Under the pieces are notes generated by a model. The model ran no database searches and had not been told where the DNA came from. It saw only the letters and a list, made by a program, of their open reading frames with translations. Positions 1 to 64,000 of a stretch of 64,000 nucleotides of DNA are shown here, in pieces (positions within the stretch are counted from its first letter, which is position 1; each line of letters starts with the position of its first letter). The stretch is taken from positions 62,001 to 126,000 of the forward strand of contig NZ_JABJXT010000002.1 of the NCBI RefSeq assembly GCF_013155295.1. The letters are read 5' to 3'. Position numbers and translations under genes: made by a program. The stretch is from Pseudogemmobacter hezensis. Lineage in GTDB: Bacteria > Pseudomonadota > Alphaproteobacteria > Rhodobacterales > Rhodobacteraceae.

Positions 1-1817
1 AAGAGGTCGGCATCGTCTTGCTGACGCGCTCGAAACTGAATGTGCGCGATCTGAAATTCCTGGAAGAATACTTTCTTTCCAATGTCTTCCCGGTGCTTTC
101 GCCGCTGGCGATTGACCCCGCGCACCCCTTCCCCTTCATCCCCAATACCGGCTTTTCGCTGGCGCTCGAGTTGGAGCGCACCTCGGACCGCCGCCGCCTG
201 AATGCGCTTTTGCCGATCCCGCAGCAGGTGTCGCGCTTTGTGCAGCTGCCGGGCAATCCGGGCCAGGACCGTTTCCTGCCGCTGGAAGAGCTGCTGCTGC
301 TGCATCTCGACATGCTGTTCCCGGGCTTTTCAGACCGCGGCCATTGCACCTTCCGCGTACTGCGGGACAGCGATCTTGAGGTCGAGGAAGAGGCCGAAGA
401 CCTCGTGCGCGAGTTCGAGACCGCGCTGAAACGCCGCCGTCGCGGCGAGGTGATCCGGCTGAAAATGTCGGCAGGTGCACCGCCGGAACTGCGCGCCCTG
501 ATCATGGAAGAGATCGACGCCGACGAGGATGAGGTGATCGAGGTTCGCGGGTTGATCGGCATTGCCGATCTGAAGGCGCTGGTGCTGAACTCGCGCCCGG
601 AACTCCTTTGGCCGTCCTTCACGCCGCGCGTGCCGGAACGCGTGCGCGACCATGACGGCAATATCTTCGCCGCGATCAAGCAAAAGGATATGCTGCTGCA
701 TCATCCTTATGAAACCTTTGACACCGTGGTGCGCTTCTTGGAACAGGCGGCGCGTGACCCGAATGTGGTGGCGATCAAACAGACGCTTTACCGCACCTCC
801 TGGGACAGCCCCATCGTCTCGGCGCTGTGCGAGGCGGCTGAGAGCGGCAAGTCGGTCACCGCGCTGGTCGAGCTGAAAGCCCGCTTCGACGAGGCCGCGA
901 ATATCCGGCAAAGCCGCCGGCTGGAACGCGCGGGCGCCCATGTCGTCTATGGGTTTATGAACCTGAAAACACACGCGAAAATCTCGGCGGTTGTGCGGCG
1001 TGAGGGCGACAATCTCGTCACCTATACCCATTACGGCACCGGGAATTACCACCCGATCACGGCACGGATCTACACCGACCTTTCGCTTTTCACCTGCGAT
1101 GCCGCGCTTGGCCGTGATGCGACGCGGGTGTTCAACTACCTTTCGGGCTATGTGCAGCCGCAGGGGCTGGAGAACCTGGCGATCTCGCCGATCAGCCTGA
1201 AGCCGCGCCTTCTTGAACTGATCGCGGCCGAGGCGGATCATGCCAAAGCGGGCCGCCCGGCGGAAATCTGGGCCAAGATGAACTCGGTCATCGACCCCGA
1301 GGTGATCGACGCGCTTTATGCCGCCAGCCAGGCCGGGGTGAAAATTTCCCTCGTCATCCGCGGCATCTGCGGTCTCAGGCCCGGCGTCAAAGGCCTGTCA
1401 GAAAATATCCGCGTCAAATCCATCGTCGGGCGCTTCCTGGAACATTCGCGCATCGTCTGTTTCGGCAATGGATTCGGCCTGCCTGCGCAAAAGGCGCGGG
1501 TCTTCATCTCCTCCGCCGACTGGATGGGCCGCAACCTCAACCGCCGCGTCGAGACCCTGGTCGAGACCATGAACCCTACCGTGAAAAGCCAGATCCTGTC
1601 GCAGATCATGGCGGCAAACCTCGCGGATGAGGCGCAAAGCTGGGTGCTCTCGCCCGATGGCCGCTATCAGCGCGATCTGGGCAATGGCGAGGCCAACCTC
1701 TTCAACTGTCACCGCTTTTTCATGGAGAACCCCTCGCTTTCGGGCCGGGGCACCGCCGGGGCAAAAGACGCGCCCCGCATCCTGTCGTCGCGCGACGAGG
1801 AAAGCACCCGCAGCTGA
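1..1817 (+). CDS. ppk1: Polyphosphate kinase 1, C-terminal ~604 residues (5' end outside window)
   Basis: PPK1 reversibly transfers the gamma-phosphate of ATP onto a growing polyphosphate chain. The frame is open from base 3, so the gene enters from the left; the family is about 690-730 residues, so roughly the first 100 are missing. The N1 head and middle domains lead into the two phospholipase-D-like C-terminal domains. The KTHAK block (His codon near 972), the [11 protein letters not shown] block near 1030, and the FLEHSRI block (His near 1443) match the conserved histidine regions of the family. It is followed after 131 bp by ppx, the opposing exopolyphosphatase, so synthesis and breakdown are encoded together. 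Identity is secure; only the start is unseen. Confidence 0.97.
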
Positions 1818-1820
1818 TCG

Positions 1821-1847
1821 CGCCCCGCCGGGCACAAAGGCGGGGCG
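1821..1847 (+). terminator. GC-rich hairpin after ppk1
   Basis: A perfect 9-bp stem (CGCCCCGCC at 1821-1829, GGCGGGGCG at 1839-1847) with a 9-nt loop starts 3 nt after the ppk1 stop codon. No T-tract follows, so it may be a 3' stabiliser or a weak or Rho-assisted terminator rather than a classic intrinsic one. Confidence 0.5.
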
Positions 1848-1948
1848 TGATAGCGCAGACAGGGGTTCAGACGGGGACTCAGACCCGGGAATGGTTGACC
1901 TGAGCGCCTGGCTGCCACAAAACGGAAATACCCAAGGCCGGAGATGCG

Positions 1949-3553
1949 ATGAGCACCGACGAAACGCCCACCCCGCAGCATGACCTGAACGCTGGCCGGA
2001 CAGCTGAGCCGCCGCCAGAGGCGCTTTATGAAGAGGAATGGGCCCCCTTTGGCCGCCCCCTCTTCATGGACAATGACGCCAGGGCGCTTTCGCGGGTTGG
2101 CGTGGTCGATGTGGGGTCGAACTCGGTTCGGATGGTGGTGTTTGACGGGGCCGCCCGCAGCCCGGCCTATTTCTACAATGAAAAAATCATGTGCGGCCTG
2201 GGCAAAAGCCTGGTTGAAACCGGCGCGCTGCACCCCGAGGGGCGCAAGCGGGCGCTGGCCGCGCTGAAGCGTTTCGCACTGCTGGCGCGGGGGCTTGGCG
2301 CGGATCCGCTGACCGTGGTCGCCACCGCTGCCACCCGCGAGGCCAGCGACGGCCCCGATTTCCAGGCCGAGGTTCTGCGCGAAACCGGGCTGAAGCTGCA
2401 TGTGATCGACGGCGCCGAAGAGGCGCGGCTTTCGGCGCAGGGCGTGCTTTTGGGCTGGCCCGATGCCTCGGGGGTGGTCTGCGATATCGGCGGCAACTCG
2501 ATGGAGCTGGCGCGGATCGGCAATGGCCGGGTCGGCAAACGTGTCTCGACGCAGCTGGGGCCGTTCCGGCTTTTGCAGCTGGAAGGGAACGCCAAGAAGC
2601 GCCAGGCCCATATCGACCGGGTGCTGAAAGACGCCCAGGCGCAGATCAATTCGCGCAATGAGCGGATCTATCTGGTCGGCGGCTCGTGGCGGGTGATCGC
2701 CCGCCTTGATATGGAGCGGCGCAATTATCCGCTGCTGGTTTTGCACGAATACCGCATGTCACCCGAAAGCCTGCTGGATACGCTGGACTGGATCGCGGCC
2801 TCGGATTTGGCGGTGCTGCGCTCGCGCACCGGCACCTCGGCCGAGCGGATGGAGCTGGTCCCCCAGGCCTGCGAAGTGCTGCGCGAACTGATCAAAGTGC
2901 TGAAACCAAAAGAGATTGACGTCTCTGCCTATGGCATCCGCGAGGGCCTGCTTTATGAGCAGATGCCCGATCGCCTGCGCCAGCGCGACCCGCTGATCGA
3001 GGCCGCCCGCATGGCCGAACGCAATCAGGCCCGCATTCCAGGCTTTGGCAAAAAACTTTACGAATTCCTGCAGCCTTTGTTCAAAAATGAGGACAAAGAG
3101 CGCCAGCGCCTGATCAAAACCGCCTGTCTTTTGCATGACACCACCTGGCGCGCGCATCCCGATTACCGGGCCGAGGCCTGCTTTGACAATGTCACCCGCG
3201 CCAATCTGGGGGCGCTGGATCATCCGGGCCGGGTGTTCATCGGGCTGGCGCTGCTGCACCGCTATAAGAACTCGCGCTCGGGCAGCCGGCTTGAGCCGCT
3301 TTTCCGGCTGCTTTCCGACCCCGAGCTGAAACTGGCCGAGGTGCTGGGCAAGGCGATGCGCTTTGGCGCGATGTTTGCGGTGGGCGACCCGGCTGAGGCA
3401 GGCGAGCTGAGCTGGCAGCCGAAAAAGCGCGTCCTGGGTCTGAAGCTGACACCCGAGGGCAATGATCTCTTTGGCGAGGTGGCGCAGGCGCGGTTTGCCT
3501 CGCTGGTGACGGCGCTGAAGGCCGAGCCGAAGATCACCCGCGCCAAAGACTGA
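1949..3553 (+). CDS. ppx: Exopolyphosphatase (Ppx/GppA family)
   Basis: Predicted to hydrolyse terminal phosphates from polyphosphate. It carries the actin-like ATPase-fold signatures of the family: VVDVGSNSVRMVV at about residues 52-64 and CDIGGNSMEL at about 174-183. A C-terminal HD-like helical part (HDTTWRAHPDYR near residue 397) follows, and the 534-residue length suits the long Ppx type. About 50 residues precede the first motif; a later ATG at 2066 is possible, but the 1949 start has a GGAG upstream. It lies directly downstream of ppk1 on the same strand. A GppA-type pppGpp phosphatase activity cannot be excluded from sequence alone. Confidence 0.94.
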   Translation: MSTDETPTPQHDLNAGRTAEPPPEALYEEEWAPFGRPLFMDNDARALSRVGVVDVGSNSVRMVVFDGAARSPAYFYNEKIMCGLGKSLVETGALHPEGRKRALAALKRFALLARGLGADPLTVVATAATREASDGPDFQAEVLRETGLKLHVIDGAEEARLSAQGVLLGWPDASGVVCDIGGNSMELARIGNGRVGKRVSTQLGPFRLLQLEGNAKKRQAHIDRVLKDAQAQINSRNERIYLVGGSWRVIARLDMERRNYPLLVLHEYRMSPESLLDTLDWIAASDLAVLRSRTGTSAERMELVPQACEVLRELIKVLKPKEIDVSAYGIREGLLYEQMPDRLRQRDPLIEAARMAERNQARIPGFGKKLYEFLQPLFKNEDKERQRLIKTACLLHDTTWRAHPDYRAEACFDNVTRANLGALDHPGRVFIGLALLHRYKNSRSGSRLEPLFRLLSDPELKLAEVLGKAMRFGAMFAVGDPAEAGELSWQPKKRVLGLKLTPEGNDLFGEVAQARFASLVTALKAEPKITRAKD

Positions 3554-3602
3554 GAGCAAAAACCCGAGGCCCACTCCATTCCTGACAAAACGGCATAAGA
3601 TT

Positions 3603-3631
3603 GTCGTGAACGGGCTGTAATCGTTCACGAC
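3603..3631. promoter_or_regulatory. 10-bp perfect palindromic stem between ppx and the J-domain gene
   Basis: GTCGTGAACG (3603-3612) and CGTTCACGAC (3622-3631) form a perfect inverted repeat with a 9-nt spacer, 31 bp before the downstream ATG. It has no T-run and only moderate GC, so it looks more like an operator or RNA hairpin in the leader than a terminator. No binding protein is known to me for it. Confidence 0.45.
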
Positions 3632-3661
3632 ATTCCAGGATTGCAGGGTTATCCTTCGCGT

Positions 3662-4375
3662 ATGACGCTCTGGACCCGCATCTCCGAGGCCCTGACCGCC
3701 CTGATTCAGGGCCAGCCGCTTTCTGCTGTTTTCGACCTGCTTCGCGGCCAGACCAGCCCCGAAAAATCGGTGGGGTTCACCATCGCCGTGATCGCGCTTG
3801 GGGCCAAGATGGCCAAGGCCGATGGCGAGGTCTCACGCGAAGAGGTCACCGCCTTTCGCCGCATCTTCACCCTGCCCGATGGCGAAGAGCGCCACGCCGC
3901 CCATGTGTTCAACCTGGCCCGCCAGGATGTGGCGGGTTTTGACCATTACGCCCGCAAAATCGCGCAGCTTTTCAACCCCGAGGGGCGCAGGCTCTGCGCC
4001 GATGACCATCACGTGCTGCTGGATCTGCTGGAGGCGCTGTTCCAGGTAGCGCTGGCCGATGGCAATTACCACCCCGGCGAGGATGAATTCCTGCGCCATG
4101 TCGCGGGGATTTTCGGCCTGGATGAGCCCTGCTTCAACGCCGTCCGCGCCCGCCTGGTCGAGGGGGCCCCGCGCGATCCCTATGACGTGCTGGGGATCCC
4201 GCATGGCACCGAAATCGCAGATGCCCGCGCCGCCTGGAAGCGCCTGGTGCGCGACACCCATCCCGATGTGATGACCGCCCGCGGCGTGCCCCCCGAGGCG
4301 ATCCATCTGGCCGAGCGGCGGCTGATCGCCATCAATGCCGCCTGGGCCGAGCTGTCGGGCCAAAAGGCCGCCTGA
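3662..4375 (+). CDS. TerB-like / DnaJ-domain co-chaperone (DjlA-like, soluble)
   Basis: A 237-residue protein with a TerB/DjlA-type helical domain at about residues 40-165 and a C-terminal J domain from about 175 to the end. The J domain contains the HPD tripeptide (DTHPDV), which stimulates the DnaK ATPase in this family. Unlike E. coli DjlA, no N-terminal transmembrane helix is visible, so a cytoplasmic protein is inferred. I chose ATG 3662 over the upstream TTG at 3641. Its TGA overlaps the ATG of the next gene (TGATG), suggesting translational coupling. Confidence 0.85.
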   Translation: MTLWTRISEALTALIQGQPLSAVFDLLRGQTSPEKSVGFTIAVIALGAKMAKADGEVSREEVTAFRRIFTLPDGEERHAAHVFNLARQDVAGFDHYARKIAQLFNPEGRRLCADDHHVLLDLLEALFQVALADGNYHPGEDEFLRHVAGIFGLDEPCFNAVRARLVEGAPRDPYDVLGIPHGTEIADARAAWKRLVRDTHPDVMTARGVPPEAIHLAERRLIAINAAWAELSGQKAA

Positions 4376-5427
4376 TGACAGCCCCGCCGCCCGTCTTGCG
4401 CATTGCCACCTATAATGTCGAATGGTTCGACCGGCTTTTTGACGATCTGGGCCGGGGCTATGAGGATGACCAGCCCTCGGCCCGCTACGGGATCAGCCGG
4501 GGCACCCAGCTGGGGGCGCTTGGGATTGTGTTCACCGCGCTGGATGCCGATGGGATCATGATCATCGAGGGGCCGGATACCACCAAAACCCGCTCGACGG
4601 TGCGCGCGCTTGAGGGGTTCGCTGCGAAATTCGGGCTGCGGGCGCGCCGTGCGGTGCATGGGTTTTCATCCGAGACCGAGCAGGAGATCGCCTTCCTCTA
4701 TGACCCCGACCGGATCACCGCGCATCATGACCCCCAGGGCGAGGCCACGGGGCGGCGCGACAGCCCGCTTTCGCCGCGCTTTGACGGGGTGTTCCGCTAT
4801 GACCTCGACAATGACAGCGCCCCCGACACGATCCGTTTTTCAAAACCCCCGCTGGAGCTGGCGGTCACCCTGAAAGACGGCCGCCGGATGCGGATGATCG
4901 GCGTGCACGCCAAGTCGAAGAACCCGCATGGCGCCACGGATGAGGCCCAGGCGATCCGCATTTCGATCGAGAACCGGCGCAAGCAGCTGGCGCAATGCAT
5001 CTGGCTGCGCGCCCGCGTCGATGAGATCCTGAAGGCGGGCGAGAATGTCATGGTGATGGGCGATTTCAACGATGGCCCGGGCCTGGATGAGTTCGAAAAG
5101 CTGTTCGGAAAATCAGGGGTCGAGATCGTGCTGGGCCAGGACGCCGATCCCGCGATGCGGCTGAAAGACCCGCATGCCAATATGGCGCTGTGCTCGCGGA
5201 TGGGGTTTTGCCCGACCACAGCGCGGTTCTGGCTGGCGCCGCAAAAGCGCTATTTCGAGGCGCTGCTGGATTTCATCATGCTCTCGCCCGGGCTGATGAA
5301 GCCGGTTCCCGAATGGCGGATCTGGCACCCCTTCCAGGACCCGCGCATCCTGGGCAAGCGCGATCTGAGCGAGGCGCTTTTGCAGGCCTCGGACCATTTT
5401 CCGGTGACGGTGGATCTGCCGCTTTAA
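4375..5427 (+). CDS. Endonuclease/exonuclease/phosphatase (EEP) family protein
   Basis: A 350-residue protein of the EEP fold, which includes metal-dependent nucleases and phosphodiesterases. Visible family landmarks are the N-terminal ATYNVEWF strand, the HAKSKN segment near residue 180, the VMGDFNDGPG motif near 225, and the C-terminal SDHFPV His. These match the catalytic metal-binding set. No signal peptide is seen, so it is probably cytoplasmic. It is translationally coupled to the TerB/J gene. The substrate (nucleic acid, phospholipid or other phosphodiester) cannot be read from the sequence. Confidence 0.85.
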   Translation: MTAPPPVLRIATYNVEWFDRLFDDLGRGYEDDQPSARYGISRGTQLGALGIVFTALDADGIMIIEGPDTTKTRSTVRALEGFAAKFGLRARRAVHGFSSETEQEIAFLYDPDRITAHHDPQGEATGRRDSPLSPRFDGVFRYDLDNDSAPDTIRFSKPPLELAVTLKDGRRMRMIGVHAKSKNPHGATDEAQAIRISIENRRKQLAQCIWLRARVDEILKAGENVMVMGDFNDGPGLDEFEKLFGKSGVEIVLGQDADPAMRLKDPHANMALCSRMGFCPTTARFWLAPQKRYFEALLDFIMLSPGLMKPVPEWRIWHPFQDPRILGKRDLSEALLQASDHFPVTVDLPL

Positions 5428-5569
5428 GGTCGGCGCTGAGCTGAGCGCTAAATCGGGGCCGCAATCTCCTGCCGATGCGGAAACATGTGATTTGTGCGCA
5501 AAGGCCCGGGCCTGCATAGTCTGCATAGTCAGAGCGACCGCACCCTGCACCGATGCGAAGGATACTGCC

Positions 5570-6082
5570 ATGCAGCCCCGCCTTTATTTGCGCCGCCTCT
5601 TTCCGATGAAGCGAATGGCGATGCTTTTCGCGCTTTTGCTGGTGGCGCCCCTGCCGCTGCCCCATCACCGCGCCCATGCCCAGGTGTCAGAGCCGCCAGC
5701 CGTCGCCGACGGGGCCGGAAAAGACCAGGCAGATCAGGGCCTTTCGCTGATCGAACAGGGGGCAAACCTCTTGCTGCGCAGCCTGATCTCAGAGCTGGAG
5801 CCCTCGATTTCCGATATGGACCGCGCCCTGCGGGATCTGGCCCCGCAGCTGCAGGCCATCGGCCCGCAACTGGCCGAGGTCGCGCGGATGATGGAGGATA
5901 TGCGCAATTACGACATGCCGGTGATGCTGGAAAACGGCGATATCCTGATCCGTCGCAACGCGCCTTTGCGCAATGCGCCGGGGACAGAGGGCTCTGATCC
6001 TGACACGGACGAGGCTGCCCCCCGGCCCGGCCAGCCCGCGCCTGGGAAACTGCCGCCCCCGCAAAACGAAATCGAGCTTTAA
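5570..6082 (+). CDS. Exported protein with amphipathic helical core, unknown function
   Basis: A 170-residue protein. ATG 5570 is preceded by GAAGGA, while the longer upstream reading has no ribosome site. The N-terminus is basic followed by a hydrophobic run ending in AHA, a typical Sec signal peptide. The mature part holds a helical stretch rich in regularly spaced Leu and Met (LISELEPSISDMDRALRDL onward), then a proline/acid-rich tail. I recall similar small proteins in Rhodobacteraceae sometimes labelled 'AAA+ ATPase', but no Walker motif is present and I would not use that name. A periplasmic location is inferred. Confidence 0.75.
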   Translation: MQPRLYLRRLFPMKRMAMLFALLLVAPLPLPHHRAHAQVSEPPAVADGAGKDQADQGLSLIEQGANLLLRSLISELEPSISDMDRALRDLAPQLQAIGPQLAEVARMMEDMRNYDMPVMLENGDILIRRNAPLRNAPGTEGSDPDTDEAAPRPGQPAPGKLPPPQNEIEL

Positions 6083-6098
6083 TCCTGCGAATATCCCC

Positions 6099-6138
6099 GG
6101 GATGTCAGGCCGGTGCTGCGTCATCGGCCTGACATCCC
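6099..6138. terminator. 14-bp perfect stem-loop after the exported protein gene
   Basis: GGGATGTCAGGCCG (6099-6112) pairs perfectly with CGGCCTGACATCCC (6125-6138) across a 12-nt loop, 16 bp after the preceding stop. The TTTT of the following AATTTTC lies 8 nt past the stem, so it may terminate weakly. It separates the ppk-EEP side from the RTX block. Confidence 0.55.
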
Positions 6139-6193
6139 GCCGCAATTTTCGTTTCACAAAATTCGTAAACAAAGTGTAGGTTATTCGTGACTT

Positions 6194-6211
6194 GATCCGC
6201 CTCTGCGGATC
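6194..6211. promoter_or_regulatory. Inverted repeat in the leader of the small exported protein / metalloprotease unit
   Basis: GATCCGC-CTCT-GCGGATC is a perfect 7-bp inverted repeat in an otherwise AT-rich intergenic stretch (6140-6257) that probably holds the promoter for 6258-10340. It could be an operator or a short leader hairpin. Confidence 0.35.
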
Positions 6212-6257
6212 GGCAAGCATTTGCGACTGAATTTTTGATTCCGCCCGTTTTGGCAAA

Positions 6258-6719
6258 GTGAGACCTGTGGTGAACAGTTATGTGGCCAGCAGAGCATGGG
6301 GGCTGGGGATCGCACTGGCCATGCTGCTGCCATTTCCGCCGGCAACCACACCTGCAAAGGCCCAGACCATGACCTATCCCCTGATCTGTGATGCCGGGCC
6401 CGGCATTGATCGTGACGCGGCCGCGACGGTTTGCGAGGGCTTTATGCGGGTGCTGGCAGAGGCCTATCCGGCGCAGGAGTTCACCCGTTCCGACAGCTCT
6501 GGCAACATAAACGGCGCCGCCGGTCAGGCCTCGCTGTTGTTGCAGATCACCCAGGCAAACCGCTCTGGCACCGCGATCCGGCTGGTCTGGACTGACAGCA
6601 GCGGCCAAAGCATCTCTGGCGACATCGCCGCTGTTTCGGCGATGGACCGCCCTGTCACCCCATCCATGCAATTGTCCCTGTTCCAGCGCGCCCTCGCGGA
6701 AACGCCGATGCCGGAATGA
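6258..6719 (+). CDS. Small secreted/periplasmic protein upstream of the RTX metalloprotease
   Basis: A 153-residue protein read from GTG 6258; internal GTG codons at 6267 and 6270 are alternative starts. A hydrophobic segment (about residues 14-30) ends at KAQ, consistent with a cleaved signal peptide. The mature domain is about 115 residues, has one CysCys pair candidate (ICDAG, VCEGF), and no family I recognise. It ends 30 bp before the metalloprotease gene on the same strand, so cotranscription is likely. By position it could be a periplasmic inhibitor or chaperone of the protease, as with Inh next to serralysins, but no sequence similarity to Inh is evident to me. Confidence 0.7.
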   Translation: MRPVVNSYVASRAWGLGIALAMLLPFPPATTPAKAQTMTYPLICDAGPGIDRDAAATVCEGFMRVLAEAYPAQEFTRSDSSGNINGAAGQASLLLQITQANRSGTAIRLVWTDSSGQSISGDIAAVSAMDRPVTPSMQLSLFQRALAETPMPE

Positions 6720-6749
6720 GTGACCTGATGATTTACCGGAGCAATTGAT

Positions 6750-9700
6750 ATGTGCACGATTTGCAGCATGACCCCGAATTCTGACGCGCTGGCAGGCTAT
6801 GACAGCCATACCGATCTGGCGCCTGGCAGCACATTGATCGGCAATGGCGTCAGCGGGCCAGACCGGGTGAATGCGCCCTATACCTGGGATCAGATCGCCA
6901 ATTATCTGACAAATGGATACTGGGGTTTCAACGGCGCTTCGTGGCGGGCCTTTGACCTGGGCGCCACACGCACGATCACCTATAACGCCTCGCATCTTTC
7001 GCCGCTGGCGCAGGGGATTGTCGAATACTCGCTTGACGTCTGGGCGGCGGTGACCGGCATCAATTTCGTTGATGTCAGCGCGAACCCCACCTCTTTCACC
7101 GAGACCTTTGACGTCAGCGGCTCGACCGCCGGCGCGGCGTCGATCGGCACCAATACGGTGGTCAGCGGCTCGATCGGCACGGTTGGCGATGCCGATTATT
7201 ATCGCATCTCGCTGGTTGCGGGTCAGACCTATATGTTCTCGCTGTCGCGTGCGGGCGGTTCGACCATCGACCCGGTGCTGGATTTGCGCAACAGCTTTGG
7301 CGTGGTGGTTGCCTCGGCAGATGATCCCAGCAACGCTGCCGCAGGCGAATATATCACCTTCACCGCCAGCAGTTCGGGGACCTATTATCTGGTCGCCCGG
7401 GATTTCGGCAACCGCACCGGCAGCTATGAGCTGACGACCCAGGTCGCGGCCGATCTGACCTTTAACGATGCAGATGCGACCGGGGCCTATGCCTGGTCTG
7501 AGACCACGGGCAACCGGATCCTGCGCTCTTTCATCAATATTGAGGACAGCTGGGATCTGCTGACGCTGAACAGCTATATGCAGCAGACCTATATTCATGA
7601 AATCGGCCATGCGCTTGGGCTGGGTCATGGCGGGCCCTATAACGGCTCGGCCAACTGGGGCAGCAGCCACAGGCTTTATGACAATGACAGCTGGTCGTCG
7701 TCGGTCATGTCCTATTTCGATCAGAGCGTGAACACCTTCGACCCGTCGGATTTCGCCTATCTGGCAACCATCATGCCAGCCGATATCATTGCGATCCAGA
7801 ACCTCTATGGGGCGGGTTCGATTGGCTATCAGACCGGCAATACCGTCTGGGGGCCGGGTGGCAATGTCGGCGGGTATTTCCAGCTGCTGCTGAATATGTG
7901 GGGCGGCCTCATCCCCCGGAATTCGGCGATCTATGTCGGCAATGACTTTGCCTTCACCATCTATGACACCGGCGGCACGGACACGCTGGATGTCTCGGTC
8001 TTTGGCCAGAACCAGCTGGTCAACCTGACCGAGCTGCAGCGCTCGAATATCGGCGGGGTGGTCGGAAATGTGGTGATCGCGCGTGGCACGGTGATCGAGA
8101 ATGCCACCACCGGGGCAGGCAATGACACGATCCATGGCAATAACGTCGCCAATGTCATTCGCAGCGGCGCGGGCAATGACCAGCTTTATGGCGGTGGCGG
8201 CGACGATATCCTGATCGGCGGCGCGGGCGCTGACCGTCTGGATGGCGGCGCAGGCCGCGACCGGGCCGATTACTCGGATGCGACGGCTGCGGTGCGGGTC
8301 GATCTGATCTCTCCGGCGGTCAATACCGGCTTTGCCGCCGGGGATGTGTTTGTCAGCATCGAGGACCTGCAGGGCTCGGGCTATAATGACACATTGATGG
8401 GCGACAATATCGCCAATGCCATCTGGGGCGGCAATGGCAATGACCAGATCCTGGGCCGGGGCGGCAATGACACGCTTTATGGTGGGGCGGGCAATGACAT
8501 TCTGATCGGTGGCGCAGGGGCCGACCGCCTGGATGGCGGTACAGGCCGTGACCGGGTGGAATACTCCGACGCAACAGCTGCGGTCAAAGTCGACCTGGTT
8601 CTGCCCGCCAGCAATACGGGCTTTGCGGCAGGCGATACCTTTGTCAGCATCGAGGATATCCTGGGTTCGACCTATAATGACACGCTGATTGGCGACAATC
8701 TCGCCAATGCGGTCTGGGGCGGGCTTGGCGATGATTACCTGATGGGCCGGGGCGGCAATGACAGCCTTTATGGCGGCGTCGGCAATGACACGCTGATCGG
8801 CGGCGCGGGCGCTGACCTTCTGGATGGCGGCGCGGGTCGTGACCGGGTGCAATATAACGATGCCACCACCGGGGTGCGGGTCGATATGATTGCGCCGACC
8901 AGCAATACCGGCTTTGCGCAAGGCGATACTCTGGTCAATGTTGAGGAAATATCCGGCTCGAACCACAATGACACGCTGTCGGGCGACAATCTCGCAAACG
9001 GTCTCTGGGGCCTTTCCGGCAATGATTACCTGTTTGGCCGGGGCGGCAATGACAGCCTCTATGGCGGTGACGGCAATGACACGCTGGTCGGTGGGGCGGG
9101 CGCTGACCGCCTGGATGGCGGCGCGGGCCGCGACCGGGTGCAATATAACGATGCAACCACCGGGGTGAAGGTTGACCTGGTGCTGCCAGGCACCAATACC
9201 GGCATTGCCGCAGGCGATACCTTCGTCAGCATAGAGGACATCTACGGCTCGAACCACAATGACACGCTGCACGGCGACAATGGCGCCAATGCGATCTGGG
9301 GCGCGGGCGGCGCCGATTTCCTGATGGGCCGGGCCGGCAATGACAGCCTTTATGGCGATGCGGGCGATGATATCCTGGTCGGTGGCGCAGGGGCGGACCG
9401 CCTGGATGGCGGCGCGGGCCGGGACCGCGCACAGTATAATGACGCGACGTCCGGCGTCCGGGTGGATCTGATCTCTCCGGCTGCCAATACCGGCTTTGCC
9501 GCAGGCGACACCTATATCAGCATCGAGGATCTCGCCGGCTCTGCCCACAATGACATTCTGCTGGCCGACAATGCCGACAACTGGCTTTGGGGGCTGAATG
9601 GCAATGACCAGCTTTATGGTCGGGGCGGCAACGACTCGATCTATGGCGGCAATGGCAATGACTCGCTTTACGGCGGTGACGGCAATGACGTCTTGCAAGG

Positions 9701-10340
9701 CGGCGTTGGCGCCGATCTCCTGGATGGCGGCGCAGGCCGGGATCGGGCGCAATATTCCGATGCGGCGGGCGCGGTTCGGGTCAGCCTGCTGAACCCAGCC
9801 ATCAATACCGGGGATGCCGCAGGCGATACCTTCGTCAGCATCGAGGATATCTTCGGCTCCAGGTTCAACGACACTATCGCCGGCGACAATGCCGCCAATG
9901 CGCTTTGGGGTGCGGCCGGGAATGACAATCTCAGCGGCAATGGCGGCAACGACACCATCTATGGCGGCGATGGCAATGACACCATCCGCGGCGGTGACGG
10001 CAATGACATGCTCTATGGTGGTGCGGGGGCGGATGTCTTCATCTTTGACCGCCCGATTGTCGGGGTAAGCAATATCGACCGGCTGCTCGATTTCTCATCA
10101 GTGGATGACTCCATCTGGCTGGACGATGCGATCTTTACCGCGCTCTCTGTCGGGGCCCTGGCGGCAAACGCCTTCCACATCGGGGCCGCCGCCACCTCTG
10201 CCGCGCATCGGATCATCTACAACCAGACCACCGGCGCGCTTTTCTATGATGCTGACGGCAATGGCGCGGGGGCGGCCCGGCAATTTGCCACGCTGAATGC
10301 GGGAACGACGCTGGTTCTGTCCGATTTCGTCGTGATCTGA
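6750..10340 (+). CDS. Serralysin-type M10 metalloprotease with inserted PPC domain and RTX modules
   Basis: A 1196-residue calcium-dependent zinc protease predicted to be secreted by a type I system; there is no N-terminal signal peptide. The catalytic domain carries [11 protein letters not shown] at residues 283-293 and a Met-turn (SVMSYF, Met 320). A pre-peptidase C-terminal (PPC) beta-sandwich, residues about 120-231, sits inside the catalytic domain, between the INFVDV strand and the DLTFND strand. From about residue 450 there are glycine-rich GGxGNDxLxG repeats and six modules beginning near residues 508, 605, 702, 799, 896 and 1002. The last ~100 residues ([10 protein letters not shown] to the end) are the likely type I secretion signal and closely match the C-terminus of the convergent RTX protein. 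The start has GGAG 8 nt upstream. No ABC transporter or membrane-fusion gene lies nearby. Confidence 0.93.
8271..9752 (+). repeat. Direct repeats: 97-residue (291-bp) RTX modules in the M10 protease gene
   Basis: Reference Tyr codons recur at 8271, 8562, 8853, 9144 and 9435 (exactly 291 bp apart) and then 9753 (318 bp, one extra 27-bp RTX nonapeptide unit). Each module is an RDRxxYxDA...V(D/S)L strand pair, an NTGxAAGDTxxSIED segment, a GSxxNDTL turn, then calcium-binding GGNGND-type repeats. Confidence 0.9.
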
Positions 10341-10367
10341 GCCCCATTTCGTTTGCGCATAACAGAC

Positions 10368-10399
10368 AAAGCGGGCCGCATCCCTTGCGGCCCGCTTTT
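10368..10399. terminator. Bidirectional intrinsic terminator between the two convergent RTX genes
   Basis: AAAGCGGGCCGCA and TGCGGCCCGCTTT form a 13-bp stem with a 5-nt loop, followed by TTTTT on the plus strand and flanked by A's on the other side. It sits 27 bp after the protease stop and about 30 bp after the opposing gene's stop, so it can serve both. Confidence 0.85.
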
Positions 10400-10428
10400 T
10401 GCTGCGCAACAGCCTTCGGCAACAGGGC

Positions 10429-13400
10429 TCAGATGATCAGAAAATCCGTGATTGTCAGCACTGTGCCTGCGGTGACGCTTGCAAAATGCAGCGCCGCGGC
10501 CCGGCCATTGCCATCGGGATCATAGAAAATCTGTCCCGTCGCCTGATTGTAAATGATCCGATGGCTGGCCGAGGTGGCCGCCGTGCCGACATGAAAGGCG
10601 TTTGCCGCCAAAGCGCCCGGGCGCAGGGACTGGAACACGGCGTCGTCCAGGTGGATGCGGTCAATCCGGGGCTGGAAATCCGCAATACGGCCCAGATTCC
10701 CCCCTCCGGCCGGGCGGTCAAAGACAAAGACATCCGCCCCCGCACCGCCGAACATCAGATCATTGCCAGAGCCGCCATAAAGCGTGTCATTGCCATTGCC
10801 GCCATAGAGGATGTCATTGCCGCCACGCCCCAGCAGCAGATCATTGCCATCGCCACCCCAGATCGAGTTTGGCGCATCATCTCCGAACAGGGTGTCGGCC
10901 CAGGCCGAGCCATGCAGATCCTCGATGCTGATATAGGTGTCACCGGCGGCATATCCGGTGTTGTTTGCCGGGAACATAAGATCGGCGCGCAGCCCGACCG
11001 GGGCGTCGCTGTAATGGGCGCGATCGCGGCCCGCCCCCCCGTCCAGCCAGTCACCGCCCGCGCCGCCGATCAGAACGTCATTGCCCTCGCTCCCATGCAA
11101 GATGTCATTGCCGCCCCGACCATAGAGGATGTCGTCACCCGCCCCCCCGGTGATCCGGTTCGAGAGGTTGTCGCCCAGCAGGATATCGGCGTGGTTTGAG
11201 CCATGCAGATCGTCAATGCCCTGATACAGATCCCCCGCCGCAAAGCCGGTATTGTTGGCGGGCAGCAGAAGATCGACCCGCACGCCCGCTGTTGCGTCAA
11301 TATAGCTGGCCGTGTCACGCCCATCGCCGCCAACCAGAAGATCCGCGCCTGCGCCGCCGATCAGCGTGTCATTGCCCGTGCCGCCATAAAGCGTGTCCGC
11401 CCCGCCGCGCCCATAAAGCACATCATTGCCATCTGCGCCCCAGATCACATTGCCCAGATTGTCGCCCAGCAGCGTGTCGGCAAAGGCCGAGCCGTAAAGA
11501 TCCTCGATGCTGATATAGCGGTCTCCGGCGGCAAATCCGGTATTGGTGCCGGGCTGCAGCAGATCGGCCCGCAGGCCTGCGGTCGCGTCGCCGTAATGCG
11601 CCCTGTCGCGGCCTGCACCGCCATCCAGCAAATCCGCACCTGCGCCGCCGAACAGCGTGTCATTGCCCGCGCCGCCATAAAGGCTGTCATTGCCCGCCCG
11701 CCCGACCAGCTGATCATTGCCCTCACCGCCCCAAAGCGCGTTGTCGCCCGCATCGCCCATCAGGATATCGTTGAAGGCAGAGCCGATCAGGATCTCGATA
11801 CTGACGAAGCGGTCACCTGCGGCGATCCCGGTATTGGCCGCGGTCAGCACCAGATCCACCTTCAGACCGATGGGGGAATCGCCGTAATGGGCGGCATCCC
11901 GGCCTGCGCCGCCATCCAGATAATCCGCCCCCGCGCCGCCAATCAGGACATCATTGCCATCGCCGCCGTAAAGCGAATCGTCGCCATTCCGGCCATAGAG
12001 GCTGTCCACCCCCGCGCCGCCGAACAGCCTGTTCGCATCGCTGTCGCCCGCCAGGGTGTCGTTGAAGGCCGAGCCCTGCAGGTCCTCGATGCTGAGATAC
12101 ACATCCCCAGCCGCAAAGCCGGTATTGCTGCCCGGCAGCAGCAGATCGGCCCGCAGGCCCGCCGTCGCGTCTGAATAATCCGCCGTGTCGCGGCCAGCCC
12201 CTCCGTCGAGCAAATCAGCCCCGGCCCCGCCGATCAGCGTGTCATTGCCGTCGCCGCCATAAAGCGTATCGTCGCCGCCGCGCCCATAAAGCACATCATT
12301 CCCGGCCGCGCCCCAGATCACATTGGCTAGATTATCGCCCAGCAGCGTGTCAGCAAAGGCCGAGCCGTGAAGATCCTCGATGCTGATGTAGCTGTCTCCG
12401 GCGGCAAAGCCGGTATTTGTGCCAGGCTGCAACAGATCGGCCCGCAGGCCTGCGGTTGCATCGATATAGCTGGCCAGATCGCGCCCCTCGCCGCCATCCA
12501 GCAGGTCAGCGCCCGCGCCGCCGACCAGGGTGTCATTGCCGATGCCGCCATAAAGCGTGTCATCACCTGCCCGGCCATAGATCGCGTCATCACCGCCACC
12601 GCCCCAGATCACATTGGCAATGGCATCGCCCCAAAGGCTGTCGGCAAAGGCCGAGCCATGCAGATCCTCGATGCTGATATAGGTATCGCCTTCGGCATAG
12701 CCGGTGTTGTTGGCAGGCAGGGCCAGATCCACCGTCAGCCCGACGGGTGCATCGCCGTAATGGGCGCGGTCGCGCCCCTCGCCGCCATCATGCAGATCGG
12801 CACCGGGCCCGCCCTCAAGGATATCGTCGCCCGCGCCGCCATAAAGCGAATCGTTCCCCGCGCCGCCCCGCAAAACGTCATTGCCCGCGCCGCCCATCAA
12901 GCGGTCATCATCCCCGGTGCCAACCAGCGTGTCATTCGCCGCGCTGCCATAGATCCCCTCTTCCGAGATCGGCGCAACCGGCAGCGCATGCCAAAGCCCG
13001 CCCGCAACCACCGCCTGGCGGACCTGCTCGCGGGTCAGGGGCAGGCCGTTTGCGCTGTAAATATCCAGCTGCTCGGACAGCAGGGTCAGCCGCGCCCCCC
13101 AGGAGGTGGCGGTGAATGTCACCCCAATGAAATCGCGGAACCCCCGCCAGGCGGTCAGGTCGATCCGGTCAATGCCGGGCTGAAAGTCGCGGATCGTATC
13201 GGCGGTGCCGCCGCCCGCGATCACGAAAAGATCCGCCCCCGCGCCCCCGAACATCGTGTCCGAGCCGGTTCCGCCCACCAGGATATCATTGCCCGCCCCA
13301 CCATAGAGCGTATTGTTCCCGGCATGCCCGACGATCAGATCATGGGCGCCGCTGCCGCTGAGAACCTGCGAGGCGGCACTGCCGATAAGGGGCGCGCCGA

Positions 13401-14478
13401 GATTGTCGATTGCGACGCTCAGCCGGGTCAGGCCTGTGCCCTCTCCGGCGGCGAAGATCTCAAAACCGCCCGCAACCGGGTTAAGCAAAAGCGCGGTGAT
13501 ATTGTCCAGCGCCTGGCCAATCTGCTGAATGACCGTGGTCAGCAGAACCAGCTTTCCCGAGGGCAGGATCTCAAAGAGCGTCAGCCCGTTATCGCCGCCC
13601 CCCGTCACCACAAAGGCCCGCTGCCCGATGGTGATCGTCTCAACGACCCGTGTGGCCTGGAACCGGGTGTCGAGCGTGTCGATGACGTGATCGAGCACCG
13701 TCATCACCCCATTCGCCGCCACCCCCAGCACGCTGATCGACGAGCTGCCAGACGAGGCCACCAGCAGCATCGTCTGCCCATGAACCGTGGCCAGCTGCAT
13801 GCCGCCCGGCCCGTTGATCCCCCAGCCATCCGCCGCCCCCAGCGAGCCCACCATCACCGGCACGCCGCCTGCTCCGGCGCGGAACAGATCGATCCGGTCG
13901 CCCGACAGCGCACTTGCCGCAACGAACTGCGCCCCGCCGATAGTGAAAGCCATCAGCGCGCCGATATGGATCCCGGGCCCGTCCTCGCCCAGCATGAAAT
14001 CGGCAACCCGGGTCATCGAGCCATTTGCGTTGATCACATAGCTCTGCACGCCCGCCTGACCGGCCATTGAGACATATAACATGTCAAGCCCGCCGACATT
14101 GGCCATGGCATGGGCGGTAATCACCCCGACAGGCCCGCCTGCCGGGCGGTTCGCGGCCCCCAATGTGCCATCATCACGGATCGCCCAGGAAAAGAGCGTC
14201 GTCTCGGCGGTGCCCGAGGACACCAGATAGCGCCTGGCCCCTATCGTATAGATCTCAAGCGTCGGTGGGGCCGACAACACCGCCCCGCTGCGCATCGTGG
14301 CCTGTGACAACAGGCTGAGATCGCCGCTGATCTCCAGCGCCAGCATGCCCCCCCCGGCCCTTGTGCTGGTGTAAAGAACCGGCCTGCCATTGATATCGGC
14401 CAGCAGCAAAGCGCCAATCCCTGAAACCATATTCAGCGGCGCATCTGTAAATGTCTCTCGGACAGTAACCCCAAACAT
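10429..14478 (-). CDS. Large RTX calcium-binding protein with N-terminal beta-propeller
   Basis: A 1349-residue protein without a signal peptide, so type I secretion is likely. Residues 1 to about 365 form regular blade-like repeats ([54 protein letters not shown]), consistent with a beta-propeller or lactonase-like fold. A first RTX block covers about 365-420. A non-RTX spacer follows at about 430-500 ([10 protein letters not shown] to LPVAPIS). Seven 97-residue modules start near residues 574, 671, 768, 865, 962, 1059 and 1156. The C-terminus ([10 protein letters not shown] onward) is closely similar to that of the convergent protease. A likely role is as a surface or matrix protein, inferred only from architecture. 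Confidence 0.88.
10722..12759 (-). repeat. Seven direct 291-bp RTX modules in the beta-propeller RTX gene
   Basis: The module Tyr codons lie on the minus strand at plus coordinates 11011, 11302, 11593, 11884, 12175, 12466 and 12757, all exactly 291 bp apart. They are the same module type as in the convergent protease gene, in inverted orientation relative to it. Within-gene similarity at DNA level is high. Confidence 0.9.
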
Positions 14479-14645
14479 AGACCCACACCTTTATTCCCCG
14501 GTCCGACTTTGGGGGATCACGGTTTAGGCCTCCTTTCCCAATCGGGGCGAAAGCGCGGCATTCATCTGCAGATCAAGTCAAATACTGCCGATTGCACCGG
14601 GCGGCGCTTTTGGCGCATGAAGGGACAGGGACAAAGGCACCGAAG

Positions 14646-15632
14646 ATGCAGGGCAAGGCAGCCACAGATCATATGGGCAAAGCACAAACGGATGCACCGC
14701 ATCCGGGGGCCGCGCATGTGACCATCATAATGGCAACGCGCAATGGCGGGCGTCATCTGCGCGAGCAGCTGGCCAGTATCGCCGCCCAGACCCATCGCAA
14801 CTGGACGCTTTACGTCTCAGACGATGGATCGACAGACGACACAAGACAGATCCTGAAAGACTTTGGCCAGCGTCACCCGCTGCATCTGGTCGAAGGGCCG
14901 CGTAGGGGCGCAGCTGCGAATTTCCTCTCGGCGCTTTCGCAGCCGGATCTGCCCAAGGGGGTGATTGCCCTGGCCGATCAGGATGATGTCTGGCTGAAAG
15001 GCAAGCTTGCGCGCGGGCTGCGGCGGATGGCGGCGGCGGCGCGGGTCATGGGCAATCATGATGCGCCCGTGCTTTATGCCGCTGAAAGCATGCTGTCAGA
15101 TCATCAGCTGACGCCGAAAACCATATCACGCTCGGGGCGGGTGCGTCCGGCTTTCGCGCCTTCGCTGGCGCAGAACCTGTTTGCCGGGCATTCGATCATG
15201 CTCAGCCCGGCGGCGCTGGCCCTGGTGCGTCAGGCGCGGGGAACCGAGGCGGTGATCTGGCATGACTGGTGGCTTTATCAGCTGCTGGCCGGGGCCGGGG
15301 CCGGGCTGGTGCTGGACCCGACGCCCCTGGTGATCTACCGCCAGCATGGCGGCAATGCGATCGGGGCGCCCGGCGGCGCGGTGGCGGGCATTCGGCGCAT
15401 GCAGATGGTGCTGGGCGGCGAATGGCGGCGCACCATTGCCGCCCATACCGCCACCCTCAGCGCCAATGAGGCGCTGCTGACCCCCGAGGCGCGCCAGATC
15501 CTTGCCGCCTTTCACGCAGCCCCAGGCGCAGGACCGGGCCGGATCCGCCAGCTCAGGGCACTTGGGATCCGGCGCAGCTCGCGCATGGGGGATCTGTTGC
15601 TGGCCTCGGCGGCGCTGATCGGCAGGCTCTAG
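14646..15632 (+). CDS. Family 2 glycosyltransferase
   Basis: A 328-residue GT2 enzyme. The GT-A nucleotide-binding motifs are VTIIMATRNGG, the VSDDGSTDDT block, and ALADQDDVW, typical of rhamnosyltransferase-like GT2 proteins. No membrane helix is evident. I prefer ATG 14646 (AAAGG about 9 nt upstream) to the TTG at 14592. It diverges from the RTX gene. Its TAG stop overlaps the TAG stop of the convergent DUF2793 gene, so one CTAG tetranucleotide (15629-15632) ends both genes. The sugar donor and acceptor are unknown; a surface polysaccharide is the likely target. Confidence 0.87.
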   Translation: MQGKAATDHMGKAQTDAPHPGAAHVTIIMATRNGGRHLREQLASIAAQTHRNWTLYVSDDGSTDDTRQILKDFGQRHPLHLVEGPRRGAAANFLSALSQPDLPKGVIALADQDDVWLKGKLARGLRRMAAAARVMGNHDAPVLYAAESMLSDHQLTPKTISRSGRVRPAFAPSLAQNLFAGHSIMLSPAALALVRQARGTEAVIWHDWWLYQLLAGAGAGLVLDPTPLVIYRQHGGNAIGAPGGAVAGIRRMQMVLGGEWRRTIAAHTATLSANEALLTPEARQILAAFHAAPGAGPGRIRQLRALGIRRSSRMGDLLLASAALIGRL

Positions 15633-16678
15633 AACCAGCGCCCGACCGCCATCACCCGGATCGGCACGGCGGCAGCTTTTGATACCAGCCCCAGCACCCG
15701 CAGCGAGACCGCCGTGACCGAAGGGGCCGCCTGCGACAGCCAGCAATCCACCCCATCCGCCATGCCGGAAACCACCGGGGCCGACCCGGCCACGAACGGC
15801 TGCGGGAAGGTCCAGGCCACCGCAGCCGAGGTGAACCCCGCCCCAAGCGCCGTTGACACATTCGCCGCTGACAGCCCGCTGCGCCAGCAGATCTGGGTGC
15901 CATCTGCCAGACGAATATACTCGCCATTCGCGCCCGAGCCGCGCTCGATCACCGCGCCTGTGGGCTGGCCGCCTGCCTGCGCCACAGCCCCCAGGATATT
16001 CCCGCGCGAAAATACCTGCGCCCCGGCCAGCGTCAGGTTCTGCGCCGCATTCACCGCGCCGCTGGAAGCCGCAATCTGCAAGCCGGTCGCCCAGGTCGCA
16101 CCATCCGCGCTGACGCGGATCGCAAAATCGCTGCCGCCGGTGGTGCCCATCTCGGCCCGGCCTGACCAGTTGGTCTGGAACAGAAGGCTGGCCGTATCGG
16201 CGGGCGCGGCCTTGTTCAGCTTCAGCTGCATGCCCGCGCCCTGATGGGTCAGCAGCACCGCCTCAGAAGCCACCGCCAGACGGTTGACGCTGTCAGGCGG
16301 GGTGGAGATCCCCAGCCGCTGAAAGCCCGCCTCACCCTGATCGGGGGTTTTCCAGGCCAGGCCGTCGAACACCGCCAGCTGCCCCTCGGCCAGCACATAG
16401 GCCTGCCAGCCGGGCTGGGCTGCGTGAAACTGCCAGCCCGTGCCTGCCAGCACCGCGATCTGCCCGCCCTGCCCGGCCCAAAGCCCGGCCCCAGCCCCGG
16501 CGACCAGATGGCGGTCGCCCGGGGATGCGGTCTCTGGCGGCGCGGTTCGGTCGCGGTCCAGCACCGCCAGCTGCACAATCGCATCCAGCGCTAGCAGCGC
16601 CTCATTATGGGTGACATGTTTCTGAGCCTGGGCGGGCAGGATCAGCGGCAATGCAAGAATATCGGTGGTATCGGACAA
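15629..16678 (-). CDS. DUF2793 domain protein (possible phage/GTA-type spike or fibre)
   Basis: A 349-residue protein opening with the DUF2793 hallmark LPLILPAQAQKHVTHNEAL. The rest is beta-rich and low in charge, resembling tail-fibre or spike shafts. I set the start at TTG 16678 because a perfect AGGAGG (16684-16689) lies 5 nt upstream; the longer reading to 16741 lacks such a site. From memory, DUF2793 proteins in Rhodobacter capsulatus include the gene transfer agent head-spike genes, which lie beside a polysaccharide locus. A link here is inference. No capsid, portal or terminase genes are in the window. Confidence 0.82.
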   Translation of the reverse strand: MSDTTDILALPLILPAQAQKHVTHNEALLALDAIVQLAVLDRDRTAPPETASPGDRHLVAGAGAGLWAGQGGQIAVLAGTGWQFHAAQPGWQAYVLAEGQLAVFDGLAWKTPDQGEAGFQRLGISTPPDSVNRLAVASEAVLLTHQGAGMQLKLNKAAPADTASLLFQTNWSGRAEMGTTGGSDFAIRVSADGATWATGLQIAASSGAVNAAQNLTLAGAQVFSRGNILGAVAQAGGQPTGAVIERGSGANGEYIRLADGTQICWRSGLSAANVSTALGAGFTSAAVAWTFPQPFVAGSAPVVSGMADGVDCWLSQAAPSVTAVSLRVLGLVSKAAAVPIRVMAVGRWF

Positions 16679-16826
16679 ATCAGCCTCCTGGGGCGGGACA
16701 AAGCCGCAGCAATCGCGGGGTCTCGCGCCCGCAAAGGCCAAGGCTAGTCAGGGCTGGTTAGCCGCCCCTGAAGGATGCGTGCGCGGCCCGGGCGTTATGC
16801 GCAACGCGGCCGCCTGGGTTGGCGGC

Positions 16827-17741
16827 TCAGCCGACGGGGCCGCCGGTGCCCGCACCATCCGCCGCCCGGATCACGCGCCGGGCCTGGGCCTCGGCCCGGA
16901 TGTTGAAGCTGATCGCGGCAATGATCACCGCGCCGCCCAGGATCACCCAGGGGTCGATGCCCTCATGGAAAAGCACCGCCCCCATCAGCGCCGACCACAG
17001 GATCTGCAAGAAACTGACCGGCTGCGTCACCGCCAGCGGCGCCGCCGCGAAGGCCCGCGTCATCGCATAATGGCCCAGCGTCGCGCAGCCCGCGCCCACC
17101 GTCAGCGTCAGCATCTGCCACAGCGCCACCGGCTGCCAGTCCAGCAGCGCCAGCGGCAACAGCCCCAGGGCCGAGCTGAATGTCATCATCGCCACGATCA
17201 CCCCGGCAGGCACGCTGGCGCTCAGCCGTTTGGCGCAGATATAGCCGCCCGCGAACAGGAAGGCCGCGCCCAGCTGCGCCCAATGGCCCATGGCGATCTC
17301 TCGCAGGCCCGGGCGCAGCACGATCAGCGCACCGCCAAAGGCCAGGATCGCCACCATGATGCGCCGGAAACTCAGCCCCTCGCCCAGCAGGATGCCGCCC
17401 AAAACCAGCACGATCACCGGGTTGAGAAAGCCAATCGCCGAGACCTCGGCCACCGGAATCCGCGCCATGGCGTAAAACCACAGGATCACGCCGCCGACAT
17501 GAAAGATCCCGCGCAGGCCGAAAAGCCGCCAGACCGCAGGGCTGTAATGCGCCCGCAGGATCGGCCCGATCATCAGCGCAAAAAGCGGCAGGCTGACGGC
17601 AAAACGGATGAAGGCCGCCTGAGGCGCGGGCAGGCTGGTGCCGACATATTTCACCGCGCCATTCACGCCCACCAGCGCGACGCCCGAAATCAGCATCCAG
17701 ATGATCCCCGCCACGGGTCTGTTGGCCAGTCTTACCCACAT
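16827..17741 (-). CDS. EamA/DMT-family inner-membrane transporter
   Basis: A 304-residue protein with about ten hydrophobic helices in two EamA repeats (about residues 10-145 and 155-285), the drug/metabolite transporter layout. The substrate cannot be told; many relatives export amino acids or small metabolites. It is downstream of argO on the same strand with a 45-bp gap, so cotranscription is possible. The C-terminal tail is short and basic, then Gly-rich. Confidence 0.88.
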   Translation of the reverse strand: MWVRLANRPVAGIIWMLISGVALVGVNGAVKYVGTSLPAPQAAFIRFAVSLPLFALMIGPILRAHYSPAVWRLFGLRGIFHVGGVILWFYAMARIPVAEVSAIGFLNPVIVLVLGGILLGEGLSFRRIMVAILAFGGALIVLRPGLREIAMGHWAQLGAAFLFAGGYICAKRLSASVPAGVIVAMMTFSSALGLLPLALLDWQPVALWQMLTLTVGAGCATLGHYAMTRAFAAAPLAVTQPVSFLQILWSALMGAVLFHEGIDPWVILGGAVIIAAISFNIRAEAQARRVIRAADGAGTGGPVG

Positions 17742-17786
17742 AAGCGCGACCTGCGCCCGATTTCCCGAAATAGCAAGAGCAGGCGA

Positions 17787-18389
17787 TCACGACAGGGCAA
17801 GCGCAATCGCAATCGCCCACATCACCGCGCCGACCAGCACCTCCAGCACCACCCAGGCGCGGGGCTTGGCGAATACCGGGGCGAGATAGCGCGCGCCAAA
17901 TCCCAGGGCTGAGAAAAAGCTTAATGACGCCGCCGCCGCCGCCACCCCAAACGCCAGCTGATGGGGCACATGCTGCGCCGAGACAGAGCCGATCAGCACC
18001 ACCGTATCCAGCCAGACATGCGGATTGGCCCAGGTCAGCAAGAGGCAGGTCATCGCCACCCGCTGCCAGGAGGCCCGGCTGTCAGGCGCAGGCACCAGCG
18101 CCGCACCGCCCTGCATAGCCGCCCGAAACCGCAGGGCGCCATAGACCAGCAAAAACGCGACCCCGCCCCATTTCATCAGGGGAAGCGCCCAAGGGGCAGC
18201 GCGGCTCATCGCGCCAAAGCCCGTAACGCCCAGCCCGATCAGCAGCGCATCTGAGACCGCACAGATCGCCACCACCAGCGCCACATGCTCGCGCCGCAAG
18301 CCCTGGCGCAGCACAAAGGCATTTTGCGCCCCGATCGCCAGGATCAGGCTTAATGCTGTGAAATAGCCCGCAAAAATTGCCTCAGTCAT
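17787..18389 (-). CDS. argO: LysE/ArgO-family basic amino acid exporter
   Basis: A 200-residue LysE-superfamily exporter with the N-terminal LILAIGAQNAFVLRQGL motif and about six helices. ArgO exports arginine (and canavanine), and LysE exports lysine. The adjacent divergent gene is an ArgP-type LysR regulator, the classical partner that activates argO in response to basic amino acids, which supports the assignment. ATG 18389 is the natural start. Confidence 0.88.
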   Translation of the reverse strand: MTEAIFAGYFTALSLILAIGAQNAFVLRQGLRREHVALVVAICAVSDALLIGLGVTGFGAMSRAAPWALPLMKWGGVAFLLVYGALRFRAAMQGGAALVPAPDSRASWQRVAMTCLLLTWANPHVWLDTVVLIGSVSAQHVPHQLAFGVAAAAASLSFFSALGFGARYLAPVFAKPRAWVVLEVLVGAVMWAIAIALALS

Positions 18390-18514
18390 CCGCGTCCCTC
18401 ATTCAAACGCCCGCGGCCATCGTTGCAAACCGACAGGGCCCGGGGCCTGACAGCCCCCGCAAGACTGCTAGACCTTGCACCATCGGCAAATCCAATTCAT
18501 TTTTCTTCCAAATC

Positions 18515-18529
18515 ATTAGCAATACTAAT
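18515..18529. promoter_or_regulatory. Candidate ArgP (LysR-type) operator
   Basis: ATTAG-CAATA-CTAAT is a perfect 5-bp inverted repeat with the T-N11-A layout of LysR-type sites. It lies in the 146-bp gap between the divergent argO and argP genes, 7 bp before the argP ATG, so autoregulation is plausible. Confidence 0.55.
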
Positions 18530-18535
18530 CTGTTC

Positions 18536-19450
18536 ATGCTCGACCCCAACTGGCTAGCCGCGCTTTCTGCAATTCACCGCCGCGGCTCATTCGAACTGGC
18601 TGCCGCCGATCTCAGCGTGACGCAATCGGCGGTCTCGCAGCGGATCCGGGCACTTGAGGAACGGGTCGGCCTCCGGCTGATCCGGCGCGGCCAGCCCTGC
18701 ACGGCAACGCCTGAAGGCCTGCGCCTGATCCGCCATTTCGATGAGATCACCCTGCTTGAAAGCCAGCTCGGGAATGAGCTGCCCGCGCTGCGCAGCGGGT
18801 CTGCGCCTTTGCGGATCGCCGTCAATGCCGACAGCCTGGCCAGCTGGGTGCTGCCCGCGCTCAGCGCCTGTGAGGGGTTTCTGTTCGACCTGGTGATCGA
18901 CGATCAGGATGTCAGCCAGGCCTGGCTGCGGCGCGGCGAGGTGATGGCCGCGATCACCTCACAGCCAGGGCCGCTGCAGGGATGCGAGACGGTTGCGCTT
19001 GGGGCGCTGCGCTATCTGGCAACCGCCAGCCCGGATTTCGCCCGCCGCTGGTTTGCAGGCGGGATCAGAGCGGACACCCTCAGCCATGCGCTTTCGCTGG
19101 TCTATTCCGCGCAAGACCGCCTGCAGCAAAACTGGGCCGAGCGCATTGCCGCAAGCGAGCCGACCCCGCAGCGGGTGGTGCTGCGCAGCCATCTCATCGC
19201 CTCCTCGCAGGCTTTTATCGACGCGACCCTGCTGGGGCTGGGCTGGGCGATGAACCCCGAACATATGGCGCGGCCGCATATCGAGGCCGGGCGCATGCAG
19301 GTTCTGCGCCCGGATGTGGTGCTGGATGTGCCGCTTTACTGGCAGTTTCCGCGCCTGGTCGGGCCAGCGCTGGCCCCGCTGACTGCGGAAATCCGCAAGG
19401 CGGCAGCGGCGGTGCTGATCCCTACCAGCGAATCCGCGCCGGAAAGGTGA
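18536..19450 (+). CDS. argP: ArgP-type LysR-family regulator
   Basis: A 304-residue LysR regulator. The N-terminal winged helix-turn-helix (residues about 3-60, with ELAAADLSVTQSAVSQRIRALE) is followed by a periplasmic-binding-protein-like effector domain. Regulators with this helix and this partner respond to lysine and arginine and control argO. I chose ATG 18536, which begins the helix-turn-helix; the frame upstream has no homology. The 3' end overlaps the convergent acyltransferase gene by 29 bp. Confidence 0.88.
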   Translation: MLDPNWLAALSAIHRRGSFELAAADLSVTQSAVSQRIRALEERVGLRLIRRGQPCTATPEGLRLIRHFDEITLLESQLGNELPALRSGSAPLRIAVNADSLASWVLPALSACEGFLFDLVIDDQDVSQAWLRRGEVMAAITSQPGPLQGCETVALGALRYLATASPDFARRWFAGGIRADTLSHALSLVYSAQDRLQQNWAERIAASEPTPQRVVLRSHLIASSQAFIDATLLGLGWAMNPEHMARPHIEAGRMQVLRPDVVLDVPLYWQFPRLVGPALAPLTAEIRKAAAAVLIPTSESAPER

Positions 19451-20345
19451 ATGCGACCTCGGGGCGCGGGGCCTGAGGTCCGGCCAGCCGATGCACCATC
19501 CGCCGCAGCTGATCTGTGGCCTGCGCCTTTTGCCCCGCATCAACCACCACCGGCGCACCGATGGCCAGGCGCAGCGGGCGGTGGCGGTGGCGCAGCGTTT
19601 CCCGAAAGATAAGCGCCACGCGCAGCGGATAGGAATAGTGGCTGGCAATCTGGAACAGTCGCGAGTTCTGGCCGTGAAACCAGATCGGCAGCACCTGCAC
19701 CCCCGGCAGCACCGCCAGCCGCGACACGAAAGGATGCCAGGCCGGATCTGCCGCCCGGCGCGACAGTGGCTTTGGCGCGGTAGAGACCCCGCCCGCCGGA
19801 AAGATCACCAGCACATGCCCCGCCTCCAGCCATTCGGTGGCGGCGCGGCGTGTTTCAGCCGAGCTGCGCCGCGCCCCGGGGCTGTGGCTGAAATCGACGG
19901 GCAGCAGCAGATCCTGCGCCTCGGGGGCGATGGCCAGCGCGGCATGCACCATCAGCTTCACATCCGGGCGGGTGCGGGTGATCAGATCGCCAATCGCCAG
20001 GCCGTCCGCGATGCCAAACGGGTGGTTTGCAATCACCAGCAGCCCGCCCGTCTTTGGGATCAACCCGGCGTTCCCGGTGGTAAATTCGGTTTGCAGGCCC
20101 AGAACCCGCATCGCCTCGGCAAAGACCGGGACGGTCTGGTCGCGGGCCGGATCGCGCCGCCAGTTGTGATAGAGGCGCTCGATCCGGCTTTGTCCCGAAA
20201 GCCGTTCAAAGGCGCGGATCAGGCTGCGGCGCAGCCGCGACTGGCCGGGGTGCGAATAGGTGAATACCGGGCCATTACAAGGCGTTGCACCGATGCTTTT
20301 CGTCGTGCCTTTCACCATGCCTTTCGCAGTGCTTTCCGCCACCAT
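19422..20345 (-). CDS. PlsC-like lysophospholipid / lyso-ornithine-lipid acyltransferase
   Basis: A 307-residue acyltransferase. It carries the catalytic block NHPFGIADG (His-x5-Asp spacing as in OlsA and hemolysin-like acyltransferases) at about residues 107-115, and the FPAGGVST substrate block near 181. It would transfer an acyl chain to a lysolipid at the inner membrane. The OlsA-like spacing fits ornithine-lipid synthesis, but plain 1-acylglycerol-phosphate activity is also possible. Several Met codons near the N-terminus leave the start uncertain by up to about 10 residues. Confidence 0.82.
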   Translation of the reverse strand: MVAESTAKGMVKGTTKSIGATPCNGPVFTYSHPGQSRLRRSLIRAFERLSGQSRIERLYHNWRRDPARDQTVPVFAEAMRVLGLQTEFTTGNAGLIPKTGGLLVIANHPFGIADGLAIGDLITRTRPDVKLMVHAALAIAPEAQDLLLPVDFSHSPGARRSSAETRRAATEWLEAGHVLVIFPAGGVSTAPKPLSRRAADPAWHPFVSRLAVLPGVQVLPIWFHGQNSRLFQIASHYSYPLRVALIFRETLRHRHRPLRLAIGAPVVVDAGQKAQATDQLRRMVHRLAGPQAPRPEVAFTFPARIRW

Positions 20346-20443
20346 TTCCCCCGGATATCATGGGCGCTGGCCCGTCTCTGAGGCGGCATGTAGCGCCCGC
20401 AGATCACAGCCGGGTGACAGCAGAAAACCTGTGGCGGAAAATG

Positions 20444-20472
20444 AAAACGGCCCCGACTGACGCCGGGGCCGG
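20444..20472 (-). terminator. Intrinsic terminator of yebC
   Basis: CGGCCCCG (20448-20455) and CGGGGCCG (20464-20471) form an 8-bp GC stem with an 8-nt loop. In the minus direction TTTTC and more T's follow. It begins about 28 nt after the yebC stop. Confidence 0.85.
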
Positions 20473-20499
20473 TTCCTGATTTACGGTCGAATGTCGCTG

Positions 20500-21240
20500 T
20501 CACAGCTGGGCTGCGACATCCTCGGGCACGTCGAAATTATGGGTGACGGTCTGCACATCGTCATCCTCTTCCAGCAGGTCGATCAGCTTCATCAGCTTTT
20601 GCGCGGTGTCGAGATCGACCTCGGTGCGCGACTGCGGACGCCAGACCAGCTTTGCCTCGGTGGATTCGCCAAGCGAGGCCTCAAGCGCGTCGGAAACCGA
20701 AGAGAGGTTTTCAACCGGGCAATAGATCAGATGGCCATCCTCATCGGATTCGACATCCTCTGCACCGGCCTCGATCGCGGCCATCATGACGGTATCCGCA
20801 TCCCCGACAGATGCCGGGTAAGAGATTTCGCCCAGGCGGTCAAAGCTGTGCGAGACCGAGCCGGTCTGCCCCATATTGCCGCCAGCCTTGGTGAAATAGC
20901 TGCGCACATTCGAGGCGGTGCGGTTCAGGTTGTCGGTCAGCGCCTCGACGATGATGGCGATGCCACCGGCGCCGTAGCCCTCATAACGGATCTCGGTGTA
21001 ATCCGCCGCGTCGCCCATTTGCGATTTCTTGATCGCGCGGTCGATCACGTCTTTGGGCATGGAAACCGCCTTGGCGGCTTTCACCGCCAGACGCAGGCGG
21101 GGGTTCTTCTCGGGGTCAGGATCGCCCATCTTCGCAGCGACGGTGATCTCTTTCGAGAGCTTGGAGAACATCTTGGAGCGGATTGCATCCTGCTTGCCCT
21201 TGCGGTGCTGGATGTTCGCCCATTTCGAATGGCCTGCCAT
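20500..21240 (-). CDS. yebC: YebC/PmpR-family protein
   Basis: A 246-residue member of the widespread YebC family, beginning [18 protein letters not shown], which fixes the start at ATG 21240. Members have been described as DNA-binding regulators and, in recent work, as translation factors that relieve ribosome stalling on polyproline. The three-domain length and motifs ([12 protein letters not shown]-like helix, [19 protein letters not shown]) are intact. It has its own downstream terminator. Confidence 0.96.
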
Positions 21241-21369
21241 AGGGGCCTCATTCCTTCGATTTTCGTGGTGGGCCTCTTTACACCGTGCGGGGCATGCGCG
21301 GCAAGGGCCGGGGGAGCAGTCCCGCAAAACACTGAAAGAAAAACCGGGGGACCAGTCCCCCGGCCCCCC

Positions 21370-21396
21370 TGGGATATTTTTGGACAGATGAAAGGG
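21370..21396 (-). repeat. Dispersed element, copy 1 (after SLC13 gene)
   Basis: Minus-strand copy of the TTTCATCTGTCC-NN-AAATATCCC element. It starts 9 nt after the SLC13 stop codon, in the gene's orientation, and is followed by a GGGGGAC/GTCCCCC-type hairpin (about 21336-21358). Confidence 0.8.
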
Positions 21397-21405
21397 GAAA
21401 ACAGC

Positions 21406-23190
21406 TCAGAGCGGCCAAAAAACCGGGATCAGAGCCGAGCACAGGAACATAAGGATGATATTGAGCGGCAGGCCGACGCGCATATAATCGGAGAAGCGAT
21501 AGCCGCCGGGGCCATAGACCATCATATTGGTCTGGTAGCCGACCGGGGTCGCAAAGGCGAGCGTGGCCGAGAACATCACTGCGACGACGAGCGGGCGCGG
21601 GTCGATGCCGAGATTATTGGCGAGTTCGATTGCGACGGGGGTGTAGATCACCGCGACGGCATTGTTTGAGAGGAATTCGGTCAGCACGAGGCCGAGGAAA
21701 TAGACCGCGAGGATCAGGAAGAAGGGCGAGAGGCCCTGGAGCCAGGGGGCGGCGGCGTTGACGATCATCTCGACTGCGCCGGAACGGTCAAGCCCCTCGC
21801 CCACCGCAAGCATGGCGAAGATCATCGCCAGCAGGCGGCCATCGACAAAGCTGAAAGCCTCATCGCTGTCGACGCAGCGGGTGACGAGGATCACCGCCAC
21901 CGCGAGGAAGGCCAGCAGCTGGATCGGGGCGACATCAAAGGCCGACAAAAAGACGATAAAAGCCAATGCGCCGACCGCGATGGGGGCTTTGCCGCGGCGA
22001 TAGGGCTTTTCGCGCGGACGGGTAATATCGACCAGATCCATATCGGCGGCGAGGCGCTGGATGTCTTCGATTGCGCCCTCGAGCAGCAGGGTGTCGCCGA
22101 CGCGAACGATCAGATCGTCCAGCTGGCGGCCGATGTTCTGGTTGCGGCGATGGGCGGCCAACACATAGACGCCGTAGCGACGACGCAGGCGCAGATCGCC
22201 GAGGCGCTGGCCCTCCATCCGGCAGCCGGGGCCGATAAGCACCTCAACTGTCTCGGTTTTCACCGAGGAGAGCTTGTCCACGAGATGCACTTCGCGGCGG
22301 CGGTCGAACTCCATCAGGTCGGCCATTTCGGCGCGCAGAACCACGCGATCGCCGGGCTGCAGGCGCACGGGGGCAAGGTCGCGGCGCAAAGAGGCGTCGC
22401 CCCTGAGCACGTCGATCAGCCGCACGCCATTGCGGCGGAAGAGATCCACCTCAAGCGGGGCCTGGCCTACCAGCGGGCTGTCTTCGGGAATGGCGACCTC
22501 GGTGAAGTATTTCATCTTGCGCCGGTCGGTCAGCAGCATGCCCATCGACTGGCGCTCGGGGAGCAGGCGGTTGGCGAAGAGGCCGAGGAAGATTGCCCCC
22601 GCGATGGTGACGGCCAGACCCAGTGGCAGAACCTCAAACAGCGAGAAATGCGCAAGCCCCGCCTTGGCCGCGACACCGTCGACCAGCAGGTTGGTCGAGG
22701 TGCCGATCAGCGTCATCATCCCGGCCATTACCGTCATATAAGACAGCGGGATCAGCAGCTTAGAGGGAGAGGTGCCGATTTTCAGTGCGAGTTGCATGAC
22801 CACGGGGATCATCACGGCCACCAGCGGCGTGTTGTTCATGAAGGCCGAGGCGACCGAGATGAAAGCGAAAAGCGCGATGATGGTGACGCGTGGCCGCCCC
22901 TCGACCGATTTTTCGGCCAGGTGGATCACCTGTTCGATCGCGCCGGTCCTGACCAGCCCACCCATCACCAGAAACATCAGTGCAATCGTCCAGGGCGCCG
23001 GGTTGGACAGCACCGCCTGCGCCTCTGACAACGGCAAAAAGCCCAGCACCATCATCACCGCAGCGGCAGCAATGGCCGTCACCTCGACCGGAATGGCCTC
23101 GGATACGAAAAGGCCGAACATCACCACGAGAACCGCCAGCGCCACCCAGGGCTGCGCTGCGGCAGAAATCTCAAACCAGAGCATTGGCAC
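21406..23190 (-). CDS. SLC13/DASS-type anion transporter with two RCK_C (TrkA-C) domains
   Basis: A 594-residue membrane protein. Hydrophobic helices at about residues 10-205 and 405-594 flank a soluble centre (about 215-395) with two TrkA-C-like domains. The transport halves carry the paired SASAFMNNTPLVAV-like and LTEFLSNNAVAVIYTP segments and the GTSTNL motif that form the anion/sodium site in this superfamily. Substrates may be sulfate, dicarboxylates or other anions; the RCK_C-containing branch is often annotated as sulfate or citrate/succinate permease. No sulfur genes adjoin it. Confidence 0.9.
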   Translation of the reverse strand: MPMLWFEISAAAQPWVALAVLVVMFGLFVSEAIPVEVTAIAAAAVMMVLGFLPLSEAQAVLSNPAPWTIALMFLVMGGLVRTGAIEQVIHLAEKSVEGRPRVTIIALFAFISVASAFMNNTPLVAVMIPVVMQLALKIGTSPSKLLIPLSYMTVMAGMMTLIGTSTNLLVDGVAAKAGLAHFSLFEVLPLGLAVTIAGAIFLGLFANRLLPERQSMGMLLTDRRKMKYFTEVAIPEDSPLVGQAPLEVDLFRRNGVRLIDVLRGDASLRRDLAPVRLQPGDRVVLRAEMADLMEFDRRREVHLVDKLSSVKTETVEVLIGPGCRMEGQRLGDLRLRRRYGVYVLAAHRRNQNIGRQLDDLIVRVGDTLLLEGAIEDIQRLAADMDLVDITRPREKPYRRGKAPIAVGALAFIVFLSAFDVAPIQLLAFLAVAVILVTRCVDSDEAFSFVDGRLLAMIFAMLAVGEGLDRSGAVEMIVNAAAPWLQGLSPFFLILAVYFLGLVLTEFLSNNAVAVIYTPVAIELANNLGIDPRPLVVAVMFSATLAFATPVGYQTNMMVYGPGGYRFSDYMRVGLPLNIILMFLCSALIPVFWPL

Positions 23191-23323
23191 CCTCAGCTAT
23201 ACTGTGGGTCTTATAGGCAGCGCCGGGGGGCTGGGGAAGAAAATTCTACAAACAAGGTCGTCTTTGCTGCCGTCACGGGGTAGCTGCGTGGCGCGTCAGC
23301 ATTTTCCATCCCCAAGGCGCCGG

Positions 23324-24136
23324 TTACGGCCCCGACTGCTGCAATCTGCCGCCCTGGCGCACCATGACGACGCGCGTTGCAAGCCCGGTTGCGTCATCGG
23401 TCTCGACATAGACACCCGAAAGCGTCGCCTCGCCGCTGGCAGGCTCGAAGCGGGTTTTCGACATGCCGGTGATAAAGCGGCGCATCGGTTCCAGCTTTTC
23501 CATGCCGATCACCGAATCATAATCGCCGCACATACCGGCGTCTGACAGATAGGCGGTGCCGCCCTTCAGGATCTGTGCGTCCCCGGTCGGAACATGGGTA
23601 TGGGTGCCGACGACCAGACTGGCCTGGCCGTCACACCAGTGGCCAAGCGCCATCTTCTCTGAGGTCGCCTCGGCATGAACGTCGATGATTGCCGCCTGGA
23701 TGCCAACGCCCAGCCGATGCGCCTTCAGCAGCGGGTCAATCGCAGAGAAAGGGTCATCGAAAGGTTGCTTCATAAAGACCCGGCCCAGAACCTGCGCGAC
23801 CAGCACCTTGCGCCCGCCAGGAGCATCAAAGACCCGCCCGCCCCGGCCCGGCGCGATGCGCGAATAATTCAGCGGCCGCACCACCCGGGGCTCGGTCTCC
23901 AGGAATTGCGCCATGTCTTTCTGGTCGAAGGCATGATCGCCCAGCGTGACAACATCCGCGCCCGCCGCCAGGATCCCTTTGGCATGCTCTGCCGAAAGCC
24001 CCATGCCCCCGGTCGCATTCTCGCCATTGACCACGACGAAATCGAGACCCCAATCCGCACGCATTTTCGGCAGGCCGGCCGTTATTGCCGCCCGCCCGCT
24101 GCGCCCCATCACATCGCCAAGAAAAAGCAGTTTCAT
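23324..24136 (-). CDS. YmdB-like metallophosphoesterase (TIGR00282 family)
   Basis: A 270-residue calcineurin-like phosphoesterase. Motifs: FLGDVMGRSGR at the N-terminus, VVNGENATGG, TLGDHAFD, and VGTHTHVPTGD. YmdB of Bacillus hydrolyses cyclic nucleotides and affects biofilm and motility; the role in alphaproteobacteria is not settled. ATG 24136 starts right at the MKLLFLGD strand, whereas the longer frame adds unrelated residues. Cytoplasmic. Confidence 0.92.
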   Translation of the reverse strand: MKLLFLGDVMGRSGRAAITAGLPKMRADWGLDFVVVNGENATGGMGLSAEHAKGILAAGADVVTLGDHAFDQKDMAQFLETEPRVVRPLNYSRIAPGRGGRVFDAPGGRKVLVAQVLGRVFMKQPFDDPFSAIDPLLKAHRLGVGIQAAIIDVHAEATSEKMALGHWCDGQASLVVGTHTHVPTGDAQILKGGTAYLSDAGMCGDYDSVIGMEKLEPMRRFITGMSKTRFEPASGEATLSGVYVETDDATGLATRVVMVRQGGRLQQSGP

Positions 24137-24225
24137 GGGGAAACCGCTTATGCCTCTGCCCCTGGCCGCGCAAGCCCCCTTTCCTGCGGCTTGAGCCATG
24201 GCGCAGAACCCGCTAACCAAAGCCC

Positions 24226-24861
24226 ATGACGCCAGATCAGATCCAGTCGCTTTTCACCCGCCCCGATGGCAGCTTCCTCTGCGCCCGCTGGGGCCGCCCC
24301 ATCGTGCCGGTGATTTTCGGCACCGATGACGCCACGCTTGCCATCGTCAAAGGCGCGATCGAGGCGGTGGTATTGCTGGCCGGGCATCGCATGGCCGAGA
24401 CCGACCCCGAGCTTGGCGCCAATCTGATGGTGTTTTTCTTCCGTGACTGGGCAGAGCTGCCGCAGGTGCCCAAGCTCGATCATATGATCCCGGGTCTTGC
24501 CGCGCTTTGCGAGCGCCTCAGAGATCAGGGGGCGAACCGCTATCGGACTTTCCGCTTTGACGGCGATGGTGCGATCAGGGCGGTTTTTCTGTTTATCCGT
24601 ATGGATGAGCATCTGGCGCAGATGCCCGCCGAGGATCTGGCCCTGGCCCAGGGCGCCGAGGCGATGCTGTCCTTCGCAGACGGGGCCTTCGGCCAGCTTT
24701 CGCCACTGGCCCGCAGTGATGGAGGCGGCGTGATCCTGCATCCCGACCTCGCGCGGCTGATCCGCGCCGCCTATGACCAGGTCCTGCCAGCCGTGGCCCG
24801 TGACCCCGGACATGCCCTGCGACTGATGGCGCGGATGCTTCCTGCTGCCGGTCAGGTTTAG
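24226..24861 (+). CDS. Conserved uncharacterised protein
   Basis: A 211-residue soluble protein with no signal peptide, membrane helix or motif I can name. Codon use matches the neighbours and the acidic/hydrophobic pattern is regular, so it is a real gene. It diverges from the YmdB-like gene with an 89-bp gap. Similar proteins of this size occur in Rhodobacterales as far as I recall, without a function. Confidence 0.75.
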   Translation: MTPDQIQSLFTRPDGSFLCARWGRPIVPVIFGTDDATLAIVKGAIEAVVLLAGHRMAETDPELGANLMVFFFRDWAELPQVPKLDHMIPGLAALCERLRDQGANRYRTFRFDGDGAIRAVFLFIRMDEHLAQMPAEDLALAQGAEAMLSFADGAFGQLSPLARSDGGGVILHPDLARLIRAAYDQVLPAVARDPGHALRLMARMLPAAGQV

Positions 24862-25651
24862 GTACCTCTTGTTGCCGCAACAATATCGCCTCGCCCGCAT
24901 CATTCGGCAAAGATATGCGGAAAGGACCGGCCTGGCCGACTGAAAATACCTGGAAAAGTGATCCGTCCGCGAGGCTAAAGGGGCGCAGGGACGCAATTTC
25001 CGCGTGAGCAGCGAACTGAAGAGTTTCGCATGAGAAAGAGCCGTTTCACGGCACCCCAGATCATGGCAAAAACCGCCGCCAGTGCCGACAGCGTCAGGCG
25101 GAATGACCTGAAACCACTTTGCCGGAACTCTCCGATCCAAAGCCGGGCCACACAGTCCAAACCACTCAGCGCCGGGCAACTCAGCCTGTTTGTCGCAGCC
25201 ACACCAACCAGTGACGATAGCGGCGCCGCCGCTGTGTTGCACAGCGTCTCAAAGGCGGACTGGATGCCGGCAGATGGGGGCCAGAATACCGATTGGTTCA
25301 AAGGCGCGTTGAATGACAGTGGTATAGACGCCTGTCCCCTGAACCGGAAAGTCCACAAAATGCAGTTCGACACAAAAAACGCCGCAACAAAAATCTAAGC
25401 CTCATTTAGATCGGGTTTGGAGGCCTCATGGGAGTGGTGTCGCGCGGAAAGACGTTACGGCAGATGCCCCTGCGCCCTCCTCGCAGCAATCGCTCTCGCC
25501 GCAACCCACTACTCTGCTTTTGGTGTTTAATTTGCCTGGAGATTGGTCAACCACATGAACCATGTCGCCAGCCGATAACGCACAGCAGCGGGATTTCCTG
25601 CATGAATGAAACCCAAAACAGCTTAGCTTCCCGTTGCCGCCTGGAGCCTCG
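24862..25651. other. 790-bp stretch without an intact gene
   Basis: Between the conserved unknown gene and the chemoreceptor stop no full gene is supported. The base composition is lower in GC than the flanks and several short frames lack codon bias. The middle holds transposase scars (25030-25398). The remainder (25400-25651) shows nothing I recognise. Confidence 0.6.
25030..25398 (+). pseudogene. Chimeric transposase remnants (IS3 OrfA start joined to IS5-family fragment)
   Basis: A 122-codon open frame that looks mosaic. It opens MRKSRFTAPQIMA, closely like the N-terminus of IS3-family OrfA, then loses similarity after about 12 codons. Its end (NTDWFKGALNDSGIDAC followed by an NRK..M.FD segment) resembles the C-terminal part of IS5/IS427-group transposases, which read DWFRDAL..KGI..CIPGRK..K. 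The catalytic residues are absent and no terminal inverted repeats are visible. I read it as a scar of at least two insertion events, not a functional gene. Confidence 0.5.
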
Positions 25652-27556
25652 TCAGAAGTCCTCCCATTGCTGAACGCCACCGTCTGTTCCGGTACGCGCA
25701 ATTGGCACCGGCTGAAATCCTTCCGGTGTCCGGGCTACTGGTGCAGGTTCACGTTGTACCGTTCGGCCGTCGGTGTCCTTCGTGGCCGGTACTGTAAAAC
25801 GGGCCAGAGTTTCGCTAAGACGCATGGCGTCATTGTGCAGCGCATCTGAAGACGTCGTGCTTTGTACGACCACGGCAGCATTACGCTGGGTCACCTCATC
25901 CAGCTGTTTCACGCCGGTATTGATTTCAGAAAGGCCCAGCGACTGCTCTCGCGCTGAGGCGGCAATATCGGCAATCAATGTAGTGACCGAATGGATACGT
26001 TCGATCATCCGGTTCAGCGCCGATCCTGTCTCATGCACCAGAGCCGATCCAGCTTCGACCTGCTCGGTGGATTGGCTGATCAACCGCTTGATTTCGCGCG
26101 CCGATTCCGAGGCACGCTGTGCAAGTGAACGCACCTCTGATGCCACCACCGCAAAACCCTTGCCTGCCTCGCCCGCGCGGGCGGCCTCAACCCCGGCATT
26201 CAGCGCCAGGAGGTTGGTCTGGAAAGCAATGTCATCAATGACATCCGTAATGCGGGTAATCTGGCGCGAGCTTTGTTCGATCTGTTCCATCGCCGTGATC
26301 GCCCGGTGAACCACCTGCCCGCTTTCCTCGGCCTGGCGGCCATTTTCTGCCATTTGCGTATCGGCATTTGCCGCATTTTCCGCTGTGGACTGCACGCTGG
26401 CCGTCAGCTCATCCAGGGCTGCAGCCGTTTCTTCCAGCGTTGCGGCCTGGGTCTCGGTGCGATTCGACATATCCTGGGCGATCGTATTGAACTCTGAAGC
26501 GCCGCTGTCGATGGAACCCGCGATCTGGCGGATCATCACCATCGTCTCGGCCAGCATATCAACGACATTGTTAAAGTTCTGCCGCAGTTCTTCATAACGG
26601 GCCGGGAAGGGGTCATCCGACGCGCTGACAATCGCCGCTGTCAGATCCAGCGCCGACAGCCGGGTCAGAGAATCCGACAGGTCGCGCACCACCCGGCTTT
26701 GCTCGGCCTCGCGCCGGGTCGATTCAGCGCTCATCTCTTCGGTATCGGCGACCGAGCGGCGCCAGTCCTCAAACCCGCGGGCAAAGGTGCCGATCTCATC
26801 CTGGCGCTTGAGGGCAGGCACTTCCACAGTGGTATCGCCCTCACGGATGCGCTCAAGGACCCGCGACAAAGAGTCCAGAGGACGCAGCAAACCGCGATTG
26901 GCCAGATAAAGCAGCAGCGCGCCCAAAAGCGACGCGATGGCCACGCCAGCCACGCCCTGCAACTCAGCCGAGCGCAGCCCGCCGCGCAGCACAGCCTCGG
27001 GGATGAAGTTGCACAGCACGCCAACGACAGCCCCCTCAGGGTTGCGAATCGGGATAAGGTTCACCGCATAGGGTTCGCCAAAGAGATTGGCCGATCCGGT
27101 ATAGGTTTCACCACGCAGCAGGCTGGCACGGGCGGGATGATCCGGCCCCAGCGGACTATCGGTCCAGCGACGGCCATTTTCGTCCAGTATACTGGTGGTG
27201 ACCCGGAAAAAGTCGGCCCGCGCCTGATCCCAGCGAAGGATCGAGAATTGCGAGCCCGTGGTCTTTTTCGCCTCATCCACCAGGGTGTGACTGTTGAAAC
27301 TGGGGATTGCGTCCCAGACGACATCGGTCACATTCCCCGCCTCATCAATCCGATAGCTGAGGCCGGAAAACGTATCCTCGGTGATTTCTGCTGTCATGCG
27401 TGAGGCCATCAGGACGATGGCCTGCAGCCTTTCCTCGACCACAACAGAGACCTTATGGCTGGAAAACCAGACCCCGATCCCGCCGACAAGCAGGAACATT
27501 ACAAGCGAAAGGCCGGTCAGTTTGGTGACGAGGCCGAGTGAGCGCAGCCGTTGCAT
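25652..27556 (-). CDS. Methyl-accepting chemotaxis protein
   Basis: A 634-residue transmembrane chemoreceptor. TM1 is at about residues 10-32, followed by a ~160-residue periplasmic Cache-like sensor, TM2 at about 190-212, a HAMP domain, and the long signalling coiled coil. The hairpin tip region reads AEVRSLAQRASESAREIKRL-like. The C-terminus ends in QWEDF after a flexible linker, matching the xWxxF CheR/CheB tether of high-abundance receptors. ATG 27556 has AGGGGA upstream; the longer frame does not. No che genes are in the window, so it acts with a chemotaxis system elsewhere. The ligand is unknown. Confidence 0.95.
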   Translation of the reverse strand: MQRLRSLGLVTKLTGLSLVMFLLVGGIGVWFSSHKVSVVVEERLQAIVLMASRMTAEITEDTFSGLSYRIDEAGNVTDVVWDAIPSFNSHTLVDEAKKTTGSQFSILRWDQARADFFRVTTSILDENGRRWTDSPLGPDHPARASLLRGETYTGSANLFGEPYAVNLIPIRNPEGAVVGVLCNFIPEAVLRGGLRSAELQGVAGVAIASLLGALLLYLANRGLLRPLDSLSRVLERIREGDTTVEVPALKRQDEIGTFARGFEDWRRSVADTEEMSAESTRREAEQSRVVRDLSDSLTRLSALDLTAAIVSASDDPFPARYEELRQNFNNVVDMLAETMVMIRQIAGSIDSGASEFNTIAQDMSNRTETQAATLEETAAALDELTASVQSTAENAANADTQMAENGRQAEESGQVVHRAITAMEQIEQSSRQITRITDVIDDIAFQTNLLALNAGVEAARAGEAGKGFAVVASEVRSLAQRASESAREIKRLISQSTEQVEAGSALVHETGSALNRMIERIHSVTTLIADIAASAREQSLGLSEINTGVKQLDEVTQRNAAVVVQSTTSSDALHNDAMRLSETLARFTVPATKDTDGRTVQREPAPVARTPEGFQPVPIARTGTDGGVQQWEDF

Positions 27557-27740
27557 GAAATCCCCTGAAGCAAAGACATATCTGCTGGGAAACCTGCCCG
27601 CGCCGCGTATAGATTCGGTTATCAAAACCGCGTTCGCTTAAATTGTCGGTATTCTTTTCGCGGCGGTTCACGACGATTTCCCGCCCCTGCGGCTGATGCG
27701 AAACCTTTCAGCTGCCCATTGACCCAAGTATAGTGACAGC

Positions 27741-28859
27741 ATGCGACAGACCCTTTCAGAAATCTATGAGACGCGCGTCAGTGAGGGGCTTTTACGCCCT
27801 GATCCCGCGCAAAAAGCCGTGCTTCCCCTGCTGGAAGAGCTGCGGCTCTGGCTGGAGACTACGCCCGCGCGCAAGGGTGGTTTCCTTTCAGGCCTCTTTG
27901 GCAAGGCCCCGGTGCAGGGGCCGAAGGGGCTTTACCTCTGGGGCGGGGTCGGGCGCGGCAAGTCAATGATGATGGACCTTTTCACCGAGGCCACCGCGAT
28001 CCCCGAAAAGCGCCGCGTGCACTTTCACGCCTTCATGCAAGAGATCCATCACGGCATGCATGAGGCCCGCCAGAAAGGGGTCGAGGATCCGCTGGCCCCG
28101 GTCGCGGCAAAGATCACCAAAGAGCTGCGGCTGCTGGCCTTTGATGAGATGCAGATCACCGATATCACCGATGCGATGATCGTGGGGCGGCTGTTTGAAA
28201 AGCTGTTCGCGGCGGGTGTGGTGATCGTGACCACCTCGAACCGCCCGCCGGAAGATCTGTACAAAAACGGGCTGAATCGTCAGCTTTTCCTGCCCTTCAT
28301 CGCCATGCTGGGCGAGAAAATGACCGTTCATGAGATCGTCAGCGCCAATGATTACCGCCAGCACCGGCTGAAGGGGGCGCAGGTCTGGTTCCAGCCTGCG
28401 GGCAGCAGCCGGGGCCAGATTGACGCGATCTGGAAGGATCTGACCGGCGGGGCTGCGGGTGCGCCTTTGCGCCTGCCGGTCAATGGCCGCGAGGTCGAGC
28501 TGCCGCGTTTTGCCAATGGCGTCGGCCGGGCCTCGTTCTATGATCTTTGTGCGCGGCCATTGGGGGCTGCGGATTTTCTGGCGATCGCGGCGGCCTGCCG
28601 GGTGCTGATCCTGGATGATATCCCGCAGCTCAGCGCCTCGAATTACAATGAGGCAAAGCGGTTTGTGACCCTGGTTGATGCGCTTTATGAGGCCAAAGTC
28701 CGGCTGATTGCTTCGGCGGCGGATGAGCCAGAACGGCTTTACAATGAGGGCACCGGAGCGTTTGAGTTTGAGCGCACCGCCAGCCGTCTGCGTGAGATGC
28801 AGGATGCGGCCTGGGGCACAGAAGAGCCCGGCGAAGAGCACAGCGAGACGCAGGCGTAA
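27741..28859 (+). CDS. zapE: ZapE/AFG1-family ATPase
   Basis: A 372-residue P-loop ATPase. Walker A is GGVGRGKS near residue 75, Walker B is LLAFDEMQ near residue 131, and the arginine-containing TSNRPPEDLYKNGLNR block follows. ZapE in E. coli associates with the Z-ring and destabilises FtsZ polymers; mitochondrial AFG1 acts in respiratory-complex quality control. In many alphaproteobacteria it lies close to TCA and respiratory genes, as here. It is convergent with the TSUP gene, 9 bp apart. Confidence 0.93.
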   Translation: MRQTLSEIYETRVSEGLLRPDPAQKAVLPLLEELRLWLETTPARKGGFLSGLFGKAPVQGPKGLYLWGGVGRGKSMMMDLFTEATAIPEKRRVHFHAFMQEIHHGMHEARQKGVEDPLAPVAAKITKELRLLAFDEMQITDITDAMIVGRLFEKLFAAGVVIVTTSNRPPEDLYKNGLNRQLFLPFIAMLGEKMTVHEIVSANDYRQHRLKGAQVWFQPAGSSRGQIDAIWKDLTGGAAGAPLRLPVNGREVELPRFANGVGRASFYDLCARPLGAADFLAIAAACRVLILDDIPQLSASNYNEAKRFVTLVDALYEAKVRLIASAADEPERLYNEGTGAFEFERTASRLREMQDAAWGTEEPGEEHSETQA

Positions 28860-28868
28860 GCCGGGCCT

Positions 28869-29633
28869 TCAGCCGTAGATCGCCTGCCAGATCAGCCGCA
28901 GCGCCATCGCGGTTGAGGTGATCACCAGGATCGGGCGGATCAGCCCGGCCCCGATACGCATCGCCAGTTTTGCCCCCAGCCAGGCCCCCAGCGTCTGGGT
29001 CAGCGCCATGGCAAAGCCCACCATCCAAAGCACGCTGCCCGTGGGGATGAACACGGCAAGCGAGCCCAGATTGGACGCGAAGTTCAGCATCTTCGTATGG
29101 GCGGTGGCCTTCAGGATGCCGTAGCCCGCCAGCAGCACGAACCCCATCATGAAAAAGCTGCCGGTCCCCGGACCGAAAAAGCCGTCATAGGCGGCAACCA
29201 GCGGCACCACCGTCAGCGCGAAAACCGCAGGCTTCATCCGCTGAACGCGGTCATTGTCGCTGAGCCCCTTGCGAAAGGCGAAAAAGGCGGCAACCGCGAT
29301 CAGCACCACGGGCATGATGATCCGCAACAGCTCGGCCGACAGAAGATGCGCAATCATCGCCCCCGCGCCCGCTGCCAGCGCCGAAATCGCCGCCATCGGC
29401 AGCTGGGCTGCGGGGTTTACATGCCCGGCCCGCGCATAGGTCAGCGCCGCCGTGCCGGACCCAAAGCTGCCCTGCAGTTTGTTCGTGGCCAGGGCCTCAA
29501 CCGGGGGCAGCCCCGCCAGCAGCAGCGCAGGCACGGTGATCAGCCCGCCGCCCCCCGCAATCGAGTCTATAAAGCCGCCGATGAAGGCCGCCAGCATCAG
29601 CAGCAGCACAATATCCATGGCCAGACCGAACAT
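28869..29633 (-). CDS. TSUP-family (TauE/SafE) membrane transporter
   Basis: A 254-residue protein of about eight helices. Features are the N-terminal FIGGFIDSIAGGGGLITVPALLL signature and the internal-repeat signature YDGFFGPGTGSF. TSUP members export sulfite, sulfoacetate or related organosulfur anions, or import them; no specificity can be inferred. ATG 29633 starts one base after the GNAT stop, so it is the last gene of the serB-GNAT-TSUP unit. Confidence 0.87.
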   Translation of the reverse strand: MFGLAMDIVLLLMLAAFIGGFIDSIAGGGGLITVPALLLAGLPPVEALATNKLQGSFGSGTAALTYARAGHVNPAAQLPMAAISALAAGAGAMIAHLLSAELLRIIMPVVLIAVAAFFAFRKGLSDNDRVQRMKPAVFALTVVPLVAAYDGFFGPGTGSFFMMGFVLLAGYGILKATAHTKMLNFASNLGSLAVFIPTGSVLWMVGFAMALTQTLGAWLGAKLAMRIGAGLIRPILVITSTAMALRLIWQAIYG

Positions 29634-29634
29634 C

Positions 29635-30126
29635 TCAGAGATCCAGCCTGCGATGCACCCGGCCCACGACCTGGCCATTGGCAAGCGCCCAGGCCGGATC
29701 ACTGTCATAATCAACAAAGCCGATCTTTGCATAATAGCCAAGGCCGGGACGGTTGTCGGCGCGAATGGTGGCGTTCAGCACGCGAATACCCGCCGCCTGC
29801 GCCGCTGCCCGCGTGGCGGCAAACAGCGCCTGTCCGGTGCCCCGCGCCTGCACATCTGCGGCGACGAAGGTGCCGATCTCGGCCCAGCCTGGCGGCAGCT
29901 TCGGGTTCAGCCCGACTGACTGAAAGCCGATCAGCTGGCCGTCCGCCTCGGCGATATGGCAGCAGACCCCGGCGTCCGAGCGGATGTAAGAGGCAATGAC
30001 CTGCGCCTCATCGCGGGGTTCCTCATAGGCGGTGGTGCCGCCGAGCGCGATGATGTGGTTTTGCAGCCGGGTCATCGCGCCCGCATCTGCCAGCCTCACC
30101 GGGCGAACAAGGACGGAGGCGCTCAT
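29635..30126 (-). CDS. GNAT-family N-acetyltransferase
   Basis: A 163-residue acetyltransferase with the GNAT fold. It has a V/IGFQSVG beta-4 strand, the acetyl-CoA loop QARGTGQALF near residue 94, and the C-terminal NRPGLGYYAKIGFVDY block. It is closest in appearance to phosphinothricin-acetyltransferase-like or amino-acid acetyltransferases. Its ATG overlaps the serB stop (ATGA). Substrate unknown; the serB context might point to an amino-acid-related substrate, but that is inference. Confidence 0.87.
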   Translation of the reverse strand: MSASVLVRPVRLADAGAMTRLQNHIIALGGTTAYEEPRDEAQVIASYIRSDAGVCCHIAEADGQLIGFQSVGLNPKLPPGWAEIGTFVAADVQARGTGQALFAATRAAAQAAGIRVLNATIRADNRPGLGYYAKIGFVDYDSDPAWALANGQVVGRVHRRLDL

Positions 30127-30998
30127 GCGGCGAACTCTTCGCGGTGGTAGCCCTGCAGATACAAAAGCGCGGTCAGATCGCCATGGTTGACGCGGATCCG
30201 CGCCTCGGCCTGAACCTTTGGCTTCGCATGCAGCGCCACGCCCATGCCCGCGCGCTGCAGCATCGGCAGGTCATTCGCCCCGTCGCCCACCGCAACCACC
30301 TGATCCGCGCCGATCCCCAGCCGGGCGGTGATCTCTTCCAGCGCGGTGACCTTGGCCTCTTTGCCAAGGATCGGATCCTGGACCTGCCCGGTCAGCCGTC
30401 CGTCGGCCACCAGCAGTGTATTGGCGCGGTTTTCATCAAAGCCCAGCCGCGCCGCAATCGCCGAGGTGAAAGCCGTGAACCCGCCAGAGACCAGCGCCGT
30501 ATAGGCTCCATGCGCCTTCATGGTGCGCAAAAGCACCTCGCCGCCTGGCATCAGCGTGATGCGGTCGCGGATCACGGTGGCGATCACGCTTTCCGGCAGA
30601 TCCTTCAGCAGGCCGACGCGCTCGCGCAGGGCGGCGTCGAAATCCAGCTCTCCATTCATCGCGCGGGCGGTAATCCCGGCCACATAGGCCCCGACGCCCG
30701 CCTCATCGGCCAGCTCGTCAATGCATTCCTGGCGGATCATCGTGCTGTCCATATCGGCGATCAGCAGCTGCTTTTTGCGCCCCGCCTCTGGCTGGATGGC
30801 AAGGTCGATCTTCAGCCCCTGCAGATCCTGCCAGACCTGATCCGCATTGTCAGGCACCGAGGCCAGCGCAAATTCCGCAGCCACGCCCGGGTCCAGCCAG
30901 GCCGCATCGCCGCCACCCCAGGCATTGCGCAGGCTCTCAACCGTTTGGCGGTTCAGAATCGGGGTCTCTGGGCTGGTCAGCAAAGTGGCGATGAACAT
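30123..30998 (-). CDS. serB: Phosphoserine phosphatase
   Basis: The last enzyme of serine synthesis, hydrolysing O-phosphoserine. It is a HAD-family protein of 291 residues: an N-terminal ~75-residue ACT-like domain, then the nucleophile motif DMDSTMI, the LVSGGFTAF motif II, and the VGDGANDLPM motif IV. It is first in a three-gene unit with the GNAT and TSUP genes. It diverges from ecm. Confidence 0.96.
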   Translation of the reverse strand: MFIATLLTSPETPILNRQTVESLRNAWGGGDAAWLDPGVAAEFALASVPDNADQVWQDLQGLKIDLAIQPEAGRKKQLLIADMDSTMIRQECIDELADEAGVGAYVAGITARAMNGELDFDAALRERVGLLKDLPESVIATVIRDRITLMPGGEVLLRTMKAHGAYTALVSGGFTAFTSAIAARLGFDENRANTLLVADGRLTGQVQDPILGKEAKVTALEEITARLGIGADQVVAVGDGANDLPMLQRAGMGVALHAKPKVQAEARIRVNHGDLTALLYLQGYHREEFAA

Positions 30999-31218
30999 CT
31001 GGCCTCCGGGGGCGCGTTTGGGGGATTTCGGATGATGCGGTCCCTGCCGGAATTACGCGCTTTCGGGGGGCAAAGCCAGCGGGGCCCGGGGATTTTGCAA
31101 CCGCATCGCCCGCGCCGCATTGCAGCGATTGACATTGTCATTAAATGACCCCTATCAATCTTTGTGCACAAGATTATTGCGTATTGAATTTCAGCGATGC
31201 ACGACAGGTGAGGCGGAT

Positions 31219-33216
31219 ATGACCGAAGGCACAGCCCCCACGGATACCCGGGCAGAGGCAAAACCCGCGAAAGACAAGCCCTGGCTCTTTCGCACCTATG
31301 CCGGGCATTCGACCGCCTCGGCCTCAAACGCGCTGTACCGGGGCAACCTGAAGAAGGGACAAACCGGGCTTTCCGTCGCCTTCGACCTGCCCACCCAGAC
31401 CGGCTATGACAGCGATCACGAACTGTCGCGCGGCGAGGTCGGCAAGGTCGGCGTGCCGGTCTGCCACTTAGGCGATATGCGGGCGCTGTTCGACCAGATC
31501 CCGCTGGAGCAGATGAACACCTCGATGACGATCAACGCCACCGCGCCCTGGCTGCTGGCGCTTTATGTCGCGGTGGCCGAGGAACAGGGCGCTGATATCA
31601 GCCTGCTGCAGGGCACAGTGCAGAACGATATCATCAAGGAATATCTCTCGCGCGGCACCTATATCTGCCCGCCGAAGCCCAGCCTGCGGCTGATCACCGA
31701 TGTTGCCGCCTGGACGGGGCGGAATCTGCCCAAATGGAACCCGATGAATGTCTGTTCCTACCATCTGCAAGAGGCCGGTGCGACGCCCGAGCAGGAACTG
31801 GCCTTTGCACTCGCGACAGCCTGCGCGGTGCTCGATGACCTGAAGGGGAAGGTCGCGGTGAGTGACTTCCCCAGGATGGTCGGGCGGATTTCCTTCTTCG
31901 TCAATGCGGGCATCCGCTTCGTGACTGAGATGTGCAAGATGCGTGCCTTTGTCGATCTCTGGGCCGAGATCTGCCGCGACCGATACGGCATAACTGACGA
32001 GAAATATTCGCGTTTCCGCTATGGGGTGCAGGTGAACAGCCTTGGCCTGACCGAGCCGCAGCCCGAAAACAACGTCTACCGCATCCTGATCGAGATGCTT
32101 GCCGTAACACTGTCGAAAAACGCCCGCGCCCGCGCCGTGCAGCTGCCCGCCTGGAATGAGGCGCTTGGCCTGCCGCGCCCCTGGGATCAGCAATGGTCTT
32201 TGCGGATGCAGCAGATCCTGGCCTATGAGACTGACCTGCTGGAATATGACGACCTCTTCGACCAGAACCCCGCGATTGACCGCAAGGTTGAGGCACTGAA
32301 ACAGGGCGCCCGTGAGGAGCTGGCCCAGATTGACGCCATGGGCGGCGCGGTGGCCTCGATCGAATATATGAAATCGCGGCTGGTTGAGGCCAATGCTGAA
32401 CGCATCACCCGGATTGAAACGCAAGAGACCGTGGTCGTCGGCGTCAACCGCTGGCGCGAGACGGAACCCTCGCCGCTGACCACCGGGGATGGCGCGATCA
32501 TGGTCGTCGATGAGGCCGCCGAGGCCGATCAGCTGGCCCGCCTTCGTGCCTGGCGTGAGGCCCGCGATGAGGCCCGCGTCCAGGCCGCGCTGGAAGAGCT
32601 GCACGAGGCCGCAGCCAAAGGCCGCAACATCATGCCCCCCTCGATCAAAGCGGCCAAAGCAGGTGCCACCACCGGCGAATGGGGCGAGACTGTCCGCAAA
32701 GCCTTCGGCCAGTATCGCGGCCCGACGGGCGTCTCAAAAAGCCCCTCAAACCGCACCGAGGGGCTGGAGCCGATCCGCGAAGCCGTCCAGGCTGTCTCAT
32801 CCCGGCTTGGTCGCCAGCTTTCGTTCCTTGTCGGCAAGCCCGGCCTTGATGGCCATTCCAACGGGGCCGAACAGATCGCCGCCCGCGCCCGCGACTGCGG
32901 GATGGAGATCCACTATGAGGGCATCCGCCTGACCCCCGCCGAGATTGTCGCCGCTGCCGCCGACAGCGCGGTGCATGTCGTCGGCCTCTCGATCCTTTCC
33001 GGCAGCCATTTGCCCCTGATCTCAGACACGATGGAGCGGATGCGGGCGGCGGGCCTGACGGTTCCGGTCGTGGTCGGCGGCATCATCCCCGAGGAAGACG
33101 CCGTAAAACTGCGCGCCATGGGGGTCGCCGCCGTCTATACGCCGAAGGATTTCGAGCTGAACCGGATCATGATGGACATCGTCACCCTGGTTGACCCAGA
33201 GGAACAGGCCGCCTGA
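31219..33216 (+). CDS. ecm: Ethylmalonyl-CoA mutase (coenzyme B12-dependent)
   Basis: Converts (2R)-ethylmalonyl-CoA to (2S)-methylsuccinyl-CoA, a step of the ethylmalonyl-CoA pathway for acetyl-CoA assimilation. The 665-residue protein has the catalytic barrel first (FRTYAGHSTA, FDLPTQTGYDSD, TINATAPWLLALY) and the B12-binding Rossmann domain last (DGHSNG with the axial His, SILSGSH, VVVGGIIP). The overall pattern is the MeaA/Ecm branch rather than methylmalonyl-CoA mutase: a single short subunit with NALYRGNLKKGQTG. ATG 31219 has an AGGCGGA site. mch and mcl2 of the same pathway lie at 42775-45094. No B12 riboswitch is seen upstream. Confidence 0.95.
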   Translation: MTEGTAPTDTRAEAKPAKDKPWLFRTYAGHSTASASNALYRGNLKKGQTGLSVAFDLPTQTGYDSDHELSRGEVGKVGVPVCHLGDMRALFDQIPLEQMNTSMTINATAPWLLALYVAVAEEQGADISLLQGTVQNDIIKEYLSRGTYICPPKPSLRLITDVAAWTGRNLPKWNPMNVCSYHLQEAGATPEQELAFALATACAVLDDLKGKVAVSDFPRMVGRISFFVNAGIRFVTEMCKMRAFVDLWAEICRDRYGITDEKYSRFRYGVQVNSLGLTEPQPENNVYRILIEMLAVTLSKNARARAVQLPAWNEALGLPRPWDQQWSLRMQQILAYETDLLEYDDLFDQNPAIDRKVEALKQGAREELAQIDAMGGAVASIEYMKSRLVEANAERITRIETQETVVVGVNRWRETEPSPLTTGDGAIMVVDEAAEADQLARLRAWREARDEARVQAALEELHEAAAKGRNIMPPSIKAAKAGATTGEWGETVRKAFGQYRGPTGVSKSPSNRTEGLEPIREAVQAVSSRLGRQLSFLVGKPGLDGHSNGAEQIAARARDCGMEIHYEGIRLTPAEIVAAAADSAVHVVGLSILSGSHLPLISDTMERMRAAGLTVPVVVGGIIPEEDAVKLRAMGVAAVYTPKDFELNRIMMDIVTLVDPEEQAA

Positions 33217-33299
33217 CGCATCAGATTTCCCCCCATTGCGAAGGCGGGGATGGTGGTCAAAACTGCCGCCATCCGCCTGCATCCGGGGAGATGGGAAAT

Positions 33300-33815
33300 A
33301 TGCACAAGATCCTGACAGGCCTCTTGCTGACGGCTGCCCTGGCGGCGCCGGTCCGCTCTCAAACCGCCGGGGCGCCGGGGGATGCACCGCAACCCATTGA
33401 AATCTCACAGCGGATCGTGGCCCTGCGCTCTCGTTGCCTGAAGGACAGCGGCATGCTTATGGGGGAAGAGACCGCACTCACCTCTTTCGGAACCCGCCTG
33501 CCAAGCGGCGAGAGGCTCTGGATCTTTGAAGAAGGTTACCTCTATTGCGACGGCGGCACCTGGCTGCGCCATTGCGACAATGACAGCTGTAAGGCCATGT
33601 TCTTTCTGGGCCAAAACAAGATGACGCTGGTGATCCGAAGCTGGGATTTTGTTCCGGGCGACGGCGCTCCCCTCCTGCGCGTCTGGCCGAGAGACGGCAT
33701 TTGCGGCGGTCAGAAAACCGAAAGCTGCATGAATGAATATGCCCTGAGCGATGGCGATTTCAGGCCGAGCAGATATGAGATTGTAACCCCACTTCGGCAA
33801 TTTGATGCGCCATAA
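33300..33815 (+). CDS. Secreted protein of unknown function
   Basis: A 171-residue protein with a clear signal peptide (MHKILTGLLLTAALAAPVRS). The mature part has several Cys (RSRCLKD, YLYCDGG, RHCDNDSC, DGICGG, ESCMN) that could form disulfides in the periplasm. ATG 33300 sits 9 nt after GGGGAG; the ATG at 33291 directly abuts that site and is less likely. I cannot name a family. It is 83 bp downstream of ecm but probably independent. Confidence 0.72.
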   Translation: MHKILTGLLLTAALAAPVRSQTAGAPGDAPQPIEISQRIVALRSRCLKDSGMLMGEETALTSFGTRLPSGERLWIFEEGYLYCDGGTWLRHCDNDSCKAMFFLGQNKMTLVIRSWDFVPGDGAPLLRVWPRDGICGGQKTESCMNEYALSDGDFRPSRYEIVTPLRQFDAP

Positions 33816-33851
33816 GGTCATTTTGACTGATTGAGCCAACTTCATCCGACG

Positions 33852-33890
33852 AAATGGCGGCATTTTGTCATGTTTTTCGGCGAAATGCCG
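33852..33890. promoter_or_regulatory. Nested inverted repeats upstream of gdhA
   Basis: AAATG(33852)-GCGG-CATTT(33861) and CGGCATTT(33858-33865)...AAATGCCG(33883-33890) share one half-site, giving two alternative hairpins or three operator half-sites 80-115 bp before the gdhA ATG. An AT-rich stretch follows. It is a candidate control region for gdhA. Confidence 0.4.
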
Positions 33891-33950
33891 CGCCGCCCTT
33901 ATATCGGATCACAAACTGCTTTATTTCGCGCCAACATGAACAATCTTTAG

Positions 33951-35330
<1,380 letters not shown>

Positions 35331-35350
35331 TCCCTGACCGGACCTCTTCA

Positions 35351-35386
35351 GAAAGGGCGCGGCCTGCGGGTCGCGCCCTTTCTCTT
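35351..35386 (+). terminator. Intrinsic terminator of gdhA
   Basis: GAAAGGGCGCG (35351-35361) pairs with CGCGCCCTTTC (35372-35382), an 11-bp stem with a 10-nt loop, followed by a T-rich TCTTT. It starts 20 bp after the gdhA stop. Confidence 0.88.
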
Positions 35387-35450
35387 TGCCTCTTGCATGA
35401 AGCGATTCGCTCCTGTTGTATGGCCCCCCTCTTGTGACCGGAGCCTCCTC

Positions 35451-36419
35451 ATGAAGATCAGAAAGCTGGGCCGCCACGATGTCGGCGCCATTGGATTTGG
35501 CGCGATGTCCTTTGGCGGCATGTTCGGCCCCACCGATGAGGCGACCAGCCTCAGAACGCTGGATGCGGCCTGGGATGCCGGGATCACCCATTTCGATACC
35601 GCCAATATCTACGGCATGGGCGTGTCAGAGGCGGTGATCGGTAACTGGCTGAAAACACGGGGGCATTCGCCAGTAATCGCCACCAAGGCCGCAATCGTTG
35701 ATGGCACGCCGCGCCGGATCGACAACTCCGAGTGCTATCTGCGGGCCGAGTTAGAGGCCTCGCTGAAACGGCTGGGCCGCGATCATGTCGAACTGTTCTA
35801 CATCCACCGCCGTGAGGCCGAGCGGCCCCTGGAAGAGGTGATCGGAACCCTGTCGCGCCTGATCGAAGAGGGCAAAATCGGCGGCTATGGCCTGTCAGAG
35901 ATCTCGCCTTCTACGCTGCGGCTGGCGCATGCAGTCCATCCCTGCATGGCGGTGCAAAACGAATACTCGCTCTGGTCACGCCAGCCCGAACTTGGCCTGA
36001 TCCAGGCCTGCGCCGAGCTGGGAACAACCCTCGTCGCCTTCTCGCCGCTGGCGCGGGGAATGCTGGGTGATACGCCCTTGCCCCTGCCAACCGACGGTTT
36101 TCGCGCGCGCAATCCGCGTTTCACGGGTGATGCATTCAAACGCAACAGCGCAAAAATTGAGGCCTTCCGCCAGTCTTGTCGCAGCCAGGGGCAAAGCACA
36201 GCCGCCATCTCTCTGGCATGGCTGCTGCACAAAGGGGACCATGTGCTGCCAATCCCAGGAACACGCAGCGCCGCGCATCTGGCGGAATGGCTCATGGCAA
36301 CCGAGATCCAGCTCAGCCCAGAGACCATTGCAGAAATCGAGCGCCTGCTGCCTGCAGGTTTCGCCGAAGGCGACCGCTATGGCGACCATCAGCTGACCGG
36401 TGTCGAACGCTATTGCTGA
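35451..36419 (+). CDS. Aldo/keto reductase
   Basis: A 322-residue NADP(H)-dependent oxidoreductase with the (beta/alpha)8 aldo/keto reductase fold. The catalytic set is visible: HFDTANIYGMG (Asp and Tyr), VIATKAA (Lys), LFYIHRR (His). The C-terminal cofactor part is LPIPGTRSAAHLAEW. ATG 35451 has GGAG upstream. Physiological substrate unknown; stress-type AKRs detoxify aldehydes. It overlaps the convergent small gene by 10 bp. Confidence 0.92.
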   Translation: MKIRKLGRHDVGAIGFGAMSFGGMFGPTDEATSLRTLDAAWDAGITHFDTANIYGMGVSEAVIGNWLKTRGHSPVIATKAAIVDGTPRRIDNSECYLRAELEASLKRLGRDHVELFYIHRREAERPLEEVIGTLSRLIEEGKIGGYGLSEISPSTLRLAHAVHPCMAVQNEYSLWSRQPELGLIQACAELGTTLVAFSPLARGMLGDTPLPLPTDGFRARNPRFTGDAFKRNSAKIEAFRQSCRSQGQSTAAISLAWLLHKGDHVLPIPGTRSAAHLAEWLMATEIQLSPETIAEIERLLPAGFAEGDRYGDHQLTGVERYC

Positions 36420-36622
36420 TCACGAGATGGCCGGAGGCAGGCATTCGGCGCCTGCCCCGGCGGCAGATCACACTCGGCCCCACAAGCCGCGCATTTATAA
36501 TGCCCCAGCCCGCCAGCCCTGTCCAACCGCCATCGACAGGCGCGGGTCAGTGTGGAGCCGCGCCGATAGTACCACAGGCCAACAAACAAAAGCACCAAGC
36601 CCAAAGGAAAGAATAAAATCAT
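36410..36622 (-). CDS. Small membrane protein with a Cys-rich C-terminal knuckle
   Basis: A 70-residue protein: one N-terminal transmembrane helix (ILFFPLGLVLLFVGLWYY), a basic stretch, then CAACGAEC, which could bind a metal such as zinc. AGGAG lies upstream of both TTG 36628 and ATG 36622; I give the ATG. Codon use and the clear TM-plus-knuckle layout support a real gene, though it is short and overlaps the AKR gene's end. Confidence 0.55.
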   Translation of the reverse strand: MILFFPLGLVLLFVGLWYYRRGSTLTRACRWRLDRAGGLGHYKCAACGAECDLPPGQAPNACLRPSRDQQ

Positions 36623-36665
36623 CAACAACAGGCTCCTGCGCCACTGGCCAGCCTGCGCCTCCGGC

Positions 36666-36690
36666 GGGGATATTTAAGGACAGATGAAAA
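36666..36690 (-). repeat. Dispersed element, copy 2 (downstream side of sdhB)
   Basis: Minus-strand copy: GGGGATATTTAAGGACAGATGAAAA on the plus strand is split here as GGGGATATTTAAGG + ACAGATGAAAA. Together with copy 3 it forms a near-perfect inverted pair across a 10-nt spacer, so a single transcript could fold into a ~25-bp hairpin. Confidence 0.8.
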
Positions 36691-36700
36691 ACTTCTCCCC

Positions 36701-36729
36701 TTTTCATCTGTCTCTAAATATCCCGGGGG
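36701..36729 (+). repeat. Dispersed element, copy 3
   Basis: Plus-strand copy: TTTTCATCTGTCT-CT-AAATATCCC-GGGGG. It is followed by a GAGGGGGC/GCCCCCTC hairpin at 36746-36764, the same head-plus-hairpin arrangement as the other copies. Confidence 0.8.
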
Positions 36730-36745
36730 TGAGCGCGGCACGCGC

Positions 36746-36764
36746 GAGGGGGCAGCGCCCCCTC
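36746..36764. terminator. GC hairpin downstream of sdhB
   Basis: GAGGGGGC (36746-36753) and GCCCCCTC (36757-36764) form an 8-bp stem with a 3-nt loop, about 27 bp after the sdhB stop on the minus strand. No T-tract follows. It probably ends or protects the sdh transcript. Confidence 0.5.
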
Positions 36765-36790
36765 AGCCCGATTGATCTCAGAGCCCTGTC

Positions 36791-37570
36791 TCAGACTGCG
36801 CGTTCGACCATCAGATTCTTGATCTCTGCAATCGCCTTGGCCGGGTTCAGCCCTTTCGGGCAGGTCTTGGCGCAGTTCATGATCGTGTGGCAACGGTAAA
36901 GCTTGAATGGATCTTCCAGCCCATCAAGCCGCTCGCCGGTGATCTCATCGCGCGAATCGACGATCCAGCGATAGGCATGCAGCAGCGCGGCCGGGCCGAG
37001 ATATTTGTCCGAATTCCACCAATAGCTGGGGCAAGAGGTCGAGCAGGACGCGCACATCACGCATTCATAAAGCCCATCGAGCTTTTTGCGATCTTCGATC
37101 GACTGACGCCACTCTTTCGCCGGCGTGTTCGAGCGCGTCTCCAGCCAGGGCATGATCGAGGCGTGCTGTGCATAGAAATGCGTCAGATCGGGGATCAGAT
37201 CCTTGATAACCGACATATGCGGCAGCGGGTAGATTTTGACATCGCCCTTGATCTCATCGAGGCCATAGATACAGGCCAGATGGTTGCCGCCGTCGATATT
37301 CATCGCGCAGGAGCCGCAAATCCCTTCACGGCAGGAGCGGCGGAAGGTCAGCGTCGGATCAATCTCATTCTTGATCTTGATCAGCGCGTCCAGGACCATC
37401 GGGCCGCATTTGTCCATATCGAGATAATAGGTATCGACCCGCGGGTTTTCCCCGGTATCGGGATCCCAGCGATAGATACGGAAGGCGCGCGTGTTCTTCG
37501 CGCCCTCGGGTTTCGGCCAGGTTTTGCCGGTGCGTACCTTGGAGTTCTTCGGAAGTGAGAACTGGACCAT
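36791..37570 (-). CDS. sdhB: Succinate dehydrogenase iron-sulfur subunit
   Basis: A 259-residue subunit that carries electrons from the flavin to quinone in complex II. The 2Fe-2S ligands are in [13 protein letters not shown] and the following Cys of LACIYG. The 4Fe-4S and 3Fe-4S ligands are in [15 protein letters not shown] and [17 protein letters not shown]. It is the last gene of the operon and is separated from sdhA by four lipoprotein genes. The gap to the last of these is 3 bp. Confidence 0.98.
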
Positions 37571-37573
37571 GGG

Positions 37574-37882
37574 TCAGCCTTTCCAGTCGGATCTTTGATA
37601 AAGCGGGCGGCTCGGGGCCTGACCCGATTTCGCCATGACGCAGGTTTCGTAAACTGCTGACGGATCTTTGCGCAGCAGCCAGTCGGACGAGATGTTCAGC
37701 TCAAGATCGCCCCTTGTCCGCGTTCCATGCGGGCCAGAGACAATACCGATCCCGGCGGTTCCCGTGGGCGCGCGCGCCTGACGGGCGGGTTTCATACATT
37801 GCTCTTCGGCGACATGCACCGGAACCGGGCCGCAGGCGGCCAGAGCCAGCGCAAGTACTGCGAAGGGGGCAAGATACCGCAT
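37574..37882 (-). CDS. Small lipoprotein in the sdh operon (LppA1)
   Basis: A 102-residue predicted lipoprotein: signal MRYLAPFAVLALALAAC with lipobox LAAC (Cys 17). The mature part has Cys at EEQCMKP and YETCVMA, a likely disulfide pair. No family recognised. Its ATG overlaps the stop of the upstream lipoprotein (TGATG) and it ends 3 bp before sdhB, so its synthesis is tied to that of complex II subunits. Confidence 0.82.
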   Translation of the reverse strand: MRYLAPFAVLALALAACGPVPVHVAEEQCMKPARQARAPTGTAGIGIVSGPHGTRTRGDLELNISSDWLLRKDPSAVYETCVMAKSGQAPSRPLYQRSDWKG

Positions 37883-38196
37883 CAGCGCACCTGCGGGATG
37901 TTATGGGCGGCAAAGCAGCTCTGCGCCGCCGGGCGCAGCGCGATATTGCGGATATTCTCACGCGTCAGGCTGCCTGCCTCGACCCCGGTGTCACGCGCCA
38001 GCGCCCGGATCTCGGGCATTGAGGCCGCGTTCAGAATGCAATCGGTGGCCTGGCCTGCGGGCCCTGCTGGCATGTCACGCGATACGACCGGCATCACCAC
38101 GCCATGCGCGATATTGCGGGTGGTCTTATCCGCCAGCGCCTGCGGGTCGCACCCCGCCAGCGCCAGTGTCGCAAGGATCAGGGCCGGACGCAGCAT
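37882..38196 (-). CDS. Small lipoprotein in the sdh operon, paralogue A
   Basis: A 104-residue predicted lipoprotein with signal LRPALILATLALAGC (lipobox LAGC). The mature part contains KTTRNIAHGVV, ATDCILNAAS and RPAAQSCFAA. This pattern closely parallels the next upstream gene, so the two look like a tandem duplication. Start ATG 38196 overlaps the preceding stop (TGATG); the longer upstream frame is unsupported. Function unknown. Confidence 0.82.
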   Translation of the reverse strand: MLRPALILATLALAGCDPQALADKTTRNIAHGVVMPVVSRDMPAGPAGQATDCILNAASMPEIRALARDTGVEAGSLTRENIRNIALRPAAQSCFAAHNIPQVR

Positions 38197-38555
38197 CACA
38201 GCGACACCCCGCCGACCTTCAGCAGATCGGTCGTCGACAGCGATTGCACCAGGCATTGGGTGGCCTCGGGGCGGGTCGCAATCGTGCGCACCACCGGCCA
38301 GGCCTGGCCAGCGCCATTCGTTCCGGCCGAGGCATATTGTGCCAGCTGCACCAGCTCGCCCGTCTGCGCATTGTTGATCACGCAATCGGTATAGGGCGAG
38401 ACGTTCACGCCCGGCAGATATTGGTTCGCAGCCCCGTTCACCGCCGTGCGGGCCAGCGAGCGGGTGGTTTCCTGCATCACGCTTTCGCCCACGACACAGC
38501 CGGAAAGCGCCAGAGCGAGGATGCCAGGGCTCAGCTTAGTTGCCAGTGCAGGCAT
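38196..38555 (-). CDS. Small lipoprotein in the sdh operon, paralogue B
   Basis: A 119-residue predicted lipoprotein, lipobox LSGC at Cys 20. The mature part contains ETTRSLARTAV, YTDCVINNAQ and RPEATQCLVQ, matching paralogue A in the spacing of both Cys and the surrounding residues. It carries a ~9-residue insertion (GTNGAGQAW) in the middle. Its start lies 20 bp inside the end of the upstream gene. Confidence 0.82.
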   Translation of the reverse strand: MPALATKLSPGILALALSGCVVGESVMQETTRSLARTAVNGAANQYLPGVNVSPYTDCVINNAQTGELVQLAQYASAGTNGAGQAWPVVRTIATRPEATQCLVQSLSTTDLLKVGGVSL

Positions 38556-39006
38556 AGCCCGACCCTCCGCTCAAAGTGACGCTGCAGCTTGCACGGGGGG
38601 CTGGCGCGCGCGAAGGGGCCGCCGGGGCAGGTGCTGTCTGATAGGTCGGGGTTTGCGGCGCTGCGACTGCGCCGGTTGAGGGGCCACCCCTGGTGTCAAT
38701 GCGCGGCATTGATCCAGAGGCGGCGGTGCCTGCCGAGGGCGTGCTGTTCAGCGCCGAGATCGGCGCCCCCGCAGAGCCGCTGGCCGCCAGGCGGGCATTG
38801 GCACAGGCGTTCAGTGCGTCGGCCTCGGCCTGGGTTGCGCCAACACCGGGCATCAGCACACTGTCATTTTGTGACACATAGCTGCCCTTCGGTTTCAGCT
38901 GCAACATGCAGCTGGTCTGGGCCTGAGCCAGCGGGCTGGGCCCGCCGCAAGCGGATAGGCCAAACGCAGCCCCAGAAAACAAAAGAACAGCACTGGTTAC
39001 ACGCAT
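38536..39006 (-). CDS. Lipoprotein with Pro/Ala-rich linker in the sdh operon
   Basis: A 156-residue predicted lipoprotein with signal [20 protein letters not shown] (lipobox LSAC). A globular part has Cys at TSCMLQL and NACANAR. A long Ala/Pro/Thr/Ser linker follows, ending in ASCSVTLSGGSGYACTGN with two more Cys. The linker suggests a tethered tip domain reaching from a membrane anchor. Its ATG overlaps the sdhA TGA (TGATG). Confidence 0.8.
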   Translation of the reverse strand: MRVTSAVLLFSGAAFGLSACGGPSPLAQAQTSCMLQLKPKGSYVSQNDSVLMPGVGATQAEADALNACANARLAASGSAGAPISALNSTPSAGTAASGSMPRIDTRGGPSTGAVAAPQTPTYQTAPAPAAPSRAPAPRASCSVTLSGGSGYACTGN

Positions 39007-40811
39007 CAGAATTTTCTCTCTGCCGGAGCAATCTTTTTCAGACTGATTCCGCCATCGGCCTCTGCCGTCAGCGGGTCCAGATGGACCGGACGATAGGAGA
39101 GCGTAACTTTGTTTCCGTCAACATGCGCCAGGCTGTGCTTGCGCCAGTTCACGTCATCGCGGGTCGGGTGATCTTCATGCGCGTGGGCGCCACGGCTTTC
39201 GGTGCGGGCATGCGCCCCATAGATCGTCGCCAGCGCGTTCGGCATCAGGTTGGTCAGTTCCAGCGTTTCCATCAGGTCGCTGTTCCAGATCATCGAGCGG
39301 TCGGTGACCTTCAGATCGCCCATCTTGCCAGCGATTTCGGTCATGGCGACCTCACCCTCGGCCAGGGTCTTTTCCGTGCGGAAGACGGCGGCGTCGCGCT
39401 GCATGGTTTTCTGCATCTCAAGGCGCAGATCGGCGGTCGGGATCGCGCCCTTCGCGTGGCGCAGATCATCAAACCGCGCCATCGCCTTATCGACGCTGGC
39501 TTTGTTGGTGGGCGGCACCGGGGTTTTCGGATCAACCACCTGGCCTGCGCGGATCGCAGCCGCACGGCCAAAGACCACAAGGTCGATCAGCGAGTTCGAG
39601 CCGAGACGGTTCGCGCCATGGACCGAGGCACAGCCCGCCTCACCCACAGCCATCAGGCCGGGGAAGATCGCGTCGGGGTTCTCGGGCGTCGGGTTCAGCA
39701 CCTCACCCCAGTAGTTGGTCGGGATGCCGCCCATATTGTAGTGAACGGTCGGCAGAACCGGGATCGGCTCTTTGTTCAGATCGACACCGGCGAAGATCTT
39801 GGCGGATTCGGAAATGCCCGGCAGACGCTCATGCAGGGTGGCGGGCGGCAGGTGGTTCAGGTGCAGGAAGATGTGATCCTTTTCGGCACCGACGCCACGA
39901 CCCTCACGGATTTCCATCGTCATACAGCGCGAGACATAGTCGCGCGGCGCCAGGTCTTTGTAATGGGGCGCATAGCGCTCCATAAAGCGCTCGCCGTTCG
40001 AGTTGGTCAGATAGCCACCCTCGCCGCGCGCGCCCTCGGTGATCAGACAGCCCGAGCCATAGATCCCGGTCGGGTGGAACTGCACGAACTCCATATCCTG
40101 CAGCTGCAGGCCTGCGCGGGCAACCATGCCGCCGCCGTCGCCGGTGCAGGTATGGGCCGAGGTTGCCGAGAAATAGGCGCGACCGTAACCGCCGGTCGCC
40201 AGCACCACCATCTTGGCGTTGAAGACATGGATGGTGCCGTCATCAAGCTTCCAGCACACCACACCCGTGCAGCGGCCATCGGTGATGATCAGATCAAGTG
40301 CGAAATATTCGATATAGAATTCGGCCTGTTCTTTCAGCGAACGACCATAAAGCGTGTGCAGGATCGCGTGGCCGGTGCGGTCAGCGGCAGCACAGGTGCG
40401 CTGGACGGGCGGGCCTTCGCCGAATTCGGTCGTGTGACCGCCGAAGGGGCGCTGGTAGATCTTGCCCTCTTCGGTCCTGGAAAACGGCACGCCGTAATGT
40501 TCCAGCTCATAGACCGCTGCCGGGGCGGAGCGTGCGAGATATTCCATCGCATCGGTATCGCCCAGCCAGTCTGACCCTTTGACGGTGTCATACATATGCC
40601 ACTGCCAGTTGTCGGGGCCCATATTGGCCAGGGACGCCGCGATGCCACCCTGGGCCGCCACAGTATGCGAGCGGGTCGGGAAAACCTTGGTCACGCAGGC
40701 GGTGTGCAGCCCCTGCTCAGCCATGCCAAGCGTCGCCCGCAGCCCCGCGCCACCGGCGCCGACAACCACGACGTCATATTCATGCGTCTCGTATTGGTAT
40801 GCAGCCGTCAT
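39006..40811 (-). CDS. sdhA: Succinate dehydrogenase flavoprotein subunit
   Basis: The 601-residue catalytic subunit that oxidises succinate to fumarate. The FAD-binding dinucleotide fold is [15 protein letters not shown] near residue 14. The covalent-FAD His lies in the SHTVAAQGG block near residue 50. The active-site segments are HPTGIYGSG and THYNMGG-like VHYNMGG, and the Arg-bearing C-terminal helices include [16 protein letters not shown]. It lies 63 bp after sdhD. Confidence 0.98.
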
Positions 40812-40874
40812 TTCCGTCTTTCCTTACCGCATCTCTTGCAGGGCCACGCCGGGCGGCCGCCTGCAGGGCAAATC

Positions 40875-41246
40875 TTACAAAGCGATTTTGACCAGAGCGA
40901 ACAGCCCCGCCGCGATCAGCGCCCAGGCAAGGCCCGTCACCGCAACCAGCAAGAGCTTGCCCTTCACGCCATGAACATAGTCGATGATCGCCTCTTCGGC
41001 CTCTGCTTTGCAGTGCAGCGTCACCACGATCAGCGTCAGACCGCTGATGATCGCGGGCCAGGGGCGCGAGAAATACTCCAGCACGCCCTCATGGCTGCGG
41101 CCAAGGCCCAGACCAAAGGTGAAAACGAACAGCGGCACCAGCACAACCAGCAGCGCCGAGCTGATCATCATGCCCCAGTGGTGATGGGTGCCTGCACGGG
41201 CCGATCCCAGCCCCTCAGCACTTTTGCGATCGGTGATGAAACGCAT
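40875..41246 (-). CDS. sdhD: Succinate dehydrogenase membrane anchor subunit D
   Basis: A 123-residue protein with three membrane helices. The heme/quinone region reads TLHCKAEAEEAIIDYVHG, the usual H-x(10)-DYxH arrangement giving the heme b His and the quinone-site Tyr. With SdhC it anchors SdhAB to the inner membrane. Confidence 0.95.
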   Translation of the reverse strand: MRFITDRKSAEGLGSARAGTHHHWGMMISSALLVVLVPLFVFTFGLGLGRSHEGVLEYFSRPWPAIISGLTLIVVTLHCKAEAEEAIIDYVHGVKGKLLLVAVTGLAWALIAAGLFALVKIAL

Positions 41247-41257
41247 ATCCTGCCTCC

Positions 41258-41647
41258 TCAGACCACAAGCACGGTGATGATGGTCAGAATGGTCGCGCCG
41301 ATGAACATGGACCAGCCCATGATCTCATTGGCTTTGACCTCGATGAAATAGCCCAGATCCCAGATCACATGGCGCAGACGGCCAAGCGCGTGATACCAGA
41401 TCGCCCAGGCCGCCAGCGTCATCAGCACATCGCCGACGATGCTGGTCAGAATGCCGTTCACGCAGGCAAAAGCCGCAGGCGATGTCACCGCCGAGATCAG
41501 CCAGGCCACGATCAGAAACACCGTGCCAAGCGTTGCGATCCCGGTGATACGCACCATGATCGACGAGATCGAGGTCATTTGCGGCCGATAATACGGCCCG
41601 ATCATGAACGGAGAAAGAGGTCGCTCGACCCGTTTGGGTGCAGACAT
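41258..41647 (-). CDS. sdhC: Succinate dehydrogenase cytochrome b556 subunit C
   Basis: A 129-residue, three-helix subunit. It starts MSAPKRVERPLSP with the typical SISSIMVRITG quinone-site segment and YHALGRLRHVIWDLG carrying the heme-ligand His. ATG 41647 has AAGGGA upstream; the longer frame is not conserved-looking. It is the first gene of sdhC-D-A-(4 lipoproteins)-B. Confidence 0.96.
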   Translation of the reverse strand: MSAPKRVERPLSPFMIGPYYRPQMTSISSIMVRITGIATLGTVFLIVAWLISAVTSPAAFACVNGILTSIVGDVLMTLAAWAIWYHALGRLRHVIWDLGYFIEVKANEIMGWSMFIGATILTIITVLVV

Positions 41648-41996
41648 GGCTTGTCCCTTCGTCGCTGGCTTGCTCCATCCCGGATGCCTCCGGGAAATGG
41701 CGACACGATGGAGCGCGCTTCGATATGCCAATTCTCATAGCGCTTTTATCAGCCGAGTCACGGGGGGCAATGCCGCAATTGCAAACTGTTCCCGCTAACC
41801 AGGAAAGTTTTTGTACATTTTGTGATCACGATTTTGAATGCCGTGATCACACAGGTGATCACGGGCAATAACCAAGAGTTTTATTCAGAAATTCGCGCAT
41901 CTTATCTCCACAGCCACGCCGGCGGTTAACGGTGGCATTCGCAGCCGGCCCCCAAACCGCCGCTGATACGCCCAGGAACCGCCCGATTGCTCCGCA
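41648..41996. other. 349-bp intergenic region: sdh promoter region
   Basis: No ORF is supported. Going away from sdhC there is an AT-richer stretch (about 41730-41900) with three GTGATCAC palindromes at 41822-41862, then a more GC-rich part up to the divergent gene at 41997. The sdh promoter must lie here. Confidence 0.7.
41822..41862. promoter_or_regulatory. Triple GTGATCAC operator cluster upstream of sdhC
   Basis: Perfect 8-bp palindromes GTGATCAC at 41822-41829, 41843-41850 and 41855-41862. Centre spacings are 21 and 12 bp; the nearest copy is 175 bp from the sdhC ATG. The same 8-mer occurs three times upstream of sucC and, elsewhere in the window, I saw it only once more (inside a coding sequence). 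This points to a shared TCA-cycle regulator. Confidence 0.8.
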
Positions 41997-42773
41997 ATGC
42001 TGCAGGTTATGCCCGCTGCCTCGCCGCTCCGCTATCGAGACCCGACCCTGCCCCTCTGGCGCCGCGCCTTCGAGTGGTCTCTTGTCGTCGCAGCCATCTC
42101 GATGATCGTCGCAGCGCTCTGGTTCCTTGTGGTGCGCTTTTCGCCTTTCTTCGGCGGGGGCCCGGTGCCAAAGAGCCTCAACGGCCCCCGCTTTAACACC
42201 TGGGACCTCGCACTCCCGTTCTGGGGCCTGGGGCTTTATTGGTGGATTGCGGGCGTAATCGTGATGATACGGGCGCCGAAAATACCGCCGACCGGCATCC
42301 GGTCATACTATGGGCACCGCAACATCGGGTCAGGCTATGTGGGCCGTATTGCGATATACGTTCTCTTTCTCCCGATGCTTGCGTTCATGCTGTCGGCGGT
42401 GTTCGTTTCAACTGCGATTCCGCTCGTGCGGCTCGCCTTCGCCGGCGAGACGATCACGCAATCGCTACGAATCGAAAAGCTGGGTACTGTTTTTGATTAC
42501 CCAGTCATGAGGCGGAGTCCGACCAGTCGGCCAGCGGTGCGGACCTGTTACACAACCATCCGAATTCTCGCCCCGCTGAAGGAGCCGTCACGGCATTGTA
42601 TCAAGGGCTCACTCTACTGGTCGCTGGAACCCGGGGACGGGCTCAGCGCGCGCTTTGTCATCCACGGCGAATTTTACCGCATGAAGCTAAGCCGCCTAGC
42701 CGCGGCTGAGATGCCGGAAAACCTGACCCTCGCGCCCGCACTGGCCCCTTTCGTCACGCAGGCGCTGCGCTGA
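41997..42773 (+). CDS. Membrane protein of unknown function
   Basis: A 258-residue protein with three or so membrane helices: about residues 28-48, 72-92 and 118-148. A ~100-residue soluble C-terminal part follows, with Cys at RTCYTT and RHCIKG. No family recognised. Codon use is less GC-biased than neighbours (for example CTA, GTA and AAT codons), hinting at acquisition from another genome. It is convergent with mch; stop codons are 1 bp apart. Confidence 0.65.
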   Translation: MLQVMPAASPLRYRDPTLPLWRRAFEWSLVVAAISMIVAALWFLVVRFSPFFGGGPVPKSLNGPRFNTWDLALPFWGLGLYWWIAGVIVMIRAPKIPPTGIRSYYGHRNIGSGYVGRIAIYVLFLPMLAFMLSAVFVSTAIPLVRLAFAGETITQSLRIEKLGTVFDYPVMRRSPTSRPAVRTCYTTIRILAPLKEPSRHCIKGSLYWSLEPGDGLSARFVIHGEFYRMKLSRLAAAEMPENLTLAPALAPFVTQALR

Positions 42774-42774
42774 C

Positions 42775-43803
42775 TCACACAGGCACAAGCGCCCAATAAT
42801 CCAGATCCAGCAGCACCTCGGGCAGATATTTCCCATCCTGCCCCTTCAGCGCGAAAGGTGCTGCCCCCTCTTTCACCGCAACCAGCCGCAGTCGCAGCGC
42901 GCCCACGCCCGGGGCTGCGGTTTCCGCCCGGTCCAGCACCTCAGACCAGGCCCTGACCGTATCGCCCGCAAAACAGGGATTCGCATGTGCCCCCGCATTC
43001 AGCGCCACGATCATCTGCGCATTGGCCAGCCCGTTGAACGACAGCGCCCGCGCCAGTGAAATCACATGGCCGCCATAGATCAGCCGCCGCCCGTCCTCGC
43101 GGTTGGTGGCGTCGAAATGCACTTTGGCGGTGTTTTGCCAGAGACGCGTCGCCAGCATATGCTCGGCCTCTTCAATCGTAACGCCGTCGACATGGTCGAT
43201 CTTCTCGCCCACCGTGTAATCGGCCCAGCGATGCCGCTCGCCCGCCAGATCAAAATCGTATCGGCTGAAATCCAGCCCCTGGGGCACCACCAGCTCGCCT
43301 GCAGGCACCACCGGCCGCAGCGGGGGGACGACGGGCGCAGGCGCCGCCACATCGCGCCGCTTTTTCACCATCACCCAGCGAATATAGTCCAGCACCACCC
43401 TGTCATGCTGGTTCATCCCCCGCGTGCGCACCCAGACCACGCCGGATTTGCCGTTCGAGTTCTCTTTCAGCCCGATCACCTCAGACTCGGATCGCAGCGT
43501 ATCGCCAGGCCAGACCGGGGCCAGCCAGCGCCCCTCGGCATAGCCCAGATTGGCCACCGCGTTCAGCGAGACATCGGGCACCGTCTTGCCAAAGACCGTG
43601 TGGAAAGCGATCAGATCATCCAGCGGGCTGGCCGCCAGCCCCGAGGCCCGCGCAAATTCATCCGAGGAATAAAGCGCACCACGCGCCGGATAAAGCGCAT
43701 GATACAGCGCCCGCTCGCCCCCCGACAGCGTGCGCGGCACCGCATGGCGGATCACCTCGCCAATCCGGTAATCCTCAAAAAAACGCCCCGCATTGGTTTT
43801 CAT
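42775..43803 (-). CDS. mch: Mesaconyl-C1-CoA hydratase (MaoC-type)
   Basis: Hydrates mesaconyl-C1-CoA to beta-methylmalyl-CoA in the ethylmalonyl-CoA pathway. The 342-residue double hot-dog protein begins MKTNAGRFFEDY and has the family blocks GGERALYHALYPAR, SLNAVANLGYAEGRWL, and GGHVISLARALSFNGL. These match the Rhodobacter Mch pattern as I recall it. It is the third gene of mcl2-DUF1737-mch. Confidence 0.93.
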   Translation of the reverse strand: MKTNAGRFFEDYRIGEVIRHAVPRTLSGGERALYHALYPARGALYSSDEFARASGLAASPLDDLIAFHTVFGKTVPDVSLNAVANLGYAEGRWLAPVWPGDTLRSESEVIGLKENSNGKSGVVWVRTRGMNQHDRVVLDYIRWVMVKKRRDVAAPAPVVPPLRPVVPAGELVVPQGLDFSRYDFDLAGERHRWADYTVGEKIDHVDGVTIEEAEHMLATRLWQNTAKVHFDATNREDGRRLIYGGHVISLARALSFNGLANAQMIVALNAGAHANPCFAGDTVRAWSEVLDRAETAAPGVGALRLRLVAVKEGAAPFALKGQDGKYLPEVLLDLDYWALVPV

Positions 43804-43821
43804 CCCAGACCTCCCCCTCTG

Positions 43822-43854
43822 GGCCGAAAAGGTGCAAATGGCACCCCTTCGGCC
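43822..43854. other. Strong hairpin between the DUF1737 gene and mch
   Basis: GGCCGAAAAGGTGC and GCACCCCTTCGGCC form a ~14-bp stem with one mismatch around a 5-nt loop, 19 bp upstream of the mch ATG. It could pace translation or processing of the polycistronic message. A second GC hairpin (GGCGGGGGCTGCCGCCCC) lies near 43899. Confidence 0.5.
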
Positions 43855-43926
43855 TTGCCCAAATATTGCGCCAAGTATCCCGGGAACTTCCTGTGCAGGC
43901 GGGGGCTGCCGCCCCTTTTCCCCGGC

Positions 43927-44130
43927 TTACTGCTCGCCCAGCTTCAGATCGGGCGTGTATTCCCCGGCCACCTCTTTGGTTACCGCCTGGCCGCAGCGCA
44001 TCACCCCGTTTGAGGCGTCAAAGGCATAGGTCGGCGGGCCATAAAGCTCCCACCCTTTTGCCAGTGCGGCCGAGACCTTGTGGCAAAAGGCCGAAGTGTC
44101 ATCCTCGCTTAAAAAACGGTAAAGTTTCAT
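43927..44130 (-). CDS. DUF1737 small protein
   Basis: A 67-residue protein beginning MKLYRFLSEDDTSAFCHKV, with GWELYGPPTYAFD and CGQAVTKEV, the DUF1737 pattern. Function unknown. It sits between mcl2 and mch, and its constant company with these genes would suggest a role in the ethylmalonyl-CoA pathway, though that is inference. ATG 44130 is chosen at the family N-terminus. Confidence 0.88.
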   Translation of the reverse strand: MKLYRFLSEDDTSAFCHKVSAALAKGWELYGPPTYAFDASNGVMRCGQAVTKEVAGEYTPDLKLGEQ

Positions 44131-44135
44131 TCTTC

Positions 44136-44231
44136 TCATCCGGCTGCGTGACAGCGGGGCGCGCGATACGCCCCGGCAATCCCGCCATAGACCACCAGAG
44201 CGGCCAGAATGGCAATCGCCTGCGGCCTCAG
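44136..44231 (-). CDS. Possible 31-residue single-helix membrane microprotein (CTG start)
   Basis: In the gap between mcl2 and the DUF1737 gene a short frame encodes one hydrophobic helix (AIAILAALVVYGGIAGAY) and a short polar tail with one Cys. No ATG, GTG or TTG is in frame, but a CTG overlaps the mcl2 stop (CTGA), and the stop lies 5 bp before the DUF1737 ATG. The evidence is positional and compositional only. Confidence 0.25.
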   Translation of the reverse strand: MRPQAIAILAALVVYGGIAGAYRAPRCHAAG

Positions 44232-45094
44232 CGCGGCTCTGCCAGGGCCGCAATCGCCGCAGCCTTCTGCAAAAGCCCGCGCGCCGTCACGATATGCAGG
44301 TTTTCAACGATGCGCCCGTCAACCACCGCGACCCCGCCGCCCTGGGCCGTCACCTCATCAAAGGCCGCGATCTGACGCCGCGCCAGATCCAGCTCTGCCT
44401 CAGAGGGGGCGAAGGCCGCATTGGCGATCTCCAGCTGCGCCGGGTGGATCAGCGTCTTGCCGTCAAAGCCCATATCGCGGCCCTGTTCGCATTCGAAACG
44501 CAGCCCCTCGTCATCTTTGAAGGCGTTATAGACCCCGTCGACGATGGTCAGCCCATGCGCCCGCGCCGCCAGCAGGCAAAGCCCCAGCCCCGCCTGCATC
44601 GGCAGACGATCGGCGCGGAAACGGCTGCCCAGCTCTTTGGCCAGGTCATTGGTGCCCATCACCATGCCCCGCAGCGCAGGATGGGCGGCAATCGCCCCGG
44701 CGTTCAGCATGCCCGCCGCCGTCTCCATCATCGCCCAGAGGTCCGTTCCGGGCGCCAGCTGGGCCACCGCCTCCAGATCGCCGGGCTGGCTGACCTTGGG
44801 CACCAGCAGCGCATCGATCCCCGCCCCGGCCCTGATCGCCGCGGCCATGGCCAGCGCATCCTCGCGCCCCCATTCGGTGTCCAGGCCATTGATCCTGACC
44901 AGTTTCAGCCGCGGCCCGTAATCGGCGGCCCGCAAAACCTGCGCCAGCAGCGCCCGGGCAGCGGTCTTTTCATCGGGTGCCACCGCATCTTCCAGATCGA
45001 AGATGATGGCATCGCAGGCCAGATCCCGCGCCTTTTCCAGCGCCCGCTCACGCGAGCCGGGGATATAGAGAACCGAACGGCAGGGGCGGGTCAT
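44228..45094 (-). CDS. mcl2: (3S)-malyl-CoA thioesterase (CitE-like)
   Basis: A 288-residue HpcH/HpaI/CitE-family protein: SVLYIPGSRERALEKA, IIFDLEDAVAPDEK (metal-binding Asp/Glu), VRINGLDTEWGREDA, and a MMETAAGMLNA segment. In Rhodobacter sphaeroides the Mcl2 member hydrolyses (3S)-malyl-CoA to malate, finishing the ethylmalonyl-CoA route. I chose ATG 45094, 7 nt after AGGAG. A citrate-lyase beta role is unlikely because no citD/F genes adjoin it. Confidence 0.9.
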   Translation of the reverse strand: MTRPCRSVLYIPGSRERALEKARDLACDAIIFDLEDAVAPDEKTAARALLAQVLRAADYGPRLKLVRINGLDTEWGREDALAMAAAIRAGAGIDALLVPKVSQPGDLEAVAQLAPGTDLWAMMETAAGMLNAGAIAAHPALRGMVMGTNDLAKELGSRFRADRLPMQAGLGLCLLAARAHGLTIVDGVYNAFKDDEGLRFECEQGRDMGFDGKTLIHPAQLEIANAAFAPSEAELDLARRQIAAFDEVTAQGGGVAVVDGRIVENLHIVTARGLLQKAAAIAALAEPR

Positions 45095-45258
45095 GCGCAT
45101 CTCCTGTGAAAGAATATTGCGCACAGGTTCACCAAATTGGCAGATTCAGCAAGAGCATAAACGCCGCAACGCAGAAACTATTCACCTAAGGCTGATGCGA
45201 TTGCCGCCATATCCCTGGGGCAAAGCGGCGGAAACACGCCACAGTGATCGCCACCTGT

Positions 45259-45284
45259 GGAACCCGATCCAGCCCCCCGGCGTT
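45259..45284 (+). promoter_or_regulatory. EcfG-type promoter upstream of csbD
   Basis: GGAAC (45259-45263), a 17-bp spacer, then CGTT (45281-45284), an exact match to the general stress (EcfG) promoter pattern of alphaproteobacteria. It is 48 bp before the csbD ATG, a stress gene often under such control. Confidence 0.6.
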
Positions 45285-45332
45285 GTTTCCACACTGAGAC
45301 GCTCAGGATGCAATCACTGACAGGAGATTAAG

Positions 45333-45524
45333 ATGAGCAGCACAGGTGACAAAATCAAAGGCCTCACCAATGAAGCGGTGGGGAATGTGAAACAGGCCGT
45401 CGGCAAGGCTGTGGGCAATGACCGCCTGCGCGCCGAAGGGGCCGCGCAAGAGCTGAAAGGCGAGGCGCAACAGGCGCTTGGCAAGGCCAAGGACGCCGTC
45501 AAGAACGTGGTCGACAAGACCTGA
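45333..45524 (+). CDS. csbD: CsbD-family stress protein
   Basis: A 63-residue, highly charged Lys/Ala-rich protein with the family pattern [20 protein letters not shown] and [17 protein letters not shown]. CsbD proteins are induced by general stress in many bacteria; their molecular role is unknown. AGGAG lies 7 nt upstream of the ATG and an EcfG-type promoter lies 48 bp upstream. Confidence 0.93.
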
Positions 45525-45703
45525 TCACATCGCTGACCACATCGCTGTCCGGGGCCGCTGATAAAGCAGCCACCGCATCGGCAAGGCCACAGTAAGGCCA
45601 CAGTAAGGCCATAGCTTCGGCAAGCGCAGCTTCAGCAATGTGGTTTCAGAAATACGGGGGGCGCGGGGCATCAGACCTCAGCGCCCCTTTCCTTCGCGGG
45701 CCG

Positions 45704-46495
45704 CTACAAAATGCCGACCAGACCGTCCCGGATCAGCTTGACCGAGATCAGCAGCAAGGACCAGACCACCAGCCGGAAGAAGGTTTTCTCCGGCAGGATC
45801 TTAACCAGCTTCACCCCAGCAAAAACTGCCAGAACCGCCGGCAGAATCAGCAGTGCCGACAGTTTCAGATTGCCCGGGTTCAGCTGACCAAGCAGCCCAT
45901 AGGGCACAAGTTTCACCGCATTGATCACCGCAAAGGCGATGGTCGAAGTGCCCGCAAACACGGCCTTTTCCAGCCGCAGCGGCAGGGTGTAGACCTGATA
46001 GGGCGGTGCCCCCGAATGGCTGACAAAGCTGGTGAACCCCGTCACCACGCCCCAAAACAGCCCCGGGCCAGGGCGGGCCTCACGCGGGGGGCCCTCGGCC
46101 GGGCGGCGCAGCAAAAGGTTAAGGCTGAAAGCCAGCCCGATCACCCCGATCAGCAGCGTCACCGCCGCCTCGGGCACCACAGAGGCCGTCAGCCCGCCAA
46201 TGGCGACCCCCAGCACCGCGCCTGGCAAAAGATACAGCAAAACCCGCCGATCCCAGGCGCGCCGATAGGCCCAGAGCCCGAAAATATCCGAGGCCACATA
46301 GACCGGCAGCAAGATCCCCGCCGCCAGCACAGGCGAGATTTTCAGCGCCATCACCGGCACCGCCAGAATGCCCAGCGCAGGCAGCCCGCCTTTCGACAGG
46401 CCAACCAGAATCGCGGCGATCACCGCCAGCACCCAGAAACTGCTACCGTCCACCGCCGCCCCCTTAGCCGCTGCGACCCGCGGCTTTGCCACCAT
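45704..46495 (-). CDS. TSUP-family (TauE/SafE) membrane transporter
   Basis: A 263-residue protein with about eight helices and TSUP signature segments (LVGLSKGGLPALGILAVP near the N-terminus, FTSFVSHSGAPPYQVYTLP in the second half). It is a different branch from the TSUP protein at 28869-29633. Substrate unknown, possibly an organosulfur or organic anion. It diverges from mdh by 156 bp. Confidence 0.87.
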   Translation of the reverse strand: MVAKPRVAAAKGAAVDGSSFWVLAVIAAILVGLSKGGLPALGILAVPVMALKISPVLAAGILLPVYVASDIFGLWAYRRAWDRRVLLYLLPGAVLGVAIGGLTASVVPEAAVTLLIGVIGLAFSLNLLLRRPAEGPPREARPGPGLFWGVVTGFTSFVSHSGAPPYQVYTLPLRLEKAVFAGTSTIAFAVINAVKLVPYGLLGQLNPGNLKLSALLILPAVLAVFAGVKLVKILPEKTFFRLVVWSLLLISVKLIRDGLVGIL

Positions 46496-46609
46496 CGGCT
46501 GTTATCGCTAACCCCGGCTATACCTGTGCGGCAGGCGGCGAAAGCAGAAAGAATTTTCGGCATGCAATGGCATACCGCCCCTCAGAGCCGCTGGACAGAG
46601 ACGCGTTAA

Positions 46610-47614
<1,005 letters not shown>

Positions 47615-47634
47615 GCCTCGGCCAGACATCACAG

Positions 47635-47665
47635 GCGCACGCTCCCCCGGGGGGCGTGCGCTTTT
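47635..47665 (+). terminator. Intrinsic terminator of mdh
   Basis: GCGCACGC (47635-47642) and GCGTGCGC (47654-47661) flank a CCCCC-GGGGG core and are followed by TTTT. It starts 20 bp after the mdh stop. Confidence 0.9.
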
Positions 47666-47714
47666 CATTGGCGGCGGGCAATGCCAGTATCGCCCCTGAC
47701 ACTCGGGGAACCGC

Positions 47715-48341
47715 ATGACCTGGATCGCAACGGATTACGCCTCGCTGCTCTGGTGGCTCGATATGACGGGCACCTATGTCTTCGGCCTCTCCGGCGGCAT
47801 GCTGGCGGTGCGCCGCCAGCTGGATCTGTTCGGCGTGATCGTGCTGGCCACCGCTGCCGCCACTGCAGGCGGGGTGATCCGCGACATGGCCATCGGTGAC
47901 CAGCCAGCGGCGATGCTGCGCGATCCCTCATATCTGCTGGTCACACTGCTTGCGGGCCTGACCGCTTTCTTCTTCCACCGCCTGATCGAATGCGCGTCGA
48001 AACCCGTCATGCTGCTCGACGCGCTCGGCCTTGGCACCTTCACCGTCGCGGGCACGCAAAAAGCACTGATCTTCGGTCTGCACCCCGCCGCCGCCTGCGT
48101 GATCGGTGTTCTGACTGCGGTCGGCGGCGGGGTGATCCGCGATCTGCTGGTGACCGAGATCCCCCGCGTCCTGCGCGAAGAAATCTACGCCGTCGCCGCG
48201 ATCATCGGGGCGGGTCTCGTCATCCTCGGCGATCACCTCGGCTGGTCACCGCTGCTCACCACCAGCATCGCCCTTCTCGCCACATTCTTCATCCGCGTCC
48301 TCTCGGTCCGCCTCAATCTGCGCATCCCCCGCGCCCCCTGA
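47715..48341 (+). CDS. Trimeric intracellular cation (TRIC)-like channel, UPF0126
   Basis: A 208-residue protein with about seven helices in two repeats, each with the glycine signature: TAAATAGGVIRDMAIG and LTAVGGGVIRDLLV. Prokaryotic TRIC homologues conduct potassium and possibly other cations; some UPF0126 proteins have been suggested as glycine transporters. Inner-membrane location is clear. Confidence 0.9.
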   Translation: MTWIATDYASLLWWLDMTGTYVFGLSGGMLAVRRQLDLFGVIVLATAAATAGGVIRDMAIGDQPAAMLRDPSYLLVTLLAGLTAFFFHRLIECASKPVMLLDALGLGTFTVAGTQKALIFGLHPAAACVIGVLTAVGGGVIRDLLVTEIPRVLREEIYAVAAIIGAGLVILGDHLGWSPLLTTSIALLATFFIRVLSVRLNLRIPRAP

Positions 48342-48418
48342 GCCAACCGAACCTGCAGCACGAGGCCTTGCCCCGCGCCGCCCTTTGCGCCATCTCAGAG
48401 AAAACCAAGGAGCCCGCC

Positions 48419-48580
48419 ATGGACTATTCCAAATCCGGCAACCCGAAAAATGCCAAAGACAGCCATCACGCCCTCGACCTGACCCGTCGCGGCGCCCCCA
48501 AAGACAAGGCCGCAACCGATAAAAAGGCCGCGCTCCTCGAGCGTATGAAAGCCGCAGCCGAGGCCCGCAAGAAAGACTGA
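48419..48580 (+). CDS. Small, charged conserved protein
   Basis: A 53-residue hydrophilic protein, MDYSKSGNPKNAKDS at the start and a Lys/Ala helix (LLERMKAAAEARKKD) at the end. AAGGAG lies 8 nt upstream of the ATG. Similar short proteins occur in Rhodobacteraceae as I recall; function unknown. The dispersed element begins 4 bp after its stop. Confidence 0.75.
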   Translation: MDYSKSGNPKNAKDSHHALDLTRRGAPKDKAATDKKAALLERMKAAAEARKKD

Positions 48581-48584
48581 CCCC

Positions 48585-48612
48585 TTTCATCTGTCCTTAA
48601 ATATCCCGGGGG
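48585..48612 (+). repeat. Dispersed element, copy 4
   Basis: TTTCATCTGTCC-TT-AAATATCCC-GGGGG, starting 4 nt after a stop codon, then a GTCTGCC/GGCAGAC hairpin and GGGGGCAGCGCCCCC. Confidence 0.85.
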
Positions 48613-48658
48613 AGTCTGCCACCGGCAGACGGGGGCAGCGCCCCCCTCTCCCGGCCAG

Positions 48659-48671
48659 CCCCCCCCCCCCC
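48659..48671 (+). repeat. Poly-C tract (13 C) just before pepT
   Basis: Thirteen consecutive C residues, 19 bp before the pepT ATG and following the GC hairpins of the dispersed element. Homopolymers of this length slip in replication and are also prone to sequencing error. No clear Shine-Dalgarno follows it. Confidence 0.9.
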
Positions 48672-48690
48672 AGCCAGCCACAGGCCCATC

Positions 48691-49920
48691 ATGTCCGACC
48701 TGATCTCAGAGCTGTCATCCCGCCTGACCCGCTACTGTGCCATTGACAGCCAAAGCGATCCGGCCAGCCCCAGCCAGCCCTCAACCGCGATCCAGCTGAA
48801 CATGGCGCGTCTGTTGCAGGCCGAACTGGCAGAGATCGGCGCATCCGACATCCGCCTGACAGATTACGGCACCGTGCTGGCGACCATTCCCGCCACCGCG
48901 CCCGGACCAACCATCGCCTTCCTCGCCCATATGGACACCGCGCCGCAGTTCAACGCGACCGGCGTGAAACCCCGGGTGATCCATGGCTATAATGGCGGCG
49001 AGATCACCTTCCCCGACAATCCCGCCCTGGTCCTGTCCCCCGAAACCTCACCCGGCCTCGCCACGCGCCAGGGTCATGACATCGTCACCGCCTCGGGCAC
49101 CACGCTTCTGGGGGCTGACGACAAGGCAGGCGTGGCGATCATCATGGCCGCCGCCCATCGCCTGATCGCGGACAGGCCCGCCCATCCCGAAATCCGCATC
49201 GCCTTCACCCCGGATGAGGAAATCGGCCGCGGCGTCGATCCGCGCCTGCCCAAAGACATCGGCGCCGATTTCGCCTTCACCTTTGACGGCGCCAACCCCG
49301 GCGAGATCGAATATGAAAGCTTCTCGGCCGATGGTGCGGTGGTCACCATCAAAGGCGTCTCGATCCATCCCGGCTGGGCCAAAGGCAAGATGGTCAACGC
49401 GATCCACCTCGCCGCAAAACTGATCGGTTTCCTACCCCAGGCCACCATGCAGCCCGAGGTCACCGAGGGCCGCGAGGGCTTTATCCATGCCGTCGGCATG
49501 AGCGGCGGCTCATCGGAAATGGTGGTCCAGTTCATCCTGCGCGACTTTGAGCTGGACGGTCTTGCCGCCAAAGGCGAGATGCTGACCCGCGCCTGTGAGG
49601 CCCTGGCATTGACCGAGCCCCGCGCCGAAATCACCTGCAAAATCACGCCGCAATATCGCAATATGCGCTATTGGCTGGAGCGCGACATGACCCCGGTAAA
49701 CCTTGCCCGTCAGGCCGCGCAGGATATCGGCCTTGATCCGGTCTCGGTCCCGATCCGGGGCGGCACCGATGGCTCGCGCCTGACCGAACTGGGCCTGCCC
49801 TGCCCCAACCTCTTCACCGGCATGCAGGAAATCCACGGGCCGCTTGAATGGGTCAGCCTGCAGGATATGGCGCAGGCGGTTGCCCTGATGCAGGGCATCG
49901 CCAGCCGCGCCGTGCGATGA
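48691..49920 (+). CDS. pepT: Peptidase T (aminotripeptidase)
   Basis: A 409-residue M20-family zinc peptidase that removes the N-terminal residue of tripeptides. The metal ligands and catalytic residues are in AHMDTAPQFNATG (His, Asp), GADDKAGVAI (Asp), TPDEEIGRG (Glu-Glu), and DGANPGEIEYESF. The C-terminal part has PIRGGTDGSRLTELGLPCPN and IHGPLEW. Its stop overlaps the start of the next gene (ATGA). The poly-C tract lies upstream. Confidence 0.95.
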   Translation: MSDLISELSSRLTRYCAIDSQSDPASPSQPSTAIQLNMARLLQAELAEIGASDIRLTDYGTVLATIPATAPGPTIAFLAHMDTAPQFNATGVKPRVIHGYNGGEITFPDNPALVLSPETSPGLATRQGHDIVTASGTTLLGADDKAGVAIIMAAAHRLIADRPAHPEIRIAFTPDEEIGRGVDPRLPKDIGADFAFTFDGANPGEIEYESFSADGAVVTIKGVSIHPGWAKGKMVNAIHLAAKLIGFLPQATMQPEVTEGREGFIHAVGMSGGSSEMVVQFILRDFELDGLAAKGEMLTRACEALALTEPRAEITCKITPQYRNMRYWLERDMTPVNLARQAAQDIGLDPVSVPIRGGTDGSRLTELGLPCPNLFTGMQEIHGPLEWVSLQDMAQAVALMQGIASRAVR

Positions 49921-50642
49921 CGCTCGCCTCGCCCTATCTGAAACCCGGCTTTTATGCGGATGCGCTGGCACGCGGCAAACACCGCGACATCGTCGGTGGC
50001 CGCTGGGAGGAAACTGCCCTGCATCAGATGCAGGTGATCCTGGACGAAGGGCTGGAACGGCACGACCATTTCCTCGATATCGGCTGCGGCTGCCTGCGGC
50101 TGGGGCACCGGCTGGTGCCCTGGCTCGACCACGGCCATTACTGGGGCACCGATGCCTCACATGCGCTGATGCTGCATGGCCACGCGCATGAGCTGACGCC
50201 CGAGGCCCGCGCCCGCCTGCCCGCAGATCAGCTGCGCGAAGACAGCGAGTTTCGCTTTCCCGGCCTGCCGGCCTCGATCACATTCGCACTGTGCTGGGGG
50301 GTATTCACCCATCTTCCCGCCCCCGCGCTGCGCCCGGCGCTGGTCAATATGCGGCAAAGCTTCCCGGCGCTGCGCAAGTTTCTGCTGACGGTTTTTCTGG
50401 CCCCCGAGGCCCATGACGGCCCCTTCCGCCAGCGCGACGGCGTGGTCACCCATCCCAATCGCCCGCCCTGGCACCGCGCCCCCTCGGCGGTCGAGGCGGA
50501 TGCACAGGCCGCCGGATACAATCTGCGCTGGCGTGACGATCTGCTGCCACGCGGCCAGGCGCTGGCGGTTCTTACCCGCCAGGACCCACCTGGATCAGCC
50601 GCAATTCTCGCGCCCGGGCAATCGCTGCCGAACGCGAGCTGA
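49917..50642 (+). CDS. SAM-dependent methyltransferase-like protein
   Basis: A 241-residue protein with the class I methyltransferase motif FLDIGCGCLRLG near residue 45 and an acidic strand-2 end (GTDAS). It is coupled to pepT by an ATGA overlap. The substrate is unknown. Its last 71 bp overlap, on the opposite strand, the end of the LuxR/MalT-type gene. Internal evidence for coding in both strands here is the intact helix-turn-helix on one side and an uninterrupted methyltransferase tail on the other. Confidence 0.82.
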   Translation: MTLASPYLKPGFYADALARGKHRDIVGGRWEETALHQMQVILDEGLERHDHFLDIGCGCLRLGHRLVPWLDHGHYWGTDASHALMLHGHAHELTPEARARLPADQLREDSEFRFPGLPASITFALCWGVFTHLPAPALRPALVNMRQSFPALRKFLLTVFLAPEAHDGPFRQRDGVVTHPNRPPWHRAPSAVEADAQAAGYNLRWRDDLLPRGQALAVLTRQDPPGSAAILAPGQSLPNAS

Positions 50643-53133
50643 CCTTCAGCTTCTCATAGAGGTTCTTGCGATGGGTCTTCACCGTCCCATCCGAGGTGCC
50701 CAGGTTGCGGGCAATCTCTTTGGTCGAAAGACCCTCGGCGATCAGGCGGATGATCTGGGTCTCTCGCGGGCTAAGCAGCCCCCGCCCGCTGCGCGGTATC
50801 GCGGCAAGCAGGGCCTGCACCGCGGGCTCTGGTGCGATCTGATGGGCGGCCAGCAGATCCCCGGCCTGGCGCAGGCGGTTTTGCATCCGCCGTTCATGCC
50901 CCAGTTCACGCCCCAGTCGCGGCAGGCGCGGCGCAAGCAGGGCGCAATGCTGCAGCGCGGCCTGCACCGCGCCCAGGTCCCCCGTTTGCAACGCCAGATC
51001 AAGGCCGAGGGCGCTTAACTGCAGGTCATTGCGCAGGTCCGCCGCCGCGATGGCCGCGCGGTCGATCTGCTGCAACGCGGCGGCAGCCTCGGGCAGCCGC
51101 CCATCAGCCAGCAGCAAGGCAGGCACAAGCAGCCGGGCCATATGGTCGATCTGCGGCGCGGCAGCCATGCCCTGCAACCCCGGGGCCAATGCGTCAAAGC
51201 GCTGCCGCGCCAGAACGGTCTGCCCGTCACGCAGCAGGAAATCCACCTCTGCCAGCTGCAGCCCCAGGGCCAGCTGCGGCTGATCGCGCTGCGCCGCCAG
51301 GTCATGCCCGCGCGAAATCCAGCGCCCGGCAACGGCATATCCCTTTGACTGGAAATCAATTTCCGCAAGGGCTGTGAAATATTCCAGCCAGTTCCGGCGC
51401 CAGCCATGGATGCTTGCCAGATGGGCGTGGCATGGTTCAAGCAAGGCCTGCGCCGCCGCCATCTCGCCCGCCTCAAAGGCACACAGCCCGGCATGGATCT
51501 GGCAGGAGATCATCTCATAGCTGTCGGCCTCGGTATGATCCGCCGCCAGCTTTTCGCCCTCGGAAATCGCCAGCCGCGCCTCATCCAGCGCGGCCTGCGC
51601 GATCAGCGCCGAGGCCCGGTGCAGGCAGACAAAGATCGCCGCCTTATCGGCGCGGCTGCGCTCTTGCAGCTGCATGGCAAGGCGGCCGATCGCCAGCGCC
51701 TCTTCGCATTCGCCCGCATTCAGCGCCATCAGCATGGCAACCGTGCTTTGCGCCATGGCAAGCACCGGATCACGGCTGATCGCATCGCGCAAAGCGGGCT
51801 GGAACCCGGCCCGCCAGGCAGGGTCGACCGGGGTATCGGCCGAGATGCGGATCACCGCCGAAAACACCTCAATCCAGCCGCCGATCTGGCGCGCATCCTG
51901 GGGGGTCTGAAACCGGGTGAAGCCCTCAGTCATCCGGGCGGCATTGTCGTAATGCACCCGCGCCTCGGCAAAGGCCCCAAGGCGGATGCGCTCATAGATC
52001 AAGCCGAAAAAGGTCAGCGGCGCGGTCAGGGCGGTGGTGGCCGAGATCGGCTGCTCCAGCGCCAGATCCGGCCCCGCCGCCAGCGAAACCGCGACCGAGC
52101 CCGCCGCATCAACGCGGGCGATCATCTCATCGGGCGACCAGACCGCCAGCCCGTGCCGGATCTCTTCCGAGGCATCGCGGTGCAGGCTGCTCCACTCCAC
52201 AGCAAAGCGGCGGATCTGCGCGGCGCGGCCCGGATTTTCGAGGTCAAGGCGGTCGCGCAGATGGCGTGCAAAGGCAGGCATCAGGCTGAACCAGCCGGGC
52301 CGGGTGCTGCGGGTCAGGAAAAGCCCATCCCCCGCCAGGGCGCGCAACAGATCTGCCGGGGCGACAGCGGGCGGCGCTGTATTGGCCATGCGCTCGCCAG
52401 GGCCCGCTGGCAGCGCCTGCAGCACTGTCGCCGGGAAATCGCCAAAGATCGCCAGATCCATCAGCTGCTGCTGCCCGCGCGGGCAAACCGTCGCATCCAG
52501 CCAGTCATCGAACCAGCGCGACAGGCTTTGCGGCAGCGCCATCCCCGCCCCCTCGCGGCGCATCAGCGCGAAGGCCCCCGATGGGTCGCGCGACAAAAGC
52601 CCCAGCCCCAGCGGCCAGCCCCGGGTGAACTGGCACAAAAGCTGCGCCTCGCGTGAGGGCAGCGCCTGCCCGAACAGCGCCGCCGTCTCATCGGGGCTGA
52701 AGGCCAGATCCTGCGCGGTGATCAGGCTGGCGCGGCCCGCGATCCACTCATCGCGCAGGGACTGCGGCAGATGCCCGCTGACGGCGATAGCGATGCGCTG
52801 GCGCGGCAGGCGGGCGCGGAGCTGCGCCATCATGCCTGCATCCCAGGGGCCATCACCGCGATTGATCAGCAAGCTGCCCTCACGCGGGGCATCGGCCAGC
52901 GCCTCGGGGTGGATCCAGTGGCAGTCCTGGCCCCGCGCGCCCGCATCCCGGGCCAGCGCCAGCAGCGCCATGGATTTCCCGCTGCCCGCAGGCGCGGCCA
53001 GCAAAACCAGCGGCACGGCGGCATCGCGCAGTAGCGCCACGACCGCGGGGCGGGGCAGGAAAGGGTTGGCGGCAACTGGCTCGGGGTGCTCTCGCCCTGG
53101 GGGCAGATCGGGGGCGGACCCAGGGATCAGCAT
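50572..53133 (-). CDS. MalT/LAL-type LuxR-family transcriptional activator
   Basis: An 853-residue regulator. An N-terminal STAND-type ATPase (Walker A AAPAGSGKS near residue 47) is followed by a long TPR-like helical region, about residues 330-770. The C-terminal LuxR helix-turn-helix is LLSPRETQIIRLIAEGLSTKEIA...DGTVKTHRKNLYEKL. Such proteins bind an inducer and ATP, oligomerise and activate transcription. The inducer is unknown. It is divergent from the TMEM43-like gene across 221 bp, which it may control. Confidence 0.92.
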   Translation of the reverse strand: MLIPGSAPDLPPGREHPEPVAANPFLPRPAVVALLRDAAVPLVLLAAPAGSGKSMALLALARDAGARGQDCHWIHPEALADAPREGSLLINRGDGPWDAGMMAQLRARLPRQRIAIAVSGHLPQSLRDEWIAGRASLITAQDLAFSPDETAALFGQALPSREAQLLCQFTRGWPLGLGLLSRDPSGAFALMRREGAGMALPQSLSRWFDDWLDATVCPRGQQQLMDLAIFGDFPATVLQALPAGPGERMANTAPPAVAPADLLRALAGDGLFLTRSTRPGWFSLMPAFARHLRDRLDLENPGRAAQIRRFAVEWSSLHRDASEEIRHGLAVWSPDEMIARVDAAGSVAVSLAAGPDLALEQPISATTALTAPLTFFGLIYERIRLGAFAEARVHYDNAARMTEGFTRFQTPQDARQIGGWIEVFSAVIRISADTPVDPAWRAGFQPALRDAISRDPVLAMAQSTVAMLMALNAGECEEALAIGRLAMQLQERSRADKAAIFVCLHRASALIAQAALDEARLAISEGEKLAADHTEADSYEMISCQIHAGLCAFEAGEMAAAQALLEPCHAHLASIHGWRRNWLEYFTALAEIDFQSKGYAVAGRWISRGHDLAAQRDQPQLALGLQLAEVDFLLRDGQTVLARQRFDALAPGLQGMAAAPQIDHMARLLVPALLLADGRLPEAAAALQQIDRAAIAAADLRNDLQLSALGLDLALQTGDLGAVQAALQHCALLAPRLPRLGRELGHERRMQNRLRQAGDLLAAHQIAPEPAVQALLAAIPRSGRGLLSPRETQIIRLIAEGLSTKEIARNLGTSDGTVKTHRKNLYEKLKVSSRSAAIARARELRLIQVGPGG

Positions 53134-53354
53134 TGAACAGCCATGGCGCGAAAAATCATTCAGAAAGTGTAAACCCGTCTTTGGTGATTAGACAAAGTTG
53201 TATGGCCCGACAAGCTGCGCCCGCGCCTGACCTACCCCTTTTGGCTGAGTGTGCAGCCGCGATGCCGCCAAATAATGCAATCCCCTCATGCCCCTTTCAT
53301 GCGGGGCCTTGTGGCAACGCGCAGCACTGCGCCTGGGCCCTGGAAGGGAAAAGA

Positions 53355-54527
53355 ATGTCCGTCGAAGAAACCATCACCCAGTCCTGGGGCGAACGTCTGA
53401 AGCAATCGGTCGCCGGAATTGCCACCGGGGCGACACTTGTCACCGCGATGGTGGGGGCGCTGTTCTGGAATGAGGGCCGCGCGGTCCAGACCTCACGCTC
53501 GCTCAGCGAGGGGGCGGGCCTTGTGGTCGAGCGCCCCGCTGATCAGATCGACCCGGCCTTCAATGGCGGGCTGATCCATGTGGCAGGGCCGACCTCGGCT
53601 GCGGCACCGCTGCAGGATCCGGATTTCGGGCTGGAATTCGCGGGTCTTCGTCTTGAGCGCAAGGTCGAGATGTATCAGTGGGTCCAAAGCAGCCGCACCG
53701 AGAAAAGCACCGCGACCGGCGGATCGGAAACCCAGGTCACCACCTATAGCTATGCCCCCGACTGGCAAAGCAACTGGCAGGATCCGGCGAATTTCAAAGA
53801 GCCTCAGGGCCATAACAATCCGCAAATGGCCTATAGCACCCGCAACAGCCTGGCCGCAGGCGCCCGCGTCGGGGCCTATGGTCTGGAAGATGACGCTATT
53901 GCCCAGCTGGGGGGCGCCGTCGCCCAGCGGCTGAGTGAGGACCAGCTTGCCGCCATCCGCGCCCGGCTTGGGGCGGGGGTCCTGGCCCAGCTGCATCAGG
54001 GCAGCCTTTATCTGGGCCGCAACCCGGAAATCCCGGCCATCGGCGATTATCGCATCACCTTCAGCATCGTGCCGCTTGAGACGATCTCGGTGATCGGACG
54101 CCAGCATGACAGCGGCATCGGCCGCTATCGCACCGACAGCGGCAATGCGCTTTTGATGGTGGAAAAGGGCAACCGTGACGCGAAAGACATGTTCGCCACC
54201 GCCCAAAGCGGCAATAGCACCACGACCTGGGGCATCAGGGCTGGCGCTGTGGCCGGGCTGATCCTGGGCTTTTCGCTGATCCTGCGCCCTCTGACGGTGC
54301 TGGCCAGCGTGCTGCCTTTCCTGGGCGCGGTCATGGGCTTTGGCACAGGGCTGATTGCCGGGGTGATGGGGCTTAGCCTCGGGCTGGTGGTGATCGCCGT
54401 GGCCTGGTTCGCGCATCGCCCGCTGGTCTCGGTGGCGGCGCTGGTGGTGGTGGCCGCTTTGGCCCTGGCGCTGGTCGCGCTTGGCCGCAAACGCCGCGCC
54501 ACGGGCGCCGCAACCGCCAATTCCTGA
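53355..54527 (+). CDS. TMEM43-family membrane protein
   Basis: A 390-residue protein: one N-terminal helix (about residues 20-40) followed by GALFWNEGRAVQTSRSL, a ~240-residue extracytoplasmic domain, then several helices at about 275-380. This is the layout of TMEM43/LUMA homologues; their bacterial function is not known. ATG 53355 follows a GGAAGGGA site, and the longer frame upstream is non-homologous and Cys-rich. It is 12 bp before the next gene. Confidence 0.85.
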   Translation: MSVEETITQSWGERLKQSVAGIATGATLVTAMVGALFWNEGRAVQTSRSLSEGAGLVVERPADQIDPAFNGGLIHVAGPTSAAAPLQDPDFGLEFAGLRLERKVEMYQWVQSSRTEKSTATGGSETQVTTYSYAPDWQSNWQDPANFKEPQGHNNPQMAYSTRNSLAAGARVGAYGLEDDAIAQLGGAVAQRLSEDQLAAIRARLGAGVLAQLHQGSLYLGRNPEIPAIGDYRITFSIVPLETISVIGRQHDSGIGRYRTDSGNALLMVEKGNRDAKDMFATAQSGNSTTTWGIRAGAVAGLILGFSLILRPLTVLASVLPFLGAVMGFGTGLIAGVMGLSLGLVVIAVAWFAHRPLVSVAALVVVAALALALVALGRKRRATGAATANS

Positions 54528-54539
54528 ACGGAGCGCCCG

Positions 54540-55277
54540 ATGAACCGCTTTCTGATGATCGCCGCCCTCGGCCTTGTCACCACGGCCCATGCGGCCCGCG
54601 CCGACAGTGTCGGGGATGATCTTTACGCCATGGGGCGCGACTATTGTGCCCAGTCTTTCGTGCGCGATATCGGCAGTTTCGACGCACAGGAGATGCTGCG
54701 CGAGCTGGTCTCGATGCGCTATCCGCAGCGCCAGTTCTGCGACTGCGTCGGCACGGGGTTCCGCAATACCGCCGATGACGAAATGGCCGCCGAGCTGCGT
54801 CAGGAGATCAAAGAGGATGGCGAATATGCCATGATGGCCTCGCTGCTGCTGTCTGAGATGTCGGCCTGCATGCCTGCAAATCCTGACGGGCCGGATGCAG
54901 ATCACGGAATCGGTCCGGGTATAGATCTGGGTCTCAGCGATGATGATCTGAATTTCGACATTGCCGATGACAGCGACGAGAACCTGACCATCGAAGAGGT
55001 GCTTGCCGACAATATGCTGACCCCGGATGAGGGCGATATCCACGCCTGTCGTCTGGCACTTGATGGGGACATGCTGCTGCCCGGCTTTGACCCCGATGCA
55101 GCCAAAGCCCGCATCAGGGCGACCCGTCAGAAGCTGGATGAGGTCTGCACCTGCGCGGGAACCTATATCGCCTCGCTGGGAGAGCCCTTCCAGCAAGAGG
55201 TTGAACAGGCGATGAATCCGGCAACGATCTACGGATCCTCGCTGGCGGCAGGGATCAATTTCTGCATTGATGACTAA
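54540..55277 (+). CDS. Exported cysteine-rich protein with internal duplication
   Basis: A 245-residue protein with a signal peptide ending ARA. The mature protein has eight Cys in two matching sets: DYC...RQFCDC...SAC (about residues 34-110) and HAC...EVCTC...NFC (about 167-243). Both halves show Cys, ~30 residues, Cys-x-Cys, ~35-45 residues, Cys. A very acidic linker (GLSDDDLNFDIADDSDE region) separates them. It is probably periplasmic with disulfides. It follows the TMEM43-like gene by 12 bp, so the two form one unit. Confidence 0.75.
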   Translation: MNRFLMIAALGLVTTAHAARADSVGDDLYAMGRDYCAQSFVRDIGSFDAQEMLRELVSMRYPQRQFCDCVGTGFRNTADDEMAAELRQEIKEDGEYAMMASLLLSEMSACMPANPDGPDADHGIGPGIDLGLSDDDLNFDIADDSDENLTIEEVLADNMLTPDEGDIHACRLALDGDMLLPGFDPDAAKARIRATRQKLDEVCTCAGTYIASLGEPFQQEVEQAMNPATIYGSSLAAGINFCIDD

Positions 55278-55323
55278 GGCCAGCACGCCTGCGCAACAGC
55301 GGCCCGCACAGCGCAGGCTGCAG

Positions 55324-55358
55324 AGCCCCGGGTCGCCGTTGCGCGCCCCGGGGCTTTT
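55324..55358 (+). terminator. Intrinsic terminator before the suc operon
   Basis: GCCCCGGG (55325-55332) and CCCGGGGC (55347-55354) form an 8-bp stem with a 14-nt loop, followed by TTTTC. It closes the TMEM43-like / Cys-rich unit. Confidence 0.85.
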
Positions 55359-55398
55359 CATCTCTGCGCCCCCCCTGCGGCCCCATTCCTGCCCGGGC

Positions 55399-55455
55399 GG
55401 TTGCACCAATACGAATCGCGGCGTCATGCCCATGTTTCCTGATGGTTGCACCAAT
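55399..55455 (+). repeat. Direct repeat GGTTGCACCAAT (two copies)
   Basis: Identical 12-mers at 55399-55410 and 55444-55455, 45 bp apart (about four helical turns). The second directly abuts the first GTGATCAC. It may be a second activator site or promoter element. Confidence 0.55.
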
Positions 55456-55504
55456 GTGATCACGGGCGAAATTCTGTGATCACACTTTTTATTCTCGTGA
55501 TCAC
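55456..55504. promoter_or_regulatory. Triple GTGATCAC operator cluster upstream of sucC
   Basis: Perfect palindromes at 55456-55463, 55476-55483 and 55497-55504. Centres are 20 and 21 bp apart, so all lie on one DNA face; the nearest copy is 112 bp before the sucC ATG. The 8-mer is the same as upstream of sdhC. Confidence 0.82.
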
Positions 55505-55616
55505 AAAGCGCGAATTTTAGCCAATTCCCGCCGAAACAACGCGGATTGAATTGGCCAGCCGGGGCTTTCCATGGCAGAAGGTCGCCAGATCTTCACCGAA
55601 TACGGGAAACGCCCCC

Positions 55617-56810
55617 ATGAACATCCATGAATATCAGGCCAAGGCGCTGCTTCGCTCTTATGGCATTCCGGTTTCCGATGGGCGCGTCGTGCTCAAAGCC
55701 GAGGACGCCAAGACCGCCGCAGGCGAGCTTGATGGCCCGCTCTGGGTGGTGAAGTCGCAGATCCATGCCGGCGGTCGCGGCAAGGGCAAATTCGTCGAGC
55801 CTGAGGCCGGCGAAAAAGGCGGCGTGCGCCTGGCGAAATCGGTCGAAGAGGCCGCTGAATTCGCCCGTCAGATGCTGGGCCGCACCCTTGTCACGATCCA
55901 GACCAGCCCGGCTGGCAAGCAGGTCAACCGCATCTATATCGAAGATGGTTCGGACATCGAGCGCGAGCTTTATCTTGCGCTGCTGATCGACCGTCAGACC
56001 AGCCGCATCTCGATCGTCGCCTCGACCGAGGGCGGCATGGATATCGAAGAGGTCGCGCATTCGACCCCGGAAAAAATCCACACCATCACCGTCGATCCGG
56101 CCACGGGCCTGCAGGATTTCCACGGCCGCCGCGTTGCTTTCTCGCTGGGGCTGAAAGGCGCGCAGGTCAAACAGGCCGTCGGCATCGTGAAGAACCTCTA
56201 TAAGCTCTTCATCGACAAAGACATGGACATGCTTGAGATCAACCCGCTGGTCGTGATGACCGACGGCAATCTGAAGCTGCTTGACGCGAAAATGGGCTTT
56301 GACGGCAATGCGATCTACCGCCACGCCGATATCGCCGCGCTGCGCGACGAGACCGAGGAAGACCCGAAAGAGCTGGAAGCCTCGAAGTTCGATCTGAACT
56401 ACATCGCGCTGGACGGTGAAATCGGCTGCATGGTGAACGGCGCAGGCCTTGCCATGGCGACCATGGACATCATCAAGCTTTACGGCGCAGAGCCTGCGAA
56501 CTTCCTCGATGTTGGCGGCGGCGCCACCAAAGAGAAAGTGACCGAAGCCTTCAAGATCATCACCTCGGATCCGAACGTCAAAGGCATCCTCGTGAATATC
56601 TTCGGCGGCATCATGCGCTGCGACATCATCGCCGAGGGCGTGATTGCAGCCGTGAAAGAAGTCGGCCTGAAGGTTCCGCTGGTGGTCCGGCTGGAAGGCA
56701 CCAACGTCGATCTGGGCAAAAAGATCATCAATGACAGCGGTCTGAACGTGATCGCCGCCGATGACCTCTCGGATGCGGCGAAAAAGATCGTCGCGGCCGT
56801 TAAGGGCTGA
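55617..56810 (+). CDS. sucC: Succinyl-CoA synthetase beta subunit (ADP-forming)
   Basis: With SucD, converts succinyl-CoA to succinate with ATP or GTP formation. The 397-residue protein starts [16 protein letters not shown], with an ATP-grasp domain ([24 protein letters not shown] metal site) and a C-terminal CoA-ligase domain ([23 protein letters not shown]). ATG 55617 is the family start. First gene of the suc operon. Confidence 0.98.
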
Positions 56811-56815
56811 CAGCC

Positions 56816-57346
56816 ATGGCTCTGCGCTCTCTCTCTGCCGTTCTGGCGCTGGTGCTGCTTGCAGCGCCCGTCAGTGCTGACGAGGCTGCGGGCGCAGAGC
56901 AGGCCTCTGCACGTCTGGCCACCGCCAGCGGCGAGGGTCTGCTGCAAGCGGCCTATGCGACCTGTCTTGAGCTGGGCAATAAGGCTGATGCCGCGACCGA
57001 GGCTTTCCGCAAGGCAGGCTGGTCGGTCGAGGGGGATGCCGAAACGGGCTTTTACGAAAGCGCGGGGCCGGAAGATCTTTTCGCGCTGACCTGGGCGGAT
57101 GGCGGTTTTTGCCTGATCCAGTCTGAAACCATCGGTTCTGCCCGTGCGGCAGAGCTGCTGGCCGGGGTGCTGGCAGAGGCAGGGCTAACGGCGGCACCAT
57201 CGGCCGCTGAGGCAGGGGGCGAATGCCCGACGCTTGCCCTGGCGCAGATCGGCGCGATGGTCGAAGTCACCTCTTCGGGCAATGATCCGGTCTGTGTCTC
57301 TTCCGACAATAGTGGCGTAAGTTTCACCTGGGCAACGGAAGAATGA
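56816..57346 (+). CDS. Small exported protein within the suc operon
   Basis: A 176-residue protein with a signal peptide ([19 protein letters not shown]). The mature part, ~155 residues, has four Cys ([27 protein letters not shown]), plausibly two disulfides. It begins 5 bp after sucC on the same strand, so it is cotranscribed. Periplasmic location inferred; family unknown. Confidence 0.78.
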
Positions 57347-57384
57347 CCGCGACCCGCACCCTGTTTCAAGTAAGGAAGCTATTC

Positions 57385-57651
57385 ATGCGCATTAAAGTGA
57401 CCCTGCCAGCCATTATGCTGCTTTCCGTTCTCGCTGCCTGCGGCGGTGGCTATGGTCCTGAGAATGACCCGGTCCGCGTCTGCCAGGAGCAGGCAGAAAT
57501 GGCCAAAGCGGGGCGTACCGATGGCCGCCCGATCACCATCACCTGCCCGACCGGCGCAGGACGTGCAGAGGTTCGCAACAGCTATAACGCGAATGCCGAC
57601 ATGTACCGCGCGGGCAATGCCGCGATGATCGCTGTCGGCACCGCGAAGTAA
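57385..57651 (+). CDS. Small lipoprotein within the suc operon
   Basis: An 88-residue predicted lipoprotein: signal [19 protein letters not shown] (lipobox LAAC) followed by GGGYG. The mature part has two Cys (RVCQEQ, ITCPTG) and an [14 protein letters not shown] segment. ATG 57385 has AAGGAAG upstream. It lies between sucC and sucD. Function unknown. Confidence 0.78.
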
Positions 57652-57749
57652 TCCCCGCCTCCTGCAGGCTGGGCGAGACAAAGAACATGCGGTGGCCCGG
57701 CCTGGCCCGGGTCTCCGTGAGGATAGATCTATTCTGCAAGGAGGCCCGG

Positions 57750-58634
57750 ATGGCCGTTCTGATCAATAAGCATACCAAGGTCATCTGTCAGGGCATCACC
57801 GGCTCGCAGGGGACATTCCACACCGAGCAGGCCATTGCCTATGGCACCCAGATGGTCGGCGGCGTGACGCCGGGCAAAGGTGGCAGCAGCCACCTCGGCC
57901 TGCCGGTCTTCGACTCGGTGCATGACGCGGTGGAAAAGACCGGCGCTGATGCGACCGTGATCTATGTGCCGCCGCCCTTCGCAGCCGACTCGATCCTTGA
58001 GGCGATCGACGCCGAGATCCCGCTGATCGTCGCGATCACCGAGGGTATCCCGGTTCTCGACATGATGAAGGTCAAGCGCGCGCTGATCAACTCGAAGTCG
58101 CGCCTGATCGGGCCGAACTGCCCCGGCGTCATGACGCCCTCGCAGTGCAAAATCGGCATCATGCCCGGCAATATCTTCTCGGTCGGCTCGGTGGGCGTTG
58201 TTTCGCGCTCGGGCACGCTTACCTATGAAGCGGTGAAGCAAACCACCGATGTCGGCCTTGGCCAGTCCTCGGCTGTCGGGATCGGTGGCGACCCGATCAA
58301 AGGGACCGAGCATCTTGACGTTTTGGAAATGTTCCTGGCAGACCCTGAGACGCATTCGATCATCATGATCGGCGAAATCGGCGGCTCTGCCGAAGAGGAG
58401 GCTGCGCAATTCCTGGCCGACGAGAAGAAGAAAGGCCGCTGGAAGCCGACCGCTGGCTTCATCGCGGGCCGCACTGCTCCTCCGGGCCGTCGTATGGGCC
58501 ATGCCGGTGCGATCGTCGCAGGCGGCAAGGGCGATGCGGAATCGAAGATCGAAGCCATGCTGAGCGCAGGCATCGTGGTGGCAGACAGCCCCGCGACCCT
58601 GGGCGAGGCTGTGCTGAAAGCAATCAAGGGCTGA
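57750..58634 (+). CDS. sucD: Succinyl-CoA synthetase alpha subunit
   Basis: The 294-residue subunit binds CoA and carries the phosphorylated His. Motifs: [18 protein letters not shown] (CoA/nucleotide fold), [19 protein letters not shown], and [10 protein letters not shown] with the active His. A strong AAGGAGG precedes ATG 57750. The 98-bp gap after the lipoprotein gene holds no terminator. Confidence 0.98.
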
Positions 58635-58636
58635 TC

Positions 58637-58888
58637 ATGCAACCGGCGCAAGCCATAGGGGCCCTGCGATACAGGTCCTGTCTTTCCCCGGTGCGGGCCC
58701 TCCGCGCCGTGGAAGCCCGGCTTCCGCCCGCTGCAGTCACACGCTCTGTCAGGATGGTCTGCGCCGCAGATCCCTGCCTGCCGCAAAGCCCCGGCTTTGC
58801 GGCGCTTACGCATTTGGCCCTGGCTGCCCCGGCCCGCCAGGCTGCTCCCAACCGTTACGGTCCCAACCCTACCGAGGTCCAGTCATGA
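58637..58888 (+). CDS. Possible 83-residue ORF bridging sucD and sucA
   Basis: An open frame fills the sucD-sucA gap almost exactly: its ATG is 2 bp after the sucD stop and its TGA overlaps the sucA ATG (ATGA). It would encode an Arg/Ala/Pro-rich, Cys-containing protein with no recognised domain or good ribosome site. It may be a coupling leader rather than a functional protein, or chance in GC-rich DNA. Confidence 0.3.
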   Translation: MQPAQAIGALRYRSCLSPVRALRAVEARLPPAAVTRSVRMVCAADPCLPQSPGFAALTHLALAAPARQAAPNRYGPNPTEVQS

Positions 58889-61848
58889 CCGACCAGTCCC
58901 CCACCGCCGCTTTCAATGCCTCGTCCTTTCTTGACGGGGCCAATGCCGATTACGTCGACCAGCTTCAGGCGCGTTATGCGGCCGACCCCAATTCGGTCGA
59001 TGCCGCCTGGGCCGAGTTCTTCCGTGCGCTTGGCGACAGCGAGCAGGACGCGAAAAAGGCGGCCACTGGCCCGTCCTGGGCCCGCGCTGACTGGCCGCCG
59101 CAGCCGGTGGATGATCTGACCGCCGCGCTGACCGGCGAATGGCCGATGCCCCAGGCGAAAGAGGGCAAGGCCGCTGGCGCAAAGATCGCCGCCAAGGCCC
59201 AGGATCAGGGCGTCAACCTGACCGAGGCGCAGCTGCAACGCGCGGTGATCGATTCCATCCGGGCGCTGATGATCATCCGCGCCTATCGGATCCGCGGCCA
59301 CCTGGCGGCAGACCTCGACCCACTGAACATGCGCGATGAGCTGAACCACCCGGAACTGGACCCGGCCTCTTATGGCTTCACCGAGGCCGATCTGGATCGC
59401 CCGATCTTCCTTGATAACGTGCTGGGGCTGTCACATGCCTCGATGCGCCAGATCACCGACATTCTGAAGCGCACCTACTGCGGCACTTTCGCGCTGCAAT
59501 ACATGCATATCTCGAACCCCGAGGAATCCGCCTGGCTGAAAGAGCGGATTGAGGGCTACGGCAAAGAGATCGCCTTCACCCGCGAGGGCCGCCGCGCCAT
59601 CCTGAAAAAGCTGGTCGAGGCAGAGGGTTACGAGAAATTCCTCCATGTGAAATACATGGGCACCAAGCGCTTCGGCCTGGACGGCGGCGAGGCGCTGATC
59701 CCCGCGATGGAGCAGATCATCAAGCGCGGCGGCCAGCTGGGCGTGAAGGATATCGTGGTCGGCATGCCGCACCGTGGCCGCCTGAACATCCTGGCGAACG
59801 TGATGGGCAAGCCCTACCGCGCGATCTTCAACGAGTTCCAGGGCGGCAGCTTCAAGCCCGAGGATGTCGATGGCTCGGGCGATGTGAAATATCACCTCGG
59901 CGCGTCTTCGGATCGCACCTTTGACGGCAATACCGTTCACCTGTCGCTGACCGCGAACCCCTCGCACCTTGAGGCGGTGAACCCGGTCGTGCTGGGCAAG
60001 GTTCGCGCCAAGCAGGACCAGCTGAACGATACCGCAGAGCGGGTGGCCGTGCTGCCGATTCTTCTGCATGGTGACGCGGCTTTCGCGGGCCAGGGCGTTG
60101 TCGCCGAATGTCTGCAGCTTTCGGGCATTCGCGGCCATCGCACCGGCGGCTGTATCCATATCATCGTGAACAACCAGATCGGCTTTACCACCGCGCCGCA
60201 TTTCTCGCGCACCTCGCCCTACCCGACCGATATCGCGCTGATGGTCGAGGCGCCGATCTTCCACGTCAACGGTGACGACCCCGAGGCCGTGGTCCACGCC
60301 GCCCGCATCGCCACCGAATTCCGCCAGAAGTTCCACAAAGACGTGGTTCTGGACATCTTCTGCTATCGCCGCTTTGGTCACAACGAAGGCGACGAGCCGA
60401 TGTTCACCAACCCGGCGATGTATAAAAACATCCGCAAACAAAAGACCACGCTGCAGCTTTATACCGAGCGGCTGGTGAAAGACGGCCTCATCCCCGAGGG
60501 TGAGATCGAGGATATGAAAGCCGCCTTCCAGGCCCATCTGAATGAGGAATTCGAGGCCGGTAAGGAATATAAGCCCAATAAGGCCGACTGGCTGGACGGG
60601 CGCTGGAAATCCATGAGCCGCCCCGGCGCTGACAATTACCAGCGTGGCGAAACCTGGATCAAACCAGAGACCTTCCAGGAAATCGGCACCGCGCTGACCC
60701 GCCTGCCCGAGGGCTTTGACGCGCATAAAACCGTCTCGCGCCTGCTGGAAGCCAAGAAGAAGATGTTTGAGACCGGCGAGGGCTTTGACTGGGCCACCGC
60801 CGAGGCCCTGGCCTTCGGATCGTTGCAGGTCGAAGGCTTCCCGGTTCGCCTTTCGGGCCAGGACTGCACCCGTGGCACCTTCAGCCAGCGTCACTCCGGC
60901 ATCGTCGACCAGACGACCGAGGAACGCTACTATCCGCTGAACCACATCCGCGCCGGTCAGGCCCGCTATGAGGTCATCGACTCGATGCTCTCGGAATATG
61001 CGGTGCTCGGGTTCGAATATGGCTACTCGCTGTCCGAGCCCAATGCCCTGACGCTCTGGGAAGCGCAGTTCGGCGATTTCGCCAATGGTGCGCAGATCAT
61101 GTTCGATCAGTTCATCAACTCGGGCGAAAGCAAATGGCTGCGGATGTCGGGCCTTGTGGTTCTCTTGCCGCATGGCTTTGAGGGTCAGGGCCCCGAGCAC
61201 AGCTCGGCCCGGCTTGAGCGGTTCCTGCAAAACTCGGCTGAAGAAAACTGGATCGTCGCAAACTGCACCACGCCTGCGAACTACTTCCACATCCTGCGTC
61301 GCCAGCTGCATCGTGACTTCCGCAAGCCGCTGATCCTGATGACGCCGAAATCGCTGCTGCGTCACCCCATGGCGATCTCGAAGGCTGAGGATTTTACCGA
61401 CGGTTCCACCTTCCACCGCGTCCTCTGGGATGATGCGCAAAAGGGCAACTCGACGCTGAAGCTGAAATCCGACGACAAGATCCGCCGCGTGGTGATCTCT
61501 TCGGGCAAGGTCTATTATGACCTGCTGGCCGAGCGTGACGCCCGTGGCCAGGACGATGTCTATCTGCTGCGGCTGGAACAGATCTATCCGGTCCCGACCG
61601 TCGCCCTGCAGATCGAGCTGGCCCGTTTCGCCAATGCCGAATTCGTCTGGTGCCAGGAAGAGCCGAAGAACCAGGGCGCCTGGTCCTTCATCGAGCCGGA
61701 ACTCGAGCAGCTTCTGACCCGCGTGCGCGGCACGACCACCCGCCCGGTTTACGCGGGCCGTGTGGCTTCGGCCTCGCCTGCAACGGGCCTGGCCTCGCGC
61801 CACAAGGCCGAGCAGGCCGCGCTGATCGCCGCCGCTCTGGCTGAATGA
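58885..61848 (+). CDS. sucA: 2-oxoglutarate dehydrogenase E1 component
   Basis: Decarboxylates 2-oxoglutarate on thiamine diphosphate and passes the succinyl group to SucB. It is 987 residues, full length. The N-terminus has the FLDGANADYVDQLQ pattern. GMPHRGRLN, the HGDAAFAGQG thiamine-binding Asp, and GCIHIIVNNQIGFTT are present, and the transketolase-like half runs to RHKAEQ near the end. The adjacent sucB and lpdA complete the complex. Confidence 0.98.
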   Translation: MTDQSPTAAFNASSFLDGANADYVDQLQARYAADPNSVDAAWAEFFRALGDSEQDAKKAATGPSWARADWPPQPVDDLTAALTGEWPMPQAKEGKAAGAKIAAKAQDQGVNLTEAQLQRAVIDSIRALMIIRAYRIRGHLAADLDPLNMRDELNHPELDPASYGFTEADLDRPIFLDNVLGLSHASMRQITDILKRTYCGTFALQYMHISNPEESAWLKERIEGYGKEIAFTREGRRAILKKLVEAEGYEKFLHVKYMGTKRFGLDGGEALIPAMEQIIKRGGQLGVKDIVVGMPHRGRLNILANVMGKPYRAIFNEFQGGSFKPEDVDGSGDVKYHLGASSDRTFDGNTVHLSLTANPSHLEAVNPVVLGKVRAKQDQLNDTAERVAVLPILLHGDAAFAGQGVVAECLQLSGIRGHRTGGCIHIIVNNQIGFTTAPHFSRTSPYPTDIALMVEAPIFHVNGDDPEAVVHAARIATEFRQKFHKDVVLDIFCYRRFGHNEGDEPMFTNPAMYKNIRKQKTTLQLYTERLVKDGLIPEGEIEDMKAAFQAHLNEEFEAGKEYKPNKADWLDGRWKSMSRPGADNYQRGETWIKPETFQEIGTALTRLPEGFDAHKTVSRLLEAKKKMFETGEGFDWATAEALAFGSLQVEGFPVRLSGQDCTRGTFSQRHSGIVDQTTEERYYPLNHIRAGQARYEVIDSMLSEYAVLGFEYGYSLSEPNALTLWEAQFGDFANGAQIMFDQFINSGESKWLRMSGLVVLLPHGFEGQGPEHSSARLERFLQNSAEENWIVANCTTPANYFHILRRQLHRDFRKPLILMTPKSLLRHPMAISKAEDFTDGSTFHRVLWDDAQKGNSTLKLKSDDKIRRVVISSGKVYYDLLAERDARGQDDVYLLRLEQIYPVPTVALQIELARFANAEFVWCQEEPKNQGAWSFIEPELEQLLTRVRGTTTRPVYAGRVASASPATGLASRHKAEQAALIAAALAE

Positions 61849-61933
61849 CATTTGCGCCCCGTGCACAGGATCGCACGGGGTCCAACCACAATCTGACTGA
61901 TGCCCGCCAGACAGGGGCTAAGGAGTAGAGAAT

Positions 61934-63157
61934 ATGACTGACGTTATGGTCCCCGCACTCGGCGAATCGGTATCCGAGGCAACCGTTTCCACCTGGTTCA
62001 AAAAGGTGGGCGACACCGTCGCGCAGGACGAAATGCTGTGCGAGCTGGAAACCGACAAGGTTTCGGTTGAGGTCCCCTCGCCTGTCGCAGGCGTGCTGGC
62101 CGAGATCATCGCCCAGGAAGGCGAAACCGTCGCGGCCAACGCCCGCCTCGCCATCGTCTCCGAAGGCGCCACCGGGGCCGCCCCCGCAGCGCCCGCCGCC
62201 AAAGCTGCGGCCCCTGCCGCCCCGGCTGCCGCCGCACCTGCCGGCAAAGATGTCGAGGATGCCCCTTCTGCGAAGAAAGCCATGGCAGAGGCCGGGCTGT
62301 CGCGCGATCAGGTCCAGGCCTCGGGCAAAGACGGCCGCGTGATGAAGGAAGACGTGGCCCGCGCCGTGGCCGGGGCGCCGGGTGCCGCAGCCGCCGCAGT
62401 TGCCCCTGCCCCCGCACCGGCTGCGATCCCGCGCGCACCTGTGCCCGCCGATGACGCCGCCCGCGAAGAGCGCGTCAAGATGACCCGCCTGCGCCAGACC
62501 ATCGCGCGCCGCCTGAAAGACGCCCAGAACACCGCCGCCATGCTGACCACCTATAATGAGGTGGACATGTCGGGGATCATGCAGCTGCGCAACGAATACA
62601 AAGACCAGTTCGAGAAGAAGCACGGCGTCAAACTCGGCTTCATGTCCTTCTTCGTAAAGGCCTGCTGTCACGCGCTGAAAGAAGTGCCCGAGGTGAATGC
62701 CGAGATCGACGGCACCGATGTTGTCTATAAAAACTACGTCCATATGGGTGTGGCGGTTGGCACGCCTTCGGGGCTGGTGGTTCCGGTGGTGCGCGATGCG
62801 GATCAGATGGGCTTTGCCGCGATCGAGAAAAAGATCGCAGAACTGGGCCTGCGCGCTCGCGACGGCAAGCTGACCATGGCAGAGATGGCAGGCGGCTCGT
62901 TCACCATCTCGAACGGCGGCGTCTACGGCTCGCTGATGTCCTCACCGATCCTGAACCCGCCGCAATCGGGGATCCTTGGCATGCATAAGATCCAGGACCG
63001 CCCGGTCGTGGTCGGCGGCCAGATCGTGATCCGCCCGATGATGTATCTGGCGCTCTCCTACGACCACCGCATCGTCGATGGCAAAGGCGCCGTGACCTTC
63101 CTCGTGCGCGTCAAAGAGGCGCTGGAAGACCCCCGCCGCCTGCTGATGGATCTCTGA
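61934..63157 (+). CDS. sucB: 2-oxoglutarate dehydrogenase E2 (dihydrolipoyl succinyltransferase)
   Basis: A 407-residue E2 with one lipoyl domain (residues 1-77; lipoyl-Lys in [10 protein letters not shown]), an Ala/Pro linker, and a peripheral-subunit-binding domain near 110-145 ([16 protein letters not shown]). The linker continues to the catalytic domain from about 175 to the end, with [11 protein letters not shown] holding the active His-Asp. Standard architecture. Confidence 0.98.
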
Positions 63158-63190
63158 TCCATGCCTTTCGGCGCGCTTCAGCTTTCACAG

Positions 63191-63214
63191 ACCGCAGGCA
63201 GCTCTGCCTGCGGT
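63191..63214. terminator. Hairpin 1 after sucB
   Basis: ACCGCAGGCA (63191-63200) and TGCCTGCGGT (63205-63214): perfect 10-bp stem, 4-nt loop, no T-tract. It could attenuate transcription into the MAPEG-lpdA part or protect the sucA-sucB message end. Confidence 0.6.
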
Positions 63215-63222
63215 CGCACCAT

Positions 63223-63244
63223 CCGGGCCCCTATCGGGGCCCGG
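63223..63244. terminator. Hairpin 2 after sucB
   Basis: CCGGGCCCC (63223-63231) and GGGGCCCGG (63236-63244): perfect 9-bp stem, 4-nt loop. It follows hairpin 1 by 8 bp, a tandem arrangement typical of processing or pausing sites. Confidence 0.55.
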
Positions 63245-63294
63245 CTGACAGCGCCCCCCCGACATCTCCATCCGCTACGTGAAGCGTCGCCGAA

Positions 63295-64000
<706 letters not shown>

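Follow-up and report, generated by a model that had tools for sequence, protein, structure and literature searches.

Three copies of the palindrome GTGATCAC stand upstream of sdhC in Pseudogemmobacter hezensis, and they raise the question of which protein reads them and whether succinate dehydrogenase shares them with other enzymes of the TCA cycle. The window, which is the whole stretch of DNA that was analysed (64,000 nucleotides, C12:62001-126000), had first been described from its letters by a sequence-only reading that placed these copies at 41822, 41843 and 41855, and all three are found there as exact matches.

Palindrome arrays at the sdh and suc loci

The first array and the genes behind it consist of the following features.

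41822..41829, sdh box 1 (sdhC-proximal), an exact GTGATCAC and putative AkgR operator, which forms a conserved 21-bp pair with box 2
41843..41850, sdh box 2, an exact GTGATCAC, 21 bp from box 1
41855..41862, sdh box 3 (distal), an exact GTGATCAC, 12 bp from box 2
41757..41762, minus strand, GTGACT, putative -35 element of the sdh promoter, 60 bp downstream of box 1
36791..41647, minus strand, sdhC-sdhD-sdhA-sdhB, with sdhA and sdhB assigned by Pfam, and sdhC and sdhD by position only

The start of sdhC at 41647 was read from the sequence and leaves 174 bp to the nearest box; a Pfam search of the tested sdhC frame gave no match. In the sdh promoters of 31 relatives, GTGAC[AT] occurs 23 times at a distance of 57-60 bp on the downstream side of the proximal box, and this recurrent GTGACA/T is likely the -35 element of the sdh promoter, where a standard sigma-70 promoter scan gave no match. 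Among the 12 species of the genus besides P. hezensis, three (G484, G487 and G494) have the arrangement of boxes at 12 bp and 21 bp again, in a comparison of the boxes by themselves.

Between the end of the second array and sucC lie 112 bp.

55456..55463, suc box 1 (distal), an exact GTGATCAC
55476..55483, suc box 2, an exact GTGATCAC, 20 bp from box 1, which lies in the only full TGTGATCACA of the window
55497..55504, suc box 3 (sucC-proximal), an exact GTGATCAC, 21 bp from box 2
55617..63157, plus strand, sucC-sucD-sucA-sucB, with sucC, sucD and sucA assigned by Pfam
61934-63157, plus strand, sucB, assigned by matches with the suc clusters of relatives and by position

Just upstream of the suc boxes, in 55401-55455, GGTTGCACCAAT is seen by eye twice, and its second copy enters the first box. 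Genes for a mesaconyl-CoA hydratase-like protein, an HpcH/HpaI-like protein and mdh lie between the two arrays; the first two are presumably mch and mcl, named as in Rhodobacter sphaeroides.

Copies of the palindrome in the window and in the genome

The window contains eight copies of GTGATCAC, against a chance expectation of 0.81 per window, and this number was reached in none of 100 shuffles. Six copies are intergenic, in the two clusters, and two lie within reading frames. An earlier count of seven was right for the six clustered intergenic copies, but had only one coding copy where two are seen.

28918, GTGATCAC within a minus-strand open reading frame (28869-29741)
63410, GTGATCAC within a plus-strand open reading frame (63295-63693)

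When the 256 palindromic 8-mers were compared, GTGATCAC was the sole one that clusters in the window, a cluster being taken as two copies at a distance of 8-40 bp or three in 60 bp.

As a single site the 8-mer is common, with 187 copies in the genome of P. hezensis (4.60 Mb in 64 contigs). Neighbouring pairs, defined as GTGATCAC N2-32 GTGATCAC, number four in this genome, and all are inside the sdh and suc clusters, while 187 sites placed uniformly give a mean of 0.23 such pairs and at least four in one of 20,000 trials. The pattern TGTGATCAC has 32 matches with both strands counted, two of them on C64 and 30 with loci assigned and inspected: of these 30, six are the arrays and three are the opposite strand of a site already counted, which leaves 21 other loci. 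By a rough call, 19 of these 21 loci are within open reading frames and two (L300 and L328) are uncertain, and none of the 21 is a third clear promoter with TGTGATCAC. A genome scan for GTGATCAC had been proposed as the check that would speak against a regulatory role if the palindrome proved common and not enriched upstream of genes. Common it is, but its clusters are confined to two promoters and are conserved in relatives, as described below.

Conservation of paired boxes among relatives

At least one pair is present in 133 of the 149 genera of the family, each represented by one genome, and exactly two pairs are present in 92 of the 149 genomes by a hand count, while a reversed control pattern has no match in any of them. 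Pairs are found in all 13 species of the own genus, in which the third boxes vary. Across the class, a pair at 20 or 21 bp is present in five of five genomes of the family and in two of 332 outside it; in this class-wide set the reversed control matches one genome (G222).

The places of 75 listed pairs were fetched, from 36 of the 133 pair-bearing genomes. Among these 75, 34 precede sucC, 31 precede sdh (that is, stand before sdhC, or before sdhA within 1.4 kb), one, in G136, lies on the suc side, and nine are elsewhere. Altogether 65 of the 75 listed pairs stand at sucC or sdh, and the sites are conserved in relatives. Of these 65 pairs, 61 are spaced by 21 bp and four by 20 bp, and the 34 sucC promoters of relatives all have a 20- or 21-bp pair among those listed. 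Counted per genome, the listed pairs precede both sucC and sdh in 30 of 36, one of the two in five of 36, and the suc side in G136.

Five of the nine pairs found elsewhere, with spacings of 18, 24 or 27 bp, look like coding coincidences. L255 is probably an sdh pair, because it is cut by a contig end beside mch. L242 and L291 (31 bp) and L243 (21 bp), in G042 and G136, are GTGATCAC pairs away from sdh and suc that are apparently intergenic, and the 31-bp spacing of L242 and L291 is close to three helix turns; these three pairs are possible extra targets of AkgR.

The idea that the palindromes arose by chance, or serve another function of GATC-containing palindromes, for example in methylation, and regulate no genes, draws on the 187 copies in the genome and on the coding location of most other TGTGATCAC loci. 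It is very improbable, since the pairs of the own genome occur at two promoters only, sucC and sdh are both marked in 30 of the 36 genomes with listed pairs, all 65 sdh and suc places keep a spacing of 20-21 bp, and the reversed control is absent from the 149 genomes.

AkgR as the probable reader of the palindrome

Two regulators of R. sphaeroides are relevant here, RSP_0981, which we take to be AkgR, and RSP_1663, which we take to be CceR. The former belongs to the GntR family and the latter to the LacI family (PMC4344238, cited here, like PMC6365646 and PMC11323563, from partial text). The sequence-only reading had joined CceR and AkgR as one LacI-type protein, which holds for CceR but not for AkgR. 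It had also left the regulator of the palindrome unassigned; the site is not unassigned, because the sites bound by the R. sphaeroides transcriptional activator AkgR are reported to include GTGATCAC (PMC6365646), and sdh, sucCD and sucAB-lpd are predicted targets of RSP_0981 in that species (PMC4344238). The boxes described here have the palindrome reported for AkgR and lie upstream of sdh and suc. Among the papers listed by literature searches on GTGATCAC or TGTGATCAC with succinate dehydrogenase, sdhC or GntR, PMC6365646 was the only relevant one, and none was among those listed for GntR regulons, the TCA cycle and sdhC in Rhodobacteraceae.

The AkgR regulon of R. sphaeroides is thus alike in its palindrome, its GntR regulator and its predicted targets, and differs in that the candidate gene of P. 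hezensis is remote from sdh and suc, on a different contig; the tandem arrays at 20-21 bp are described here from sequence. PS417_07240 of the deoxyribonate cluster of Pseudomonas simiae, which is GntR-like and has 32% identity to AkgR, shares GTGATCAC but has other targets, with one GTGATCAC at -47 to -40 relative to the start codon of its own gene; the available part of its description mentions no tandem array (PMC6365646). Among solved structures, the best sequence match of the AkgR alignment is McbR (PDB 4p9f, E 4.5e-23), a distant relative that indicates the fold class only.

A CRP/FNR-type protein binding the palindromes in place of a GntR protein has in its favour the half sites TGTGA and TCACA, which resemble those of CRP. 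A CRP site is TGTGA-N6-TCACA, with six bases between the half sites, whereas the half sites abut in TGTGATCACA and in all boxes. CceR has been considered for the same role, since sdh is one of its predicted targets in R. sphaeroides (PMC4344238), but its printed motif differs from GTGATCAC, a CceR-like site stands apart from the boxes at 41788-41799, and the protein named in print for GTGATCAC is AkgR (PMC6365646). Binding by either of these two proteins is accordingly a slim prospect beside AkgR.

CceR-like sites in the window

The window also has sites that resemble those of CceR.

41788..41799, plus strand, GTTCCCGCTAAC, a weak CceR-like site between the boxes and sdhC, with one mismatch to GTTANCGNTAAC
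46501-46512, an exact GTTATCGCTAAC, CceR-like, about 140 bp upstream of mdh (46652)

GTTANCGNTAAC is a CceR-like consensus, and a scan for it with at most one mismatch gave three matches in the window against 0.24 expected. The motif of CceR in print is [AGT]GTT N6-8 AAC[ACT] (PMC4344238), which GTGATCAC does not fit; this degenerate motif fits 41787-41800, but is a loose pattern with 13 matches in the window. CceR is predicted at both sdh and mdh in R. sphaeroides (PMC4344238), and the site upstream of sdhC suggests that sdh may be under dual control, with a second regulator besides AkgR. CceR thus resembles AkgR in its predicted action at sdh, and differs from it in its LacI family, its motif and the reported absence of sdh from its regulon in Paracoccus denitrificans, according to the partial text of PMC11323563. 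There, succinate dehydrogenase, 2-oxoglutarate dehydrogenase and fumarase of Paracoccus are placed outside the CceR regulon and other mechanisms are suggested for them.

Candidate gene for AkgR

The genome has 31 GntR matches, none of which is within C12:62001-126000, in agreement with the earlier remark that no regulator gene for the site is obvious in the window. The first candidate, L017, a GntR protein at C12:139398, 13 kb past the end of the window, was set aside by eye as PhnF-like. The protein retained is on contig 62.

G000:C62:52072-52734, minus strand, L026, candidate AkgR, 221 aa, with GntR and FCD domains

L026 matches PF00392 (GntR) and PF07729 (FCD), both above the cut-off, and none of the curated NCBIfam models passed on it. 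L026 is the likely AkgR of this genome and a candidate orthologue of RSP_0981; AkgR itself presumably has an FCD domain. The nearest relatives of L026 are L140 of Pseudogemmobacter bohemicus (97%) and L141 (96%), and no suc or sdh genes are within their loci, as at L026 in the own genome. The predicted structure of L140 (mean pLDDT 63, pTM 0.38) is too poor for use.

Matches to L026 at E<=1e-50 are present in 133 of the 149 genera, with cut-offs for L026 and L023 set after the hits were seen and the best paralogue listed to L026 at 5e-49. Gene and pair occur together in 130 genera, the pair only in three (G019, G096 and G114), the gene without an exact pair in three (G040, G122 and G147), and neither in 13, so that 143 of 149 genera agree; the Fisher P of 1.8e-13 is inflated by kinship, as indicated by the GntR protein L023, which co-occurs with pairs too (P 1.2e-9). 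Genome completeness is 73-77% in G096, G122 and G147, and G040 and G114 are rated 100%. Class-wide, L026 is matched at E<=1e-50 in five of five genomes of the family and in none of 332 outside it, with up to eight candidates scored per genome.

Gene neighbourhoods place L026 relatives near the pairs in part of the family. The small genomes G090 and G033 have a GntR gene 8.5 and 7.8 kb from the pair, whose best match among 23 GntR proteins of the own genome is L026 (64% and 48% identity). Of the 36 genomes with listed pairs, 15 have the L026 orthologue no more than 25 kb from a pair and 19 have it farther away or on another contig, while in two it was not found. Among the best 80 of 185 relatives of L026, suc genes are in the same locus in 48 of the 80 named loci, and two to four boxes precede sucC in each of the 11 named loci that extend 200 bp or more upstream of it. 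The gene order of G051 (L344) is sucC-mdh-mcl-mch-boxes-sdhA-sdhB-akgR, which fits the locus-tag order of R. sphaeroides in PMC4344238.

Another GntR/FCD protein might read the arrays, with the contig-62 protein being just a frequent neighbour. An example is L023 (G000:C3:124481-125113, 211 aa), whose orthologues are widespread (145 of 149 genera at E<=1e-15) and which, against the pairs, gives 125 genera with both, eight with the pair only, four with the gene only and 12 with neither. Its eight genera with pairs and no close L023 orthologue (G033, G058, G061, G068, G090, G115, G136 and G146) all have an L026 orthologue at E<=1e-50, and the gene near the pairs in G090, G033 and G136 is the orthologue of the contig-62 protein, not L023. 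L023, the second candidate, was dropped as the best one after these comparisons, and a protein other than L026 as the reader of the arrays is unlikely.

Proposed mechanism and meaning for the family

The palindromes are very probably operators of AkgR, a GntR/FCD activator, and are arranged in tandem ahead of the sdhCDAB and sucCD-sucAB promoters. The proposal that sdh and suc are co-controlled through common sites gains from these results, as the boxes look like conserved operators shared by both. Each GTGATCAC would take one AkgR dimer, and the spacing of 20-21 bp corresponds to two helix turns, so two or three dimers would be on one face of the DNA and may bind cooperatively. AkgR dimers upstream of the putative -35 element would most likely aid each other's binding and RNA polymerase; because the boxes are well upstream of this element, activation would suit their position better than blocking. 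FCD domains often bind small carboxylates, and the dimers would give this aid when the FCD domain of AkgR senses a signal of TCA-cycle load. The third box at sdh, 12 bp away, may crowd its neighbour. What is observed here are the arrays, with their spacing and conservation, and the co-occurrence and frequent linkage of the pairs with one GntR/FCD protein; for L026, orthology to AkgR, binding to the boxes, activation from upstream, cooperative binding and the nature of the ligand are inferences.

The observation stands and is strongly conserved, and in outline AkgR already accounts for it. What is added here is a family-wide rule of arrays at 21 bp, the limitation of paired boxes to two operons in the own genome, and their pairing with one GntR gene. 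More tentatively, and with the odds slightly against it, the arrays might work throughout the family as a dedicated cooperative switch at no more than two promoters of each genome, by which a near-minimal AkgR regulon would set the flow from 2-oxoglutarate to fumarate, while extra third boxes, such as the one at 12 bp in sdh that may keep its neighbour from being occupied, would adjust the threshold in each species. By the rule, at least two GTGATCAC at 20-21 bp mark two TCA-cycle promoters in most sampled genera and tie them to one gene. AkgR arrays are a ready candidate for the control of TCA enzymes by means other than CceR, as suggested in Paracoccus in the available text of PMC11323563, and the control of succinate and 2-oxoglutarate oxidation becomes testable across the family.
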